A stretch of DNA of 37,491 bases from an uncultured Chlorobiota bacterium (GTDB lineage Bacteria > Bacteroidota > Ignavibacteria > UBA10030 > UBA6906): contig CAADGV010000028.1 of assembly GCA_900696645.1 (NCBI GenBank), positions 1 to 37,491 on the forward strand. Reading direction: 5' to 3'. Positions 1 to 37,491 of the stretch are shown here, one piece after another; position 1 is the first letter of the stretch, and each line of letters opens with the position of its first letter. The notes below the pieces were generated by a model. It was given only the letters and a program-made list of their open reading frames with translations, did not search any database and was not told where the DNA came from. The position numbers and the translations under genes are program-made.

Positions 1-1020
1 AACGTAATAGGGTCCGCGAGGAACAAACCAGATTCCCCGTAAACTCCAAGGAAGCCCGTCATCAGGAATTACCTCAACAGACACACCGCTGACTTTGAGA
101 ACTTTCCTTCCCTGATTCTGATCAATCATCGATGCCACCGCATAGATTTCCGTTGCTCCTGAGGTTGCATTCCGTACGCCCCAAATGTCATTGATGGGCA
201 AAATCGTGCCGCTCTCCAAGCGCTGCCACGTGCCGGCACCGCTCTGGTGCGCTATGAAACCACCATCTCCTACGGCGTGCAGTTGGTAGCTGCTACCACC
301 CCACATTTTGTTCACACCAACTCCGATGAAAATTGGGCTGATTGGAATTTCTTGAAACATTTGCCCGTTCCAGTGAAAATATGGATCAAGCCACACATCA
401 TTGTGGGCAAGAGCAAACACAAATCGAATTGCTGGCGGTATTCCCTGATACGTTATCCGTCGAACTTGCCAAGTGCCAGTCCAAATTGCAAGATTATATC
501 TTCTTGGGTCAATTTGCCCTGTTGAATCCCTCAAATACAGTTCGCCAACAGCATAGGCAAGCGTATCGTTGATGATGGCTATATCATTAAGCGTGCTGGC
601 ATTACCGTCTCCTAACGTATCAATCTGCCACGTAAAGTTGTGCGATGTCGTGTCAAGTGTCGTGGCAACCACAGTGCCGCTGGTGTCGGTTATTGTGGTG
701 TCTCGAATTCGTTGTGCGGCAAAGCGGTAGCTGCGGTTGGGAAGGAGGTTTTCAAGAAGGAAAATCGAATCTGCACCGGCAATGCGCGAACTCAGCTTGG
801 TCTGTCCGTCCTGGGTTATCGTTATCGTGCGCGGTTCATTCAGATCTGTGAGCGAGACTTTCAGCCACGCTTCAGTGCAGGAGACATCTTCCACCGTTAT
901 ATGAATGGTTTGCCCGTCCGGAGGGGGAGGCGGTGGCGGCACAACAGGAGGCTCCTTTTTGCACGTCAGCGCAAATGCGCAAAGCGCGGCACCTGCCGCA
1001 AGGGTTAGTGTTTGTCGCAT
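1..1020 (-). CDS. Putative surface lipoprotein with Fn3-like and propeller-like region (partial, 3' end outside window)
   Basis: The reading frame is open from the ATG at 1020 to the left edge (340 codons, no stop), so the C-terminus is missing. The N-terminus is a hydrophobic signal sequence ending in ALTCKKE, a loose lipobox with Cys20, followed by a proline run (PPPPPPP) that probably serves as a linker. Residues about 36-115 look like a fibronectin type III-like domain. After that, short Trp/Gly/Asp-rich repeats with phrases such as NDIAII, HNDVWL, HAVGDGGFI and NDIWGV resemble the blades of a beta-propeller. A possible SD (GAGGT) lies about 6 nt before the ATG. Probable role is an exported, envelope-anchored protein; the substrate or partner is unknown. 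The domain assignments are by eye and uncertain; the gene itself is well supported. Confidence 0.75.
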   Translation of the reverse strand, partial: MRQTLTLAAGAALCAFALTCKKEPPVVPPPPPPPDGQTIHITVEDVSCTEAWLKVSLTDLNEPRTITITQDGQTKLSSRIAGADSIFLLENLLPNRSYRFAAQRIRDTTITDTSGTVVATTLDTTSHNFTWQIDTLGDGNASTLNDIAIINDTLAYAVGELYLRDSTGQIDPRRYNLAIWTGTWQVRRITYQGIPPAIRFVFALAHNDVWLDPYFHWNGQMFQEIPISPIFIGVGVNKMWGGSSYQLHAVGDGGFIAHQSGAGTWQRLESGTILPINDIWGVRNATSGATEIYAVASMIDQNQGRKVLKVSGVSVEVIPDDGLPWSLRGIWFVPRGPYYV

Positions 1021-1178
1021 TTCGACCTCAATGGGATCTTGGTCAAGGAGTGCCGGGAGATGGTCTCTCGGGAGAAGGTCTCTTTCTCCAAGGGTGAGTC
1101 TATGATGAAGGAGACCTTCATCATGGTTGCAGGTGGCGCAGTGTGTTCAAGAACAGGGAGACAAGTGACGGCTTCCAT
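1005..1178 (-). CDS. Possible 57-residue leader ORF overlapping the start of the lipoprotein gene
   Basis: An ATG at 1178 is preceded by a near-perfect SD (GGAGGGAGTT, about 5 nt spacing). It opens a 57-codon frame that stops with TAA at 1005-1007, after passing through the lipoprotein ATG at 1018-1020 in another frame (16-nt overlap). The translation begins MEAVTCLPVLEH and contains a five-residue near-repeat, ETFSR ETISR, produced by a 15-bp DNA tandem repeat. The SD is better than that of the lipoprotein gene, which suggests a translated leader that could couple translation. I recognise no family. It may be a chance frame in a structured 5' UTR. Confidence 0.35.
   Translation of the reverse strand: MEAVTCLPVLEHTAPPATMMKVSFIIDSPLEKETFSRETISRHSLTKIPLRSKCDKH
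1054..1083. repeat. 15-bp tandem repeat, two copies
   Basis: CGGGAGATGGTCTCT at 1054-1068 is followed directly by CGGGAGAAGGTCTCT at 1069-1083, 14 of 15 bases identical. The period is five codons in the small leader ORF frame. Within and beside it GGAGAA (1071-1076) pairs with TTCTCC (1084-1089), so the minus-strand transcript can form a short hairpin. Confidence 0.7.
1102..1124. repeat. Perfect 10-bp inverted repeat with 3-nt loop
   Basis: ATGATGAAGG (1102-1111) and CCTTCATCAT (1115-1124) are exact reverse complements separated by AGA. The site lies about 80-105 nt upstream of the lipoprotein start codon, within its probable 5' UTR. No T-run follows on either strand, so it is not an obvious terminator. 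It could be an operator or an RNA hairpin. Confidence 0.7.
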
Positions 1179-1221
1179 AACTCCCTCCGCAATTGTGGGT
1201 TTCTGCGTATCGCTGACGTTT

Positions 1222-1251
1222 AGTTTAACAAAAAAAGAAAACGAAACTCAA
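1222..1251 (-). promoter_or_regulatory. Candidate sigma-70 promoter for the lipoprotein transcript
   Basis: Read on the minus strand, TTGAGT (1246-1251) and TAAACT (1222-1227) are separated by 18 nt. The spacer is T-rich. A start near 1215 would give a leader of roughly 195 nt holding the small ORF and both inverted repeats. The match is moderate. The rest of the gene-free stretch 1021-1352 shows only a weak GGGG-TAAA-CCCC hairpin near 1317-1328 and no convincing terminator for the MFS gene. Confidence 0.35.
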
Positions 1252-1352
1252 GAGGTGGGAAAAAAATGGTGCGAGGGGTTCATGATGCCCCGTAAATCGT
1301 CCTTTGGGCATGTCAGGGGTAAACCCCGGCTGTCGCGGAGAATGCAGCAGCC

Positions 1353-2597
1353 TCACGTATCCGTGACAGGATGAACAGGGCTTGCAGTTACGTCTGTGTC
1401 CTCAGCATGTCTTTCTTCCCCCTTCACCCTCCACATCATCGCTGCAGAAACACATCCCGCAACAAATGTCGCCGTCCACAATGTCGTTGCCCCGAACTGA
1501 TCAAGAACGGCTGTACCGACCCAGGCGCTGAGCGCAAATCCGAGGCTGAACGTCATCTGATACAATCCCATATACTCGCCGCGCCGCTCGGGCGGAGCAA
1601 TTTCGGACATGTACGCTGCTGTCGTCGGCAAGAGAATCATCTCACCAAATGTCCACACTACCACCGTTGCTGCCAATCCCCCAAAACCGCTGATGAACAC
1701 CATTGACCCGAACCCGAGTCCGACAAGGAGTGCACCAATTGAAAGCATCTCGCGGTTGGGACGATTCGCTGTGGCAAGGTTCAGCGGCACTTCCAACAAA
1801 ATGATCAAAACCGTGTTGATCGTAAACATCAACCCGAAGTCGGATTCAAGGAGATGCAAATCCCTCACGAGAAACAACGGAAGAGCAGCTTCATGCTGGA
1901 AGAAGATAATCAACACCGGAAGGCTGGCAAGCAGAAAAAATATCAGCCTTGGATTTCTGAACCCCGATTGCCCCGGCTGAGCCAAACCTGATGTTGTCGC
2001 TTTTTGCGCCGCATGATGCGATGTGCGGAACGGCTTCCACGACGGCATGAAGAGCAGCGCTGATGCAGCGAGGGCTGTCAGCCCGTCGGCCCAGAACAAC
2101 GCCCGATACGATACAACAACAATGAATCCGCCGACTGCCGGCCCGATGCTCATGCCGAGATTGATGGCAAGTCGATTAAGCGCGAACGCCGCCTTGCGCT
2201 GCTCGAACGGCGTGATATCCGCAATGAACGCCAGTGCTGCCGGGCGGAATGCTTCGCTGATTGCCGACCAGACAACTACTGCTGCGACAATGACTGCATA
2301 GTGATGCGCAAGCGGAAGCAGAAACAGCAACATCCCGCTTATGCCCAACGACCAGCGCATAACCTGCAACGGCCCGAATCGGTCGCTCAGCTTTCCCGCA
2401 AACGGCGCGGTAACAAGAGCGGAAATGCCGTAGGCTGTCAGTACAAGACCGGCATGTTTCGCGTCAAAGCCGAGCGTTCTGTTCAGATACAGGACGAGAA
2501 ACGGCAGCACCATCATGCCGGCACGATTGACGAACACGGCAAATGACATCAGCCACATTTGTTTCGGCAAATTGCCTAATCCGCGCCATGGGTTCAC
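1353..2597 (-). CDS. MFS transporter (DHA1/MdtH-like multidrug efflux family)
   Basis: A 414-residue protein with about 12 hydrophobic segments, the usual size for the major facilitator superfamily. The loop after the second segment carries the family signature GKLSDRFG (residues 68-75). The N-terminal segment, with VNRAGMMVLPFLVLYL, resembles the MdtH/YcaD-like drug:H+ antiporter branch. It would sit in the inner membrane and export a small molecule by proton antiport; the substrate cannot be read from sequence. The start is a GTG at 2597, the only sensible in-frame start, with a weak AGAG SD; an ATG at 2589 is out of frame. It is downstream of the hydrolase gene with a 126-bp gap and is probably transcribed separately. 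The C-terminal tail (about 25 residues) is polar. Confidence 0.88.
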   Translation of the reverse strand: MNPWRGLGNLPKQMWLMSFAVFVNRAGMMVLPFLVLYLNRTLGFDAKHAGLVLTAYGISALVTAPFAGKLSDRFGPLQVMRWSLGISGMLLFLLPLAHHYAVIVAAVVVWSAISEAFRPAALAFIADITPFEQRKAAFALNRLAINLGMSIGPAVGGFIVVVSYRALFWADGLTALAASALLFMPSWKPFRTSHHAAQKATTSGLAQPGQSGFRNPRLIFFLLASLPVLIIFFQHEAALPLFLVRDLHLLESDFGLMFTINTVLIILLEVPLNLATANRPNREMLSIGALLVGLGFGSMVFISGFGGLAATVVVWTFGEMILLPTTAAYMSEIAPPERRGEYMGLYQMTFSLGFALSAWVGTAVLDQFGATTLWTATFVAGCVSAAMMWRVKGEERHAEDTDVTASPVHPVTDT

Positions 2598-2723
2598 AAC
2601 ATCACTCTTGTATGAAGAACATGGTATTGAGAGATTTGAGAGAGTACGACTTCCCTAAACATACGAGGCGCGAGGTGTTCCGTTTCGTCGTCTTCTACGT
2701 CGGTTGTGTTGAGAAATGATGTG

Positions 2724-3443
2724 TCAGATGCTCACAGACACGCCCGGTGCCAGTTCCACAAGCCTCTTCTTCATTTTTGTATGAAGATGTCTTCTCAGCA
2801 TCTGCGGTGTCCCGGTAAGTGCAGCAAATGTCCCGTAGTGCATACCGATAATGGTTTTCGGTTTGATGAGATCGCAGGCAATTGCAGCTTCACGCGGACC
2901 CATCGTGTACAAATCTCCTATTGGCAGAATGGCAATATCGGGCTTGTAGAGCTTGCCAATCAACTTCATATCGCCAAAAAGAGATGTGTCACCTGCGTGA
3001 TACAACACGAGCTTGTTCTCGAATTGAATGACGTAACCCGCCGCCTCGCCGCCGGGTGCAACAACCTTCCCATTCACATCAATATCGCAACTGTGCTTTG
3101 CATCCACCATCGTTACCTTGATTCCGGCGACATCAAGCGTGCCTCCCTTGTTCATCCCGATGGCGTTGGTAACGCCGAGTGACGTGAGGTAGAGATAGAC
3201 TTCGAAGATGCTGACGACGGTTGCATTCGTCCGCTTCGCAATCTCAGCGGCATTGCCAATATGATCGGAATGACCATGTGTGACGAGAATAAGATCGACG
3301 TGCGGAATGTCCTTGGCTCCGGCAGGGGCTTTGGGATTTTCAAGCCAGGGATCAATCAGAATGATCCTGCCGGAAGGCGATTCACATTTGAATGCCGAAT
3401 GCCCCAGCCAAGTAATCTGGACAGATTTCTTGGTTGATGTCAT
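2724..3443 (-). CDS. UPF0173 family metal-dependent hydrolase
   Basis: A 239-residue metallo-beta-lactamase-fold protein of the UPF0173 (YtkL) group. It opens with ITWLGHSAF and DPWLENP and has the di-metal motif HGHSDH (residues 56-61), His117 (DAKHS), HAGDT (149-153) and His202 (GMHYGTF), so the metal site appears intact. The chosen ATG at 3443 has an AAAGGG SD about 10 nt upstream and fits the family length; an in-frame ATG at 3488 would add 15 residues without homology. The substrate of this family is generally not known. The gene lies 47 nt downstream of the ScfR-like regulator and is probably co-transcribed with it. Confidence 0.88.
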   Translation of the reverse strand: MTSTKKSVQITWLGHSAFKCESPSGRIILIDPWLENPKAPAGAKDIPHVDLILVTHGHSDHIGNAAEIAKRTNATVVSIFEVYLYLTSLGVTNAIGMNKGGTLDVAGIKVTMVDAKHSCDIDVNGKVVAPGGEAAGYVIQFENKLVLYHAGDTSLFGDMKLIGKLYKPDIAILPIGDLYTMGPREAAIACDLIKPKTIIGMHYGTFAALTGTPQMLRRHLHTKMKKRLVELAPGVSVSI

Positions 3444-3490
3444 ATCGGTACTACCCTTTCTGTTTGTGAGAAAAGACCGGGAGAGCACCG

Positions 3491-4996
3491 CTATTCGACG
3501 CTTTTCAAGAAGCGTTGAAGGGATGCCTCCCGCTCCTTCTGCAGTTGATGTTTACGATGGATAACCGGCGGCACAGCCCGTTCCTTGCACGCCGCCCTTG
3601 GAAGCGAACACCGCTCGCATGTTTCATTCACCTCCACAACGGGAATGGAGGAATCGTTCCAGAAACCGACGGTGTTCTTGAAATTGTCGTTCAACAAAAG
3701 TCCCAGACTGATACTGGAGTTAGTATGTTCCGTCAACGCAAGAGGCCGCGCCACCGAGATGACGAAGAACTCCGCATCCCCGTCCATGAAGCGTGACCGT
3801 TGGACGCCGGTAATTGTCGACTCTTTCAGCGTTCGCCCCGGCATTTCGGCAAGTTGTTGCAACAGGGTAATCGAAAGCCACCTGCGGCAATAATGTTCAT
3901 TCAAACCGATGGCGTGCGGAACAACGACGCGGGACATATTCAGCTCTTTCGTCAGCACAAAGTCCTTGCTCCCCACCTCGTTGTTAAAACGGAGATAGAA
4001 CATCTCCTGCATTCCGAAAAAGGTCGGGATGATTTGACTGAGACGATAGAGGAACATCTCGGGCGTTGCCTCGAACCGACGCATGATGTTCAAAAACGCA
4101 TTGCCGTTCCAAGACGTCCGCTTGAAAAATCGTTCAAGTTCTGTTCGTAATGCGTTGCGGTTGATAAACAACGCGCCTGCGAAGTATGACGCCTTGTAGT
4201 TGTTCAGAACTTCCGCGAAAGAACTCACCTCCAACCACGTTGAGGTAACGGGATGTTCTTTCAAGCCGAGAGTGCGGAAACCGAGTTCGCGGGCAAGCAA
4301 GAATGCACGCTGTGAAGGAAGCAGTCTGTCGTTAAGAAACAGCTTCGGCGACTTCCCTTTTGTGGAGATGGAACGGAACTTCTTCAACTCGGGATAGTCA
4401 TGAAACGGAATCTCTCCAATCTCATACCCGAACTCATCTTTCAAAATGTTGAAAAGACGATCCACCTGAACCGGTTGCTCGACATTCAGCTTGTGTTTGC
4501 GTGCAAACTCCTCAGCCGCGGTTTCCAGTTCTTCGAAATAGTTGGAGTGCAGTTTCTGGTACGAACGAAGAGCCGCAAACAGAAACTGCTCGACGCTCAT
4601 GTCGTAGTTCTGGCCGATCTCCAGCAACGTCTGAATGAATGCGCCGGCTTCCTGCGGCGACTCCGTGATGAGGCCGACGAGATCACGCGGCTGGATGCCG
4701 AACAGTTCAAAGGGAAATTCCTTGATAAGGGGAGATTTCAGAAACATCGTTAACGGATCAAGCGAGTCGGACATCTTCGCCGAGACAAGCTCGTCGAATG
4801 AAACGCCAAGGGCATTCGCAAGCTGGATAATCTTGTCCGGTGTGGGGTACTTCTTTCCTTTCTCGATTTCACTCAGGTAGGAAACCGAAAGCACGGATTT
4901 TGCAGCAAGCTCAGAGAGGGAAAGATCTTGTTCGGCACGAAGCTGTTTGATCTTCACACCCAAAATCAACCGGAGGTTTTCAGCGTCAATATTCAT
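3491..4996 (-). CDS. XRE-family ScfR/RamB/PrpR-like regulator, probable glyoxylate shunt regulator
   Basis: A 501-residue protein with an N-terminal XRE helix-turn-helix (about 15-70; LSVSYLSEIEKGKKYPTPDKI), a central region resembling the ImmA/IrrE peptidase-like fold, and a C-terminal domain of the short-chain fatty acyl-CoA regulator type. Where IrrE proteins have HEXXH, this one has RELGF (236-240), so it should not be an active metalloprotease. Four C-terminal cysteines, Cys370 (HYCRRW) and Cys460, 463 and 470 (CERC-X6-C-KERAVPP), match the CXXC...C-RA-PP pattern of RamB and PrpR-like proteins; PrpR has been reported to bind an Fe-S cluster. RamB controls aceA and aceB in actinobacteria, and here the gene is divergent from aceA-aceB. 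It probably binds the AGCGAAA sites in the shared intergenic region, including one 4 bp before its own start codon (autoregulation). No clear SD precedes the ATG. Confidence 0.88.
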   Translation of the reverse strand: MNIDAENLRLILGVKIKQLRAEQDLSLSELAAKSVLSVSYLSEIEKGKKYPTPDKIIQLANALGVSFDELVSAKMSDSLDPLTMFLKSPLIKEFPFELFGIQPRDLVGLITESPQEAGAFIQTLLEIGQNYDMSVEQFLFAALRSYQKLHSNYFEELETAAEEFARKHKLNVEQPVQVDRLFNILKDEFGYEIGEIPFHDYPELKKFRSISTKGKSPKLFLNDRLLPSQRAFLLARELGFRTLGLKEHPVTSTWLEVSSFAEVLNNYKASYFAGALFINRNALRTELERFFKRTSWNGNAFLNIMRRFEATPEMFLYRLSQIIPTFFGMQEMFYLRFNNEVGSKDFVLTKELNMSRVVVPHAIGLNEHYCRRWLSITLLQQLAEMPGRTLKESTITGVQRSRFMDGDAEFFVISVARPLALTEHTNSSISLGLLLNDNFKNTVGFWNDSSIPVVEVNETCERCSLPRAACKERAVPPVIHRKHQLQKEREASLQRFLKSVE

Positions 4997-5000
4997 CGCA

Positions 5001-5148
5001 TAGCGAAAAAGGAGCGGAGTTCGGTTCCAATATATGCCCTTTTTGCCAGAAATGCTTCTCTATTAGCGAAAAATGAGGTGACATGAAGCATCATCTATAA
5101 GCGAAACTTAGGAGCGAGCGAAAGTTCGCTTGACAAATGTATTTCGCT
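5001..5148. promoter_or_regulatory. Cluster of AGCGAAA sites, probable operator for the divergent regulator/aceA region
   Basis: The heptamer AGCGAAA occurs on the plus strand at 5002-5008, 5065-5071, 5100-5106 and 5117-5123, and on the minus strand at 5142-5148. A sixth, six-base copy (TTCGCT, 5125-5130) forms an inverted repeat with the fourth: AGCGAA-AG-TTCGCT at 5117-5130. The last two copies overlap the -35 element and the spacer of the aceA promoter, and the first lies next to the regulator's start codon. The layout fits repression of aceA and autoregulation by the neighbouring ScfR-like protein. The pattern and positions are read directly; which protein binds is inferred. Confidence 0.7.
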
Positions 5149-5158
5149 GAGTTATATT
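5130..5158 (+). promoter_or_regulatory. Sigma-70 promoter of aceA-aceB
   Basis: Perfect -35 TTGACA (5130-5135), a 17-nt spacer, and -10 TATATT (5153-5158). Transcription would start near 5165, giving a leader of about 48 nt. The SD AAGGGAGA lies 8 nt before the aceA ATG at 5213. Confidence 0.8.
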
Positions 5159-5212
5159 TATCCCAGTTTTGTTCTTTCACATATCCACAATCAAATCAAG
5201 GGAGACCAAGCC

Positions 5213-6496
5213 ATGCCCACCTTCGAAGACGTTCAAACACGGGGACCAATGAACAACCGATGGGAGGGAGTTACCCGCCCATACACTGAACACGATGTGC
5301 AGAAGCTGCGAGGGACGGTCGACATCAAATACACGCTCGCAGAACTTGGAGCAAAACGATTGTGGAATTTGCTGCATACCGAACCGTACGTGAAGGCGCT
5401 TGGCGCGCTTACCGGCAATCAGGCAATGCAGCAAGTACGTGCCGGTCTCAAAGCAATTTACCTCAGCGGCTGGCAGGTTGCCGCCGATGCGAACCTCGCC
5501 GGACAGATGTACCCCGATCAGAGTTTGTATCCCGCCAACAGTGTTCCCGAAGTCGTCAGAAAGATCAATCACACATTATTGCGTGCCGATCAAATTCATT
5601 CCTCCGAAGGATTGAATGGCATACACTGGCTCGCGCCGATTGTTGCAGACGCTGAGGCGGGTTTCGGCGGGCCGCTCAATGCATTTGAGTTGATGAAGGC
5701 GATGATCGAAGCCGGTGCAGCAGGAGTTCACTTCGAAGATCAACTTGCATCGGAAAAGAAATGCGGCCATCTTGGCGGCAAGGTTCTCGTCCCGACAAGC
5801 CAGTTCATCCGCACGCTTACGGCCGCCCGGCTCGCTGCCGATGTCACGAATGTGCCTACCTTGATTGTCGCACGCACAGACGCAGACAGCGCCAATCTTC
5901 TGACGAGTGATATTGATCCCCGTGACCACAAATTTGTCACAGGAGAACGAACGGCAGAAGGATTCTTCCGCGTTCGCAGCGGAATCGAAGCGGCAATTGA
6001 CAGAGCCATCTCCTACGCACCGTATGCAGACCTGATCTGGTGTGAGACATCCCACCCTGATCTTGGAGAAGCAAAAGAGTTTGCCGATGCAGTTCATGCG
6101 CGGTTCCCCGGCAAGTTGCTCGCCTACAATTGTTCGCCATCATTTAACTGGGCGAAGAAGCTCGACCCGGAAACAATCGCGCAGTTCCAGGATAAGTTGG
6201 GCGAGATGGGGTACAAGTTCCAGTTCGTCACGTTGGCGGGATTTCACGCCCTCAACCACAGCATGTTCACCCTCGCCCACGACTACAAAGGGCGAGGAAT
6301 GGCTGCATATTCCCAGCTTCAACAGGACGAGGTCGCCAGCGAAGCGATTGGCTACACTGCAACGAAGCATCAGCGTGAAGTGGGAACGGGTTACTTCGAT
6401 CTCGTCACGCAAATCGTTTCGGGCGGGACGTCCTCGACGACGGCACTTGCAGGTTCAACCGAGCGAGCGCAATTCTATACGTCAGCCGTATCGTGA
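5213..6496 (+). CDS. aceA: Isocitrate lyase
   Basis: Isocitrate lyase (EC 4.1.3.1) splits isocitrate into glyoxylate and succinate, the first step of the glyoxylate shunt, in the cytoplasm. The 427-residue length is normal for the bacterial enzyme. The catalytic signature KKCGH is at residues 182-186 inside [17 protein letters not shown]. Other family landmarks are [11 protein letters not shown] (84-94), DAEAGFGG (146-153) and, near the end, [10 protein letters not shown]. The start has a good SD and a strong promoter. It is followed after 88 bp by malate synthase, so the two genes form one unit, probably controlled by the divergent ScfR-like regulator. The cell can therefore grow on acetate, fatty acids or other C2 sources. 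Confidence 0.98.
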
Positions 6497-6584
6497 CAAC
6501 CTTCCAAAATTGAACATCTGGCGGAGGCTCGTTCGAGAGCCTTCGCCACTACATCATTCAGCATCATCAAAGGAAATTGACACT

Positions 6585-8204
6585 ATGCACGACGTTATCG
6601 TAGAGCCGGCCATCGTGGGGGTTGAGTTATTGGGAACTTCGATGAACGCATATCCCGATATTCTTTCTCCTGATGCACTCGACTTTGTTGCGAAACTGGA
6701 ACGCGAGTTCCGTCCGGCACGTTTGCAGCTTCTCGCCTCCCGACAAGACCGACAAGCCCGACTGGATGCGGGTGAAAGGCCTGACTTCCTTTCATCCACC
6801 AAAGCTGTCAGAGACAACTTGTCGTGGCGGGTTGGAACGATTCCGGGTGACCTTCAGGATCGGCGTGTTGAGATCACCGGGCCTGTCGAGCGCAAAATGA
6901 TGATCAATGCGCTGAATTCCGGCGCCAACGTGTTCATGGCTGACTTTGAAGATGCTAACTCTCCAACGTGGGAGAACATCATGAACGGTCACCGCAACCT
7001 GCGGGACGCCATCGATCGTTCGATATCGTTTACAAGTCCCGAAGGAAAACAGTATCGTTTGAACGATGAGGTCGCCACGTTGATGGTCAGGCCGCGAGGT
7101 TGGCATCTCGAAGAGAAACACGTTCTCGTTGAAGGAAAGCCTATGTCGGCTTCGCTGTTTGATTTTGGGATGTATTTCTTCCATCAAGCGCAAACTCTTC
7201 TTGATCGCGGAACGGGTCCCTACTTTTATCTTCCCAAACTCGAGAACCATCACGAAGCACATTTGTGGAACAGCGTGTTCGAGTTCGCCCAAGATGAACT
7301 CGGCATCCCACAGGGTACTATCAAAGTGACAGTGTTGATCGAGACAATTCTCGCCGCATTTGAAATGGAGGAGATTCTTTATGAACTACGCAATCACATA
7401 GTAGGCCTGAATGCGGGGCGTTGGGATTACATGTTCAGCGTTATCAAGAAATTCAGAAGTAACCCTGACTTTCTCCTGCCCGACCGATCACAACTGACGA
7501 TGACGGTGCCATTCATGCGCGCCTACACAGAGTTACTTGTCAAGACTTGCCACAAGCGCGGTGCGCATGCAATCGGCGGAATGGCGGCGTTCATTCCAAG
7601 CAGAAAAGACCCGAAAATCAACGAAATCGCCCTCGCAAAGGTCACCGAAGACAAGGTGCGCGAGTCGAACGATGGTTTCGATGGAACGTGGGTCGCGCAT
7701 CCCGATCTCGTCCCCGTTGCGCGAAAACCGTTCGACGCTGTCCTCGGCTCATCCCCTCACCAAAAACATCGTCTGAGAGATGACGTGAACGTCACGGCAA
7801 ATGATCTGCTCAACTTCTCTGTTCCGGAATCATCAATAACAGAGGCGGGGTTTCGCAACAACATCAACGTGGGACTTCAATACATCGAATCCTGGCTGCG
7901 GGGAGTTGGCGCCGCGGGAATTTTCAATTTGATGGAAGATGCGGCAACTGCCGAGATCTCACGCTCGCAGGTGTGGCAATGGTTGCACCATCAACGGGCG
8001 CAACTTGCCGATGGAAGACTCATCAACGAGTTTATGTATCAAACGTTGCGGGATGAAGAATTGAGGAAGATCGAGGAGACGATCGGGCCGGAGGCATTTG
8101 CCGCATCCCGTTTCGACATTGCGCGGATGCTGTTCGATCAGCTTGTGACGAGAGATGTGTTTGCCGACTTTCTCACGTTAGATGCGTACAGATATTTGGA
8201 CTGA
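6585..8204 (+). CDS. aceB: Malate synthase A
   Basis: Malate synthase (EC 2.3.3.9) condenses glyoxylate with acetyl-CoA to malate, completing the glyoxylate shunt. The 539-residue length matches the A form. Visible signatures are [14 protein letters not shown] (118-131), VRPRGWH (168-174; the catalytic arginine region), [22 protein letters not shown] and GGMAAFIPS. The frame is open upstream into the aceA coding region, but the ATG at 6585, with AAAGGA about 9 nt before it and the usual N-terminal family sequence after it, is the real start. The transcript ends before the convergent lptD gene, probably at the inverted repeat 8211-8295. Confidence 0.98.
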
Positions 8205-8210
8205 GCTGCT

Positions 8211-8295
8211 TGCCACAGAGGCGCACAGGCACAGAGAATATCTCCCTGAAGTTTCCATATCAACAATATCTCCGTGCCTCAGTGACTCGGTGGCA
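8211..8295. repeat. Long imperfect inverted repeat between convergent aceB and lptD
   Basis: The left arm (about 8211-8242, starting TGCCACAGAGG) and the reverse complement of the right arm (about 8264-8295, starting TGCCACCGAGTCA) align over roughly 32 bases with several mismatches. Both contain GGCAC(A/G)GAGA. The arms sit between two convergent stop codons (8204 and 8308), so a hairpin could end transcription from both sides. There is no long T-run. The GCCACAGAGGCACAGAG wording looks like a dispersed intergenic element seen in many environmental genomes, recalled from memory and not checked. Confidence 0.6.
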
Positions 8296-8307
8296 GATTG
8301 TCAAACA

Positions 8308-10983
8308 TTAGAAAATGTTTCTTGCACTCTCCTGCTTCGTTACCTTAACATCCTGCAGCTGCGGCGCCTTCAACCGGATTTCCAGCCTGTAATTCCGGTT
8401 GGGGCCGGTCGGTACCCAGTTGAACGTCATCTCCCAACAATGTAAGTCACGATACACACTCACCTGTGGCGCAGCAAACATCCGATTCACTAAATCGTAG
8501 TTTGTGCTTGCCGAGATCTTCCAATTCTCTGTCAGACTGAAACTGAGCGACGCCGAAAGGTTTGAACTGCGAAATTTATTGCGGGGGTCGTGTTGCGATT
8601 GCGAGAAGTTGTACGAGAGATCAAGTCTCCACGGAATGCTGAAATCGGGTGTCGGGTCATCATAGAGCTGCCGTATACCGCTTTGTCGGCGCAACGAGTC
8701 TTCCGCCGAAAGTATGGGACCTGCGGTCGATTGCTTCTTTTCTCCGCTCAAAGACGTCGAAAGACTGATATTGAAATTCGTGAGTTGAGCGAGTTGCCCG
8801 GTTTCTTTGACGAGAAACTTGTTGACTCTTCGGCCGATGCGGGGATCGAGCGGATCGGGTTCAAATTTGTAGAGATTGAAACTTGAGCTGCCGCTGATGT
8901 TCAACAGCGTTCCGATATTCGTCCGGTAGCCGAGGGAAATCTCGTCAAACCTCAAGCTGTCACGCGCAAAATTGTAGCCCGTCGAGATGTCAAAATTTAA
9001 TAGCTGAAATTTGTTGTCCTGCCCTGCGGAATCGGACGATTCGGTTTTCATCTCAATCACATTCCCAATCCGCAGTCCAACCGCCTGACGTTCTTCACCC
9101 GGCGCCCCTCCAAACACTTCACGATCGTAGAATCCGTATTTCTGGACCCGCCCGAACTGGTCAACGTACGTTCCGAAATACCCGAACGACGGCTTCGAGA
9201 AATCAGGTTGATACGTGTAGCTGATAGACGGCGTCACTTGATGCCGGATGCCTTTGATGCCCAGAATATTCGGCTGCAAAATACCGAAAAATTTCGTACC
9301 AGCGGAGACGCCAAGGTTGAAGTAACGAACGGCCTTAACCGATTTCACTTCGGACTCAGCAACACGGTACGTGGTATCGCGACGATCCTCCGAAGGATCG
9401 CGTTCAGAAATCACTGTTTCCAATGTGCGTCGTGTACTGTGATCATACCATTTCTCCGTGTAATTGATAAATGGGGTAATATTGAAGTAGCCGAGCTTTG
9501 GCGCGGCATTGATAGTGACGTTATGCTGCACACCCCGGCGTTCTTCAACACGTTCAACACCAAGTGTGTCGGCTTTATACTGGTTACGGTTGTTCAACAG
9601 TTGTCCGCCGTAGGTGTAGCCGATCAGATCGTACCATGCTGATGACGAGCCGCCCGAACTCTTGTTGGACCTAAACGGAAAACTTTGCCCGCGATTGAAA
9701 CTCAGGTTCGGTAACGCATCGCTTATCTCCAGTTGCCCCGGCTGCGCCGTGAGATTCTGCCTTCGGCTCACATTCAGTGTAAGGCTGTTCGGAGTTCCCT
9801 CCCACGACTTTGAAAGTGTCGCGTTTGAGTAGATTTCCTGTCGCAGAAGGTCATCCAACCTGTAACTGACATTTTGATAATACGATGAACCGCTGGTGAA
9901 CGTAAAATCAACAACAAGCCTCGTTGTGGGATTGAATTCCTGATTATGTCCGACGTGAATATTGAAGACCTTCTGATTCGAATACTTAGGATCACCGCGT
10001 TCGCGTGAGATTGTTTTCGCGTATGACCCGCTGATTCCGCCCGTGAAACTGTATCGCAATGCGTAACGGAAGTCGGAATACAGAACCCAACTCCCTTTCG
10101 TGTAGCCGTCTCCTTTAATGCTCCAGTCCATGTAATCATTGATTGCCCAATAGTATCCGAGGTGCAGCAGGTAGCGACCGCGACCGTTTTCTCCGCTGCT
10201 CTCACCATAGGCAGGCCCGATAATACCCGACCGCCTCCCTCTCTCCGTGGGAAAAATCCCGAACGGCAATGCAAACACGGGCACATCCGAGACATACAGA
10301 TAAATCGGGCGGGCAACAATGTTCTCTTTCAGTGTGATCTTCATCTCCGGGCTGCCAAAATAGTAATGCGGATGGTCGGCGTCGCAAGTTGTGTACTTGC
10401 CATCTGCAACGAACAGCACGTCGGTACCTATCTTCTTGATCTCCTCACCACGATAATAGCCTCCTTCAATATCCGTTTTACCGACGTCGATCTTTCCTTT
10501 CTTCGTCTTGAAGTTGTAGGAGATCCTCTGTCCGCGATATGTTTCATTTCCGTCAATGAGATCCGGTGCCCCGCGTATGCCACTCTTCGATGTATCCGAC
10601 GTGTCGGGAACCCCTTGCGCATTCAGCACGGAGGTATTCCAATTCACATCAATATACTCCGCTTTTATCCCCATCTCCTTGTATCTGATGCTGCTTGAAC
10701 CGTGAAGGTACATCGTCCGGTTGCGCAGAGAGTAGATGATGGAATCCTGCGCGATGTAGGAAACGACAGAATCAATTCCCGAAGGCGATTGCGGTACAAG
10801 CAGCGAGTCAGTTGCCGTGGTATCCGATGCTTGTTGAGAAAGGGTGTCGGAAGGAGATCGGTTTGTCGTGTCTTGCATGACGCGAATGGTCTGCGGCAGA
10901 TCGCGGATTTGCCCCCAAGCCGGCGCGTTTGCAGCCACGAGCAGAAACACTAACAGAACAATATTGGGAATCGGCTTCGGCAT
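8308..10983 (-). CDS. lptD: LPS assembly outer membrane protein LptD
   Basis: LptD is the outer-membrane beta-barrel that inserts lipopolysaccharide into the outer leaflet. The 891-residue protein has a signal peptide (MPKPIPN then a hydrophobic stretch ending PAWG), a linker rich in Ser/Thr/Asp, an OstA/LptA-like periplasmic domain (about 80-240, with YLHGSSSIRYKEMGIKAEYI and the landmark YTTCDADHPHYYF), and a long barrel with alternating aromatic strands. It ends with HCWEMTFNW and EIRLKAPQLQD, typical of LptD from the Bacteroidetes/Chlorobi group. The ATG at 10983 overlaps the rarA stop by one base (TAATG), so translation is coupled; a GTG at 11004 is less likely. Only two cysteines are evident in the mature protein, fewer than the four of the E. 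coli enzyme. Confidence 0.9.
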   Translation of the reverse strand: MPKPIPNIVLLVFLLVAANAPAWGQIRDLPQTIRVMQDTTNRSPSDTLSQQASDTTATDSLLVPQSPSGIDSVVSYIAQDSIIYSLRNRTMYLHGSSSIRYKEMGIKAEYIDVNWNTSVLNAQGVPDTSDTSKSGIRGAPDLIDGNETYRGQRISYNFKTKKGKIDVGKTDIEGGYYRGEEIKKIGTDVLFVADGKYTTCDADHPHYYFGSPEMKITLKENIVARPIYLYVSDVPVFALPFGIFPTERGRRSGIIGPAYGESSGENGRGRYLLHLGYYWAINDYMDWSIKGDGYTKGSWVLYSDFRYALRYSFTGGISGSYAKTISRERGDPKYSNQKVFNIHVGHNQEFNPTTRLVVDFTFTSGSSYYQNVSYRLDDLLRQEIYSNATLSKSWEGTPNSLTLNVSRRQNLTAQPGQLEISDALPNLSFNRGQSFPFRSNKSSGGSSSAWYDLIGYTYGGQLLNNRNQYKADTLGVERVEERRGVQHNVTINAAPKLGYFNITPFINYTEKWYDHSTRRTLETVISERDPSEDRRDTTYRVAESEVKSVKAVRYFNLGVSAGTKFFGILQPNILGIKGIRHQVTPSISYTYQPDFSKPSFGYFGTYVDQFGRVQKYGFYDREVFGGAPGEERQAVGLRIGNVIEMKTESSDSAGQDNKFQLLNFDISTGYNFARDSLRFDEISLGYRTNIGTLLNISGSSSFNLYKFEPDPLDPRIGRRVNKFLVKETGQLAQLTNFNISLSTSLSGEKKQSTAGPILSAEDSLRRQSGIRQLYDDPTPDFSIPWRLDLSYNFSQSQHDPRNKFRSSNLSASLSFSLTENWKISASTNYDLVNRMFAAPQVSVYRDLHCWEMTFNWVPTGPNRNYRLEIRLKAPQLQDVKVTKQESARNIF

Positions 10984-12305
10984 TACCGCTTTCTCGACTT
11001 CCACCAGCTTAGCAGCCGTCCGCGGATTTTCTTTTCGCCACCAAGTTCCGTGGGACGGTAGTAGATGCGGTTCTTCAACCCGTCCGGCAGATACTGCTGC
11101 TCGACGAAATGCTGATCAAAGTCATGGCTGTACTTGTAGTCGGCGCCATAGTCGAGATCTTTCATGAGCTTGGTCGGGGCGTTCCGCAAATGTAACGGTA
11201 CAGGTTCATCCGGTCTCGTCTTCACATCACTCATCGCCTCGTTGATGGCCATGTACGATGCATTGCTTTTCAAGCACGACGCAAGATACGTTGCAGTCTG
11301 TGCAAGCACGATGCGGGCTTCCGGCATCCCGATGTAATCAACTGCCGTGAAGCATGAAGTCGCCAGCGTTAACGCGTACGGGTCTGCATTCCCGATATCT
11401 TCTGATGCAAGAATGATCATCCGTCGCGCAATGAATTTCGGATCTTCTCCCCCTTCAAGCATCCGCGCAAGCCAATACACCGAGGCATCGGGGTCGCTTC
11501 CCCTCACACTCTTGATGAATGCTGAAATAACATTGTAATGCTCTTCGCCCCCTTTGTCATACTTCAGGTATTTCCGTTGAAAAGCTTCTTCGATATGCTG
11601 CTTTTTGACAATGCGCTTGCCTTGAGCATCAGGCTTCGTCAAGTTGATTGCGGTTTCGAGTCCGTTCAGCAACATGCGCGCATCGCCGCCGGAAAGATGA
11701 ATCAGATACTCACGATCATCAATGTAAATATCCTGCTTACCCAACACCCAATCCGACTTCAGTGCATGATCGATAATCTTGCGAAGATGCTCGTTGGTGA
11801 GTGGCTGCAAGACATACACACGTGAGCGGGAAAGCAAAGGCGAGATCACTTCAAACGAAGGGTTCTCCGTTGTTGCACCAATCAATGTAATCAGCCCGTC
11901 TTCGACACTGTGCAACAGCGCATCCTGCTGTGCCTTGTTGAAGCGGTGGATTTCGTCAATGAAGAGAATGGTATTACGCTGAAAGTGCTTCCTGTTGCGT
12001 GCCGCCTTGTCGAGAACTTCGCGAACATCCTTCACGCCTGAGGCAACAGCGTTCAGTTGAAAGAAATCAGCTTTTGTGTGTCGGGCAATGATGCGAGCGA
12101 GGGTCGTTTTGCCGCTTCCGGGCGGGCCCCAGAAGATCATAGAGGGCAAGCGGTCGCTTTCAATCAGAACGCTGAGTGGCTTCCCTTCTCCTAACAGATG
12201 TTCCTGTCCCGCAAACTCGTCAAGCGATTGCGGACGAACGCGTTCGGCAAGCGGAGTAAATGTTGATGGCGGGTTGGATTGAGGTGTAGAGTCGAAGAGT
12301 TCCAT
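10983..12305 (-). CDS. rarA: Replication-associated recombination protein A (AAA+ ATPase)
   Basis: RarA (MgsA) is a RecA-era clamp-loader-like AAA+ ATPase that acts at stalled replication forks and binds SSB. The 440-residue protein opens with PLAERVRPQSLDEFAGQEHL, has Walker A GPPGSGKT (60-67), Walker B LFIDEIHRF (114-122), sensor GATTENPSFEV, and the C-terminal MgsA domain with VRGSDPDASVYWLARMLEGG and YMAINEA. The ATG at 12305 gives the family N-terminus; an in-frame ATG at 12356 would add 17 unrelated residues. No clear SD is present. It follows divIC after 65 bp that contain a 19-bp palindrome and is coupled to lptD. Confidence 0.96.
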   Translation of the reverse strand: MELFDSTPQSNPPSTFTPLAERVRPQSLDEFAGQEHLLGEGKPLSVLIESDRLPSMIFWGPPGSGKTTLARIIARHTKADFFQLNAVASGVKDVREVLDKAARNRKHFQRNTILFIDEIHRFNKAQQDALLHSVEDGLITLIGATTENPSFEVISPLLSRSRVYVLQPLTNEHLRKIIDHALKSDWVLGKQDIYIDDREYLIHLSGGDARMLLNGLETAINLTKPDAQGKRIVKKQHIEEAFQRKYLKYDKGGEEHYNVISAFIKSVRGSDPDASVYWLARMLEGGEDPKFIARRMIILASEDIGNADPYALTLATSCFTAVDYIGMPEARIVLAQTATYLASCLKSNASYMAINEAMSDVKTRPDEPVPLHLRNAPTKLMKDLDYGADYKYSHDFDQHFVEQQYLPDGLKNRIYYRPTELGGEKKIRGRLLSWWKSRKR

Positions 12306-12332
12306 TCGGTTCGATCGCAGAGTACCGGTCGG

Positions 12333-12351
12333 GATTACGGCGGCCGTAATC
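12333..12351. repeat. Perfect 19-bp palindrome upstream of rarA
   Basis: GATTACGGC (12333-12341), a central G, and GCCGTAATC (12343-12351) form a perfect 9-bp-arm palindrome, ending 27 nt before the rarA start codon. It could be a dimer-binding operator or a hairpin in the divIC-rarA intergenic RNA. There is no T-run, so an intrinsic terminator is unlikely. Confidence 0.65.
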
Positions 12352-12370
12352 AGCAATCCGCAATCTCACA

Positions 12371-12712
12371 TCATTTTCTGTTCACCTTGTAGACGGTTTC
12401 TCCTTCGCGGATCATCCCGTATTTTTCACGGGCAACCTTCTCGACCGCCTGCGGATCACCTTCGAGCGCCTTTGCTTCGGATTGCAGGCGCTTGGTCTCC
12501 TCTTCAGCCGCCTGGATTTTCGCAACAAGCTCCGCCTTCTGATTTTGCAGACGGATGCGTTGGAGGATTCCATGGCTCCCCACCAACGCATAGAGAGCAA
12601 TAGCCGATCCGATAATGAATCTAACCATGAAGCGTTTGTTCTTCAACAAACGAACGAGCTTCGTCTTGACGTTCGAGCTTCTGTTACTCTTGCGGTAGAA
12701 AAGACTGTCCAT
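12371..12712 (-). CDS. Septum formation initiator, FtsB/DivIC family
   Basis: A 113-residue bitopic membrane protein: a basic N-terminus (residues 1-30), one transmembrane helix (about 29-47, MVRFIIGSAIALYALVG), then a heptad-rich coiled coil (about 50-85, with AELVAKIQAAEEETKRLQSE) and the family ending DPQAVEKVAREKYGMIREGE. Proteins of this kind join FtsL and FtsQ/DivIB in the divisome. The call between FtsB and DivIC cannot be made from sequence. The ATG at 12712 has no clear SD. It is the first gene of the divIC-rarA-lptD run. Confidence 0.9.
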   Translation of the reverse strand: MDSLFYRKSNRSSNVKTKLVRLLKNKRFMVRFIIGSAIALYALVGSHGILQRIRLQNQKAELVAKIQAAEEETKRLQSEAKALEGDPQAVEKVAREKYGMIREGETVYKVNRK

Positions 12713-12781
12713 AACGCACGCAATGTACCAATATTTTCAAGGCTTTGCAACCGCACAAACGTCACGTTCTAAGCCGATAAC

Positions 12782-12814
12782 AAAAGGCCGAACCCGTTTC
12801 CGCGGGTCCGGCCT
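12782..12814 (-). terminator. Intrinsic terminator of the YfaP-like lipoprotein gene
   Basis: Read on the minus strand, AGGCCGGACCCG pairs with CGGGTTCGGCCT (12-bp stem with one G-T pair, 6-nt loop) and is followed by TTTTG. It begins 24 nt after the stop codon at 12839. Confidence 0.85.
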
Positions 12815-12838
12815 GAAACTGCGTGCAGAAAGCTACAC

Positions 12839-13975
12839 CTACTTTGCAGCTTGTTTCGGAGGCAGCGCTACCGGCCTGAAGGAACTATCTGCCGGATTTG
12901 AAACCCCGTCCCGAATTGTGTTGACAAACGTCACTGCCTGCGTCGCGCCGTTAATGTCATACGCATACCACTGATTACCGGCTATGCCCGTTACTATATG
13001 ATCTTCGCGAACAAGTCCCGCTGACGTGTACACGCGGAGTGTTGCACCGGATGAGTCGGACATAAAGTGACTCCCCGTTGTATTGCGATTGCTGTAGTCA
13101 TGTATCTTGTATCGCAGCGTGCCGGGAAAGAATTTGAAAATCGTGATTGTTTCCGGACCGTAGGAGGTAACATCATCATGATCCAGATATGCGACCGTGT
13201 CGCCATTTGCAGCCTGTACAACCCGATTCGCATAGTAAACGTGGTATCGCGGGCGGCCCGCCACTGCCGTACTGTCGCCTGTCAGGTGTGAATCAAGATC
13301 GGACGGCTTCGATCCCCAGTTGAGGACAATTCTCATCTGACCCGCCGGAACCGGCTGGGTCACAGTTGTCGTAAATTGTGTGGCAGTTGTATCTGTGACG
13401 GATCTGTTTGCAACGAGTGGCACGCGGCCGGCAGCATGGATTGCATACACGTATGTGCCGAGTGTGAGAGCCGTTGTGAATTGACCCTGCGCATTTGTTG
13501 TGAGATCCGGGAAGCGATAGCCGGTCGTATCGTTATTTGATCCGACAAAGAACCGTACTGTTGCGCCGGAAATTGCCGAACCTGTTTGGGCATCATTTAC
13601 AGTACCGGTAATCTGTTGCGCAGCAAGAATTGTTGTCCCCGCCGCAACACTCGTTTGCCCCGAAGGAATAACAACATTGATGTATGCTGTAGGCCGCCCG
13701 GCCGCGGAAATCACGATGGTATAACGTCCCGCGGCATTCACGGCTACTTGCCACACACCCGAAGCGTTGCTCGTTCCCGATGCAGCCGGTGAACCCGTAA
13801 CTGCCGTGCCCGCGTAGCACTGAACCGCAGCTCCTGAAATTACCTGACCGCCAAATGCCTGCACAGTCCCCGATACGTTTATGCCTCCCGACGGTTCGGA
13901 ACCGGAACTGTCTTTCTTGCAACCTGCAATCAACAATGCACAACAGACACCAAAGATGAGAACAGCATTCTTCAT
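12839..13975 (-). CDS. Lipoprotein with carboxypeptidase-regulatory-like domains and YfaP-like C-terminal domain
   Basis: A 378-residue protein with a lipoprotein signal (LLIAGC, Cys19) followed by a Ser/Gly linker. Two repeats of a beta-sandwich domain of the carboxypeptidase regulatory-like type follow (about 32-118 and 119-205), each with GTV...SGA-V and a YxYxIxAAGR-like end. The C-terminal third has RIVLNWGSKPSDLDSHLTG, YHVYYAN, LDHDDVTSYGPETITI and YKIHDYSN, the pattern of YfaP/DUF2135-like domains. Function is unknown; it is anchored in the envelope and probably binds something outside the cell. The SD AAGGGAGGT is strong. The gene has its own terminator and a poly-T hairpin just upstream. 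Confidence 0.85.
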   Translation of the reverse strand: MKNAVLIFGVCCALLIAGCKKDSSGSEPSGGINVSGTVQAFGGQVISGAAVQCYAGTAVTGSPAASGTSNASGVWQVAVNAAGRYTIVISAAGRPTAYINVVIPSGQTSVAAGTTILAAQQITGTVNDAQTGSAISGATVRFFVGSNNDTTGYRFPDLTTNAQGQFTTALTLGTYVYAIHAAGRVPLVANRSVTDTTATQFTTTVTQPVPAGQMRIVLNWGSKPSDLDSHLTGDSTAVAGRPRYHVYYANRVVQAANGDTVAYLDHDDVTSYGPETITIFKFFPGTLRYKIHDYSNRNTTGSHFMSDSSGATLRVYTSAGLVREDHIVTGIAGNQWYAYDINGATQAVTFVNTIRDGVSNPADSSFRPVALPPKQAAK

Positions 13976-14006
13976 ACTACCTCCCTTGATAAATTATTGG
14001 TATGAG

Positions 14007-14043
14007 AAAAAAAAAGCACAAACATTCGGATGAATATTCGTGC
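14007..14043 (-). terminator. Intrinsic terminator downstream of ddl, possibly an attenuator of the lipoprotein gene
   Basis: Read on the minus strand, GCACGAATATTC and GAATGTTTGTGC pair (12-bp stem with G-T pairs, 4-nt loop) and are followed by nine T. The T-run ends 31 nt before the lipoprotein ATG at 13975 and lies about 190 nt after the ddl stop. Confidence 0.75.
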
Positions 14044-14090
14044 ATTTCTTATGAGAACGGTTTTTACTGCGTTGTACGCTGATGGAGTAT

Positions 14091-14170
14091 AGTCAAGGTT
14101 GACTCAAGTATCAAGGTCGTGTGATGCGTATCTCGCTGAAGGAGAAAAGGGGTGTTGCAATATTCAACAC
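14091..14170. repeat. Two short inverted repeats in the ddl-lipoprotein intergenic region
   Basis: AGTCAA-GG-TTGACT at 14091-14104 is a perfect palindrome with 6-bp arms. GTGTTG (14152-14157) and CAACAC (14165-14170) are exact inverted arms around an AT-rich heptamer. Both lie between the ddl stop and the terminator; they may be RNA structure or operators. The rest of 13976-14229 shows nothing else I can support. Confidence 0.4.
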
Positions 14171-14229
14171 TTCATGACGTTTCGGCGAAGAGGTGAGCGA
14201 ATAGAATGTGTGTAGATAATGGACTCAAA

Positions 14230-15366
14230 CTACGAAATGTACCACTCTTCACGTGGACGGTAGGTTGTCCGACTTTTCCCATTCTCCTCATAACGGTCCA
14301 GTGCAAGTTGAATAAGCCGGTCAAGAAGTTGTGAGTAGGAGATGCCCGATACCTCCCACAGTTTTGGGTACATACTGATGGATGTGAAGCCGGGAATGGT
14401 GTTGATTTCGTTCAGAAAAATTCTGTTTGACTTCTTTGTTACGAAGAAATCAACCCGCGCCATACCGGCACAATCCAATGTCGTGAATGCCTTTACTGCA
14501 AGCTGACGCAGTTGTCTCGCGGTCTCTTTTGGCATCTTTGCCGGAATTTCGGCACGCGACTTCCCGTCCACGTACTTTGCGTCGTAGTCATAGAATTCAC
14601 TCGAGGGAATGATTTCGCCCGGAACTGATGCAATGGGTTCGTCATTTCCCAGCACGCTGACTTCGATTTCGCGGGCATTCCTGACGCCTTGTTCAACAAT
14701 GACTTTTCGATCGTATTCTGCTGCGAGTTCAACCGCTGCAAGCAATTCCCTCCTGTCGTGGGCCTTGGAAATGCCAACGCTCGATCCCGTATTCGCCGGC
14801 TTGACAAACACCGGATATCGCAGGGTTTTCTCGACGGCGACAGCAACTCTTTTAGGGTTCGCACGACAGTGAGCCGAAAGGAACCATGAGTACTTCACAA
14901 TCGGAAGCCCGGCCTGTTTGTGAAGTTGTTTCTGCACAATCTTATCCATACCGACAGCGGAAGCAAGTACTCCCGCACCGACATAAGGAAGGTTTGCCAA
15001 CTCCAGCAATCCCTGCAATGTTCCGTCTTCTCCAAACGTTCCATGAACTACCGGAAACACGACATCAAGCTTCATCTCTGTCCGCGTGTCTCCGCTCAGA
15101 GAGACGAGCGACTGCCGGGTCGGTTCCGGAACAAGAAATCGTTCAGGCGCCCGTTCAAGTCCCTCTTTTGATTTGAGTAGCTGTAGAGATTCCTGCGAAC
15201 TGATCCAGCGGCCTTCTTTCGTGATGCCAATAGGAACAACGTCATATTTCGTTTTGTCGAGTGCATTGATGATGGAGGTTGCGGAAACAAGCGAGACTTC
15301 GTGTTCGCCTGAACGGCCGCCGAAAATTACGCCGACTCGAAGCTTTCTATCTGCAGGGTTGGTCAA
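14230..15366 (-). CDS. ddl: D-alanine--D-alanine ligase
   Basis: An ATP-grasp enzyme (EC 6.3.2.4) that joins two D-alanines for the peptidoglycan precursor. The 378-residue length fits the DdlA-type enzyme. Landmarks are [19 protein letters not shown] (11-29), [36 protein letters not shown] and, near the end, RVDFFVTK and [19 protein letters not shown] with the metal-binding Asn/Glu. The start has no rival. It is the last gene of the long operon, 35 nt after the aldolase, and a terminator follows about 190 nt downstream. Confidence 0.97.
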
Positions 15367-15401
15367 GACGTTGTCGCAATAGATTTTGTTGAAGTGGTGG
15401 A

Positions 15402-16157
15402 TTAGTGAAGTCCGAGTTCTTGAAGTTTCTGCTCAATGTACGTTCGCAACTCCGGTTCGGTAAGTTCTGTTGATGGAACTTCAGGAATTTCACATGCGAT
15501 TTTGTTGGAGAAATCCTTGCCATAGCTCTGTACACTAACAGCACGCAGTTTCGCCAGTTGGTCTTCCGAAAGTGTCCGCACTCCGCCAAGCATGTGAGCT
15601 ATGAATGTAATCTGAGCCGCGTGCTCAACCTTCTCCATCTTGAAATAGGCATCATACACATCCGGCCCGAATGCAACAGCGCCGTGATTGGCAAGGAGAA
15701 TTGCGTCCCCTTTTTGAATAAACGGTGCGAGTGACGCGGCTACTTCGGGGGTCGATGGGGTTGCGTACTCGGCAAGGGGTATGGCCCCAAGCCCGACAAT
15801 CACCTCCGGGAACGTACAGAGATCAAGCCCGATTCTTGCGGTGGCAAAACCTGTTGCATAAACCGGATGTGCATGCACCACGGCATTCACATCGCTGCGC
15901 TGACTGTAAATAAAGAGATGCATACCCACTTCCGTCGAAGGCCTGCCTGCTCCGCTTGTTTGGCGGCCGTCGGGCGCGACTTCGACAACATCATCTCTTG
16001 TTACCATCCCTTTGTTGATACCTGATCGTGTCGTGAGAATGTTGCCGTTTGCCAGCCGAACGCTGACATTGCCGTCAGTAGCGGCAACCATCCCCCGTGC
16101 ATACAAGCGATGGCAAACGTCAAGCAGTTGCGTAAGAATGTCAGATGATCCGGTCAT
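15402..16157 (-). CDS. Class II aldolase/adducin family protein (fuculose-phosphate aldolase-like)
   Basis: A 251-residue protein of the zinc-dependent class II aldolase family. The metal-binding set is visible: Glu76 (STEVGMH), His95 and His97 (HAHPVYATG) and His158 (LLANHGAVAFG), and TDGNVSVRL near the start is also typical. Likely reaction: cleavage of L-fuculose-1-phosphate or a related sugar phosphate into dihydroxyacetone phosphate and an aldehyde; the exact substrate is not readable. It is longer than E. coli FucA by about 35 residues because of a C-terminal tail. It lies 62 nt downstream of the TlpA-like gene; methylthioribulose-phosphate dehydratase is a less likely alternative. Confidence 0.85.
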   Translation of the reverse strand: MTGSSDILTQLLDVCHRLYARGMVAATDGNVSVRLANGNILTTRSGINKGMVTRDDVVEVAPDGRQTSGAGRPSTEVGMHLFIYSQRSDVNAVVHAHPVYATGFATARIGLDLCTFPEVIVGLGAIPLAEYATPSTPEVAASLAPFIQKGDAILLANHGAVAFGPDVYDAYFKMEKVEHAAQITFIAHMLGGVRTLSEDQLAKLRAVSVQSYGKDFSNKIACEIPEVPSTELTEPELRTYIEQKLQELGLH

Positions 16158-16219
16158 TGAAGAAGTCAGGAATGCAACTCAATAATAGCGAAAGGCAGGG
16201 TGAGTTTCAAATCGTGAGA

Positions 16220-16723
16220 TCACTGCTGAAGGAGAGGCGCTACGAGACTCTCAAGCTCCGATTTGTTTAATTCTTCAACCTTCATGGTCACAAGCTCGCC
16301 CTTGCGGTTATAGATGAATGTTGCAGGAACGGCGCCGCTCCAGCGGGGATGCATCGCATTGATGAACTTCTCATCATCATCGGTTTCTTTGATATATGAC
16401 GGAAACGTAACATTTACGCGGCGCAAAAAGGATGTTACTTTCTGTCTGGCTCTTGCGTCATCATCAATCGAAACAAACACGACGTCAAGCCCCTTCTCCG
16501 AGTGTGTGTTCTGCAGCTTGAGGAATTCAGGAAGCTCCTCGACACAGGGCTTGCACCACGTTGCCCAGAAGTTCATGACGAGGACCCTCCCCTTCGATTT
16601 CTCCCTTAGCTGATCGAATCCGTTTTCGTCAATGGGTAACAAAACAGGCACCGGGCTTGTGCCCTGCGCCTGCCCTGCAGACACAGCTACTAGACAGATC
16701 AACACAACGGCGAATACGCGCAT
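16220..16723 (-). CDS. TlpA-like thiol:disulfide oxidoreductase
   Basis: A 167-residue exported thioredoxin-fold protein. The signal peptide is residues 1-20 (ending AGQAQ), and the redox centre WCKPC (Cys57, Cys60) sits in NFWATWCKPCVEELP, the TlpA/ResA signature. The cis-proline region AVPATFIYN is present. It probably reduces or oxidises disulfides in the periplasm, for example during cytochrome c maturation. Its ATG overlaps the stop of the upstream redoxin by one base (TAATG), so the two are translationally coupled. Confidence 0.88.
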   Translation of the reverse strand: MRVFAVVLICLVAVSAGQAQGTSPVPVLLPIDENGFDQLREKSKGRVLVMNFWATWCKPCVEELPEFLKLQNTHSEKGLDVVFVSIDDDARARQKVTSFLRRVNVTFPSYIKETDDDEKFINAMHPRWSGAVPATFIYNRKGELVTMKVEELNKSELESLVAPLLQQ

Positions 16724-17328
16724 TAGCTTTCCTTCTTTACACGCTTGATGGTGCAGCCGAATGCTTTCGTTTCTGCACGAGGGACCGCTTTGCCTGCAAG
16801 CAACGCATCAAGAGTCTCCCGCAGGTCATGCGTCTTGATCTTTTCCGCATTTCGTGAATCATCAATGCGGCCATGATATACAACGATACCCTTATCATCG
16901 AGAACGAAAATTTCCGGGGTAACCTGTGCCCCGTATTCGTCGGCAACGATGTTGTTCCAATCCTTCAGCACATCAAACTTGAAGCCGTTCTTGGCGGCAT
17001 GTTCTCTTACTTCCTTTGCATCTTCCTGTTTGTTTGAATTGATGCCGACGAATGCGATACCTTTGGATGTATAGTCGTTGTACAACGTCGCCATCCGTTC
17101 GTTGTAGTCGTTGGAAATAGGACACTGGGTTGCGATGAACATGACCACGGCATATTTGCTTGAGAGGTACTTATCCAGAGAATGTTCAACCCCGTCGGGA
17201 TCTTTAAGCGAAAATGAAGGGGCTTTCTTCCCTATCTCAAGTGACTCTGCGTGCGTTGTATTCGATATCGAGAGAACGACAAGTGCACCAATAACAAGCA
17301 ATACCGCACCAATGATGTACTTCTTCAT
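16723..17328 (-). CDS. Redoxin (AhpC/TSA-like) exported protein
   Basis: A 201-residue protein with an N-terminal hydrophobic segment (about 4-22) and a thioredoxin-fold domain of the AhpC/TSA/redoxin family. APSFSLKDPDG and the active-site phrase ATQCPISNDY (Cys69) are visible; this is the single-cysteine CPXSN form, not CXXC. It ends with FGCTIKR, whose cysteine could be the resolving partner. The start ATG at 17328 follows a strong SD (GGAGGAGT); a longer frame upstream overlaps asd and is not used. Likely role is peroxide or disulfide chemistry in the periplasm, paired with the TlpA-like gene it is coupled to. Confidence 0.87.
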   Translation of the reverse strand: MKKYIIGAVLLVIGALVVLSISNTTHAESLEIGKKAPSFSLKDPDGVEHSLDKYLSSKYAVVMFIATQCPISNDYNERMATLYNDYTSKGIAFVGINSNKQEDAKEVREHAAKNGFKFDVLKDWNNIVADEYGAQVTPEIFVLDDKGIVVYHGRIDDSRNAEKIKTHDLRETLDALLAGKAVPRAETKAFGCTIKRVKKES

Positions 17329-17383
17329 CGCGACTCCTCCATAAAATGATTGTTGTACGTTGATTGTATTGTGTGTAGAGCGT

Positions 17384-18376
17384 TTATCTGCCTTTGATCC
17401 ACTCTTCGGCAATCTGGACGGCGTTCGTTGCAGCACCCTTGCGCAAGTTGTCGGATACTACCCATAACGTCAGGCCGCTAGCAATAGTTTCATCCCGGCG
17501 GATTCTTCCCACAAATACTTCATCACGGTCCCAAGCCGCAACGGGCATGGGGTAGAGTGATGTGGTCGGATCATCCTGCACGACAATGCCCTCGGCGTTC
17601 GCCAGGGCTTCACGAACTTCGTGCATCTCGAATTTCTTTTCCAATTCCACATTGATCGATTCGCTGTGTCCGCCGTACACGGGAACGCGCACGCACGTTG
17701 CATTGACTTTGATTGCGTCATCGCCCATAATCTTCTTCGTTTCGTTCACCATCTTGTGTTCTTCCTTGGTGTAGCCATCGGGATGGAAAACATCGACGTG
17801 CGGCACTATATTCATGGCAATTTGATGGGCAAACTTCTTCTCGACAGGCCGGTTCGCAAGTTCATGTTCAAGCTGGGTAAGTCCCCGCTGTCCGGCTCCT
17901 GTCACCGATTGATACGTTGAGACAATGACACGCTTGACTGTCCACCGGTCATGCAACGGCTTGAGTGCAACAACCATCTGAATGGTCGAACAATTCGGGT
18001 TTGCGATAATTCCTTTGTGGTGGAAGATCATCTTCCGATTTACCTCGGGGACAACAAGAGGAACGTTCGGGTCCATTCGGAACGCGCTGCTGTTGTCAAT
18101 CACAAGCGTACCGGCTTTCACGGCATGTGGAGCCATCTCCTTGCTTACTGTGGCGCCGGCAGAAAACAGAGCTATCTCGATTCCTGCAAACGAACGCTCC
18201 GTCAGTTGCTCAACGGGATGGATGATGCCTCCGAATTCCACCTCCTTGCCGATCGATCGCTCGGAGGCAAAGAACTTTATGTTGCCGACAGGAAAATTTC
18301 GTTCTTCGAGTATCTGTATCATCTTTCTTCCTACCAATCCTGTCGCGCCCACGACCGCTACGTTATACAGACGCAT
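17384..18376 (-). CDS. asd: Aspartate-semialdehyde dehydrogenase
   Basis: EC 1.2.1.11: reduces aspartyl-4-phosphate to aspartate semialdehyde, feeding DAP/lysine, threonine and methionine. The 330-residue protein begins MRLYNVAVVGATGLVGRKM, an NADP-binding loop, and has the catalytic cysteine in NPNCSTIQMV (Cys129), followed by TYQSVTGAG and the basic GGHSESINVE region. The ATG at 18376 has an AGGAGA SD and gives the family N-terminus; a longer frame from 18415 overlaps lysA. It is 19 nt after lysA, which uses its product downstream. Confidence 0.97.
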   Translation of the reverse strand: MRLYNVAVVGATGLVGRKMIQILEERNFPVGNIKFFASERSIGKEVEFGGIIHPVEQLTERSFAGIEIALFSAGATVSKEMAPHAVKAGTLVIDNSSAFRMDPNVPLVVPEVNRKMIFHHKGIIANPNCSTIQMVVALKPLHDRWTVKRVIVSTYQSVTGAGQRGLTQLEHELANRPVEKKFAHQIAMNIVPHVDVFHPDGYTKEEHKMVNETKKIMGDDAIKVNATCVRVPVYGGHSESINVELEKKFEMHEVREALANAEGIVVQDDPTTSLYPMPVAAWDRDEVFVGRIRRDETIASGLTLWVVSDNLRKGAATNAVQIAEEWIKGR

Positions 18377-18395
18377 GTTCAGTATTCTCCTTGGT

Positions 18396-19664
18396 TCATG
18401 ACAATAGGTACTCAAGTGTTTCGCGCCGGCGGATGAGTGTTATCCGGGATCCATCTACCAGAACCTCCGCAGGGCGGAGACGTGAATTGTAGTTCGATGA
18501 AAGAACGTACCCATACGCACCGGCACAGAGGACCGCAAGTACATCTCCTCGCGAGACAGAAGGAAGAAGTCTGTCCTGTGCAAAGAAATCGCCCGATTCG
18601 CAACACGGTCCCACAACATCCGCCTGTTCAACAATTGTGTTCGAGAGTTGCACTGGAACTATTTGATGATGGGCCTGATACAAGCTCGGACGAATCAGGT
18701 CATTCATCCCTCCATCAATAATAACAAAGTTCTTGCCCTCTTGTTCCTTCCGATACAATACCGTTGTGAGAAGCGCGCCTGCATCGCCGACAATTGACCG
18801 GCCGGGCTGTATAGCAACGGCGCAGCCTGTTTTTCTCAGAACGGGCAGCACGGTTCTGACAAACTCCGCGACCGGCACACTCTCCGACTCCGGCGTTTCG
18901 GCGGGAAGCCGCGGATGCGTTAGCACACCGTGATACCTGATGCCGAAACCGCCGCCGAAATCCACTTCGTGCACAGGGATGTTGTTGCTGCGCAATTCCC
19001 CGACCACACGTTCGAGCGCATGGGCCGCCTCGACGAAAGCCCTCTGACTCAGTATCTGCGAGCCGATATGACTGTGAATGCCCCGGATTTCAACCGATTG
19101 CAGATTCTGCGCCCACCGCAATACCTCCACGGCTTTGCGTGAAGAGATGCCGAACTTGTTGTGCTTCTGCCCTGTTGAAATATATGCGTGCGTCCCGGCA
19201 TCAATATCGAGATTCAGGCGAAGGAGTATTCGTGCCGTCTTTCCAAGCCGTGATGCAATAGTGTTGATGACCTCAAGCTCTTGTTTCGATTCAACGTTGA
19301 AAGCGTAGATGTCTTCCGCCAACGCGTATTCAATCTCATCATCCCGCTTGCCTACTCCGCTGAACGAAATACTATCCGGTGAGAAGCCGGCGTTCAGTGC
19401 AAGGAACAACTCACCTTTGGAGCCTACGTCGGCACCGAGATCCTGCTCTGCAATGAGTCTGAGGAGATGAACATTCGCGTTTGCCTTGACCGCATACGTT
19501 GTGCGATGGGGATGTCCCTCGAAGGCCGCTTCGATTGCGCTGCAGTTTTCGATGATGGCTTTTCTGCTGTACACATATAATGGCGAGCCAAATGTTGCGA
19601 TCAGGTCGGCAAGCCGCGTATCCTCGCAGTACAGCTCATGGTTTTGGTAGCGGAAGGATGTCAT
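18396..19664 (-). CDS. lysA: Diaminopimelate decarboxylase
   Basis: EC 4.1.1.20: PLP-dependent decarboxylation of meso-DAP to lysine. The 422-residue protein has the PLP lysine in YAVKANAN (Lys60), DVGSKGEL, GIHSHIGSQI, VDFGGGFGI, EPGR-equivalent QPGRSIV, CESGDFFA and GAYGYVLSSNYN. QPGR replaces the usual EPGR phosphate loop sequence. The ATG at 19664 overlaps the upstream stop by one base (TGATG), so translation is coupled; a GTG at 19673 is possible. It is followed by asd, so two lysine/DAP pathway genes sit together. Confidence 0.96.
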   Translation of the reverse strand: MTSFRYQNHELYCEDTRLADLIATFGSPLYVYSRKAIIENCSAIEAAFEGHPHRTTYAVKANANVHLLRLIAEQDLGADVGSKGELFLALNAGFSPDSISFSGVGKRDDEIEYALAEDIYAFNVESKQELEVINTIASRLGKTARILLRLNLDIDAGTHAYISTGQKHNKFGISSRKAVEVLRWAQNLQSVEIRGIHSHIGSQILSQRAFVEAAHALERVVGELRSNNIPVHEVDFGGGFGIRYHGVLTHPRLPAETPESESVPVAEFVRTVLPVLRKTGCAVAIQPGRSIVGDAGALLTTVLYRKEQEGKNFVIIDGGMNDLIRPSLYQAHHQIVPVQLSNTIVEQADVVGPCCESGDFFAQDRLLPSVSRGDVLAVLCAGAYGYVLSSNYNSRLRPAEVLVDGSRITLIRRRETLEYLLS

Positions 19665-21118
19665 CAACCCCACGCCGATTCGGAGAACTGCTGCCTCTTG
19701 CTCTCCGCTTTTGAGTCAAACGGATGGAAGTACTCAGCATAGTTGATGTCAAAGCCTTCGGCAGAAAAAGCCCCCGAATCCTGATCCTGAATATATGTGC
19801 CCTTGTACCCCTTGCGGCTGATAATCTCCAGCATCTCAACAAACGCATCGACATCGTTTTCATTCGAATAACATCCGAAGCTCGCCCGCACCATTCCCGG
19901 GAACGTGCTGAGGTCGGTCGTCACGACACCGCATCCGGCATCTTCCGCTTTGTCGGCATCGACGTGCAGCAATTTCTTCGCGTACGGTTGGGCACAGAAA
20001 TAGCCGTTTCTGACGCCGATTCCGCCTTCCGCCCCGAGGATGGCGCCCACCAAACCCGGGTGCATTTCCTCCATGTTGAACGTTATCACGCCCACTTTGT
20101 CGTCAAGTCGATCGACCGGCCCGTAGAACACCATCCCGGAAATCTTCTTCAGCTTGTTCATCGCGTACTCAAGCAGATGTTGCTCGTGTGCCGCCACAGA
20201 ATCCATTCCCAACTCATTCATGACACAAATCGCTTCGGCAAGCGCGAGGCCGCCGACAACATTCGGGCTGCCTGCTTCGTCGCGATGCGGCGCGGGGTTC
20301 CATTCCACATGATCCAACGTCACGATAGCGGCAACGCCACCGCCAACGGTATCGGGCTCTCCCGCCGCAAAGAAATTCTTCGGGCCGACAAGAACGCCCG
20401 TCCCGAAAGGCGCATACATCTTGTGGGCGGAGTATGCGAGAAAATCAATATGCCGGGGATCGTCATCGGGTAAGATGTTCACAGGGCGATGGGCAACAAG
20501 TTGGGCTGCATCAACAAACACGCGGGCCCCGGCGCCGTGTGCCAACTCTGCAATGTCGTGAATAGGAGAACAGATACCGGTAATGTTCGACGCTCCGTTG
20601 ACCGCTACCAACTTCACACGGCCCTTGAATTGCTGCAAGATGTCCTGCATTTCGTTCAAGTCAATGTGGCCTCCATTGACAACACCGACGTGAACCACAT
20701 GAGCCACCTTCCGCCATGGCAGATCATTGGAGTGATGTTCAATCCCCGTCGTCACCACCACGTCGTCCTTTGTGAAGTCGAACCGGTGCGCAAGCTTGTT
20801 GATACACTCCGTTGTATTCTTCAGGAAGACGACAATGTTCTTGTCGAGATCAGCGCCGACAAACCTGCCGCAGACATCGTGGGCACTGTCGTACAATTGG
20901 GTTGCAATCCGTGACTTGAAACCCGTACCGCGATGGACGCCGGAGTACCAGGGCATGAAATCTTCTATCCGCTTCAGCACGCGTTTGAATGCAGGCGTGC
21001 TTGCCGCGTTGTCGAGAAACACATACGGCCGCTTGCTGCCATCAAGCAGGGGGACGGCTGTATCGATTCCGACAATATCAGAACGGACGTTCTCGATCCG
21101 CATGGACTGGTTGTTCAT
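19664..21118 (-). CDS. Class V aminotransferase, cysteine desulfurase-like
   Basis: A 484-residue PLP enzyme of the class V (SufS/NifS) fold. It begins with FLDNAASTP (34-42) and has TGIEHHSND (124-132), the PLP lysine in SAHKMYAPFGTG (Lys233), and RNGYFCAQP (370-378) with Cys375 in the place of the SufS catalytic cysteine. It is about 75 residues longer than SufS, mainly from a C-terminal extension with GTYIQDQDSG and NYAEYFHPF. No SufU, SufE, IscU or other Fe-S gene is nearby; the neighbours are xerD and lysA. It may supply sulfur, or be a cysteine/selenocysteine lyase or an aminotransferase of another pathway. Confidence 0.85.
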   Translation of the reverse strand: MNNQSMRIENVRSDIVGIDTAVPLLDGSKRPYVFLDNAASTPAFKRVLKRIEDFMPWYSGVHRGTGFKSRIATQLYDSAHDVCGRFVGADLDKNIVVFLKNTTECINKLAHRFDFTKDDVVVTTGIEHHSNDLPWRKVAHVVHVGVVNGGHIDLNEMQDILQQFKGRVKLVAVNGASNITGICSPIHDIAELAHGAGARVFVDAAQLVAHRPVNILPDDDPRHIDFLAYSAHKMYAPFGTGVLVGPKNFFAAGEPDTVGGGVAAIVTLDHVEWNPAPHRDEAGSPNVVGGLALAEAICVMNELGMDSVAAHEQHLLEYAMNKLKKISGMVFYGPVDRLDDKVGVITFNMEEMHPGLVGAILGAEGGIGVRNGYFCAQPYAKKLLHVDADKAEDAGCGVVTTDLSTFPGMVRASFGCYSNENDVDAFVEMLEIISRKGYKGTYIQDQDSGAFSAEGFDINYAEYFHPFDSKAESKRQQFSESAWG

Positions 21119-21155
21119 GTTTTTCTCCGAACTACGATTATATGTGTAAGAACAG

Positions 21156-22058
21156 TTACCCGCGAGGGTGAAACGTGCGGTGCACTTCCTTCAGGTACTC
21201 GCGGTCAATATGTGTGTAGATTTGCGTTGTCGAAATATCCGAGTGACCGAGCATTTCCTGCACAGCACGCAAATCCGCCCCGCCTTCAAGCAAATGTGTC
21301 GCAAACGAATGACGTAGCGTGTGCGGATGAACGTCCTTCTCTAATCCGGCCTGGCGCGCATATCTTTGCACGATATTCCATACCGCCATTCTGCTCAACG
21401 ACGTGCCGCGGACACTTAAGAACAAGGCATCTTCCGACTTATCCCTCCGTGCAAGCAGTATCCTGCATTCTCGTATGTACCGGTCGATCCATCGAAGTGC
21501 CGAGCCGCCAATCGGGACGATGCGCTCTTTCGATCCCTTCCCGAAAATCCGGACGAGCATCTCTTCGGCAAGTATACCCGATTGTTTCAGATCGATCACC
21601 TCCGAAACCCGCAGTCCGCTCGCGTACATTGTCTCAAGAACTGCTTTGTCGCGGAGCCACAATTGCTTCTTGTCTTTGGAACTTGGCGCGGGTTGCGCAA
21701 GCATCAGCTCTACTTCATTCTGGCTCAGCACATCAGGAAGCGAGCGCGGAAGTTTCGGCGCGTCAACTTCTTCCGCCGGATTTCTTCTGGTTACCCCGTC
21801 ACCGACGAGAAACTTGTGAAACCCCTTGATGGCCGAAAGCGCCCTCGTCACTGAACGCGGCGATAACCCATCACGTTTGAGAGAAGAAAGAAATTGCGTC
21901 GTGTGTGATTCACGAATAGCTCGTATGTTCCGCACGTTGTGCCGTTCAAGGAACGCAAGGTAGCGTTCAAGATCAAGTCTGTACGATGCAATCGTGTTGC
22001 GCGACGCATTCTTCTCCAACGCGAGATAATGCAGATAACTCTTGCAATGCTCGATCAT
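21156..22058 (-). CDS. xerD: Tyrosine recombinase XerD
   Basis: A 300-residue site-specific recombinase that resolves chromosome dimers at dif with XerC. All six catalytic residues are visible: Arg150 (SGLRVSE), Lys174 (FGKGSKER), His246 and Arg249 (HTLRH), His272 (LGHSDIS) and Tyr281 (IYTH). The N-terminal SAM-like domain (residues 5-85) starts YLALEKNASRNTIASY. Length and the ending LKEVHRTFHPRG are typical of XerD. No dif-like 28-mer was recognised nearby. The ATG overlaps the pgpH stop by four bases (ATGA). Confidence 0.94.
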   Translation of the reverse strand: MIEHCKSYLHYLALEKNASRNTIASYRLDLERYLAFLERHNVRNIRAIRESHTTQFLSSLKRDGLSPRSVTRALSAIKGFHKFLVGDGVTRRNPAEEVDAPKLPRSLPDVLSQNEVELMLAQPAPSSKDKKQLWLRDKAVLETMYASGLRVSEVIDLKQSGILAEEMLVRIFGKGSKERIVPIGGSALRWIDRYIRECRILLARRDKSEDALFLSVRGTSLSRMAVWNIVQRYARQAGLEKDVHPHTLRHSFATHLLEGGADLRAVQEMLGHSDISTTQIYTHIDREYLKEVHRTFHPRG

Positions 22059-24436
22059 TGCGTGTCGATGGATTTGATCCTGCGTGAAAGGCGTTCTTCC
22101 TTCGGGAACACCGGCTCCGTGCCCTCATCGTCGACGGGGATATTCGTTCGCTTTGGTTCCTCACTTTGTTCCCTGATCCTCTCACGCTTCTCCCCTGTAC
22201 TCTTCTTCTCGCTATCGGGGTACTTCACACGGCCGTGATATACCCCGATCAAAACACCGAGAAATGCCTTCTTGATCTTTGTGAGATCCTTCAACGTCAG
22301 GGGCGACTCATCAAGCTCGCCCTCTTCAAATCGCTTCTTGAAGAGATCATCAATCAATGACTCCAATTTCTGGGGAGACGGATCCTCGAGTGTTCGCGCC
22401 GCAGCTTCGATTGAATCTGCCAGCATCAGGATGCCGGTTTCCTTCGTTTGAGGTTTCGGGCCCGGATAGCGGTAATCCTGCTCGTTGATTTCATCAATCT
22501 TTGTCTCATCATCGGAGTTCTCCGCCAAATCAATTGCCTTGCGATAGAAATAATCTATGCGCGTTGTTCCGTGATGCTGCGGGATGAAGTCAATTACCTC
22601 TTCGGGAAGCGCATGCTCACGTGCAAGGGAGACGCCTTTCTTCACATGATTCTGAATGATAAGCGAACTCATTCGCGGCGATAACTTGTCATGACGATTC
22701 CGTGTACCCTTCTGGTTTTCGACAAAGTACGTCGGCTTTTCGATCTTCCCGACATCATGAAACAGTGCCCCGACGCGTGCAAGCACTTCATTCGCCCCCA
22801 CCGCCGAGGCCGCTGCCTCGGCGAGGCTCGCCATCGTCATGCTGTGATGGTACGTGCCGGGAGCTTTCTCGGACAGCATCTTGAGCAGGGGATGATTGAA
22901 GTGCGACAGTTCGATGAGTGTGAGATCGGTTGTGACGCGGGCAAATCGTTCGAAGAAGATCAGCAGGCCGAACGTTAAGACCGGAGAGATGATCGAGTTC
23001 GTCAACGCAAACATTAAAGCTTCCAGAATATTCATCCAGGGCTCGATGCGTTCCATCCCGAGTGCCAATATCGTCGCGCTGTACCCGAGAAAAATGTAGC
23101 CGAGCGAGCGGATAATCTGGTTCCTGTTGCGAACACCCCGTACTGTGTACACGGACAATGCTCCGGCAACAAGCGCTGCAAGCGCGACCGCATAGTCGTT
23201 GCCGCGTATACCGGCAACCAAGAATGCAATGATAACAGTTCCGTAAAACCCCACCCGCGAATCGAAAATAATCGTCAACAACATCGACGCAACTGGGACA
23301 AGAATCAGGTATTCGATCGGCGCGGCAACATCCACGACACGCGTGAGATAGGCGAAAAAACCCACAAGCAGCATCAAGAAGGCAATCAGTCCCAGGCGTC
23401 TGTTGTTGCAGAAAATCCGGCGGCGGAACAGACGGAGATAGATGCCGAATAGCAACACCACAACCCCGACATGAAGAAAAATTCCGAGATGCTGGAGAGG
23501 GCCGGGCGCAACCGCCCCCCGTTCCACCCTTGCCTTGCGTAACGATTCAAGTTTCTGCCTGATATCATACGTAATGCGCTCATTCTTGACGACAATACGA
23601 TCGCCCTCTTGCACAAAACCCGCAGTCCGGGGAACTGATTCGATTGCCGCCTTGATAGACTGCTGTGTCGCCTCTGCATTGAACCGGATATTCGGAACTA
23701 TATGCAGCACAATAATCTTGTGGGCAATATCCACTGTGTCGTTGTCACGGGAGTAATGCGCAATCAGATCATTGTCCAATTCTCCGACAACTTCACTTTC
23801 ATCGGTGAACACGTGAGCAGAAACAATCTCCTCTACTGTCCCTTTCCGCAAGGCAATTTCGGGCCGCGCAAGGGAACCCTTCTCCACATCAAGAATGCCG
23901 CGCTGCAAATGCTTTTCGGCAATACGCAGGATAACATCCCGCATTTCAAAAAGGTGTGCGGACGAGAATCTCGACAGCAGATTCCATTCACGTTCGTAAA
24001 GATTCAGTTGTAGCCGGGATGAGAGTTCGGCAAACACTGCAGAATCGGCCGGGGAACCCGAATTCCGGAATTTTGCCCGGGCAGCCAGTACCGCCTGCAA
24101 GCGCTCGAAAAAATCCCTCAGTCTGCTCAGTTGTGCGTCGGCAATTGATTGATCACGCTCAAAAACCGGATAGACGTTTGCCTTCGCCTGAGCTACTTCC
24201 GCTGCGTACTCCTCGGCATCGCGGGAAATAGGAAACGAAAACGGCGCAAACAAATCCTGCCGTGTCCACACTTGCCCGATCTTGTGATCCAGTTCAAAAG
24301 ACGAGCCACGAGGGAACATCATGCCCAGCAGGAGTATCAACCCGCCGGTTATAGCGCCCTTCTTCGCCAAATCCTTCGTAGGAATGAGGCGTCGAAGTTG
24401 TTGCGCGATTGTTTCTTGCAGCTTATTGTCTGGCAT
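22055..24436 (-). CDS. pgpH: 7TM-HD phosphohydrolase, PgpH-type c-di-AMP phosphodiesterase
   Basis: A 793-residue membrane protein with the PgpH layout: one N-terminal TM helix (about 28-43), an extracytoplasmic 7TMR-HDED domain (about 45-300), a 7TM region (about 315-500), and a cytoplasmic HD domain (about 515-720). The metal site is intact: HH (530-531), HD in LFHDVGKIEKP (560-565), HH in PQHHGT (621-622), and LMLADSIEAAART with a metal-binding Asp. Such enzymes degrade cyclic di-AMP to pApA. It is the first gene of the nine-gene run. A basic tail rich in Lys/Arg/Glu closes it. The ATG at 24436 has no clear SD. Confidence 0.93.
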   Translation of the reverse strand: MPDNKLQETIAQQLRRLIPTKDLAKKGAITGGLILLLGMMFPRGSSFELDHKIGQVWTRQDLFAPFSFPISRDAEEYAAEVAQAKANVYPVFERDQSIADAQLSRLRDFFERLQAVLAARAKFRNSGSPADSAVFAELSSRLQLNLYEREWNLLSRFSSAHLFEMRDVILRIAEKHLQRGILDVEKGSLARPEIALRKGTVEEIVSAHVFTDESEVVGELDNDLIAHYSRDNDTVDIAHKIIVLHIVPNIRFNAEATQQSIKAAIESVPRTAGFVQEGDRIVVKNERITYDIRQKLESLRKARVERGAVAPGPLQHLGIFLHVGVVVLLFGIYLRLFRRRIFCNNRRLGLIAFLMLLVGFFAYLTRVVDVAAPIEYLILVPVASMLLTIIFDSRVGFYGTVIIAFLVAGIRGNDYAVALAALVAGALSVYTVRGVRNRNQIIRSLGYIFLGYSATILALGMERIEPWMNILEALMFALTNSIISPVLTFGLLIFFERFARVTTDLTLIELSHFNHPLLKMLSEKAPGTYHHSMTMASLAEAAASAVGANEVLARVGALFHDVGKIEKPTYFVENQKGTRNRHDKLSPRMSSLIIQNHVKKGVSLAREHALPEEVIDFIPQHHGTTRIDYFYRKAIDLAENSDDETKIDEINEQDYRYPGPKPQTKETGILMLADSIEAAARTLEDPSPQKLESLIDDLFKKRFEEGELDESPLTLKDLTKIKKAFLGVLIGVYHGRVKYPDSEKKSTGEKRERIREQSEEPKRTNIPVDDEGTEPVFPKEERLSRRIKSIDTQ

Positions 24437-24543
24437 TGACGATTGGGATGAAGTTTCTGAGGAAATATCGGGAGAATGACATAGAGAAGCAACGCAGCAA
24501 ACACCGGCTCAACCATAGGCAGTTCACGGTTTGCCTGTTGGAG

Positions 24544-24584
24544 AGATAAAAGAAAGAACCCGAAGCCGGACTGACTTCGGGTTC
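24544..24584 (-). terminator. Intrinsic terminator of the heme protein unit
   Basis: Read on the minus strand, GAACCCGAAG pairs perfectly with CTTCGGGTTC (10-bp stem, 9-nt loop, 24556-24584) and is followed by TTTCTTTTATC. It lies 24 nt after the stop of the cytochrome at 24608 and 108 nt before the pgpH start codon, so it separates the two transcripts. Confidence 0.88.
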
Positions 24585-24607
24585 CAATTTGTGCTATGAT
24601 ACAAGGT

Positions 24608-25012
24608 TTAGTTGTTCTTCGCCCCCTGATCGATCCACGTGGCAACGGCCTTCAGTTCATCTTCAGTAAGCCAAACTGCTTTCCCTTCCTGTATCCGTCG
24701 TTTCGAATTCAGAGGCATACGATCACCGAAGGGGGGCTTCTCCGCAAGCTTCTGTATGAGCAGACTTTCGCTTGACTTGCCGACCTTAAAGGGCACACCG
24801 TGCTTGCCGCCGGCGGCGATCTGATCGTACGAATCCATATTCAGTTCGCTTGGGTTGAAGTTGTCTTCAGCATGACAGGGAAGACACTTTGCTTTGATGA
24901 TCGGGAATACATCATTCTTGAAAGAAACTTCTTGTTTCTTGCCGTTCTGGGCAAAGAGACTTGCCGACACGAATACCGTCACTGCAAGAACTGATGCGGC
25001 ACGGATTTTCAT
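24608..25012 (-). CDS. Small c-type cytochrome, exported
   Basis: A 134-residue protein with a signal peptide (residues 1-21, ending SLFAQ) and one heme motif CLPCH (43-47), inside DVFPIIKAKCLPCHAE, the form seen in planctomycete-type cytochrome c domains. Met99 in GDRMPLN is the probable second heme ligand. The ending DELKAVATWIDQGAKNN is nearly the same as that of the upstream lipoprotein. The ATG at 25012 has a GGGAGG SD with 7-nt spacing; the longer frame to 25072 is not used. Likely periplasmic electron carrier. Confidence 0.88.
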   Translation of the reverse strand: MKIRAASVLAVTVFVSASLFAQNGKKQEVSFKNDVFPIIKAKCLPCHAEDNFNPSELNMDSYDQIAAGGKHGVPFKVGKSSESLLIQKLAEKPPFGDRMPLNSKRRIQEGKAVWLTEDELKAVATWIDQGAKNN

Positions 25013-25083
25013 TCTTTTCCTCCCTGATTGTAAGATTCTGCTATCACGATAATAAACAAACACTACGAACAAATGGTTGCAGG

Positions 25084-25803
25084 TCAGTTATTCAGCGCGC
25101 CCTGTGAAATCCAGTCACGAATCAATTGAATCGAGCCCGAAGGTAACGCTGAACCTCCCAACGGCATCAGATTCCCGCAATTCCCCTCAATGCGCTTCAC
25201 CAATCCGCTTGCTCCGGGATTATTAGGAACAACGCGCATATCTCCGGCACAAGGTCCCGTCGACGCCGGAACATTGACTAAACTGGCGTATGAACTACCG
25301 GACGCCAGAGAAAACGGCGCCCCTCCTCCGGGATGACACCCTGCATTCACACAACTTGCCGTGAATATCGGTTGGATTTGTGTTGAGAAGGATACGCCCG
25401 TTGCGGCGGGAGACACACGAATTTCGATTTCGATTTCGTTTTCCTCATGCATCGGCGAATCAAGCGACGAGTCGTGCGTATCAGAATCCTTGATCTTCAC
25501 GCTCGTTGTTCCGGAAACACTGCTGCTGACGGCCTGTATCAGAAGCGTGCCCGTGCCGTTGGCATTGTTCGTAAGTGTAGCAGAAGCAAGGGATGCGCTC
25601 GGATCCCTGCTGATTCTGTACGGCGGGTTGCCGCCGCTGATTGTCACCGAGGCACTGCCACCCGGGTTAAGCGTAACAAGAAATGTTGTTGCAGTTAGCA
25701 CATTGCTGCGCGCAACAACGTGCCCCATATCCTTGCAACTGTACATACCTGCCGCAAGCGTCAGGAGAAATACTGCTGCAATGTGAATTCTGTTCACTGG
25801 CAT
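25084..25803 (-). CDS. Lipoprotein with C-terminal cytochrome-like domain (CX4CH heme motif)
   Basis: A 239-residue protein with a lipoprotein-like signal (GMYSC, Cys23). Residues about 35-130 form a beta-rich, Ig-like domain with repeated short strands. The C-terminal part (about 137-239) starts STQIQPIFTASCVNAGCH, in which Cys151 and Cys156 with His157 make a CX4CH motif in place of CXXCH. Met213 in NLMPLGG could be the distal ligand; Cys185 and Cys209 may form a disulfide. It ends WISQGALNN, like the neighbouring cytochrome. The gap to the barrel gene is 15 nt, so they are one transcript. The heme may be bound through the unusual motif; this needs proof. Confidence 0.78.
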   Translation of the reverse strand: MPVNRIHIAAVFLLTLAAGMYSCKDMGHVVARSNVLTATTFLVTLNPGGSASVTISGGNPPYRISRDPSASLASATLTNNANGTGTLLIQAVSSSVSGTTSVKIKDSDTHDSSLDSPMHEENEIEIEIRVSPAATGVSFSTQIQPIFTASCVNAGCHPGGGAPFSLASGSSYASLVNVPASTGPCAGDMRVVPNNPGASGLVKRIEGNCGNLMPLGGSALPSGSIQLIRDWISQGALNN

Positions 25804-25818
25804 ACTAATGCTTCCCTC

Positions 25819-26928
25819 TTATAGGTAGAAATGAATAAGGAGATTGAACTCGTTGTTCTTCAGATCAACAGGATCTTCATGTGAGATTCGGTAAACGGGC
25901 CTGACTTCAACGCCGCTGATCGGGAAGAACTCAAAACCAAAACTGTAGCGGGAAACGGCGCCGGCTTTCACATCGATATTCGGATCGTAAAATTCATAAA
26001 TGAATTTGAGGTCAACGCCCGGCGTTACAACATATCCTGCTTCAACGTATGAGACGAGTCCCGTTGTTGTTGTGCCTGCCACCTTGTTCCGGATCCAATC
26101 AACTTCACCGGAAATCGTGAGATCACCATAACTCAACGATCCCATTCCTCCGAAAAGAGTGGTCTGGCTTCCACCGCCTCCTTCTCTGGAGAACACATTT
26201 CCCCCAAGCCCGAGAAACAGATCTTCCGAGAGTTTGAAGACGCCATCCGCTCTGCCCAGGAAGGCCTTATTGCTTGAGCCTCCACCTCCGAAGCCATCGG
26301 CCGCGTTGTACACGCCCGCCGTCACTGAAACGGGTCCCGGACTGAACCCAACTTCCCCGCCCGTCAGTTCTGAACGACCCCGTTCGGGACTGAATCCGGT
26401 TTGATCTCGAATGAATGTCCGGTGATCGTCAACCTTCGTTCCGTAATTGGGAACAAACTTCCCTATTTTGATATGGCCGTTGGCGGGAAGGATGTTCAAA
26501 AGCCCGAAGATCTCAAATCCGGAATAGATGCCTTTGTCGATGTAGATGCTCACCTTTCGAGCAAGCCGGAAATTCATGTACACATCACCCTGCATCTGGA
26601 AGAACGCATTATTGGTTGTCGAACCTTGTCCAGTTGAATCAGGAATCTGCTGTGCGTAGAAAAGCGTCCTGACATCCGCCCCGACGGAAACGAATTCGGA
26701 GAGTTTGGTCGAGAAGTCATCGAGACCCAGTTCCTCGCTCCAGGTCGGCACAGGCAGAGTCTCGCGCCCATACTGCACCCCGAACGCCTGCCGCATGCCC
26801 CCGCCCGAAGGATTCACGTGACAAGACTGGCACTTGGCCCCCGTTCGACTGGCAAACCGTGGAAGCGAAAATGAGGTTTCAGCCAGCAAAAAACAAAGAA
26901 GCAAAAAGCTGACAGGAATACGTTTCAT
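25819..26928 (-). CDS. Outer-membrane beta-barrel with N-terminal CXXCH heme motif
   Basis: A 369-residue exported protein. After the signal peptide (residues 1-21) comes FASRTGAKCQSCHVNPSGGGMR, with CQSCH at 33-37, next to the mature N-terminus. The remainder alternates polar and aromatic residues in strands, with KIGKFVPNYG, DHRTFIRDQTGF, VSVTAGVYN and a final LLIHFYL strand ending in an aromatic then Leu, as in porins. A barrel with a heme at its periplasmic mouth would be suited to move electrons or a substrate across the outer membrane. The gene follows a strong promoter at 27009-27037. Confidence 0.75.
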   Translation of the reverse strand: MKRIPVSFLLLCFLLAETSFSLPRFASRTGAKCQSCHVNPSGGGMRQAFGVQYGRETLPVPTWSEELGLDDFSTKLSEFVSVGADVRTLFYAQQIPDSTGQGSTTNNAFFQMQGDVYMNFRLARKVSIYIDKGIYSGFEIFGLLNILPANGHIKIGKFVPNYGTKVDDHRTFIRDQTGFSPERGRSELTGGEVGFSPGPVSVTAGVYNAADGFGGGGSSNKAFLGRADGVFKLSEDLFLGLGGNVFSREGGGGSQTTLFGGMGSLSYGDLTISGEVDWIRNKVAGTTTTGLVSYVEAGYVVTPGVDLKFIYEFYDPNIDVKAGAVSRYSFGFEFFPISGVEVRPVYRISHEDPVDLKNNEFNLLIHFYL

Positions 26929-27008
26929 GAGGGACTCCCATGTTGAGGTTCATAGAACAGGTTGAGATGGTACTCTTTGAGAATTATCGAGCGTTATGGA
27001 GTGGTGTC

Positions 27009-27037
27009 AATATAGCAAGACGATCTGAGGGAGTCAA
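27009..27037 (-). promoter_or_regulatory. Sigma-70 promoter of the barrel/cytochrome unit
   Basis: On the minus strand, TTGACT (27032-27037), a 17-nt spacer, and TATATT (27009-27014). The start of transcription would be near 27002, leaving a leader of about 74 nt before the ATG at 26928. The -10 box is identical to that of aceA. The remaining 26929-27126 DNA shows no other feature except the hairpin at 27087-27116. Confidence 0.75.
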
Positions 27038-27086
27038 CAAATGAGACAAGGAACGAGTTGCGTTCAGCTTTCAGAACATATAAGGT

Positions 27087-27116
27087 TCAGGGCTGCAGCG
27101 TTGACAGCAGCCCTGA
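27087..27116 (-). terminator. Hairpin after the type IX-secreted protein gene
   Basis: TCAGGGCTGC (27087-27096) and GCAGCCCTGA (27107-27116) are perfect inverted arms with a 10-nt loop, 11 nt after the stop codon. The following minus-strand sequence is only AT-rich (ACCTTATATG), so termination may be weak or the hairpin may serve mRNA stability. Confidence 0.6.
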
Positions 27117-27126
27117 GCACAGATAC

Positions 27127-28194
27127 TCACTTCAACACCAACATCCGTCCGGTTTCACTGAATGAGCCGCCGTTCATTCTATAGAAATACGTTCCGCTCG
27201 GCACACTCTCGGCATTCCAACTCGTGCGGTAGGTACCGGGTTGCTTCAGTTCGTTCACCAACGTCGCCACTTCCTGTCCCAATAGGTTGTATACCTTCAG
27301 CGAGACGAACTCCGCTGTTGCAACCTGATACTCAATAGTGGTTGAAGGATTGAACGGATTCGGATAGTTCTGTTTCAAAGCGAATCCCGTCGGGATGTCA
27401 TTACCCACCCGTACGCTTGTCGGCAACGGCCCGCTCCAGGTAGTTGAGTTTGGACTAATGTTGATTGTGCCGCTATTGGGTTGCAGCGTGTCGGTCGCGA
27501 CGACGGTGACCGATGCGCCATTCAATGCAATGAATTGGTAGCTCACTCTTCTCCCCGACGGCGTCCGGCTATCTTCGCGAATGCGCAAGGCCTGATGCGT
27601 GCCGAAACTTCCCGGAAGTGTGATAGTACCGTGTGCATCGACGGTTTGAGTTACGTTGTACGGGGTTATCTGATTGATAAGAGGTATGCCCAACAGCGAG
27701 ACCACAAGACTCTCAACGTATGCATATGTCCATGTTGTTCCATAAGCAAGTGGAAGTGAGTAGTAGACAAGTTCCGGCGTGTTAGTCAATCTGAGCACTG
27801 CCGTACCGAACGGCGTCGGTCCATCGCCGCCTGCACCAGGAATGTACAAGCTCGTTCCCAGACGTAGGTATTGGTGCACAATTCCCGTTATTCCTTCAAG
27901 GGTTTGACGTGTTCGCAACGCGTGGGTTGCGCCGGGAAACCAGCTTGCATACGGAGTCCCCGCCACGGCAACACTCGTCAGAGTGTCAAACCGGTGTGTG
28001 TTCAGCGAGCCGAAATTCCAGACATTTGCAGCAGAACCGGGGGTTCCGATATTCGCCGAAGCGGTCAGAGTGTCGGCGCGATTGATGAGGGCATTCCCAA
28101 CAGTAAGTCGGGCAGCAATATCTGTTGCGGTGATCGTAATCTGTGCCGAAGCGGCACAAGTCGCGAAGAGAAGCAAGCCAAGTACAGCCTTCAT
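27127..28194 (-). CDS. Secreted protein with type IX secretion C-terminal sorting domain
   Basis: A 355-residue protein with a signal peptide (1-18, ending ASAQ), a beta-rich central region of unknown function, and a C-terminal sorting domain from about residue 268. That domain has TGFALKQNYPNPFNPST (NYPNPFNP at 276-283), VYNLLGQEVATLVN and the ending SGTYFYRMNGG-GRMLVLK, the pattern for outer-surface or secreted cargo of type IX secretion in this phylum group. The central part contains no enzyme motif that I can name. The ATG has a strong SD (AAGGAGGT). A hairpin follows the stop. Confidence 0.88.
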   Translation of the reverse strand: MKAVLGLLLFATCAASAQITITATDIAARLTVGNALINRADTLTASANIGTPGSAANVWNFGSLNTHRFDTLTSVAVAGTPYASWFPGATHALRTRQTLEGITGIVHQYLRLGTSLYIPGAGGDGPTPFGTAVLRLTNTPELVYYSLPLAYGTTWTYAYVESLVVSLLGIPLINQITPYNVTQTVDAHGTITLPGSFGTHQALRIREDSRTPSGRRVSYQFIALNGASVTVVATDTLQPNSGTINISPNSTTWSGPLPTSVRVGNDIPTGFALKQNYPNPFNPSTTIEYQVATAEFVSLKVYNLLGQEVATLVNELKQPGTYRTSWNAESVPSGTYFYRMNGGSFSETGRMLVLK

Positions 28195-28456
28195 ACTACC
28201 TCCTTGTTATTTGAGTACTGTAGATTTGACATTCCAACATAGATGCAATTCTATACTCGAATAACGTCCCCCCGCCGTTTTCTCCTTCGATTCCGCAATA
28301 CACAGGTTAGTTGGATGGAGCTTCCGGCTAAAGCTATCTCTATCTCAAATCAAAGTCAAGCAATGAGGTTTTCAAGACTGGCGACTGCCGGAAGCATAGG
28401 ATTTGTGGAAGGCATTTCGTTGAATTGGTCACGGATTTGGATGAATATCAATCTGC
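28195..28456. other. Gene-free region between sigma factor and type IX-secreted gene
   Basis: No gene of credible quality, terminator or clear promoter was seen in these 262 bases. The only supported element is the strong SD of the downstream gene near 28196-28206. Confidence 0.5.
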
Positions 28457-29044
28457 CTAATTCTGTCTGTCAGAAGCAAAATGCGAGGAACCATAGCCTT
28501 GGCAGCGCGCGTAGGTTTCCAACTGTTGCGCGAGGAGTTTGCGTCCCCTATGAATGCGCGAACGAACAGTCCCGATAGGAGTCTGAGAGAACTCGGCAAT
28601 CTCCTCGTACGTGCAGCCTTCAAGGTCGCTCAGAATCAGTGCTGTCTGGTAGTCAGGCGGAAGTGCATCGAGTGCGTTGGAAACTTCATCTCCTATCATC
28701 GCCTCATGCGCTTCGGATGACCGGTAGTCGACCAACAGTACCCTGCCGGTTCGTGGAGCATTGTCGTCGTGCTGTGTTCCCCCATCGTCCACAAAATCCA
28801 TCGGAATGGTCTCATACTGCTTGCGGCGGTAATCGTTGATGTAGGAATTCTTGCAGATCTGAAAAAGCCATGCACGACAGTTCGTCCCTTCCTGATATGT
28901 ATGAAACGATTTGCATGCCTTGAGCATTGTTTCCTGTACCAGATCGTTTGTGTAGTGCTCGTCGCGACACAACTTGAAGGCAAAGTTTCGTACGGCATCA
29001 ATGTGTGTCAGAGCTTCCTGGGCGAACAGCGGTTCGTTGTACAT
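28457..29044 (-). CDS. ECF-type RNA polymerase sigma factor
   Basis: A 195-residue sigma-70 family protein with region 2 (about 10-77; DLVQETMLKACKSFHTYQ and FQICKNSYINDYRRKQ) and region 4 (about 125-175; LPPDYQTALILSDLEGCTYEEIAEF and TVRSRIHRGRKLL), linked by an acidic segment of about 50 residues. It would direct polymerase to an alternative set of promoters. No anti-sigma gene is adjacent: the next gene downstream codes for the type IX-secreted protein. The start is uncertain: ATG at 29044 gives the usual N-terminus; an in-frame ATG at 29086 has AGAGGA only one nt away. It may be read from the glycosyltransferase transcript upstream. Confidence 0.88.
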   Translation of the reverse strand: MYNEPLFAQEALTHIDAVRNFAFKLCRDEHYTNDLVQETMLKACKSFHTYQEGTNCRAWLFQICKNSYINDYRRKQYETIPMDFVDDGGTQHDDNAPRTGRVLLVDYRSSEAHEAMIGDEVSNALDALPPDYQTALILSDLEGCTYEEIAEFSQTPIGTVRSRIHRGRKLLAQQLETYARCQGYGSSHFASDRQN

Positions 29045-29235
29045 GGCGCACCGATTATGAAAAAGAACTGATGGAACATTTGTCATTCCTCTGACGCAAG
29101 GCGCGTGCCAGTATGAGAGAATCGAAAGTGAAGAAAATCTGCCCGGTTTTCAGCTTATTGACGGTGAATGTAGCATTCCCGCCACAGCCGGAAGCATGTG
29201 TGAGCAAACCTCTGTGGAATATCCGCCACAACACG

Positions 29236-30360
29236 CTAAGCATGCAATGCTTCACTAAACGCCTCGACGTGCAACCTGGCTGAAACGTCCCAGCGAAAAC
29301 CCTGCGCTCTCTCAACCCCCCGGACAATCATCAATTGCCGGAGATGCGCGTCAGTCAACATTGTGCGCATAGCGCCCGCGATGCTCTGCACGTCATACGG
29401 ATCGACGTACAGTGCGGCGTCAGCACAGACTTCAGGCAAACTTGAAACGTTCGAAACAACAACGGGACAGCCATGCATCATACCTTCCAGCGGCGGAAAG
29501 CCAAAGCCCTCATAGAACGACGGGAACACAAGGAGTGACGCCTTGTCGAGCAACTCTTCCATCTCTTCCGATGAAACATGCCCGCGATACACGACCCTCC
29601 CCTCATCAATACCGCATCCCTCGCGGCAGAGGGATTGCAGTCTGCGCTTCATCCGCCGGGTTCCGTGCCCCGTCATGATCAGCGTATGCGGCACTTCATT
29701 TTTTATCAGACAAAATGCCCGTAACAGCCCTTCAAAATTCTTCATCCCTACAAGCCGTCCGGTGAAGAGAATGTACTTCTCGTCAGACCTTTTCTTCATC
29801 TCAACAGCAGCCTGCAGTGATTGCCGGACGCCGTTGTGAATGACCCTCACTTGCGCTTCGTTAAGCTGATAATGTTTGAGCAACAAGTCCTTCGTATGTT
29901 GTGATGGTGTGATCACTGACTTTGCTTTGCGCAGGGCAAAGCCCAACAGATATTTGTAGTAGAGATACTGTTTCCGATGACTCGACTTGAACAGCAACGG
30001 AATAATGTCGTGAATCGTCACAATCTGGTTCTTGTGAAAGAACAATGCTTCAAGTTGGGTCGAGACAAAAATCAACGAACGTTTATGCTTCAATGACAGA
30101 ATGTTGGAAAACAGCAGCCGCATGAAATGCCCGCGGAACCGATAGTCGGGAGAGACACAGGAACTCACCCATCGAAGTTCGCATCTTTCAGAGAACCGGA
30201 TATCACGGATATGCTCGCGGCAGTTCTTGTTAACGTAGATGATAAACCGTAAGTCCGTTTGCATTTGCGACAATTCGCGGATCAGGTTGAGTGTGTAAAC
30301 CCCGAGGCCGTCAATGTACTTGCCTAAGTTTGTTGCGTTAATAACAATTGGTTCAGTCAT
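29236..30360 (-). CDS. Glycosyltransferase family 4 (GT-B fold)
   Basis: A 374-residue cytoplasmic sugar transferase. N-terminal GT-B domain begins IVINATNLGKYIDGLGVYTLNLIREL; HNGV (174-178) marks the domain border; ILFTGRLVGMKNFEGLL (197-213) and SFYEGFGFPPLEGMMHGCPV (281-300, EX7E motif, donor nucleotide-sugar site) mark the C-terminal domain. This retaining family adds sugars to polysaccharide precursors. The ATG at 30360 has a strong SD (GGGAGGT) inside the end of the ABC ATPase gene, an 8-nt overlap. It is the last gene of the polysaccharide operon. Confidence 0.94.
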   Translation of the reverse strand: MTEPIVINATNLGKYIDGLGVYTLNLIRELSQMQTDLRFIIYVNKNCREHIRDIRFSERCELRWVSSCVSPDYRFRGHFMRLLFSNILSLKHKRSLIFVSTQLEALFFHKNQIVTIHDIIPLLFKSSHRKQYLYYKYLLGFALRKAKSVITPSQHTKDLLLKHYQLNEAQVRVIHNGVRQSLQAAVEMKKRSDEKYILFTGRLVGMKNFEGLLRAFCLIKNEVPHTLIMTGHGTRRMKRRLQSLCREGCGIDEGRVVYRGHVSSEEMEELLDKASLLVFPSFYEGFGFPPLEGMMHGCPVVVSNVSSLPEVCADAALYVDPYDVQSIAGAMRTMLTDAHLRQLMIVRGVERAQGFRWDVSARLHVEAFSEALHA

Positions 30361-31099
30361 AGTTACCTCCCGATGTTCGATACGCATTGGCAACATCCAG
30401 TGACGGCCCGTCCATCACGACCTGACCCTTGTCCAGCCACACGAGTCGTTCGCATTGCGTGACGAGAAAATCCAGATTATGCGAAACAAACACCGTCGTT
30501 GTGCCGCTACGCATGAGTTGCTGCATTCGAACAACACATTTTCGCATAAAAAACTCATCCCCCACGCCGAATACTTCATCAACCAGCAGCACATCAGGGC
30601 GAACGTCCGTGGCAAGGGCAAACGCAAGCCGCGCATACATGCCCGATGAATACGCCTTCACCGGCTCATCAAAGAAATCTCCCAATTCCGAGAACTCGAT
30701 GATCCCGGGAATTTTTTGCTCAATATCCCGTTTCGAATATCCCATCAGGACTCCGGCAAGAACACAATTTTCCCGGCCGGACAAATCCCCGTGGAATCCT
30801 ATCCCAAGTTCGAGCAACGGAACAACATGTCTTTTCCTGTTGACGTAGACGCCGCCAATTTGCGGCGTGATAACCCGCGCTATCACGCGCATAAGTGTTG
30901 TTTTACCAGCTCCGTTCCGGCCGATTATTCCCACATGCTCGCCGTCGCTGATATTCAGCGAAACACCGGTGAGCGCATCGAATCTCGGTGGCTCCTTCTC
31001 ATCCAGCATGGTTGAAAGTGAGTACTTCAAGCTCCTGTGTTGAATGGCATGTTTGGAGAAACTCACGCCCGCGTTCGTGAGTTTGATGACAGTGTTCAT
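30353..31099 (-). CDS. ABC-2 polysaccharide exporter, ATP-binding subunit (Wzt/KpsT-like)
   Basis: A 248-residue ATPase with Walker A GRNGAGKT (60-67), signature YSSGM (150-154), Walker B LLVDE (171-175) and a switch His in VFVSHNLD. YSSGMYARLAFA and VDEVFGVGDEFF are typical of O-antigen, teichoic acid and capsule exporters. It lacks the C-terminal carbohydrate-binding domain of long Wzt proteins, ending right after the ATPase core. The start may be GTG at 31108, overlapping the permease stop, or ATG at 31099; neither has a clear SD. It powers export with the permease upstream. Confidence 0.93.
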   Translation of the reverse strand: MNTVIKLTNAGVSFSKHAIQHRSLKYSLSTMLDEKEPPRFDALTGVSLNISDGEHVGIIGRNGAGKTTLMRVIARVITPQIGGVYVNRKRHVVPLLELGIGFHGDLSGRENCVLAGVLMGYSKRDIEQKIPGIIEFSELGDFFDEPVKAYSSGMYARLAFALATDVRPDVLLVDEVFGVGDEFFMRKCVVRMQQLMRSGTTTVFVSHNLDFLVTQCERLVWLDKGQVVMDGPSLDVANAYRTSGGNYD

Positions 31100-31104
31100 G
31101 ATTG

Positions 31105-31878
31105 TCACAGATAGAAGTAGAATTCGTGTTTGTATTTGTCAACAGAATACATCCCGACGAGCAGAACTACCGCGCTGACACCAAATGCAACGCCCCAATC
31201 CACGCTGCCCGGCCAGGACGCATAGTAGATTGGTTTTTGAAACAATGCCGCAAAGTACGTGATAGGATGGAACTGCATCAGCCGCCCCTGCAGCGATCCG
31301 CTTGCAAACGCATCTGCACGAAACAGGATCGGTGAGGAGAAGAAGACAAGCATCAATCCCATTTGAATAATTGTTTTGACATCACGGAAGAATGTGTACA
31401 ACACAGCGGCAATCAATCCGGCCCCGAGTCCCAGCATCGCCCACGGAATGATTGCGAGAGGTAGCACGAGCAGATGAATCGTGAACGAGTGATTGAAGAG
31501 CAGGAAAAGGCCGAATACGACGGTAAGCGATATGAGAAATTCGAGACTTGCGACCGTCCAGCGTGTCAGCGGTAGCGCGTAGGGAGAAACATGGAGTTTC
31601 TTGAGCAGCCATTCACCTCCTACAATTGATTCCATGCACCCATTCACTACTTTTTCGAAATAGCGCCAGGGCATTAATGCGGCAAAGAGAAACACGGCAT
31701 AGTCTGCAACATGCATCCCGTTGACAACAGAAAAGATGAAGCTGAGAATCAGCAGGAAGAGCGCGGGCTCCAGAAAGTTCCAGAGAAAGCCCAACGCCGT
31801 GTAACGGTATTTCAACCTCAATTGTGTAAGGGCATAGAACCAGACGAACCGTTGAGCGACGGAGATTTCCATGATCAT
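31105..31878 (-). CDS. ABC-2 polysaccharide exporter, permease subunit (Wzm/KpsM-like)
   Basis: A 257-residue inner-membrane protein with six hydrophobic segments, typical of ABC-2 permeases; it starts with the family pattern LRLKYRYTALGFLWNFLEPALFLLILSFIF and contains the conserved WLLKKLHVSPYALPL and FFSSPILF patches. It forms the channel for a lipid-linked glycan with the ATPase downstream. The ATG at 31878 overlaps the upstream methyltransferase stop (ATGA). Confidence 0.92.
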   Translation of the reverse strand: MIMEISVAQRFVWFYALTQLRLKYRYTALGFLWNFLEPALFLLILSFIFSVVNGMHVADYAVFLFAALMPWRYFEKVVNGCMESIVGGEWLLKKLHVSPYALPLTRWTVASLEFLISLTVVFGLFLLFNHSFTIHLLVLPLAIIPWAMLGLGAGLIAAVLYTFFRDVKTIIQMGLMLVFFSSPILFRADAFASGSLQGRLMQFHPITYFAALFQKPIYYASWPGSVDWGVAFGVSAVVLLVGMYSVDKYKHEFYFYL

Positions 31879-33254
31879 GCGGGGATGAAATGAGTGTTCT
31901 TGTCAAATACCTCAGTGGATTGCGGCAGGGATGCAACCACCGGATGACTTTTCAGTTCGATCCGGTCAAACACACATGTGCCGTTCTTTATCTTTGCGAG
32001 AATGGCGTAGCAATAATCCTCATCGGTATTCACATGAATAGTTCTCGCCATCCACCCGATTCGCTGGATCGGGTGAGTAACTGATTCGACACATTCGACG
32101 GACTGCGACGCAAGGGTTTTGTAGCGATGAACGCGCAACTCTATTTCAGGATTCCCTGTAATCGAACCGGCATCAACCCGAAGCATCATTTCAAATACTC
32201 TCCTCTGACTTCCCCACCAAAAATATTCTGTATGAAAGGGGGTTTCCGCATCGCCGCTTTGTTCCCGCAGATCAAAAAATCCGGCATGGTCTGCACAAAA
32301 CCGGGATGCTTCGCCGGGCAACCAGGAATAAGGATCAATTGCGATATGAGCGCCCCCCATCTGAGACTGTAACTCGTTAACATAATTGTTTGTGAATTGT
32401 TTCGTCTCATCAAGTCCGACTACTTGCAGTCGCTGAGTACTCCTCGCCGTCTTCTTCTTCCTGAGAGTGAATATTCCGCACGTGAAAGGGTATTTGCCCC
32501 GCATGAGTTGAAGGTGTACACTTTCCTGCAATATCTTCCCTGCCACATTTGCTTCTTGTGAATGTGACAGTCTATTCAGATTCGATGGAATCGGGCGGTG
32601 GATCAAGTGATGCGAAATGCGTGCATCAAACTGACCCTCGGCCACGAGACCACTTTCTGCAAGTATCCCGGTAAGAAAGGGAAATGAAAACACGTAGTTG
32701 TGTTCATCTCTGATAGGTTCGTTGTCGTACAAAACTTCTGTTGTGAATACATACACACCGTCATCTTTCAAGACCCGGGCTACTTCGTTGAAGTGTTTCA
32801 GAAAATCTTCCCGCCTGCCTATGTGTTCAACAGCGCAGGTGGAATAGCAAAAGTCGAACGTGTTGTCGGGAAACTGCAGGTCCCGCATATCCATCCGAAG
32901 GGCTTTCAGTTTCTCATCGTCAACCGGAAAAGGCTTATTCTGCCGTATGAATTCGTCGGGGCTCTCCGTCTTCGCACAATCCCATGAGGTGTTCATCTCG
33001 TACAGATCGGTAATCACCAGTTGACGGACATGCCGGGCGATTGCATACGCGACCAACTCCTTCCCTCCTCCCATCGAAAGGCCGAGACTCCCGGTTTCCA
33101 GCTTGCCGTGATCGCGAAGCGTCTGAATGATCATTGCAAACTCCCATTGTTTTCTGTGGAACCGTGGGACTTCCCGCAGTTCTTCCCGGATGATTTCGTT
33201 GAAGCCGGGGCGAAACCAATCGGCTGCATCGCAGAGTTTGTTATACATGTTCAT
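31875..33254 (-). CDS. SAM-dependent methyltransferase with extra C-terminal domain
   Basis: A 459-residue protein. Residues about 55-210 form a class I methyltransferase domain: SLGLSMGGGKE (56-66) is the SAM-binding loop, VITDLYE (80-86) its acidic partner, and FDFCYSTCAVEHIGRREDFLKHFNEVARVLKDDG (about 134-167) is the Methyltransf_11 core. After a basic linker (RKKKTARS), residues about 310-459 form a beta-rich domain with no family I recognise (EIELRVHRYK, RTIHVNTDEDYCYAIL). By analogy with WbdD-type chain terminators it may methylate the end of the glycan and the C-terminal domain may bind sugar; this is inference. It starts within the stop of the upstream gene (ATGA). Confidence 0.83.
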   Translation of the reverse strand: MNMYNKLCDAADWFRPGFNEIIREELREVPRFHRKQWEFAMIIQTLRDHGKLETGSLGLSMGGGKELVAYAIARHVRQLVITDLYEMNTSWDCAKTESPDEFIRQNKPFPVDDEKLKALRMDMRDLQFPDNTFDFCYSTCAVEHIGRREDFLKHFNEVARVLKDDGVYVFTTEVLYDNEPIRDEHNYVFSFPFLTGILAESGLVAEGQFDARISHHLIHRPIPSNLNRLSHSQEANVAGKILQESVHLQLMRGKYPFTCGIFTLRKKKTARSTQRLQVVGLDETKQFTNNYVNELQSQMGGAHIAIDPYSWLPGEASRFCADHAGFFDLREQSGDAETPFHTEYFWWGSQRRVFEMMLRVDAGSITGNPEIELRVHRYKTLASQSVECVESVTHPIQRIGWMARTIHVNTDEDYCYAILAKIKNGTCVFDRIELKSHPVVASLPQSTEVFDKNTHFIPA

Positions 33255-35095
33255 CGCTTTTCTTTCATAAAACTGTGTACGGTTTTGATAATCTCATCAA
33301 TGGAAATATCCGCCATGCACACGCTTGTGCGCATATTGGTGAGCTTGCAAGGGATCTTATCGTTTCGCCAACAGGGCATACAGCCAAGCTTTGTACGAAC
33401 GTCAAGGTAGCGGCAGTTCGGATAGTCCATCGTCCGGACTTTGCCGTCGATGGGGCCGTACAGTGCTACACACGGAATATTGAATGCAGCAGCGAGGTGA
33501 ACAAAAGAAGAATCAGGCGCAATGATTACGCTGCATCCCGAGACGAGGGCAAACGCCTGCTGCATCGGTAACCCTTCCACTTTGGTGATGTTGGGTCCGT
33601 CGCAACCGTTGATGGGCTCGACGTCGAAGACGAGAACGTGATAGAACTGCGAGAGTTGTGCAATCAACATCTGCATGTGAGGGTAGTCGCGATAGACTTC
33701 GTCGGAATGCAGTTGAACCCCGATCACGGTTTTCCCTTCAAGCCCACGGTTGGCCCAGAAGTTCCTCTGAAAGCTCCTTTCTTCCGCCGTCAGGAAATAC
33801 CGTGGGAGCTTACCCATTCTTCTTACGCTCCACCAGCCGAGCCCCAGACTTCTGGCAAACAATGCTATCCTGTTCTTCCTAACTTTCGGCGCCGTACGCG
33901 ACTCAATTCTCGAAGCGGGACAATCGGTAAAATTGAACCACTTCTTGTACATGAAATGATTGAATGACTCATCCTCGACATCCAAAAGCTTCACATCCGG
34001 GTTGTTCTGAAAGACCGGAAAGTAGCGGCGGGGAATGGCGAGATGGATTTCTGATTTCGGATGTTTTTTCTTCAATTCGTGAATACCCGGCGTCATCATC
34101 AACAAATCCCCGATTCCTCCCATCGCCCGCGTAATCAGAAAGCTGCGCTGCAGCAAAGGTGGAATCAGCATCTGCGGTTCTTTGCGGAAGAAAACACCCC
34201 CCGAAGCCGTTCTGTTGAACAGATAGTTCACACAGTACACATATCCCAGAACGGAATATCTCAGCGCCCGCTCAACGCCGACGCAGCGCATTGTCCTGAA
34301 TCGTTCGGCGATGAAGTAAACACGATGCAAAAGGAACAGCATCTTGTCGGAGTATGATACAGCGCTGTTGAGAAACACATTGTGCGAACGACGGTATGTC
34401 TTTCGAATCTGCTCGACGAATTGTCTGCGGTGCTTGATATCGGTATAGAAGTGCCTCAATCCTTGAAACATGAGGTTCTTGTAGAATTCGATATTCCCCC
34501 TCAGCAGCGATTCCTGACCGAGGTTGAACAGCAGCGTAGGAATCATATTGCGGTCTGTTACCCGATACGGTCGCCGTGCAAGCGATGCAAGAAGTGACTC
34601 GGTTTCCTGGAATTGTCCCAACGTATTGAGAACGCCCGCCTTCCCCACCAGGCAACGAACGTAGAGATCGGGGAACTTGCCCACGTTCATCTCAAGCGCC
34701 TGATCGTAACGCTCCAGGGCTTCGTGAAGCAACGAGAGTTTCGCAAGTTCATCACTCCACAACAGAAGGGTTTCAAAGAGTTCACGAGGGTAACTTCCGG
34801 TCTGTCGCGAGCTGTGAATGAAAAGATCCACAGTCTCATCGATGAACGCCTTTTCCTGATTGGCCGGTTCTTCGGCGGCAACGGCAAGATATGCCTTCAG
34901 CTTCTTGATGCCTCCAACAACAACTTCGTGTAGAATGTACTTGTTCGCGTAATGGATTCGGGATTCTTTTAAGATGCTCTGAAAGATCCCGTGGACAATC
35001 TCGTATTGTCCCGAAAACGCCATGTATTCCAGTTCAGATACACTCACAACCTCACGCATCAGGTGAGTTATGTTTGAGGCGATTTCAGCCAACAT
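33251..35095 (-). CDS. Glycosyltransferase family 9-like protein with N-terminal TPR region
   Basis: A 614-residue fusion. The N-terminal half (to about 300) is alpha-helical with TPR-like helices (for example LHEALERYDQALEMNVGKFPDLYVRCLVGKAGVLNTLGQFQETESLL). The C-terminal half has the heptosyltransferase (GT9) layout: ITRAMGGIGDLLMMTPGIHELKKKHPKSEI, then VIIAPDSSFVHLAAAFNIPCVALYGPID, the donor-site phrase. Four cysteines near the end (LGCMPCWRNDKIPCKL) recall the CXPC patch of many GT9 enzymes. It adds sugar to a glycan; the TPRs may hold partners. The start at 35095 gives the M-L-A-E N-terminus and overlaps the upstream gene by 11 nt; a longer frame to 35212 is not used. Confidence 0.85.
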   Translation of the reverse strand: MLAEIASNITHLMREVVSVSELEYMAFSGQYEIVHGIFQSILKESRIHYANKYILHEVVVGGIKKLKAYLAVAAEEPANQEKAFIDETVDLFIHSSRQTGSYPRELFETLLLWSDELAKLSLLHEALERYDQALEMNVGKFPDLYVRCLVGKAGVLNTLGQFQETESLLASLARRPYRVTDRNMIPTLLFNLGQESLLRGNIEFYKNLMFQGLRHFYTDIKHRRQFVEQIRKTYRRSHNVFLNSAVSYSDKMLFLLHRVYFIAERFRTMRCVGVERALRYSVLGYVYCVNYLFNRTASGGVFFRKEPQMLIPPLLQRSFLITRAMGGIGDLLMMTPGIHELKKKHPKSEIHLAIPRRYFPVFQNNPDVKLLDVEDESFNHFMYKKWFNFTDCPASRIESRTAPKVRKNRIALFARSLGLGWWSVRRMGKLPRYFLTAEERSFQRNFWANRGLEGKTVIGVQLHSDEVYRDYPHMQMLIAQLSQFYHVLVFDVEPINGCDGPNITKVEGLPMQQAFALVSGCSVIIAPDSSFVHLAAAFNIPCVALYGPIDGKVRTMDYPNCRYLDVRTKLGCMPCWRNDKIPCKLTNMRTSVCMADISIDEIIKTVHSFMKEKR

Positions 35096-35744
35096 AGGAG
35101 ATTGCCTTTCGAGATGAAGCAAGAGGAGCTTCCAACAAGCGGTACTCGTTGCGAGCCTCAATCTGCAAGGCCTCGTACCGTTGCGTATCAATACCCTCTG
35201 GTGCCGGCGCATTGAACGTGCAGCAAATACTTAATGCTTCTTCGTATTGCCCGACATTCACAAGGCAGAAAATCTGACGCAGTCTGCTTTCGGGGTCGAG
35301 TTGCATCGAAAGACCCTGTACGCGTCGGTACCATTTCAACGCTTCGAGAAAACGTCCTGACAATTCGAGAGCGTGCGCATACCAATACATTCCGTGGAAA
35401 TATGCATCATTCCTGAGGTCAACAAGATCACCGTAATCGATTGCATAGCGAAAGCAATCCGCCGCCTTGCTCATTTCACGGGCGTGCATGAACAGCCAGC
35501 CTGCCCGGAAGTAGCTGTTCAACCTACATGCGGGGATGCGCGTTAACTCAGCGGCTCGGGTGTAGAACGCGATTGCATTGGCGGTGTCGCCCAGGTTCTC
35601 TGCACACCAGCCGCAATGGAACGCAAGATCTCCTTCGTCAAATACAGCGTCGGCGACGCATTGTTGAAAAAGAAGGAGAGCCTCGGCGAAATGTCCGTCC
35701 GCCTCAAGTGCAAGCGCTTTCCGTAAGAGTGTCGTATCTCCCAT
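35085..35744 (-). CDS. TPR-repeat protein
   Basis: A 219-residue helical protein with several TPR-like units: KALALEADGHFAEALLLFQQCV, ENLGDTANAIAFYTRAAEL, AREMSKAADCFRYAI, ALELSGRFLEALKWYRRVQGL and VNVGQYEEALSICC. It would act as a protein-binding scaffold. It is the first gene of the polysaccharide run and is fused in frame order (overlap 11 nt) to the TPR-GT9 gene. The ATG at 35744 is preferred to an in-frame TTG at 35786. No strong SD or promoter is evident upstream. Confidence 0.8.
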   Translation of the reverse strand: MGDTTLLRKALALEADGHFAEALLLFQQCVADAVFDEGDLAFHCGWCAENLGDTANAIAFYTRAAELTRIPACRLNSYFRAGWLFMHAREMSKAADCFRYAIDYGDLVDLRNDAYFHGMYWYAHALELSGRFLEALKWYRRVQGLSMQLDPESRLRQIFCLVNVGQYEEALSICCTFNAPAPEGIDTQRYEALQIEARNEYRLLEAPLASSRKAISYVG

Positions 35745-35846
35745 TGCAGTCTCTTGAATGATGGAATGGAGAAAGGAATCATCCAAGAATAGCCAAAGTG
35801 CGTGCCACGACGCGCGAAACTATCGCTTCTTCTGTTTTCATACAAT

Positions 35847-35868
35847 TTGAACCGGTTTCCTTGAACCG
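35847..35868. repeat. Direct repeat TTGAACCG upstream of the polysaccharide operon
   Basis: TTGAACCG at 35847-35854 and again at 35861-35868, 14 bases apart; the first copy also extends into AACCGGTT, an 8-bp palindrome. It lies about 105-125 bp upstream of the first gene of the operon and could be an operator. The rest of 35745-35996 (252 bp) shows no clear gene or promoter. Confidence 0.3.
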
Positions 35869-35996
35869 ATCACACACGCTGGGGAAAAGAGGTGACAGAC
35901 AGGTCGGTTAACGTGGCAGGCAATGTGGATGAGGCGCCACAGATGCGGCGGGCAAAACGTGGGGTGGGGGAGTGGAAAAAACAACAGCCGGAGAAG

Positions 35997-36695
35997 CTAC
36001 GCGATCAACTTCCTGAACTGCATTGCCAACTTGGGGCCTATGCCGGCGTCTTCATGTTTGAAAAAGACGAATGCCGTATTCCACGTCTGATCATTGACGC
36101 GCTTCATCCACTTCTTCAACTCGGCTGTTGTATATCCCTCACGACGCAAGCGGAGGTAACCCCAGTTGGCGGTACTGACGAATGGCACTTCAAGCTTCTC
36201 GTCAAAGTCGGCTATGCACAACGATGCATTATTCTCTTTCAATATTCCATACGTCTCATCATCAAACCACGACGCATGCCGGAATTCAACAGCCACCTTC
36301 ACATCTCCGTCAAGTAACTTGAAGAATTGCTTAAGCCGCTCGACATCCTTCTTCATGTTCGGAGGGAGTTGAAAAAGGATGACGCCCAATTTATCGCCGA
36401 GCGTCCGTGCAGTACGTATCAGGTATTCCGTTTCATCTCCAGCATCTTTAAGACGTTTGATGTGGGTGATGCGCTGGGAGGCTTTGACGGAGAACTGAAA
36501 ACCCGCCGGCACTTGTTCTCCCCATCCCTTCATCACACTTTCTTTAGGAAGGCGGTAGAACGTATTGTTGATTTCAACAGAATTGAGTTTTGTGCCGTAG
36601 TGCTTCAGGAACTCCTTGTCGGAAAGATCTTCCGGATAGAAGTTGCCCTTCCATTCCTTGTAGCTATAGCCGCTTGTGCCGACAAAGAGTTCCAT
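35997..36695 (-). CDS. DUF72 (YecE-like) family protein
   Basis: A 232-residue TIM-barrel-like protein of the DUF72 family. It starts ELFVGTSGYSYKEWKGNFYP, has LNSVEINNTFYRLP, FSVKASQRITH, VILFQLPPNMK, VAVEFRHASWF and GYLRLRREGY, which are the family landmarks. Its biochemical role is not known. The ATG at 36695 gives the standard N-terminus; the longer frame to 36782 overlaps the hydrolase gene. It follows the hydrolase after 41 nt, so they may share a transcript. Confidence 0.93.
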   Translation of the reverse strand: MELFVGTSGYSYKEWKGNFYPEDLSDKEFLKHYGTKLNSVEINNTFYRLPKESVMKGWGEQVPAGFQFSVKASQRITHIKRLKDAGDETEYLIRTARTLGDKLGVILFQLPPNMKKDVERLKQFFKLLDGDVKVAVEFRHASWFDDETYGILKENNASLCIADFDEKLEVPFVSTANWGYLRLRREGYTTAELKKWMKRVNDQTWNTAFVFFKHEDAGIGPKLAMQFRKLIA

Positions 36696-36736
36696 TCTAT
36701 AAATGCTTGATACGATTGACGTAGCGGATTCTGTTT

Positions 36737-37491
36737 CTACTTTGCGAAAGCCTTCTTGAAGAATGCCTTCATGTCGTTCCACGAATTGGCATCGGCCTTT
36801 GCGTTGTACGCGAGAGGTAGATTGAACGCTTTCCCTTTCTCGTCAGCGTCTGGATTCGTGAACGAATGCACGGCTCCCGCGTATGACTTGAAGGTGAAGT
36901 CCACCTTTGCAGCTTTCATTTCTTTCTTGATTGCGTCAATATCGGATTTCGGTACGAACGGATCATCCGCGCCGTTGCAGACGAGAATTCTCGCCTTTAC
37001 GGTTCCAGCTTTTGCAGGCTCCTGCGTGCCAAGACTTCCGTGGAAACTGACGACGCCCTTCACATCAACCCCCATGCGGGCCATCGCAAGAACTATCCCG
37101 CCTCCAAAGCAGTAGCCGATTGCGCCAATCTTGTTATTGTCGACTGTTTCGTGCTGCTTCAGCAGTTCGAGTGCGGCGAGGAAACGGTCTTTCGCAACAC
37201 CGAGGTTGGCAAACACTTCACCTGAAAACTTGCCCGCGTCTTCAGGATGCGCGGCTGTTTTGCCATCGCCGTACATATCCAGCGCAAGCGCCGTATATCC
37301 CAACTCCGCCAACATGTGCGCACGCTTGCGGGCATATTCGTTGTGCCCCCACCATTCATGCACAACAAGAATCGCCGGACGCTTTCCATCAACAGATGTG
37401 TCATACGCAAGGTAACCCTTCATCGTCACTCCGTCCGATGAGTATTCGACTTCTTCCCCCTTTATTTCCGCCAGAACTGAACCGGCGAAGC
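36737..37491 (-). CDS. Dienelactone hydrolase family protein (partial, 5' end outside window)
   Basis: The frame is open from the stop at 36737 to the right edge, and the reading before the first internal start (about KGEEVEYSSDGVTMKGYLAYD) matches the beginning of the mature domain, so the true start, likely with a signal peptide ending near the window edge, is outside. The alpha/beta-hydrolase triad is visible: nucleophile Cys in GYCFGGG, Asp in NGADDPFVP and His in AGAVHSFTNP; the oxyanion region is VHEWWGHNEYARKRA. Members cleave dienelactones or other small esters. Presumably exported; the natural substrate is unknown. Confidence 0.93.
   Translation of the reverse strand, partial: FAGSVLAEIKGEEVEYSSDGVTMKGYLAYDTSVDGKRPAILVVHEWWGHNEYARKRAHMLAELGYTALALDMYGDGKTAAHPEDAGKFSGEVFANLGVAKDRFLAALELLKQHETVDNNKIGAIGYCFGGGIVLAMARMGVDVKGVVSFHGSLGTQEPAKAGTVKARILVCNGADDPFVPKSDIDAIKKEMKAAKVDFTFKSYAGAVHSFTNPDADEKGKAFNLPLAYNAKADANSWNDMKAFFKKAFAK

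Follow-up and report, generated by a model that had tools for sequence, protein, structure and literature searches.

The nearest solved fold to the regulator described here is that of Mycobacterium tuberculosis PrpR (PDB 6cyy, 6cz6, 6d2s), a member of the IsaR/ScfR superfamily with which it has in common an XRE helix-turn-helix (HTH) and a degenerate IrrE-like domain. PrpR regulates acyl-CoA assimilation including icl1, a setting similar to that of our regulator. RamB of Corynebacterium glutamicum and M. tuberculosis (class 1), from the same superfamily, controls aceA and aceB (icl1 in M. tuberculosis), and RamB of Paracoccus denitrificans (class 2) is encoded divergently from the glyoxylate operon, has two boxes upstream of aceB and binds CoA esters (PMC10370305). 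We analysed a stretch of 37,491 nucleotides from an uncultured Chlorobiota bacterium (contig CAADGV010000028.1; hereafter the window), in which a preliminary description had proposed that a ScfR/RamB-like protein controls the glyoxylate shunt through a multi-copy AGCGAAA operator.

Results

The regulator gene (3491–4996, minus strand, 501 aa) diverges from aceA (isocitrate lyase, 5213–6496, plus strand), which is followed by aceB (malate synthase A, 6585–8204, plus strand). A metal-dependent hydrolase gene (PRK00685-type, 2724–3488) lies on the regulator's strand, 3 bp beyond the end of its gene, and the two are probably co-transcribed.

The regulator begins with an XRE/Cro-CI HTH (HTH_3, residues 16–70, E 2.9e-17), also present in all 33 relatives described below, followed by an IrrE/M78-like domain (PF06114, residues 188–320), which lacks the HExxH protease motif and has AREIG or a similar sequence at the corresponding place of the alignment, and by a PrpR-like C-terminal part. 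When an AlphaFold model (pLDDT 85) was compared with solved structures, the best Foldseek matches were PrpR entries 6cyy, 6cz6 and 6d2s (E 1e-10 to 2e-8); PDB matches limited to the HTH (SinR, DdrO, ClgR) were set aside as generic. Alignment of the clade brought out four conserved cysteines, C370, C460, C463 and C470, which align with those of an annotated Methylocella ScfR and are putative [4Fe4S] ligands; in the superfamily that unites PrpR, RamB, MccR and PccR, one cysteine is in a GAF-like domain and the other three form C-X2-C-X4-C at the C-terminus, and the last spacing is X4 in several relatives and X6 in the window protein. Thus, judged by predicted fold, domains and cysteines, the regulator is within the PrpR/ScfR superfamily. 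The RamB equivalog model NF038139, however, scored 49.1 bits against a curated cut-off of 700, with no protein of the genome above the cut-off, and the ScfR C-terminal domain PF09856 found no match in the window protein and only weak ones in 3 of the 33 relatives (best E 1.7e-4). Because of these two results we regard the protein as related to the named RamB family but outside it. One annotated relative beside aceA/aceB is named just "helix-turn-helix domain-containing protein".

Between the regulator gene and aceA, AGCGAAA occurs on the plus strand at 5002, 5065, 5100 and 5117 and on the minus strand at 5142–5148 (as TTTCGCT), with a TTCGCT half-site at 5125–5130. These are the positions of the preliminary description, which had counted five exact copies and one inverted partner; the six sites near aceA are in fact four direct and two inverted. 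By the criterion that the preliminary description itself had set, the heptamer alone is not special, with 794 copies genome-wide against 805 for the reversed control word, which rules it out as an enriched genome-wide word and argues against it as the functional unit. The window holds 12 copies where 8.1 are expected, yet the cluster of five per 153 bp has P ~2e-10 at the genome rate, and ~1e-5 such clusters would be expected genome-wide. Positions 5117–5130 form a palindrome, AGCGAAAGTTCGCT, with two 6-bp arms and a 2-bp centre, which we predict to be the core operator (O1). The 4.2-Mb genome has a single exact copy of AGCGAANNTTCGCT, at this site, and copies with one mismatch are fewer than those of the reversed control (7 versus 15); we found no regulon reaching beyond this locus in the same genome.

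How is this palindrome placed relative to the aceA promoter? TTGACA (-35 box, 5130–5135) and TATATT (-10 box, 5153–5158), both on the plus strand and separated by a 17-bp spacer, match 11 of 12 consensus bases and are the sole promoter-like match in the region. The -35 box begins with the last T of O1, the centre of the palindrome is at about -41.5 from the inferred transcription start, and the inverted half-site at 5142 (O3, minus strand) lies inside the spacer; a near-perfect promoter with sites on its -35 box and spacer had been described, and this part was confirmed.

Two genus mates carry a regulator 94% and 72% identical to that of the window, divergent from aceA in both. The block AGCGAAACTT - AGCGAAnnTTCGCTTGACA - 17 bp - TATATT is kept in both intergenic regions, and the upstream half-site at 5100–5106 (O2, plus strand), 17 bp from the O1 half-site, is conserved in all three genus members. 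O3 is degraded to TTTCGCC and ATCGCC, and the copy at 5065–5071 (plus strand) is retained in one of the two. The copy at 5002–5008 (plus strand), 5 bp upstream of the regulator start codon, is absent from both and probably incidental; the suggestion that the regulator controls its own gene through this site is not supported, as the site is gone from both other species of the genus. All three genus species show strong conservation of the aceA leader just after the -10 box (5162–5185, CCCAG..GTTCTTTCACATA). No known RNA element was found in the window, this leader included.

We then asked whether the palindrome accompanies the regulator elsewhere. Scanning named genomes with a three-sequence regulator alignment yielded about 33 homologues, complete or nearly so. 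One, at 71% identity, belongs to the genus and the others are at ~37–51%; the records are labelled Ignavibacteriae, Chlorobiota, Gemmatimonadetes, Calditrichaceae, Acidobacteria, Rhodothermales, other Bacteroidetes, Reinekea and Desulfocapsaceae; aceB and/or aceA diverge from the regulator in about half of these discovery loci. With the window and its genus mates included, this made 35 discovery regulators. AGCGAANNTTCGCT, with at most one mismatch and within 300 bp upstream, was found at 26 of the 35 (19 exact), compared with none in 30 shuffled sets and a single one elsewhere in the discovery loci (266 kb). A phylum-wide search then found the regulator in 69 of 395 genomes, giving 62 further loci with a regulator less than 80% identical to the discovery set, a limit that excludes the few genomes common to both samples. 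By the same criterion, 52 of these 62 loci carry the palindrome (43 exact). Even at two mismatches, no palindrome lies within 300 bp at 7 of the 35 discovery loci and at 8 of 68 further ones; two of these loci have it farther off, by aceB. The palindrome is conserved beside homologous regulators across phyla. In one group of Bacteroidota families nearly every copy has CG at its centre (AGCGAACGTTCGCT); elsewhere the centre is mostly A/T.

To examine the geometry, we aligned 50 non-redundant sites on the palindrome and compared them with shuffles. Towards aceB/aceA, 20 of the 50 sites have a TTGACA-like box starting at offset 13, against no more than 13 in any shuffle, and 14 have TATnnT at offset 36, where the shuffles reached 5 at most. 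The upstream half-site GCGAAA occurs at offset -16 in 11 of 50 (at most 4 in a shuffle), and TTTCGC occurs downstream at offset 24 in 7 (at most 3). No -35/-10 signal appeared on the regulator side, so that conservation is one-sided. The 5100 copy, with AGCGAAA at -17 and hence GCGAAA at -16, has the conserved offset, and the 5142 copy, with TTTCGCT at +25, has nearly the common one, which is found in a minority of relatives. The sites first described thus resolve into O1, two outer half-sites and two local extras: the predicted functional unit is the 14-bp palindrome with outer half-sites at fixed offset, and not five equal heptamers. By analogy, four half-sites nested in this way would be a fitting target for a tetrameric protein, as PrpR is (PMC6765138).

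The palindrome also stays with the regulator when the neighbouring gene changes. It lies between the regulator and an AMP-binding acyl-CoA synthetase gene, an aconitase gene, PEPCK followed by FBPase, and, at two loci, adenylate kinase. Away from the regulator, a copy precedes an isocitrate lyase gene ~0.8 Mb distant in Reinekea, and in a sample of trans copies from regulator-bearing Bacteroidota genomes the downstream genes are FadB-like (two loci), fadE, enoyl-CoA hydratase and PEPCK, in keeping with the functions seen beside the regulator. One genus is an exception: in three of its genomes, with 2–7 palindromes each, the palindrome is found at the regulator and not at the unlinked aceA. In two Bacteroidota genomes it directly precedes ilvD (dihydroxy-acid dehydratase), which is unexpected for an acetate regulator.

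Could the array have arisen by chance, from a common word that happened to cluster where intergenic DNA is A/G-rich? The genome-wide and window counts given above would allow it, but the density of the cluster speaks against it and the conservation across phyla is decisive, leaving this explanation a negligible probability overall; a chance origin is excluded for O1 and improbable in the case of O2, and may hold for the 5002 copy. The palindrome might instead be bound by a different transcription factor and not by the product of the neighbouring gene. The link between the two was drawn by comparing sequences, and about a fifth of the phylum genomes without the regulator do have a copy: the exact palindrome is present in 57 of 69 regulator-bearing genomes and in 69 of 326 others, counts uncorrected for shared ancestry. 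But the palindrome is found at the regulator's own gene even when the neighbour is neither aceA nor aceB, and where aceBA occurs in a genome without the regulator the palindrome is missing: seven regulator-less genomes with this type of aceA have none at aceA and none at aceB either, where the sequence was examined or the whole-genome count was zero. We therefore consider a different factor highly improbable. Binding of the palindrome by this regulator is strongly indicated by the comparative evidence, and AGCGAANNTTCGCT is very probably the operator of the PrpR/RamB-like protein encoded at 3491–4996, a statement that covers operator and regulator, apart from the sign of control. Of the original operator proposal, the predicted sites for a divergent regulator acting on aceA-aceB stand, given the cross-phylum palindrome, and the five equal heptamers do not.

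Discussion

What is the mechanism of control? We propose that the regulator, as a dimer or larger assembly, would bind O1 and make weaker contacts at O2 and O3, and that binding beside and inside the aceA promoter would control aceA-aceB. Acyl-CoA would be sensed by its C-terminal part, the probable seat of an iron-sulfur cluster, as expected by homology with PrpR and RamB; the precedents for this property are PrpR and Paracoccus RamB (PMC6765138, PMC10370305). Acyl-CoA sensing would then tie the glyoxylate shunt to the availability of acetate or fatty acids.

The regulator may act as a repressor relieved by acyl-CoA or, alternatively, its ligand-bound form may be a class II activator that contacts RNA polymerase from about -41.5 and turns on aceAB. 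Activation would explain why the palindrome keeps a fixed distance from the -35 and -10 boxes across phyla, and only towards aceB/aceA, a constancy that a repressor acting simply by blockage would not require; moreover, Paracoccus RamB activates its divergent aceB-aceA operon (PMC10370305) and PrpR is an activator (PMC3420887). Yet a promoter at 11 of 12 consensus bases should need no help, a further half-site lies within its spacer, and C. glutamicum RamB represses aceA and aceB (PMC4448153). In addition, in the regulator-bearing genome G103, the palindrome lies 2–3 bp downstream of a TAnnTTTG box at two beta-oxidation genes, fadE and a 3-hydroxyacyl-CoA dehydrogenase gene, where it is placed to block, in contrast to its place at aceBA. 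Because of the near-consensus promoter, the half-site in the spacer and the G103 arrangement, repression relieved by acyl-CoA is slightly favoured, with a probability of little over one half; activation from -41.5, while nearly as likely, falls somewhat below that mark. The layout for repression in the preliminary description is thus possible, but the fixed position near -41.5 fits an activator too. The position of the operator may set the role, with activation from -41.5 and repression at +1.

Taken together, the comparisons point to a distinct, so far unnamed PrpR/RamB-like clade that has an operator of its own and is predicted to control a broad regulon. No prior description of the palindrome or its variants in a regulatory context was found in the literature searched, which did not extend to the 2015 ScfR classification; the clade may be listed there under another label (Carter and Alber 2015). 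As AGCGAANNTTCGCT recurs almost unchanged in many phyla beside the same type of regulator, it predicts control of growth on acetate and fatty acids. More tentatively, and with somewhat less than an even chance of being right, this multi-phylum PrpR-like acyl-CoA clade, with its near-invariant operator and possibly position-dependent action, could be a main regulator of how fatty acids and acetate are assimilated in a large part of Bacteroidota and neighbouring phyla. If true, its predicted targets would be aceBA, acyl-CoA synthetase, beta-oxidation and PEPCK genes, in phyla for which we found no description of glyoxylate-shunt and fatty-acid regulation in the literature searched. One clade and one operator word, readable straight from the genomes of several phyla, would make the regulon predictable and testable, and the near-invariant operator with its fixed promoter geometry would be a good case for studying how iron-sulfur acyl-CoA regulators activate and repress.

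Among the known systems, Pseudomonas RccR and Escherichia coli IclR belong to protein families other than that of the window regulator. They resemble it in function only, since both control the glyoxylate shunt by carbon source (RccR, PMC5489143). The ScfR of Methylocella tundrae plasmid p1, a PccR-like protein encoded beside propionyl-CoA carboxylase genes, is a full-length homologue (27% identity) in which the four cysteines align; its own intergenic region lacks AGCGAANNTTCGCT. Paracoccus RamB, set apart here by its published sites, its protein sequence (Pden_1365) lying outside the comparison, has the boxes TGACAAACCTTAC and TGACAATACTGAC, without AGCGAANNTTCGCT. The site of class 1 RamB is printed as AA/GAACTTTGCAAA (PMC4448153), a word absent here. 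PrpR differs from the window regulator in sequence (17% identity over the aligned fold) and in cysteine spacing (CX2CX4C versus CX2CX6C), but its four [4Fe4S] cysteines all have counterparts in the window protein. Its site, TTTGCAAA-n-TTTGCgAA, compares with AGCGAANNTTCGCT here, GCGAA being common to both. The binding word had been called distinct, and TTTGCAAA is indeed not found in 4997–5212 at up to one mismatch; however, the TTTGC(A/G)AA sites of M. tuberculosis PrpR and RamB already include GCGAA (PMC6765138, PMC3420887). TTTGC(A/G)AA and AA/GAACTTTGCAAA differ from AGCGAANNTTCGCT but have a GC(A/G)AA core in common with it.

Follow-up and report, generated by a model that had tools for sequence, protein, structure and literature searches.

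The window, a stretch of 37,491 nucleotides from an uncultured Chlorobiota bacterium, carries three genes in sequence on the minus strand between positions 26928 and 24608. The first (25819-26928) encodes a predicted fused monoheme cytochrome-porin of 369 residues, with a signal peptide, an N-terminal heme segment and a 16-stranded OprP/OprO-like barrel; its heme-attachment motif CQSCH (26818-26832, mature C12 to H16) lies within LPRFASRTGAKCQSCHVNPSGGG. The second (25084-25803) encodes a lipoprotein-like monoheme cytochrome of 239 residues, comprising an Ig-like N-terminal domain and a FoxE-like cytochrome domain with the CX4CH motif CVNAGCH (25333-25353). The third (24608-25012) encodes a small exported monoheme cytochrome of 134 residues with a PSCyt1 domain, the motif CLPCH (24872-24886) and a conserved Met before W-I-x-x-G-A. 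The gaps between the genes are 15 nt (barrel to lipoprotein-like) and 71 nt (lipoprotein-like to small cytochrome), a spacing that suggests a single transcript.

A sigma-70-like promoter, TTGACT-17-TATATT with TG preceding the second hexamer, lies upstream of the barrel gene on the same strand (27037-27009). Promoter-like sites in the surrounding 3 kb were close to chance level (4 found against 2.3 expected). The same hexamers at the same spacing were located upstream of the barrel in 3 of the 13 same-family loci tested (the window, G096 and G146) and a one-base variant, TTGATT-17-TATATT, in G293, giving 4/13 with the window included; because of these matching sites the promoter is probably real. 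Downstream, an intrinsic terminator on the minus strand (24585-24555) consists of a 13-pair hairpin with a T-rich tail (-21.8 kcal/mol, z -5.2). The three heme-motif proteins, promoter and terminator of the earlier note were thus all recovered. The unit is followed by a gene for a 7TM-HD phosphodiesterase and preceded by genes for a T9SS-sorted protein and an ECF-type sigma factor. A CKSCH in the sigma factor of locus L005 was rejected as a chance motif; the sigma factor of the window reads CKSFH at this point.

The small cytochrome matched Pfam PSCyt1 with 24.7 bits (cut-off 22) and its CLPCH is invariant in all 11 aligned homologs. Profile-profile comparison with the C-terminal domain of the lipoprotein-like protein gave a probability of 99.1, hence the two are related. 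Both show a CXXCH-type motif, a distal Met and a W-I-x-x-G-A end, and the two are related His/Met cytochromes. FoxE (5MAB), the diheme Fe(II)-oxidising cytochrome of a photoferrotroph, was the top PDB match for both profiles across its heme units (E 4.4e-8 and 4.9e-5), and hydrazine synthase alpha was also matched by both. The unit CXXCH ... M-P ... W-I-x-x-G-A is common to FoxE and the small cytochromes; FoxE holds two heme units in one protein, whereas here the units are split over two genes, one product being apparently lipid-anchored. Read from sequence, the FoxE match is one of kinship of the small cytochromes and says nothing on iron oxidation.

In homologs of the lipoprotein-like protein the heme motif is CX4CH, CX3CH or CXXCH and the distal Met is invariant, so the CX4CH spacing is a local variant and not a defining trait. 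A putative lipobox, MYSC-K, was read by eye, and its Cys is invariant in 7/7 aligned homologs, preceded by S or G. The AlphaFold2 model of this protein shows the Ig-like N-terminal domain, with the cytochrome domain modelled less well.

The barrel protein matched no family in Pfam or NCBIfam, phmmer against the PDB returned chance-level matches only, and the heme segment gave no Pfam cytochrome family above cut-off. An AlphaFold2 model built from 28 sequences has 16 strands with a mean pLDDT of 69 and a pTM of 0.71. The top match was OprP with Foldseek (2o4v, E 4.9e-11) and OprO with VIA-align (Z 22.9, rmsd 3.3, 286 aligned), where rows within Z 1 count as tied and include chitoporin and Omp32. 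The predicted fold is therefore that of the OprO/OprP phosphate porins, at 12-14% identity across the structural alignments; to our knowledge OprO and OprP, unlike the barrel protein, have no heme segment. Residues 8-49 of the model, which form the heme segment, have a pLDDT below 50, which places the plug position and the heme ligands beyond the reach of the model.

Relatives of the barrel were identified in 253 of the 391 genomes of the class using the single protein as query (E 1e-5) and in 266/391 using a 28-row profile (228/337 when restricted to at least 90% completeness and at most 5% contamination). About one third of the class genomes, near-complete ones among these, lack the family. 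It is mostly single copy and, among the matches listed, most extend over the full profile and take in the heme segment. Of 395 genomes drawn from the phylum, 67 gave a match, and all but two of these belong to the class. The two others are weak: G492 matches in the barrel part only and G601 in the heme part at a contig end, where ORF calling gave no heme ORF of at least 80 residues. A plasmid search found no relative of the barrel. Named relatives come from Ignavibacteria, Bacteroidetes and Kapabacteria MAGs.

Barrels were extracted from 118 loci. ORF calling gave no barrel ORF in five of these (L037, L058, L077, L114 and L010, the last being added by hand afterwards), and C..CH is present in the N-terminal segment of 111 of the remaining 113; the two exceptions (L047, L083) are ORFs starting beyond the motif. 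Among weak relatives the motif is kept in 12 of the 13 loci examined, the other being a contig-end fragment. The heme motif of the barrel is therefore not a chance occurrence. The earlier note had made its conduit reading depend on conservation of this CXXCH, and the motif proved conserved.

For residue counts, 122 barrels were collected and reduced to 105 non-identical rows by removing those without C..CH (L047, L083), those shorter than 300 residues, the ORF-less loci (L037, L058, L077, L114) and identical rows. CXXCH is then present in 105/105 by construction, since rows without it were removed beforehand, and 111/113 is the fair count. The family motif is [LY]P[RK]F-x4-G-x2-C-x2-CH-x-NPxGG-x-R, and P2, G21, R25, G29, R66, M91, Y96, G135, P139 and H148 are conserved in all or almost all rows. 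Two of these may be the source of the distal heme ligand from inside the barrel: Met91 on strand 2 (26593-26595, minus strand), conserved in 104/105 barrels, and His148 (26422-26424, minus strand), conserved in 102/105. Among the other Met and His columns, CXXCH aside, the best conserved is H345, close to the C-terminus (90/105). His148 is located on a short helix after strand 5 of the model, which we take to be the position of the inward loop 3 in classical porins, and this position prompts the suggestion that the barrel itself provides the heme ligand.

Gene order was examined in 51 genomes of the order with a barrel locus, 46 of which have at least 600 nt downstream. A heme-motif gene lies within 2 kb downstream of the barrel in 42/46 genomes, 40 located with a cytochrome-signature regular expression and two CLPCH neighbours (G234, G258) added by hand; G076, G170, G204 and G310 have no heme-motif gene within this distance. 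The CLPCH cytochrome lies downstream of the barrel in all 16 testable genomes of the window's own family, with the lipoprotein-like cytochrome in between in five (G000, G096, G146, G227 and G383). Outside the order, a heme gene within 2 kb downstream of the barrel was found in 0/34 loci, which indicates that in many cases the barrel functions with no cytochrome encoded beside it. Of the fixed three-gene unit that had been described for this locus, the core of barrel and CLPCH cytochrome therefore stands for the family, while the lipoprotein is optional and the barrel stands alone outside the order. No multiheme cytochrome is encoded in the three-gene unit, nor within 2 kb downstream of the other barrels, inside or outside the order. 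In two Kapabacteria loci the barrel relative belongs to a full conduit-like cluster, which also encodes an MtrC-domain hexaheme lipoprotein-like protein, a Rieske protein, monohemes, a cytochrome with 13 hemes and a fusion of cytochrome b561 with NapC. Upstream of the barrel in six f14-family loci is a T9SS-tailed secreted protein with a similar heme motif, C[AS][NM]CHxxxxGGG.

The barrel protein was compared with Cyc2 (Cyt572), the fused cytochrome-porin and Fe(II) oxidase of Acidithiobacillus, Mariprofundus, Gallionellaceae and Leptospirillum. By the definition in an excerpt of PMC8406198, Cyc2 joins a single CXXCH at the N-terminus to a porin of 16 strands, for which OprO/OprP were the modelling templates; AxPxFAR[Q/K][T/Y] precedes the CXXCH and PxL follows it. 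The same excerpt proposes a plug on the periplasmic side, by which Fe2+ that comes into the pore in solution is oxidised. Common to both proteins are a signal peptide followed by one N-terminal CXXCH in an exported protein, P-x-F ahead of CXXCH, 16 strands with OprO/OprP as the nearest folds (for the barrel, in a model of moderate confidence with mean pLDDT 69) and a soluble c-type cytochrome gene downstream. The earlier note had set the unit apart from known conduits by its lack of decaheme proteins. This distinction falls away, since Cyc2, as excerpts from the literature describe it, is an established cytochrome-porin that has a single heme and shares the OprP-like fold of 16 strands. Cyc2-like genes, moreover, commonly have a c-type cytochrome gene downstream.

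The sequences differ. Unlike Cyc2, the barrel has HxNPxGG(M)R and the near-invariant Met91 and His148, and lacks PxFAR[QK][TY] and PxL. At fixed spacing PxFAR[QK][TY] occurs in 0/105 barrels (P 100, F 93, A 78, R 1, Q/K 11 and T/Y 67 per position). The comparison set consisted of six Cyc2-like plasmid proteins found by motif-peptide search (9 records matched), which are not biochemically tested Cyc2 and of which just 3/6 have the full PxFAR[QK][TY] string; a c-type cytochrome gene is next downstream in 5/6 of their loci. PxL downstream of CXXCH is present in 6/6 of this set and 0/105 barrels, [ND]PxG in 0/6 and 93/105 respectively, and equivalents of NPxGG, M91 and H148 were found in none of the six. 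The mature barrel has ∼350 residues against 422-496 in the six proteins; its precursor, at 369 residues, is above the minimum of at least 365 used for Cyc2, and some relatives have ∼358. Alignment of the barrel with the Cyc2-like profile using hhalign matched the heme segment with a probability of 92.8 (E 3.9e-7), and of 91.0 with the 105-row barrel profile. Controls with an unrelated CXXCH profile, that of the CLPCH cytochrome, gave 1.5 and 3.6, so the match exceeds the shared CXXCH alone. Similarity in the profile comparison is limited to the heme motif, the barrel parts having no confident alignment; forced global alignment of the barrels is untrustworthy, and homology between the Cyc2-like barrel part and the present barrel is therefore not claimed. 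The counts for PxFAR[QK][TY], PxL and [ND]PxG describe a protein of Cyc2-like build in which two defining sequence features fail. By its sequence the barrel family is a separate variant from Cyc2; it resembles Cyc2 in build and probably in action.

Conventional multiheme systems are also encoded by the host. Contig C9 carries, at 46-62 kb, genes for proteins with 13, 19, 11 and 12 hemes and a 5-heme lipoprotein gene, with a heme-free 428-residue ORF, barrel-like by eye, beside the 12-heme and 5-heme lipoprotein genes; contig C30 carries 20- and 31-heme genes. Beside these, the three-gene unit would thus provide a simpler second route. An excerpt of PMC7399161 reports conduits of the OmbB and MtrB types from Ignavibacteria. 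As in conduits of the MtrCAB and OmbB-OmcB type, a barrel and cytochromes across the outer membrane are combined here, and the Kapabacteria relative sits in such a cluster; unlike in those conduits, one heme is in the barrel itself, the partners are monoheme only and the unit has no multiheme protein.

We consider it somewhat more probable than otherwise that the barrel belongs to a Cyc2-like yet separate family of fused monoheme cytochrome-porins with their own periplasmic cytochromes. The N-terminal CXXCH segment would carry one attached heme c and plug the periplasmic half of the 16-strand OprP-like pore, with the distal iron ligand probably coming from the barrel, either Met91 in the wall or His148 on the loop that turns inward after strand 5. 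From outside, a small redox partner in solution would enter the pore and exchange an electron with the barrel heme, which would pass it to, or receive it from, the product of the neighbouring gene, the His/Met cytochrome of FoxE/PSCyt1 type; the CX4CH cytochrome with its apparent lipid anchor may, where present, serve as a further relay or as a docking site. The barrel unit is predicted as likely to transfer electrons across the outer membrane. Fe(II) as the substrate is a guess by analogy with Cyc2, and a flavin or another shuttle would be just as possible. A minimal outer-membrane electron relay, as proposed in the earlier note, is thus still the best reading and the conserved barrel CXXCH agrees with it; conduits free of decahemes have a precedent in Cyc2, and the three-gene arrangement is not general.

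The barrel could alternatively be a true but divergent member of the known Cyc2 family of Fe(II) oxidases with its three clusters, one that FeGenie may already score as cluster 3. Architecture, fold templates and gene order are all shared, and an excerpt of a FeGenie study of mine fluids (PMC8478452) reports mostly cluster 3 Cyc2 at sites D2-D6 and iron-oxidation genes in Ignavibacteriales at the same sites, genes that may be those of the present barrel protein. The complete lack of PxFAR[QK][TY] and PxL from the 105 barrels and of the barrel's own conserved residues from the six Cyc2-like proteins argues against this, as does the distribution: Cyc2 of related Chlorobi is described in an excerpt of PMC9342728 as a transfer from Proteobacteria, while the barrel family runs through the class. 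We regard a true Cyc2 as unlikely. A specific porin gated by redox state or gas, in which the heme is a sensor of redox state, O2 or NO that controls pore opening and passes no electrons on, would suit a barrel that is widespread whatever its neighbours and alone in all 34 loci outside the order, and the highly conserved inward residues suit gating no less than heme ligation. It is improbable to a similar degree given the electron-transfer cytochromes next to the barrel in 42/46 genomes of the order and the Kapabacteria relative within a cluster resembling those for extracellular electron transfer.

Should the barrel instead be part of a conventional multiheme porin-cytochrome conduit, with the genes of its multiheme partners in another part of the genome, such as contig C9 of G000, the Kapabacteria context and the host clusters on C9 and C30 would be accounted for. 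The C9 cluster has its own heme-free ORF that resembles a barrel by eye, the MtrB-type barrels described in literature excerpts have 26 strands and are much wider than a 16-strand pore, and the three-gene unit has its own promoter and terminator; we therefore give this explanation little credence. Least probable by some way is a heme-free barrel, with the CXXCH serving as a metal site or disulfide of a nutrient porin. The heme is predicted here from its motif, in a segment with no Pfam cytochrome family above cut-off, which would allow for such a reading; yet the CXXCH has an invariant His, the protein is exported and encoded beside undoubted c-type cytochromes, and the segment aligns with the Cyc2-like heme segment.

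Beyond the Cyc2-like family of cytochrome-porins that we favour, a broader reading is put forward tentatively, at rather less than even chance: that these barrels form a second, independent lineage of single-heme outer-membrane conduits, class-wide, mostly single-copy and old within Ignavibacteria. The barrel would ligate the heme through His148 or Met91, making heme and pore one redox-active channel of a barrel sequence not recognisably related to Cyc2, and the lineage would have taken on different partners, FoxE-like cytochromes within one order and multiheme proteins in the Kapabacteria.

The open-access literature searched held no description of the barrel family, which is apparently undescribed. 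If the proposed function is correct, searches that use Cyc2 as a marker may be scoring another protein as an iron oxidase, and a small, expressible protein would be at hand for studying how one heme serves a pore. The simplest outer-membrane electron gate would then extend beyond the Cyc2-bearing iron oxidisers, and Ignavibacteria, which are reported from groundwater and electrodes, would gain a route besides multiheme conduits.

Upstream of the barrel, a predicted monoheme cytochrome-porin, an ECF-type sigma factor gene is located at 28457-29086 of the window, and such genes also lie upstream of the barrel at 5227-5805 and 5426-5908 of the same-family loci L005 and L008, respectively. The sigma factor is a possible regulator of the unit formed by the barrel and its two small cytochromes. 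Several genomes of the same family carry an ECF-type sigma factor gene 5' of the barrel, in some directly adjoining it. Between sigma factor and barrel, the window encodes a T9SS-sorted protein of unknown function (27127-28194) with no heme motif. The unit is followed by a 7TM-HD phosphodiesterase (22055-24436), a XerC-like integrase (21156-22058) and a class-V aminotransferase (19664-21118), an order that looks conserved in L005, L007 and L008.

In the profile search, two to four barrel matches per genome were obtained in several genomes of families f15, f21 and f25, which may represent paralogs. A heme-segment match of 51% was located at a contig end in a genome outside the class (L140; G601 C280) and was read as either transfer or contamination.

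Multiheme cytochrome clusters of the host genome G000 were located on contigs C9 (46-62 kb; L134, L135) and C30 (60-64 kb; L136), and include proteins with 19, 20 and 31 CXXCH motifs.

Barrel relatives with the heme motif CQSCHVN were located in two Kapabacteria clusters (L028 4716-12662; L029 4865-11886), which also contain an MtrC-domain hexaheme protein, a Rieske protein, small monohemes, a 13-heme cytochrome and a cytochrome b561-NapC fusion. Each cluster has the appearance of an entire operon for extracellular electron transfer. In L081-L084, L111 and L112, secreted proteins of 220-242 aa are encoded 5' of the barrel. These contain a heme motif resembling that of the barrel, C[AS][NM]CHxxxxGGG, end in a C-terminal T9SS tail of NYPNPFNP type, and may serve the barrel as monoheme partners outside the cell.
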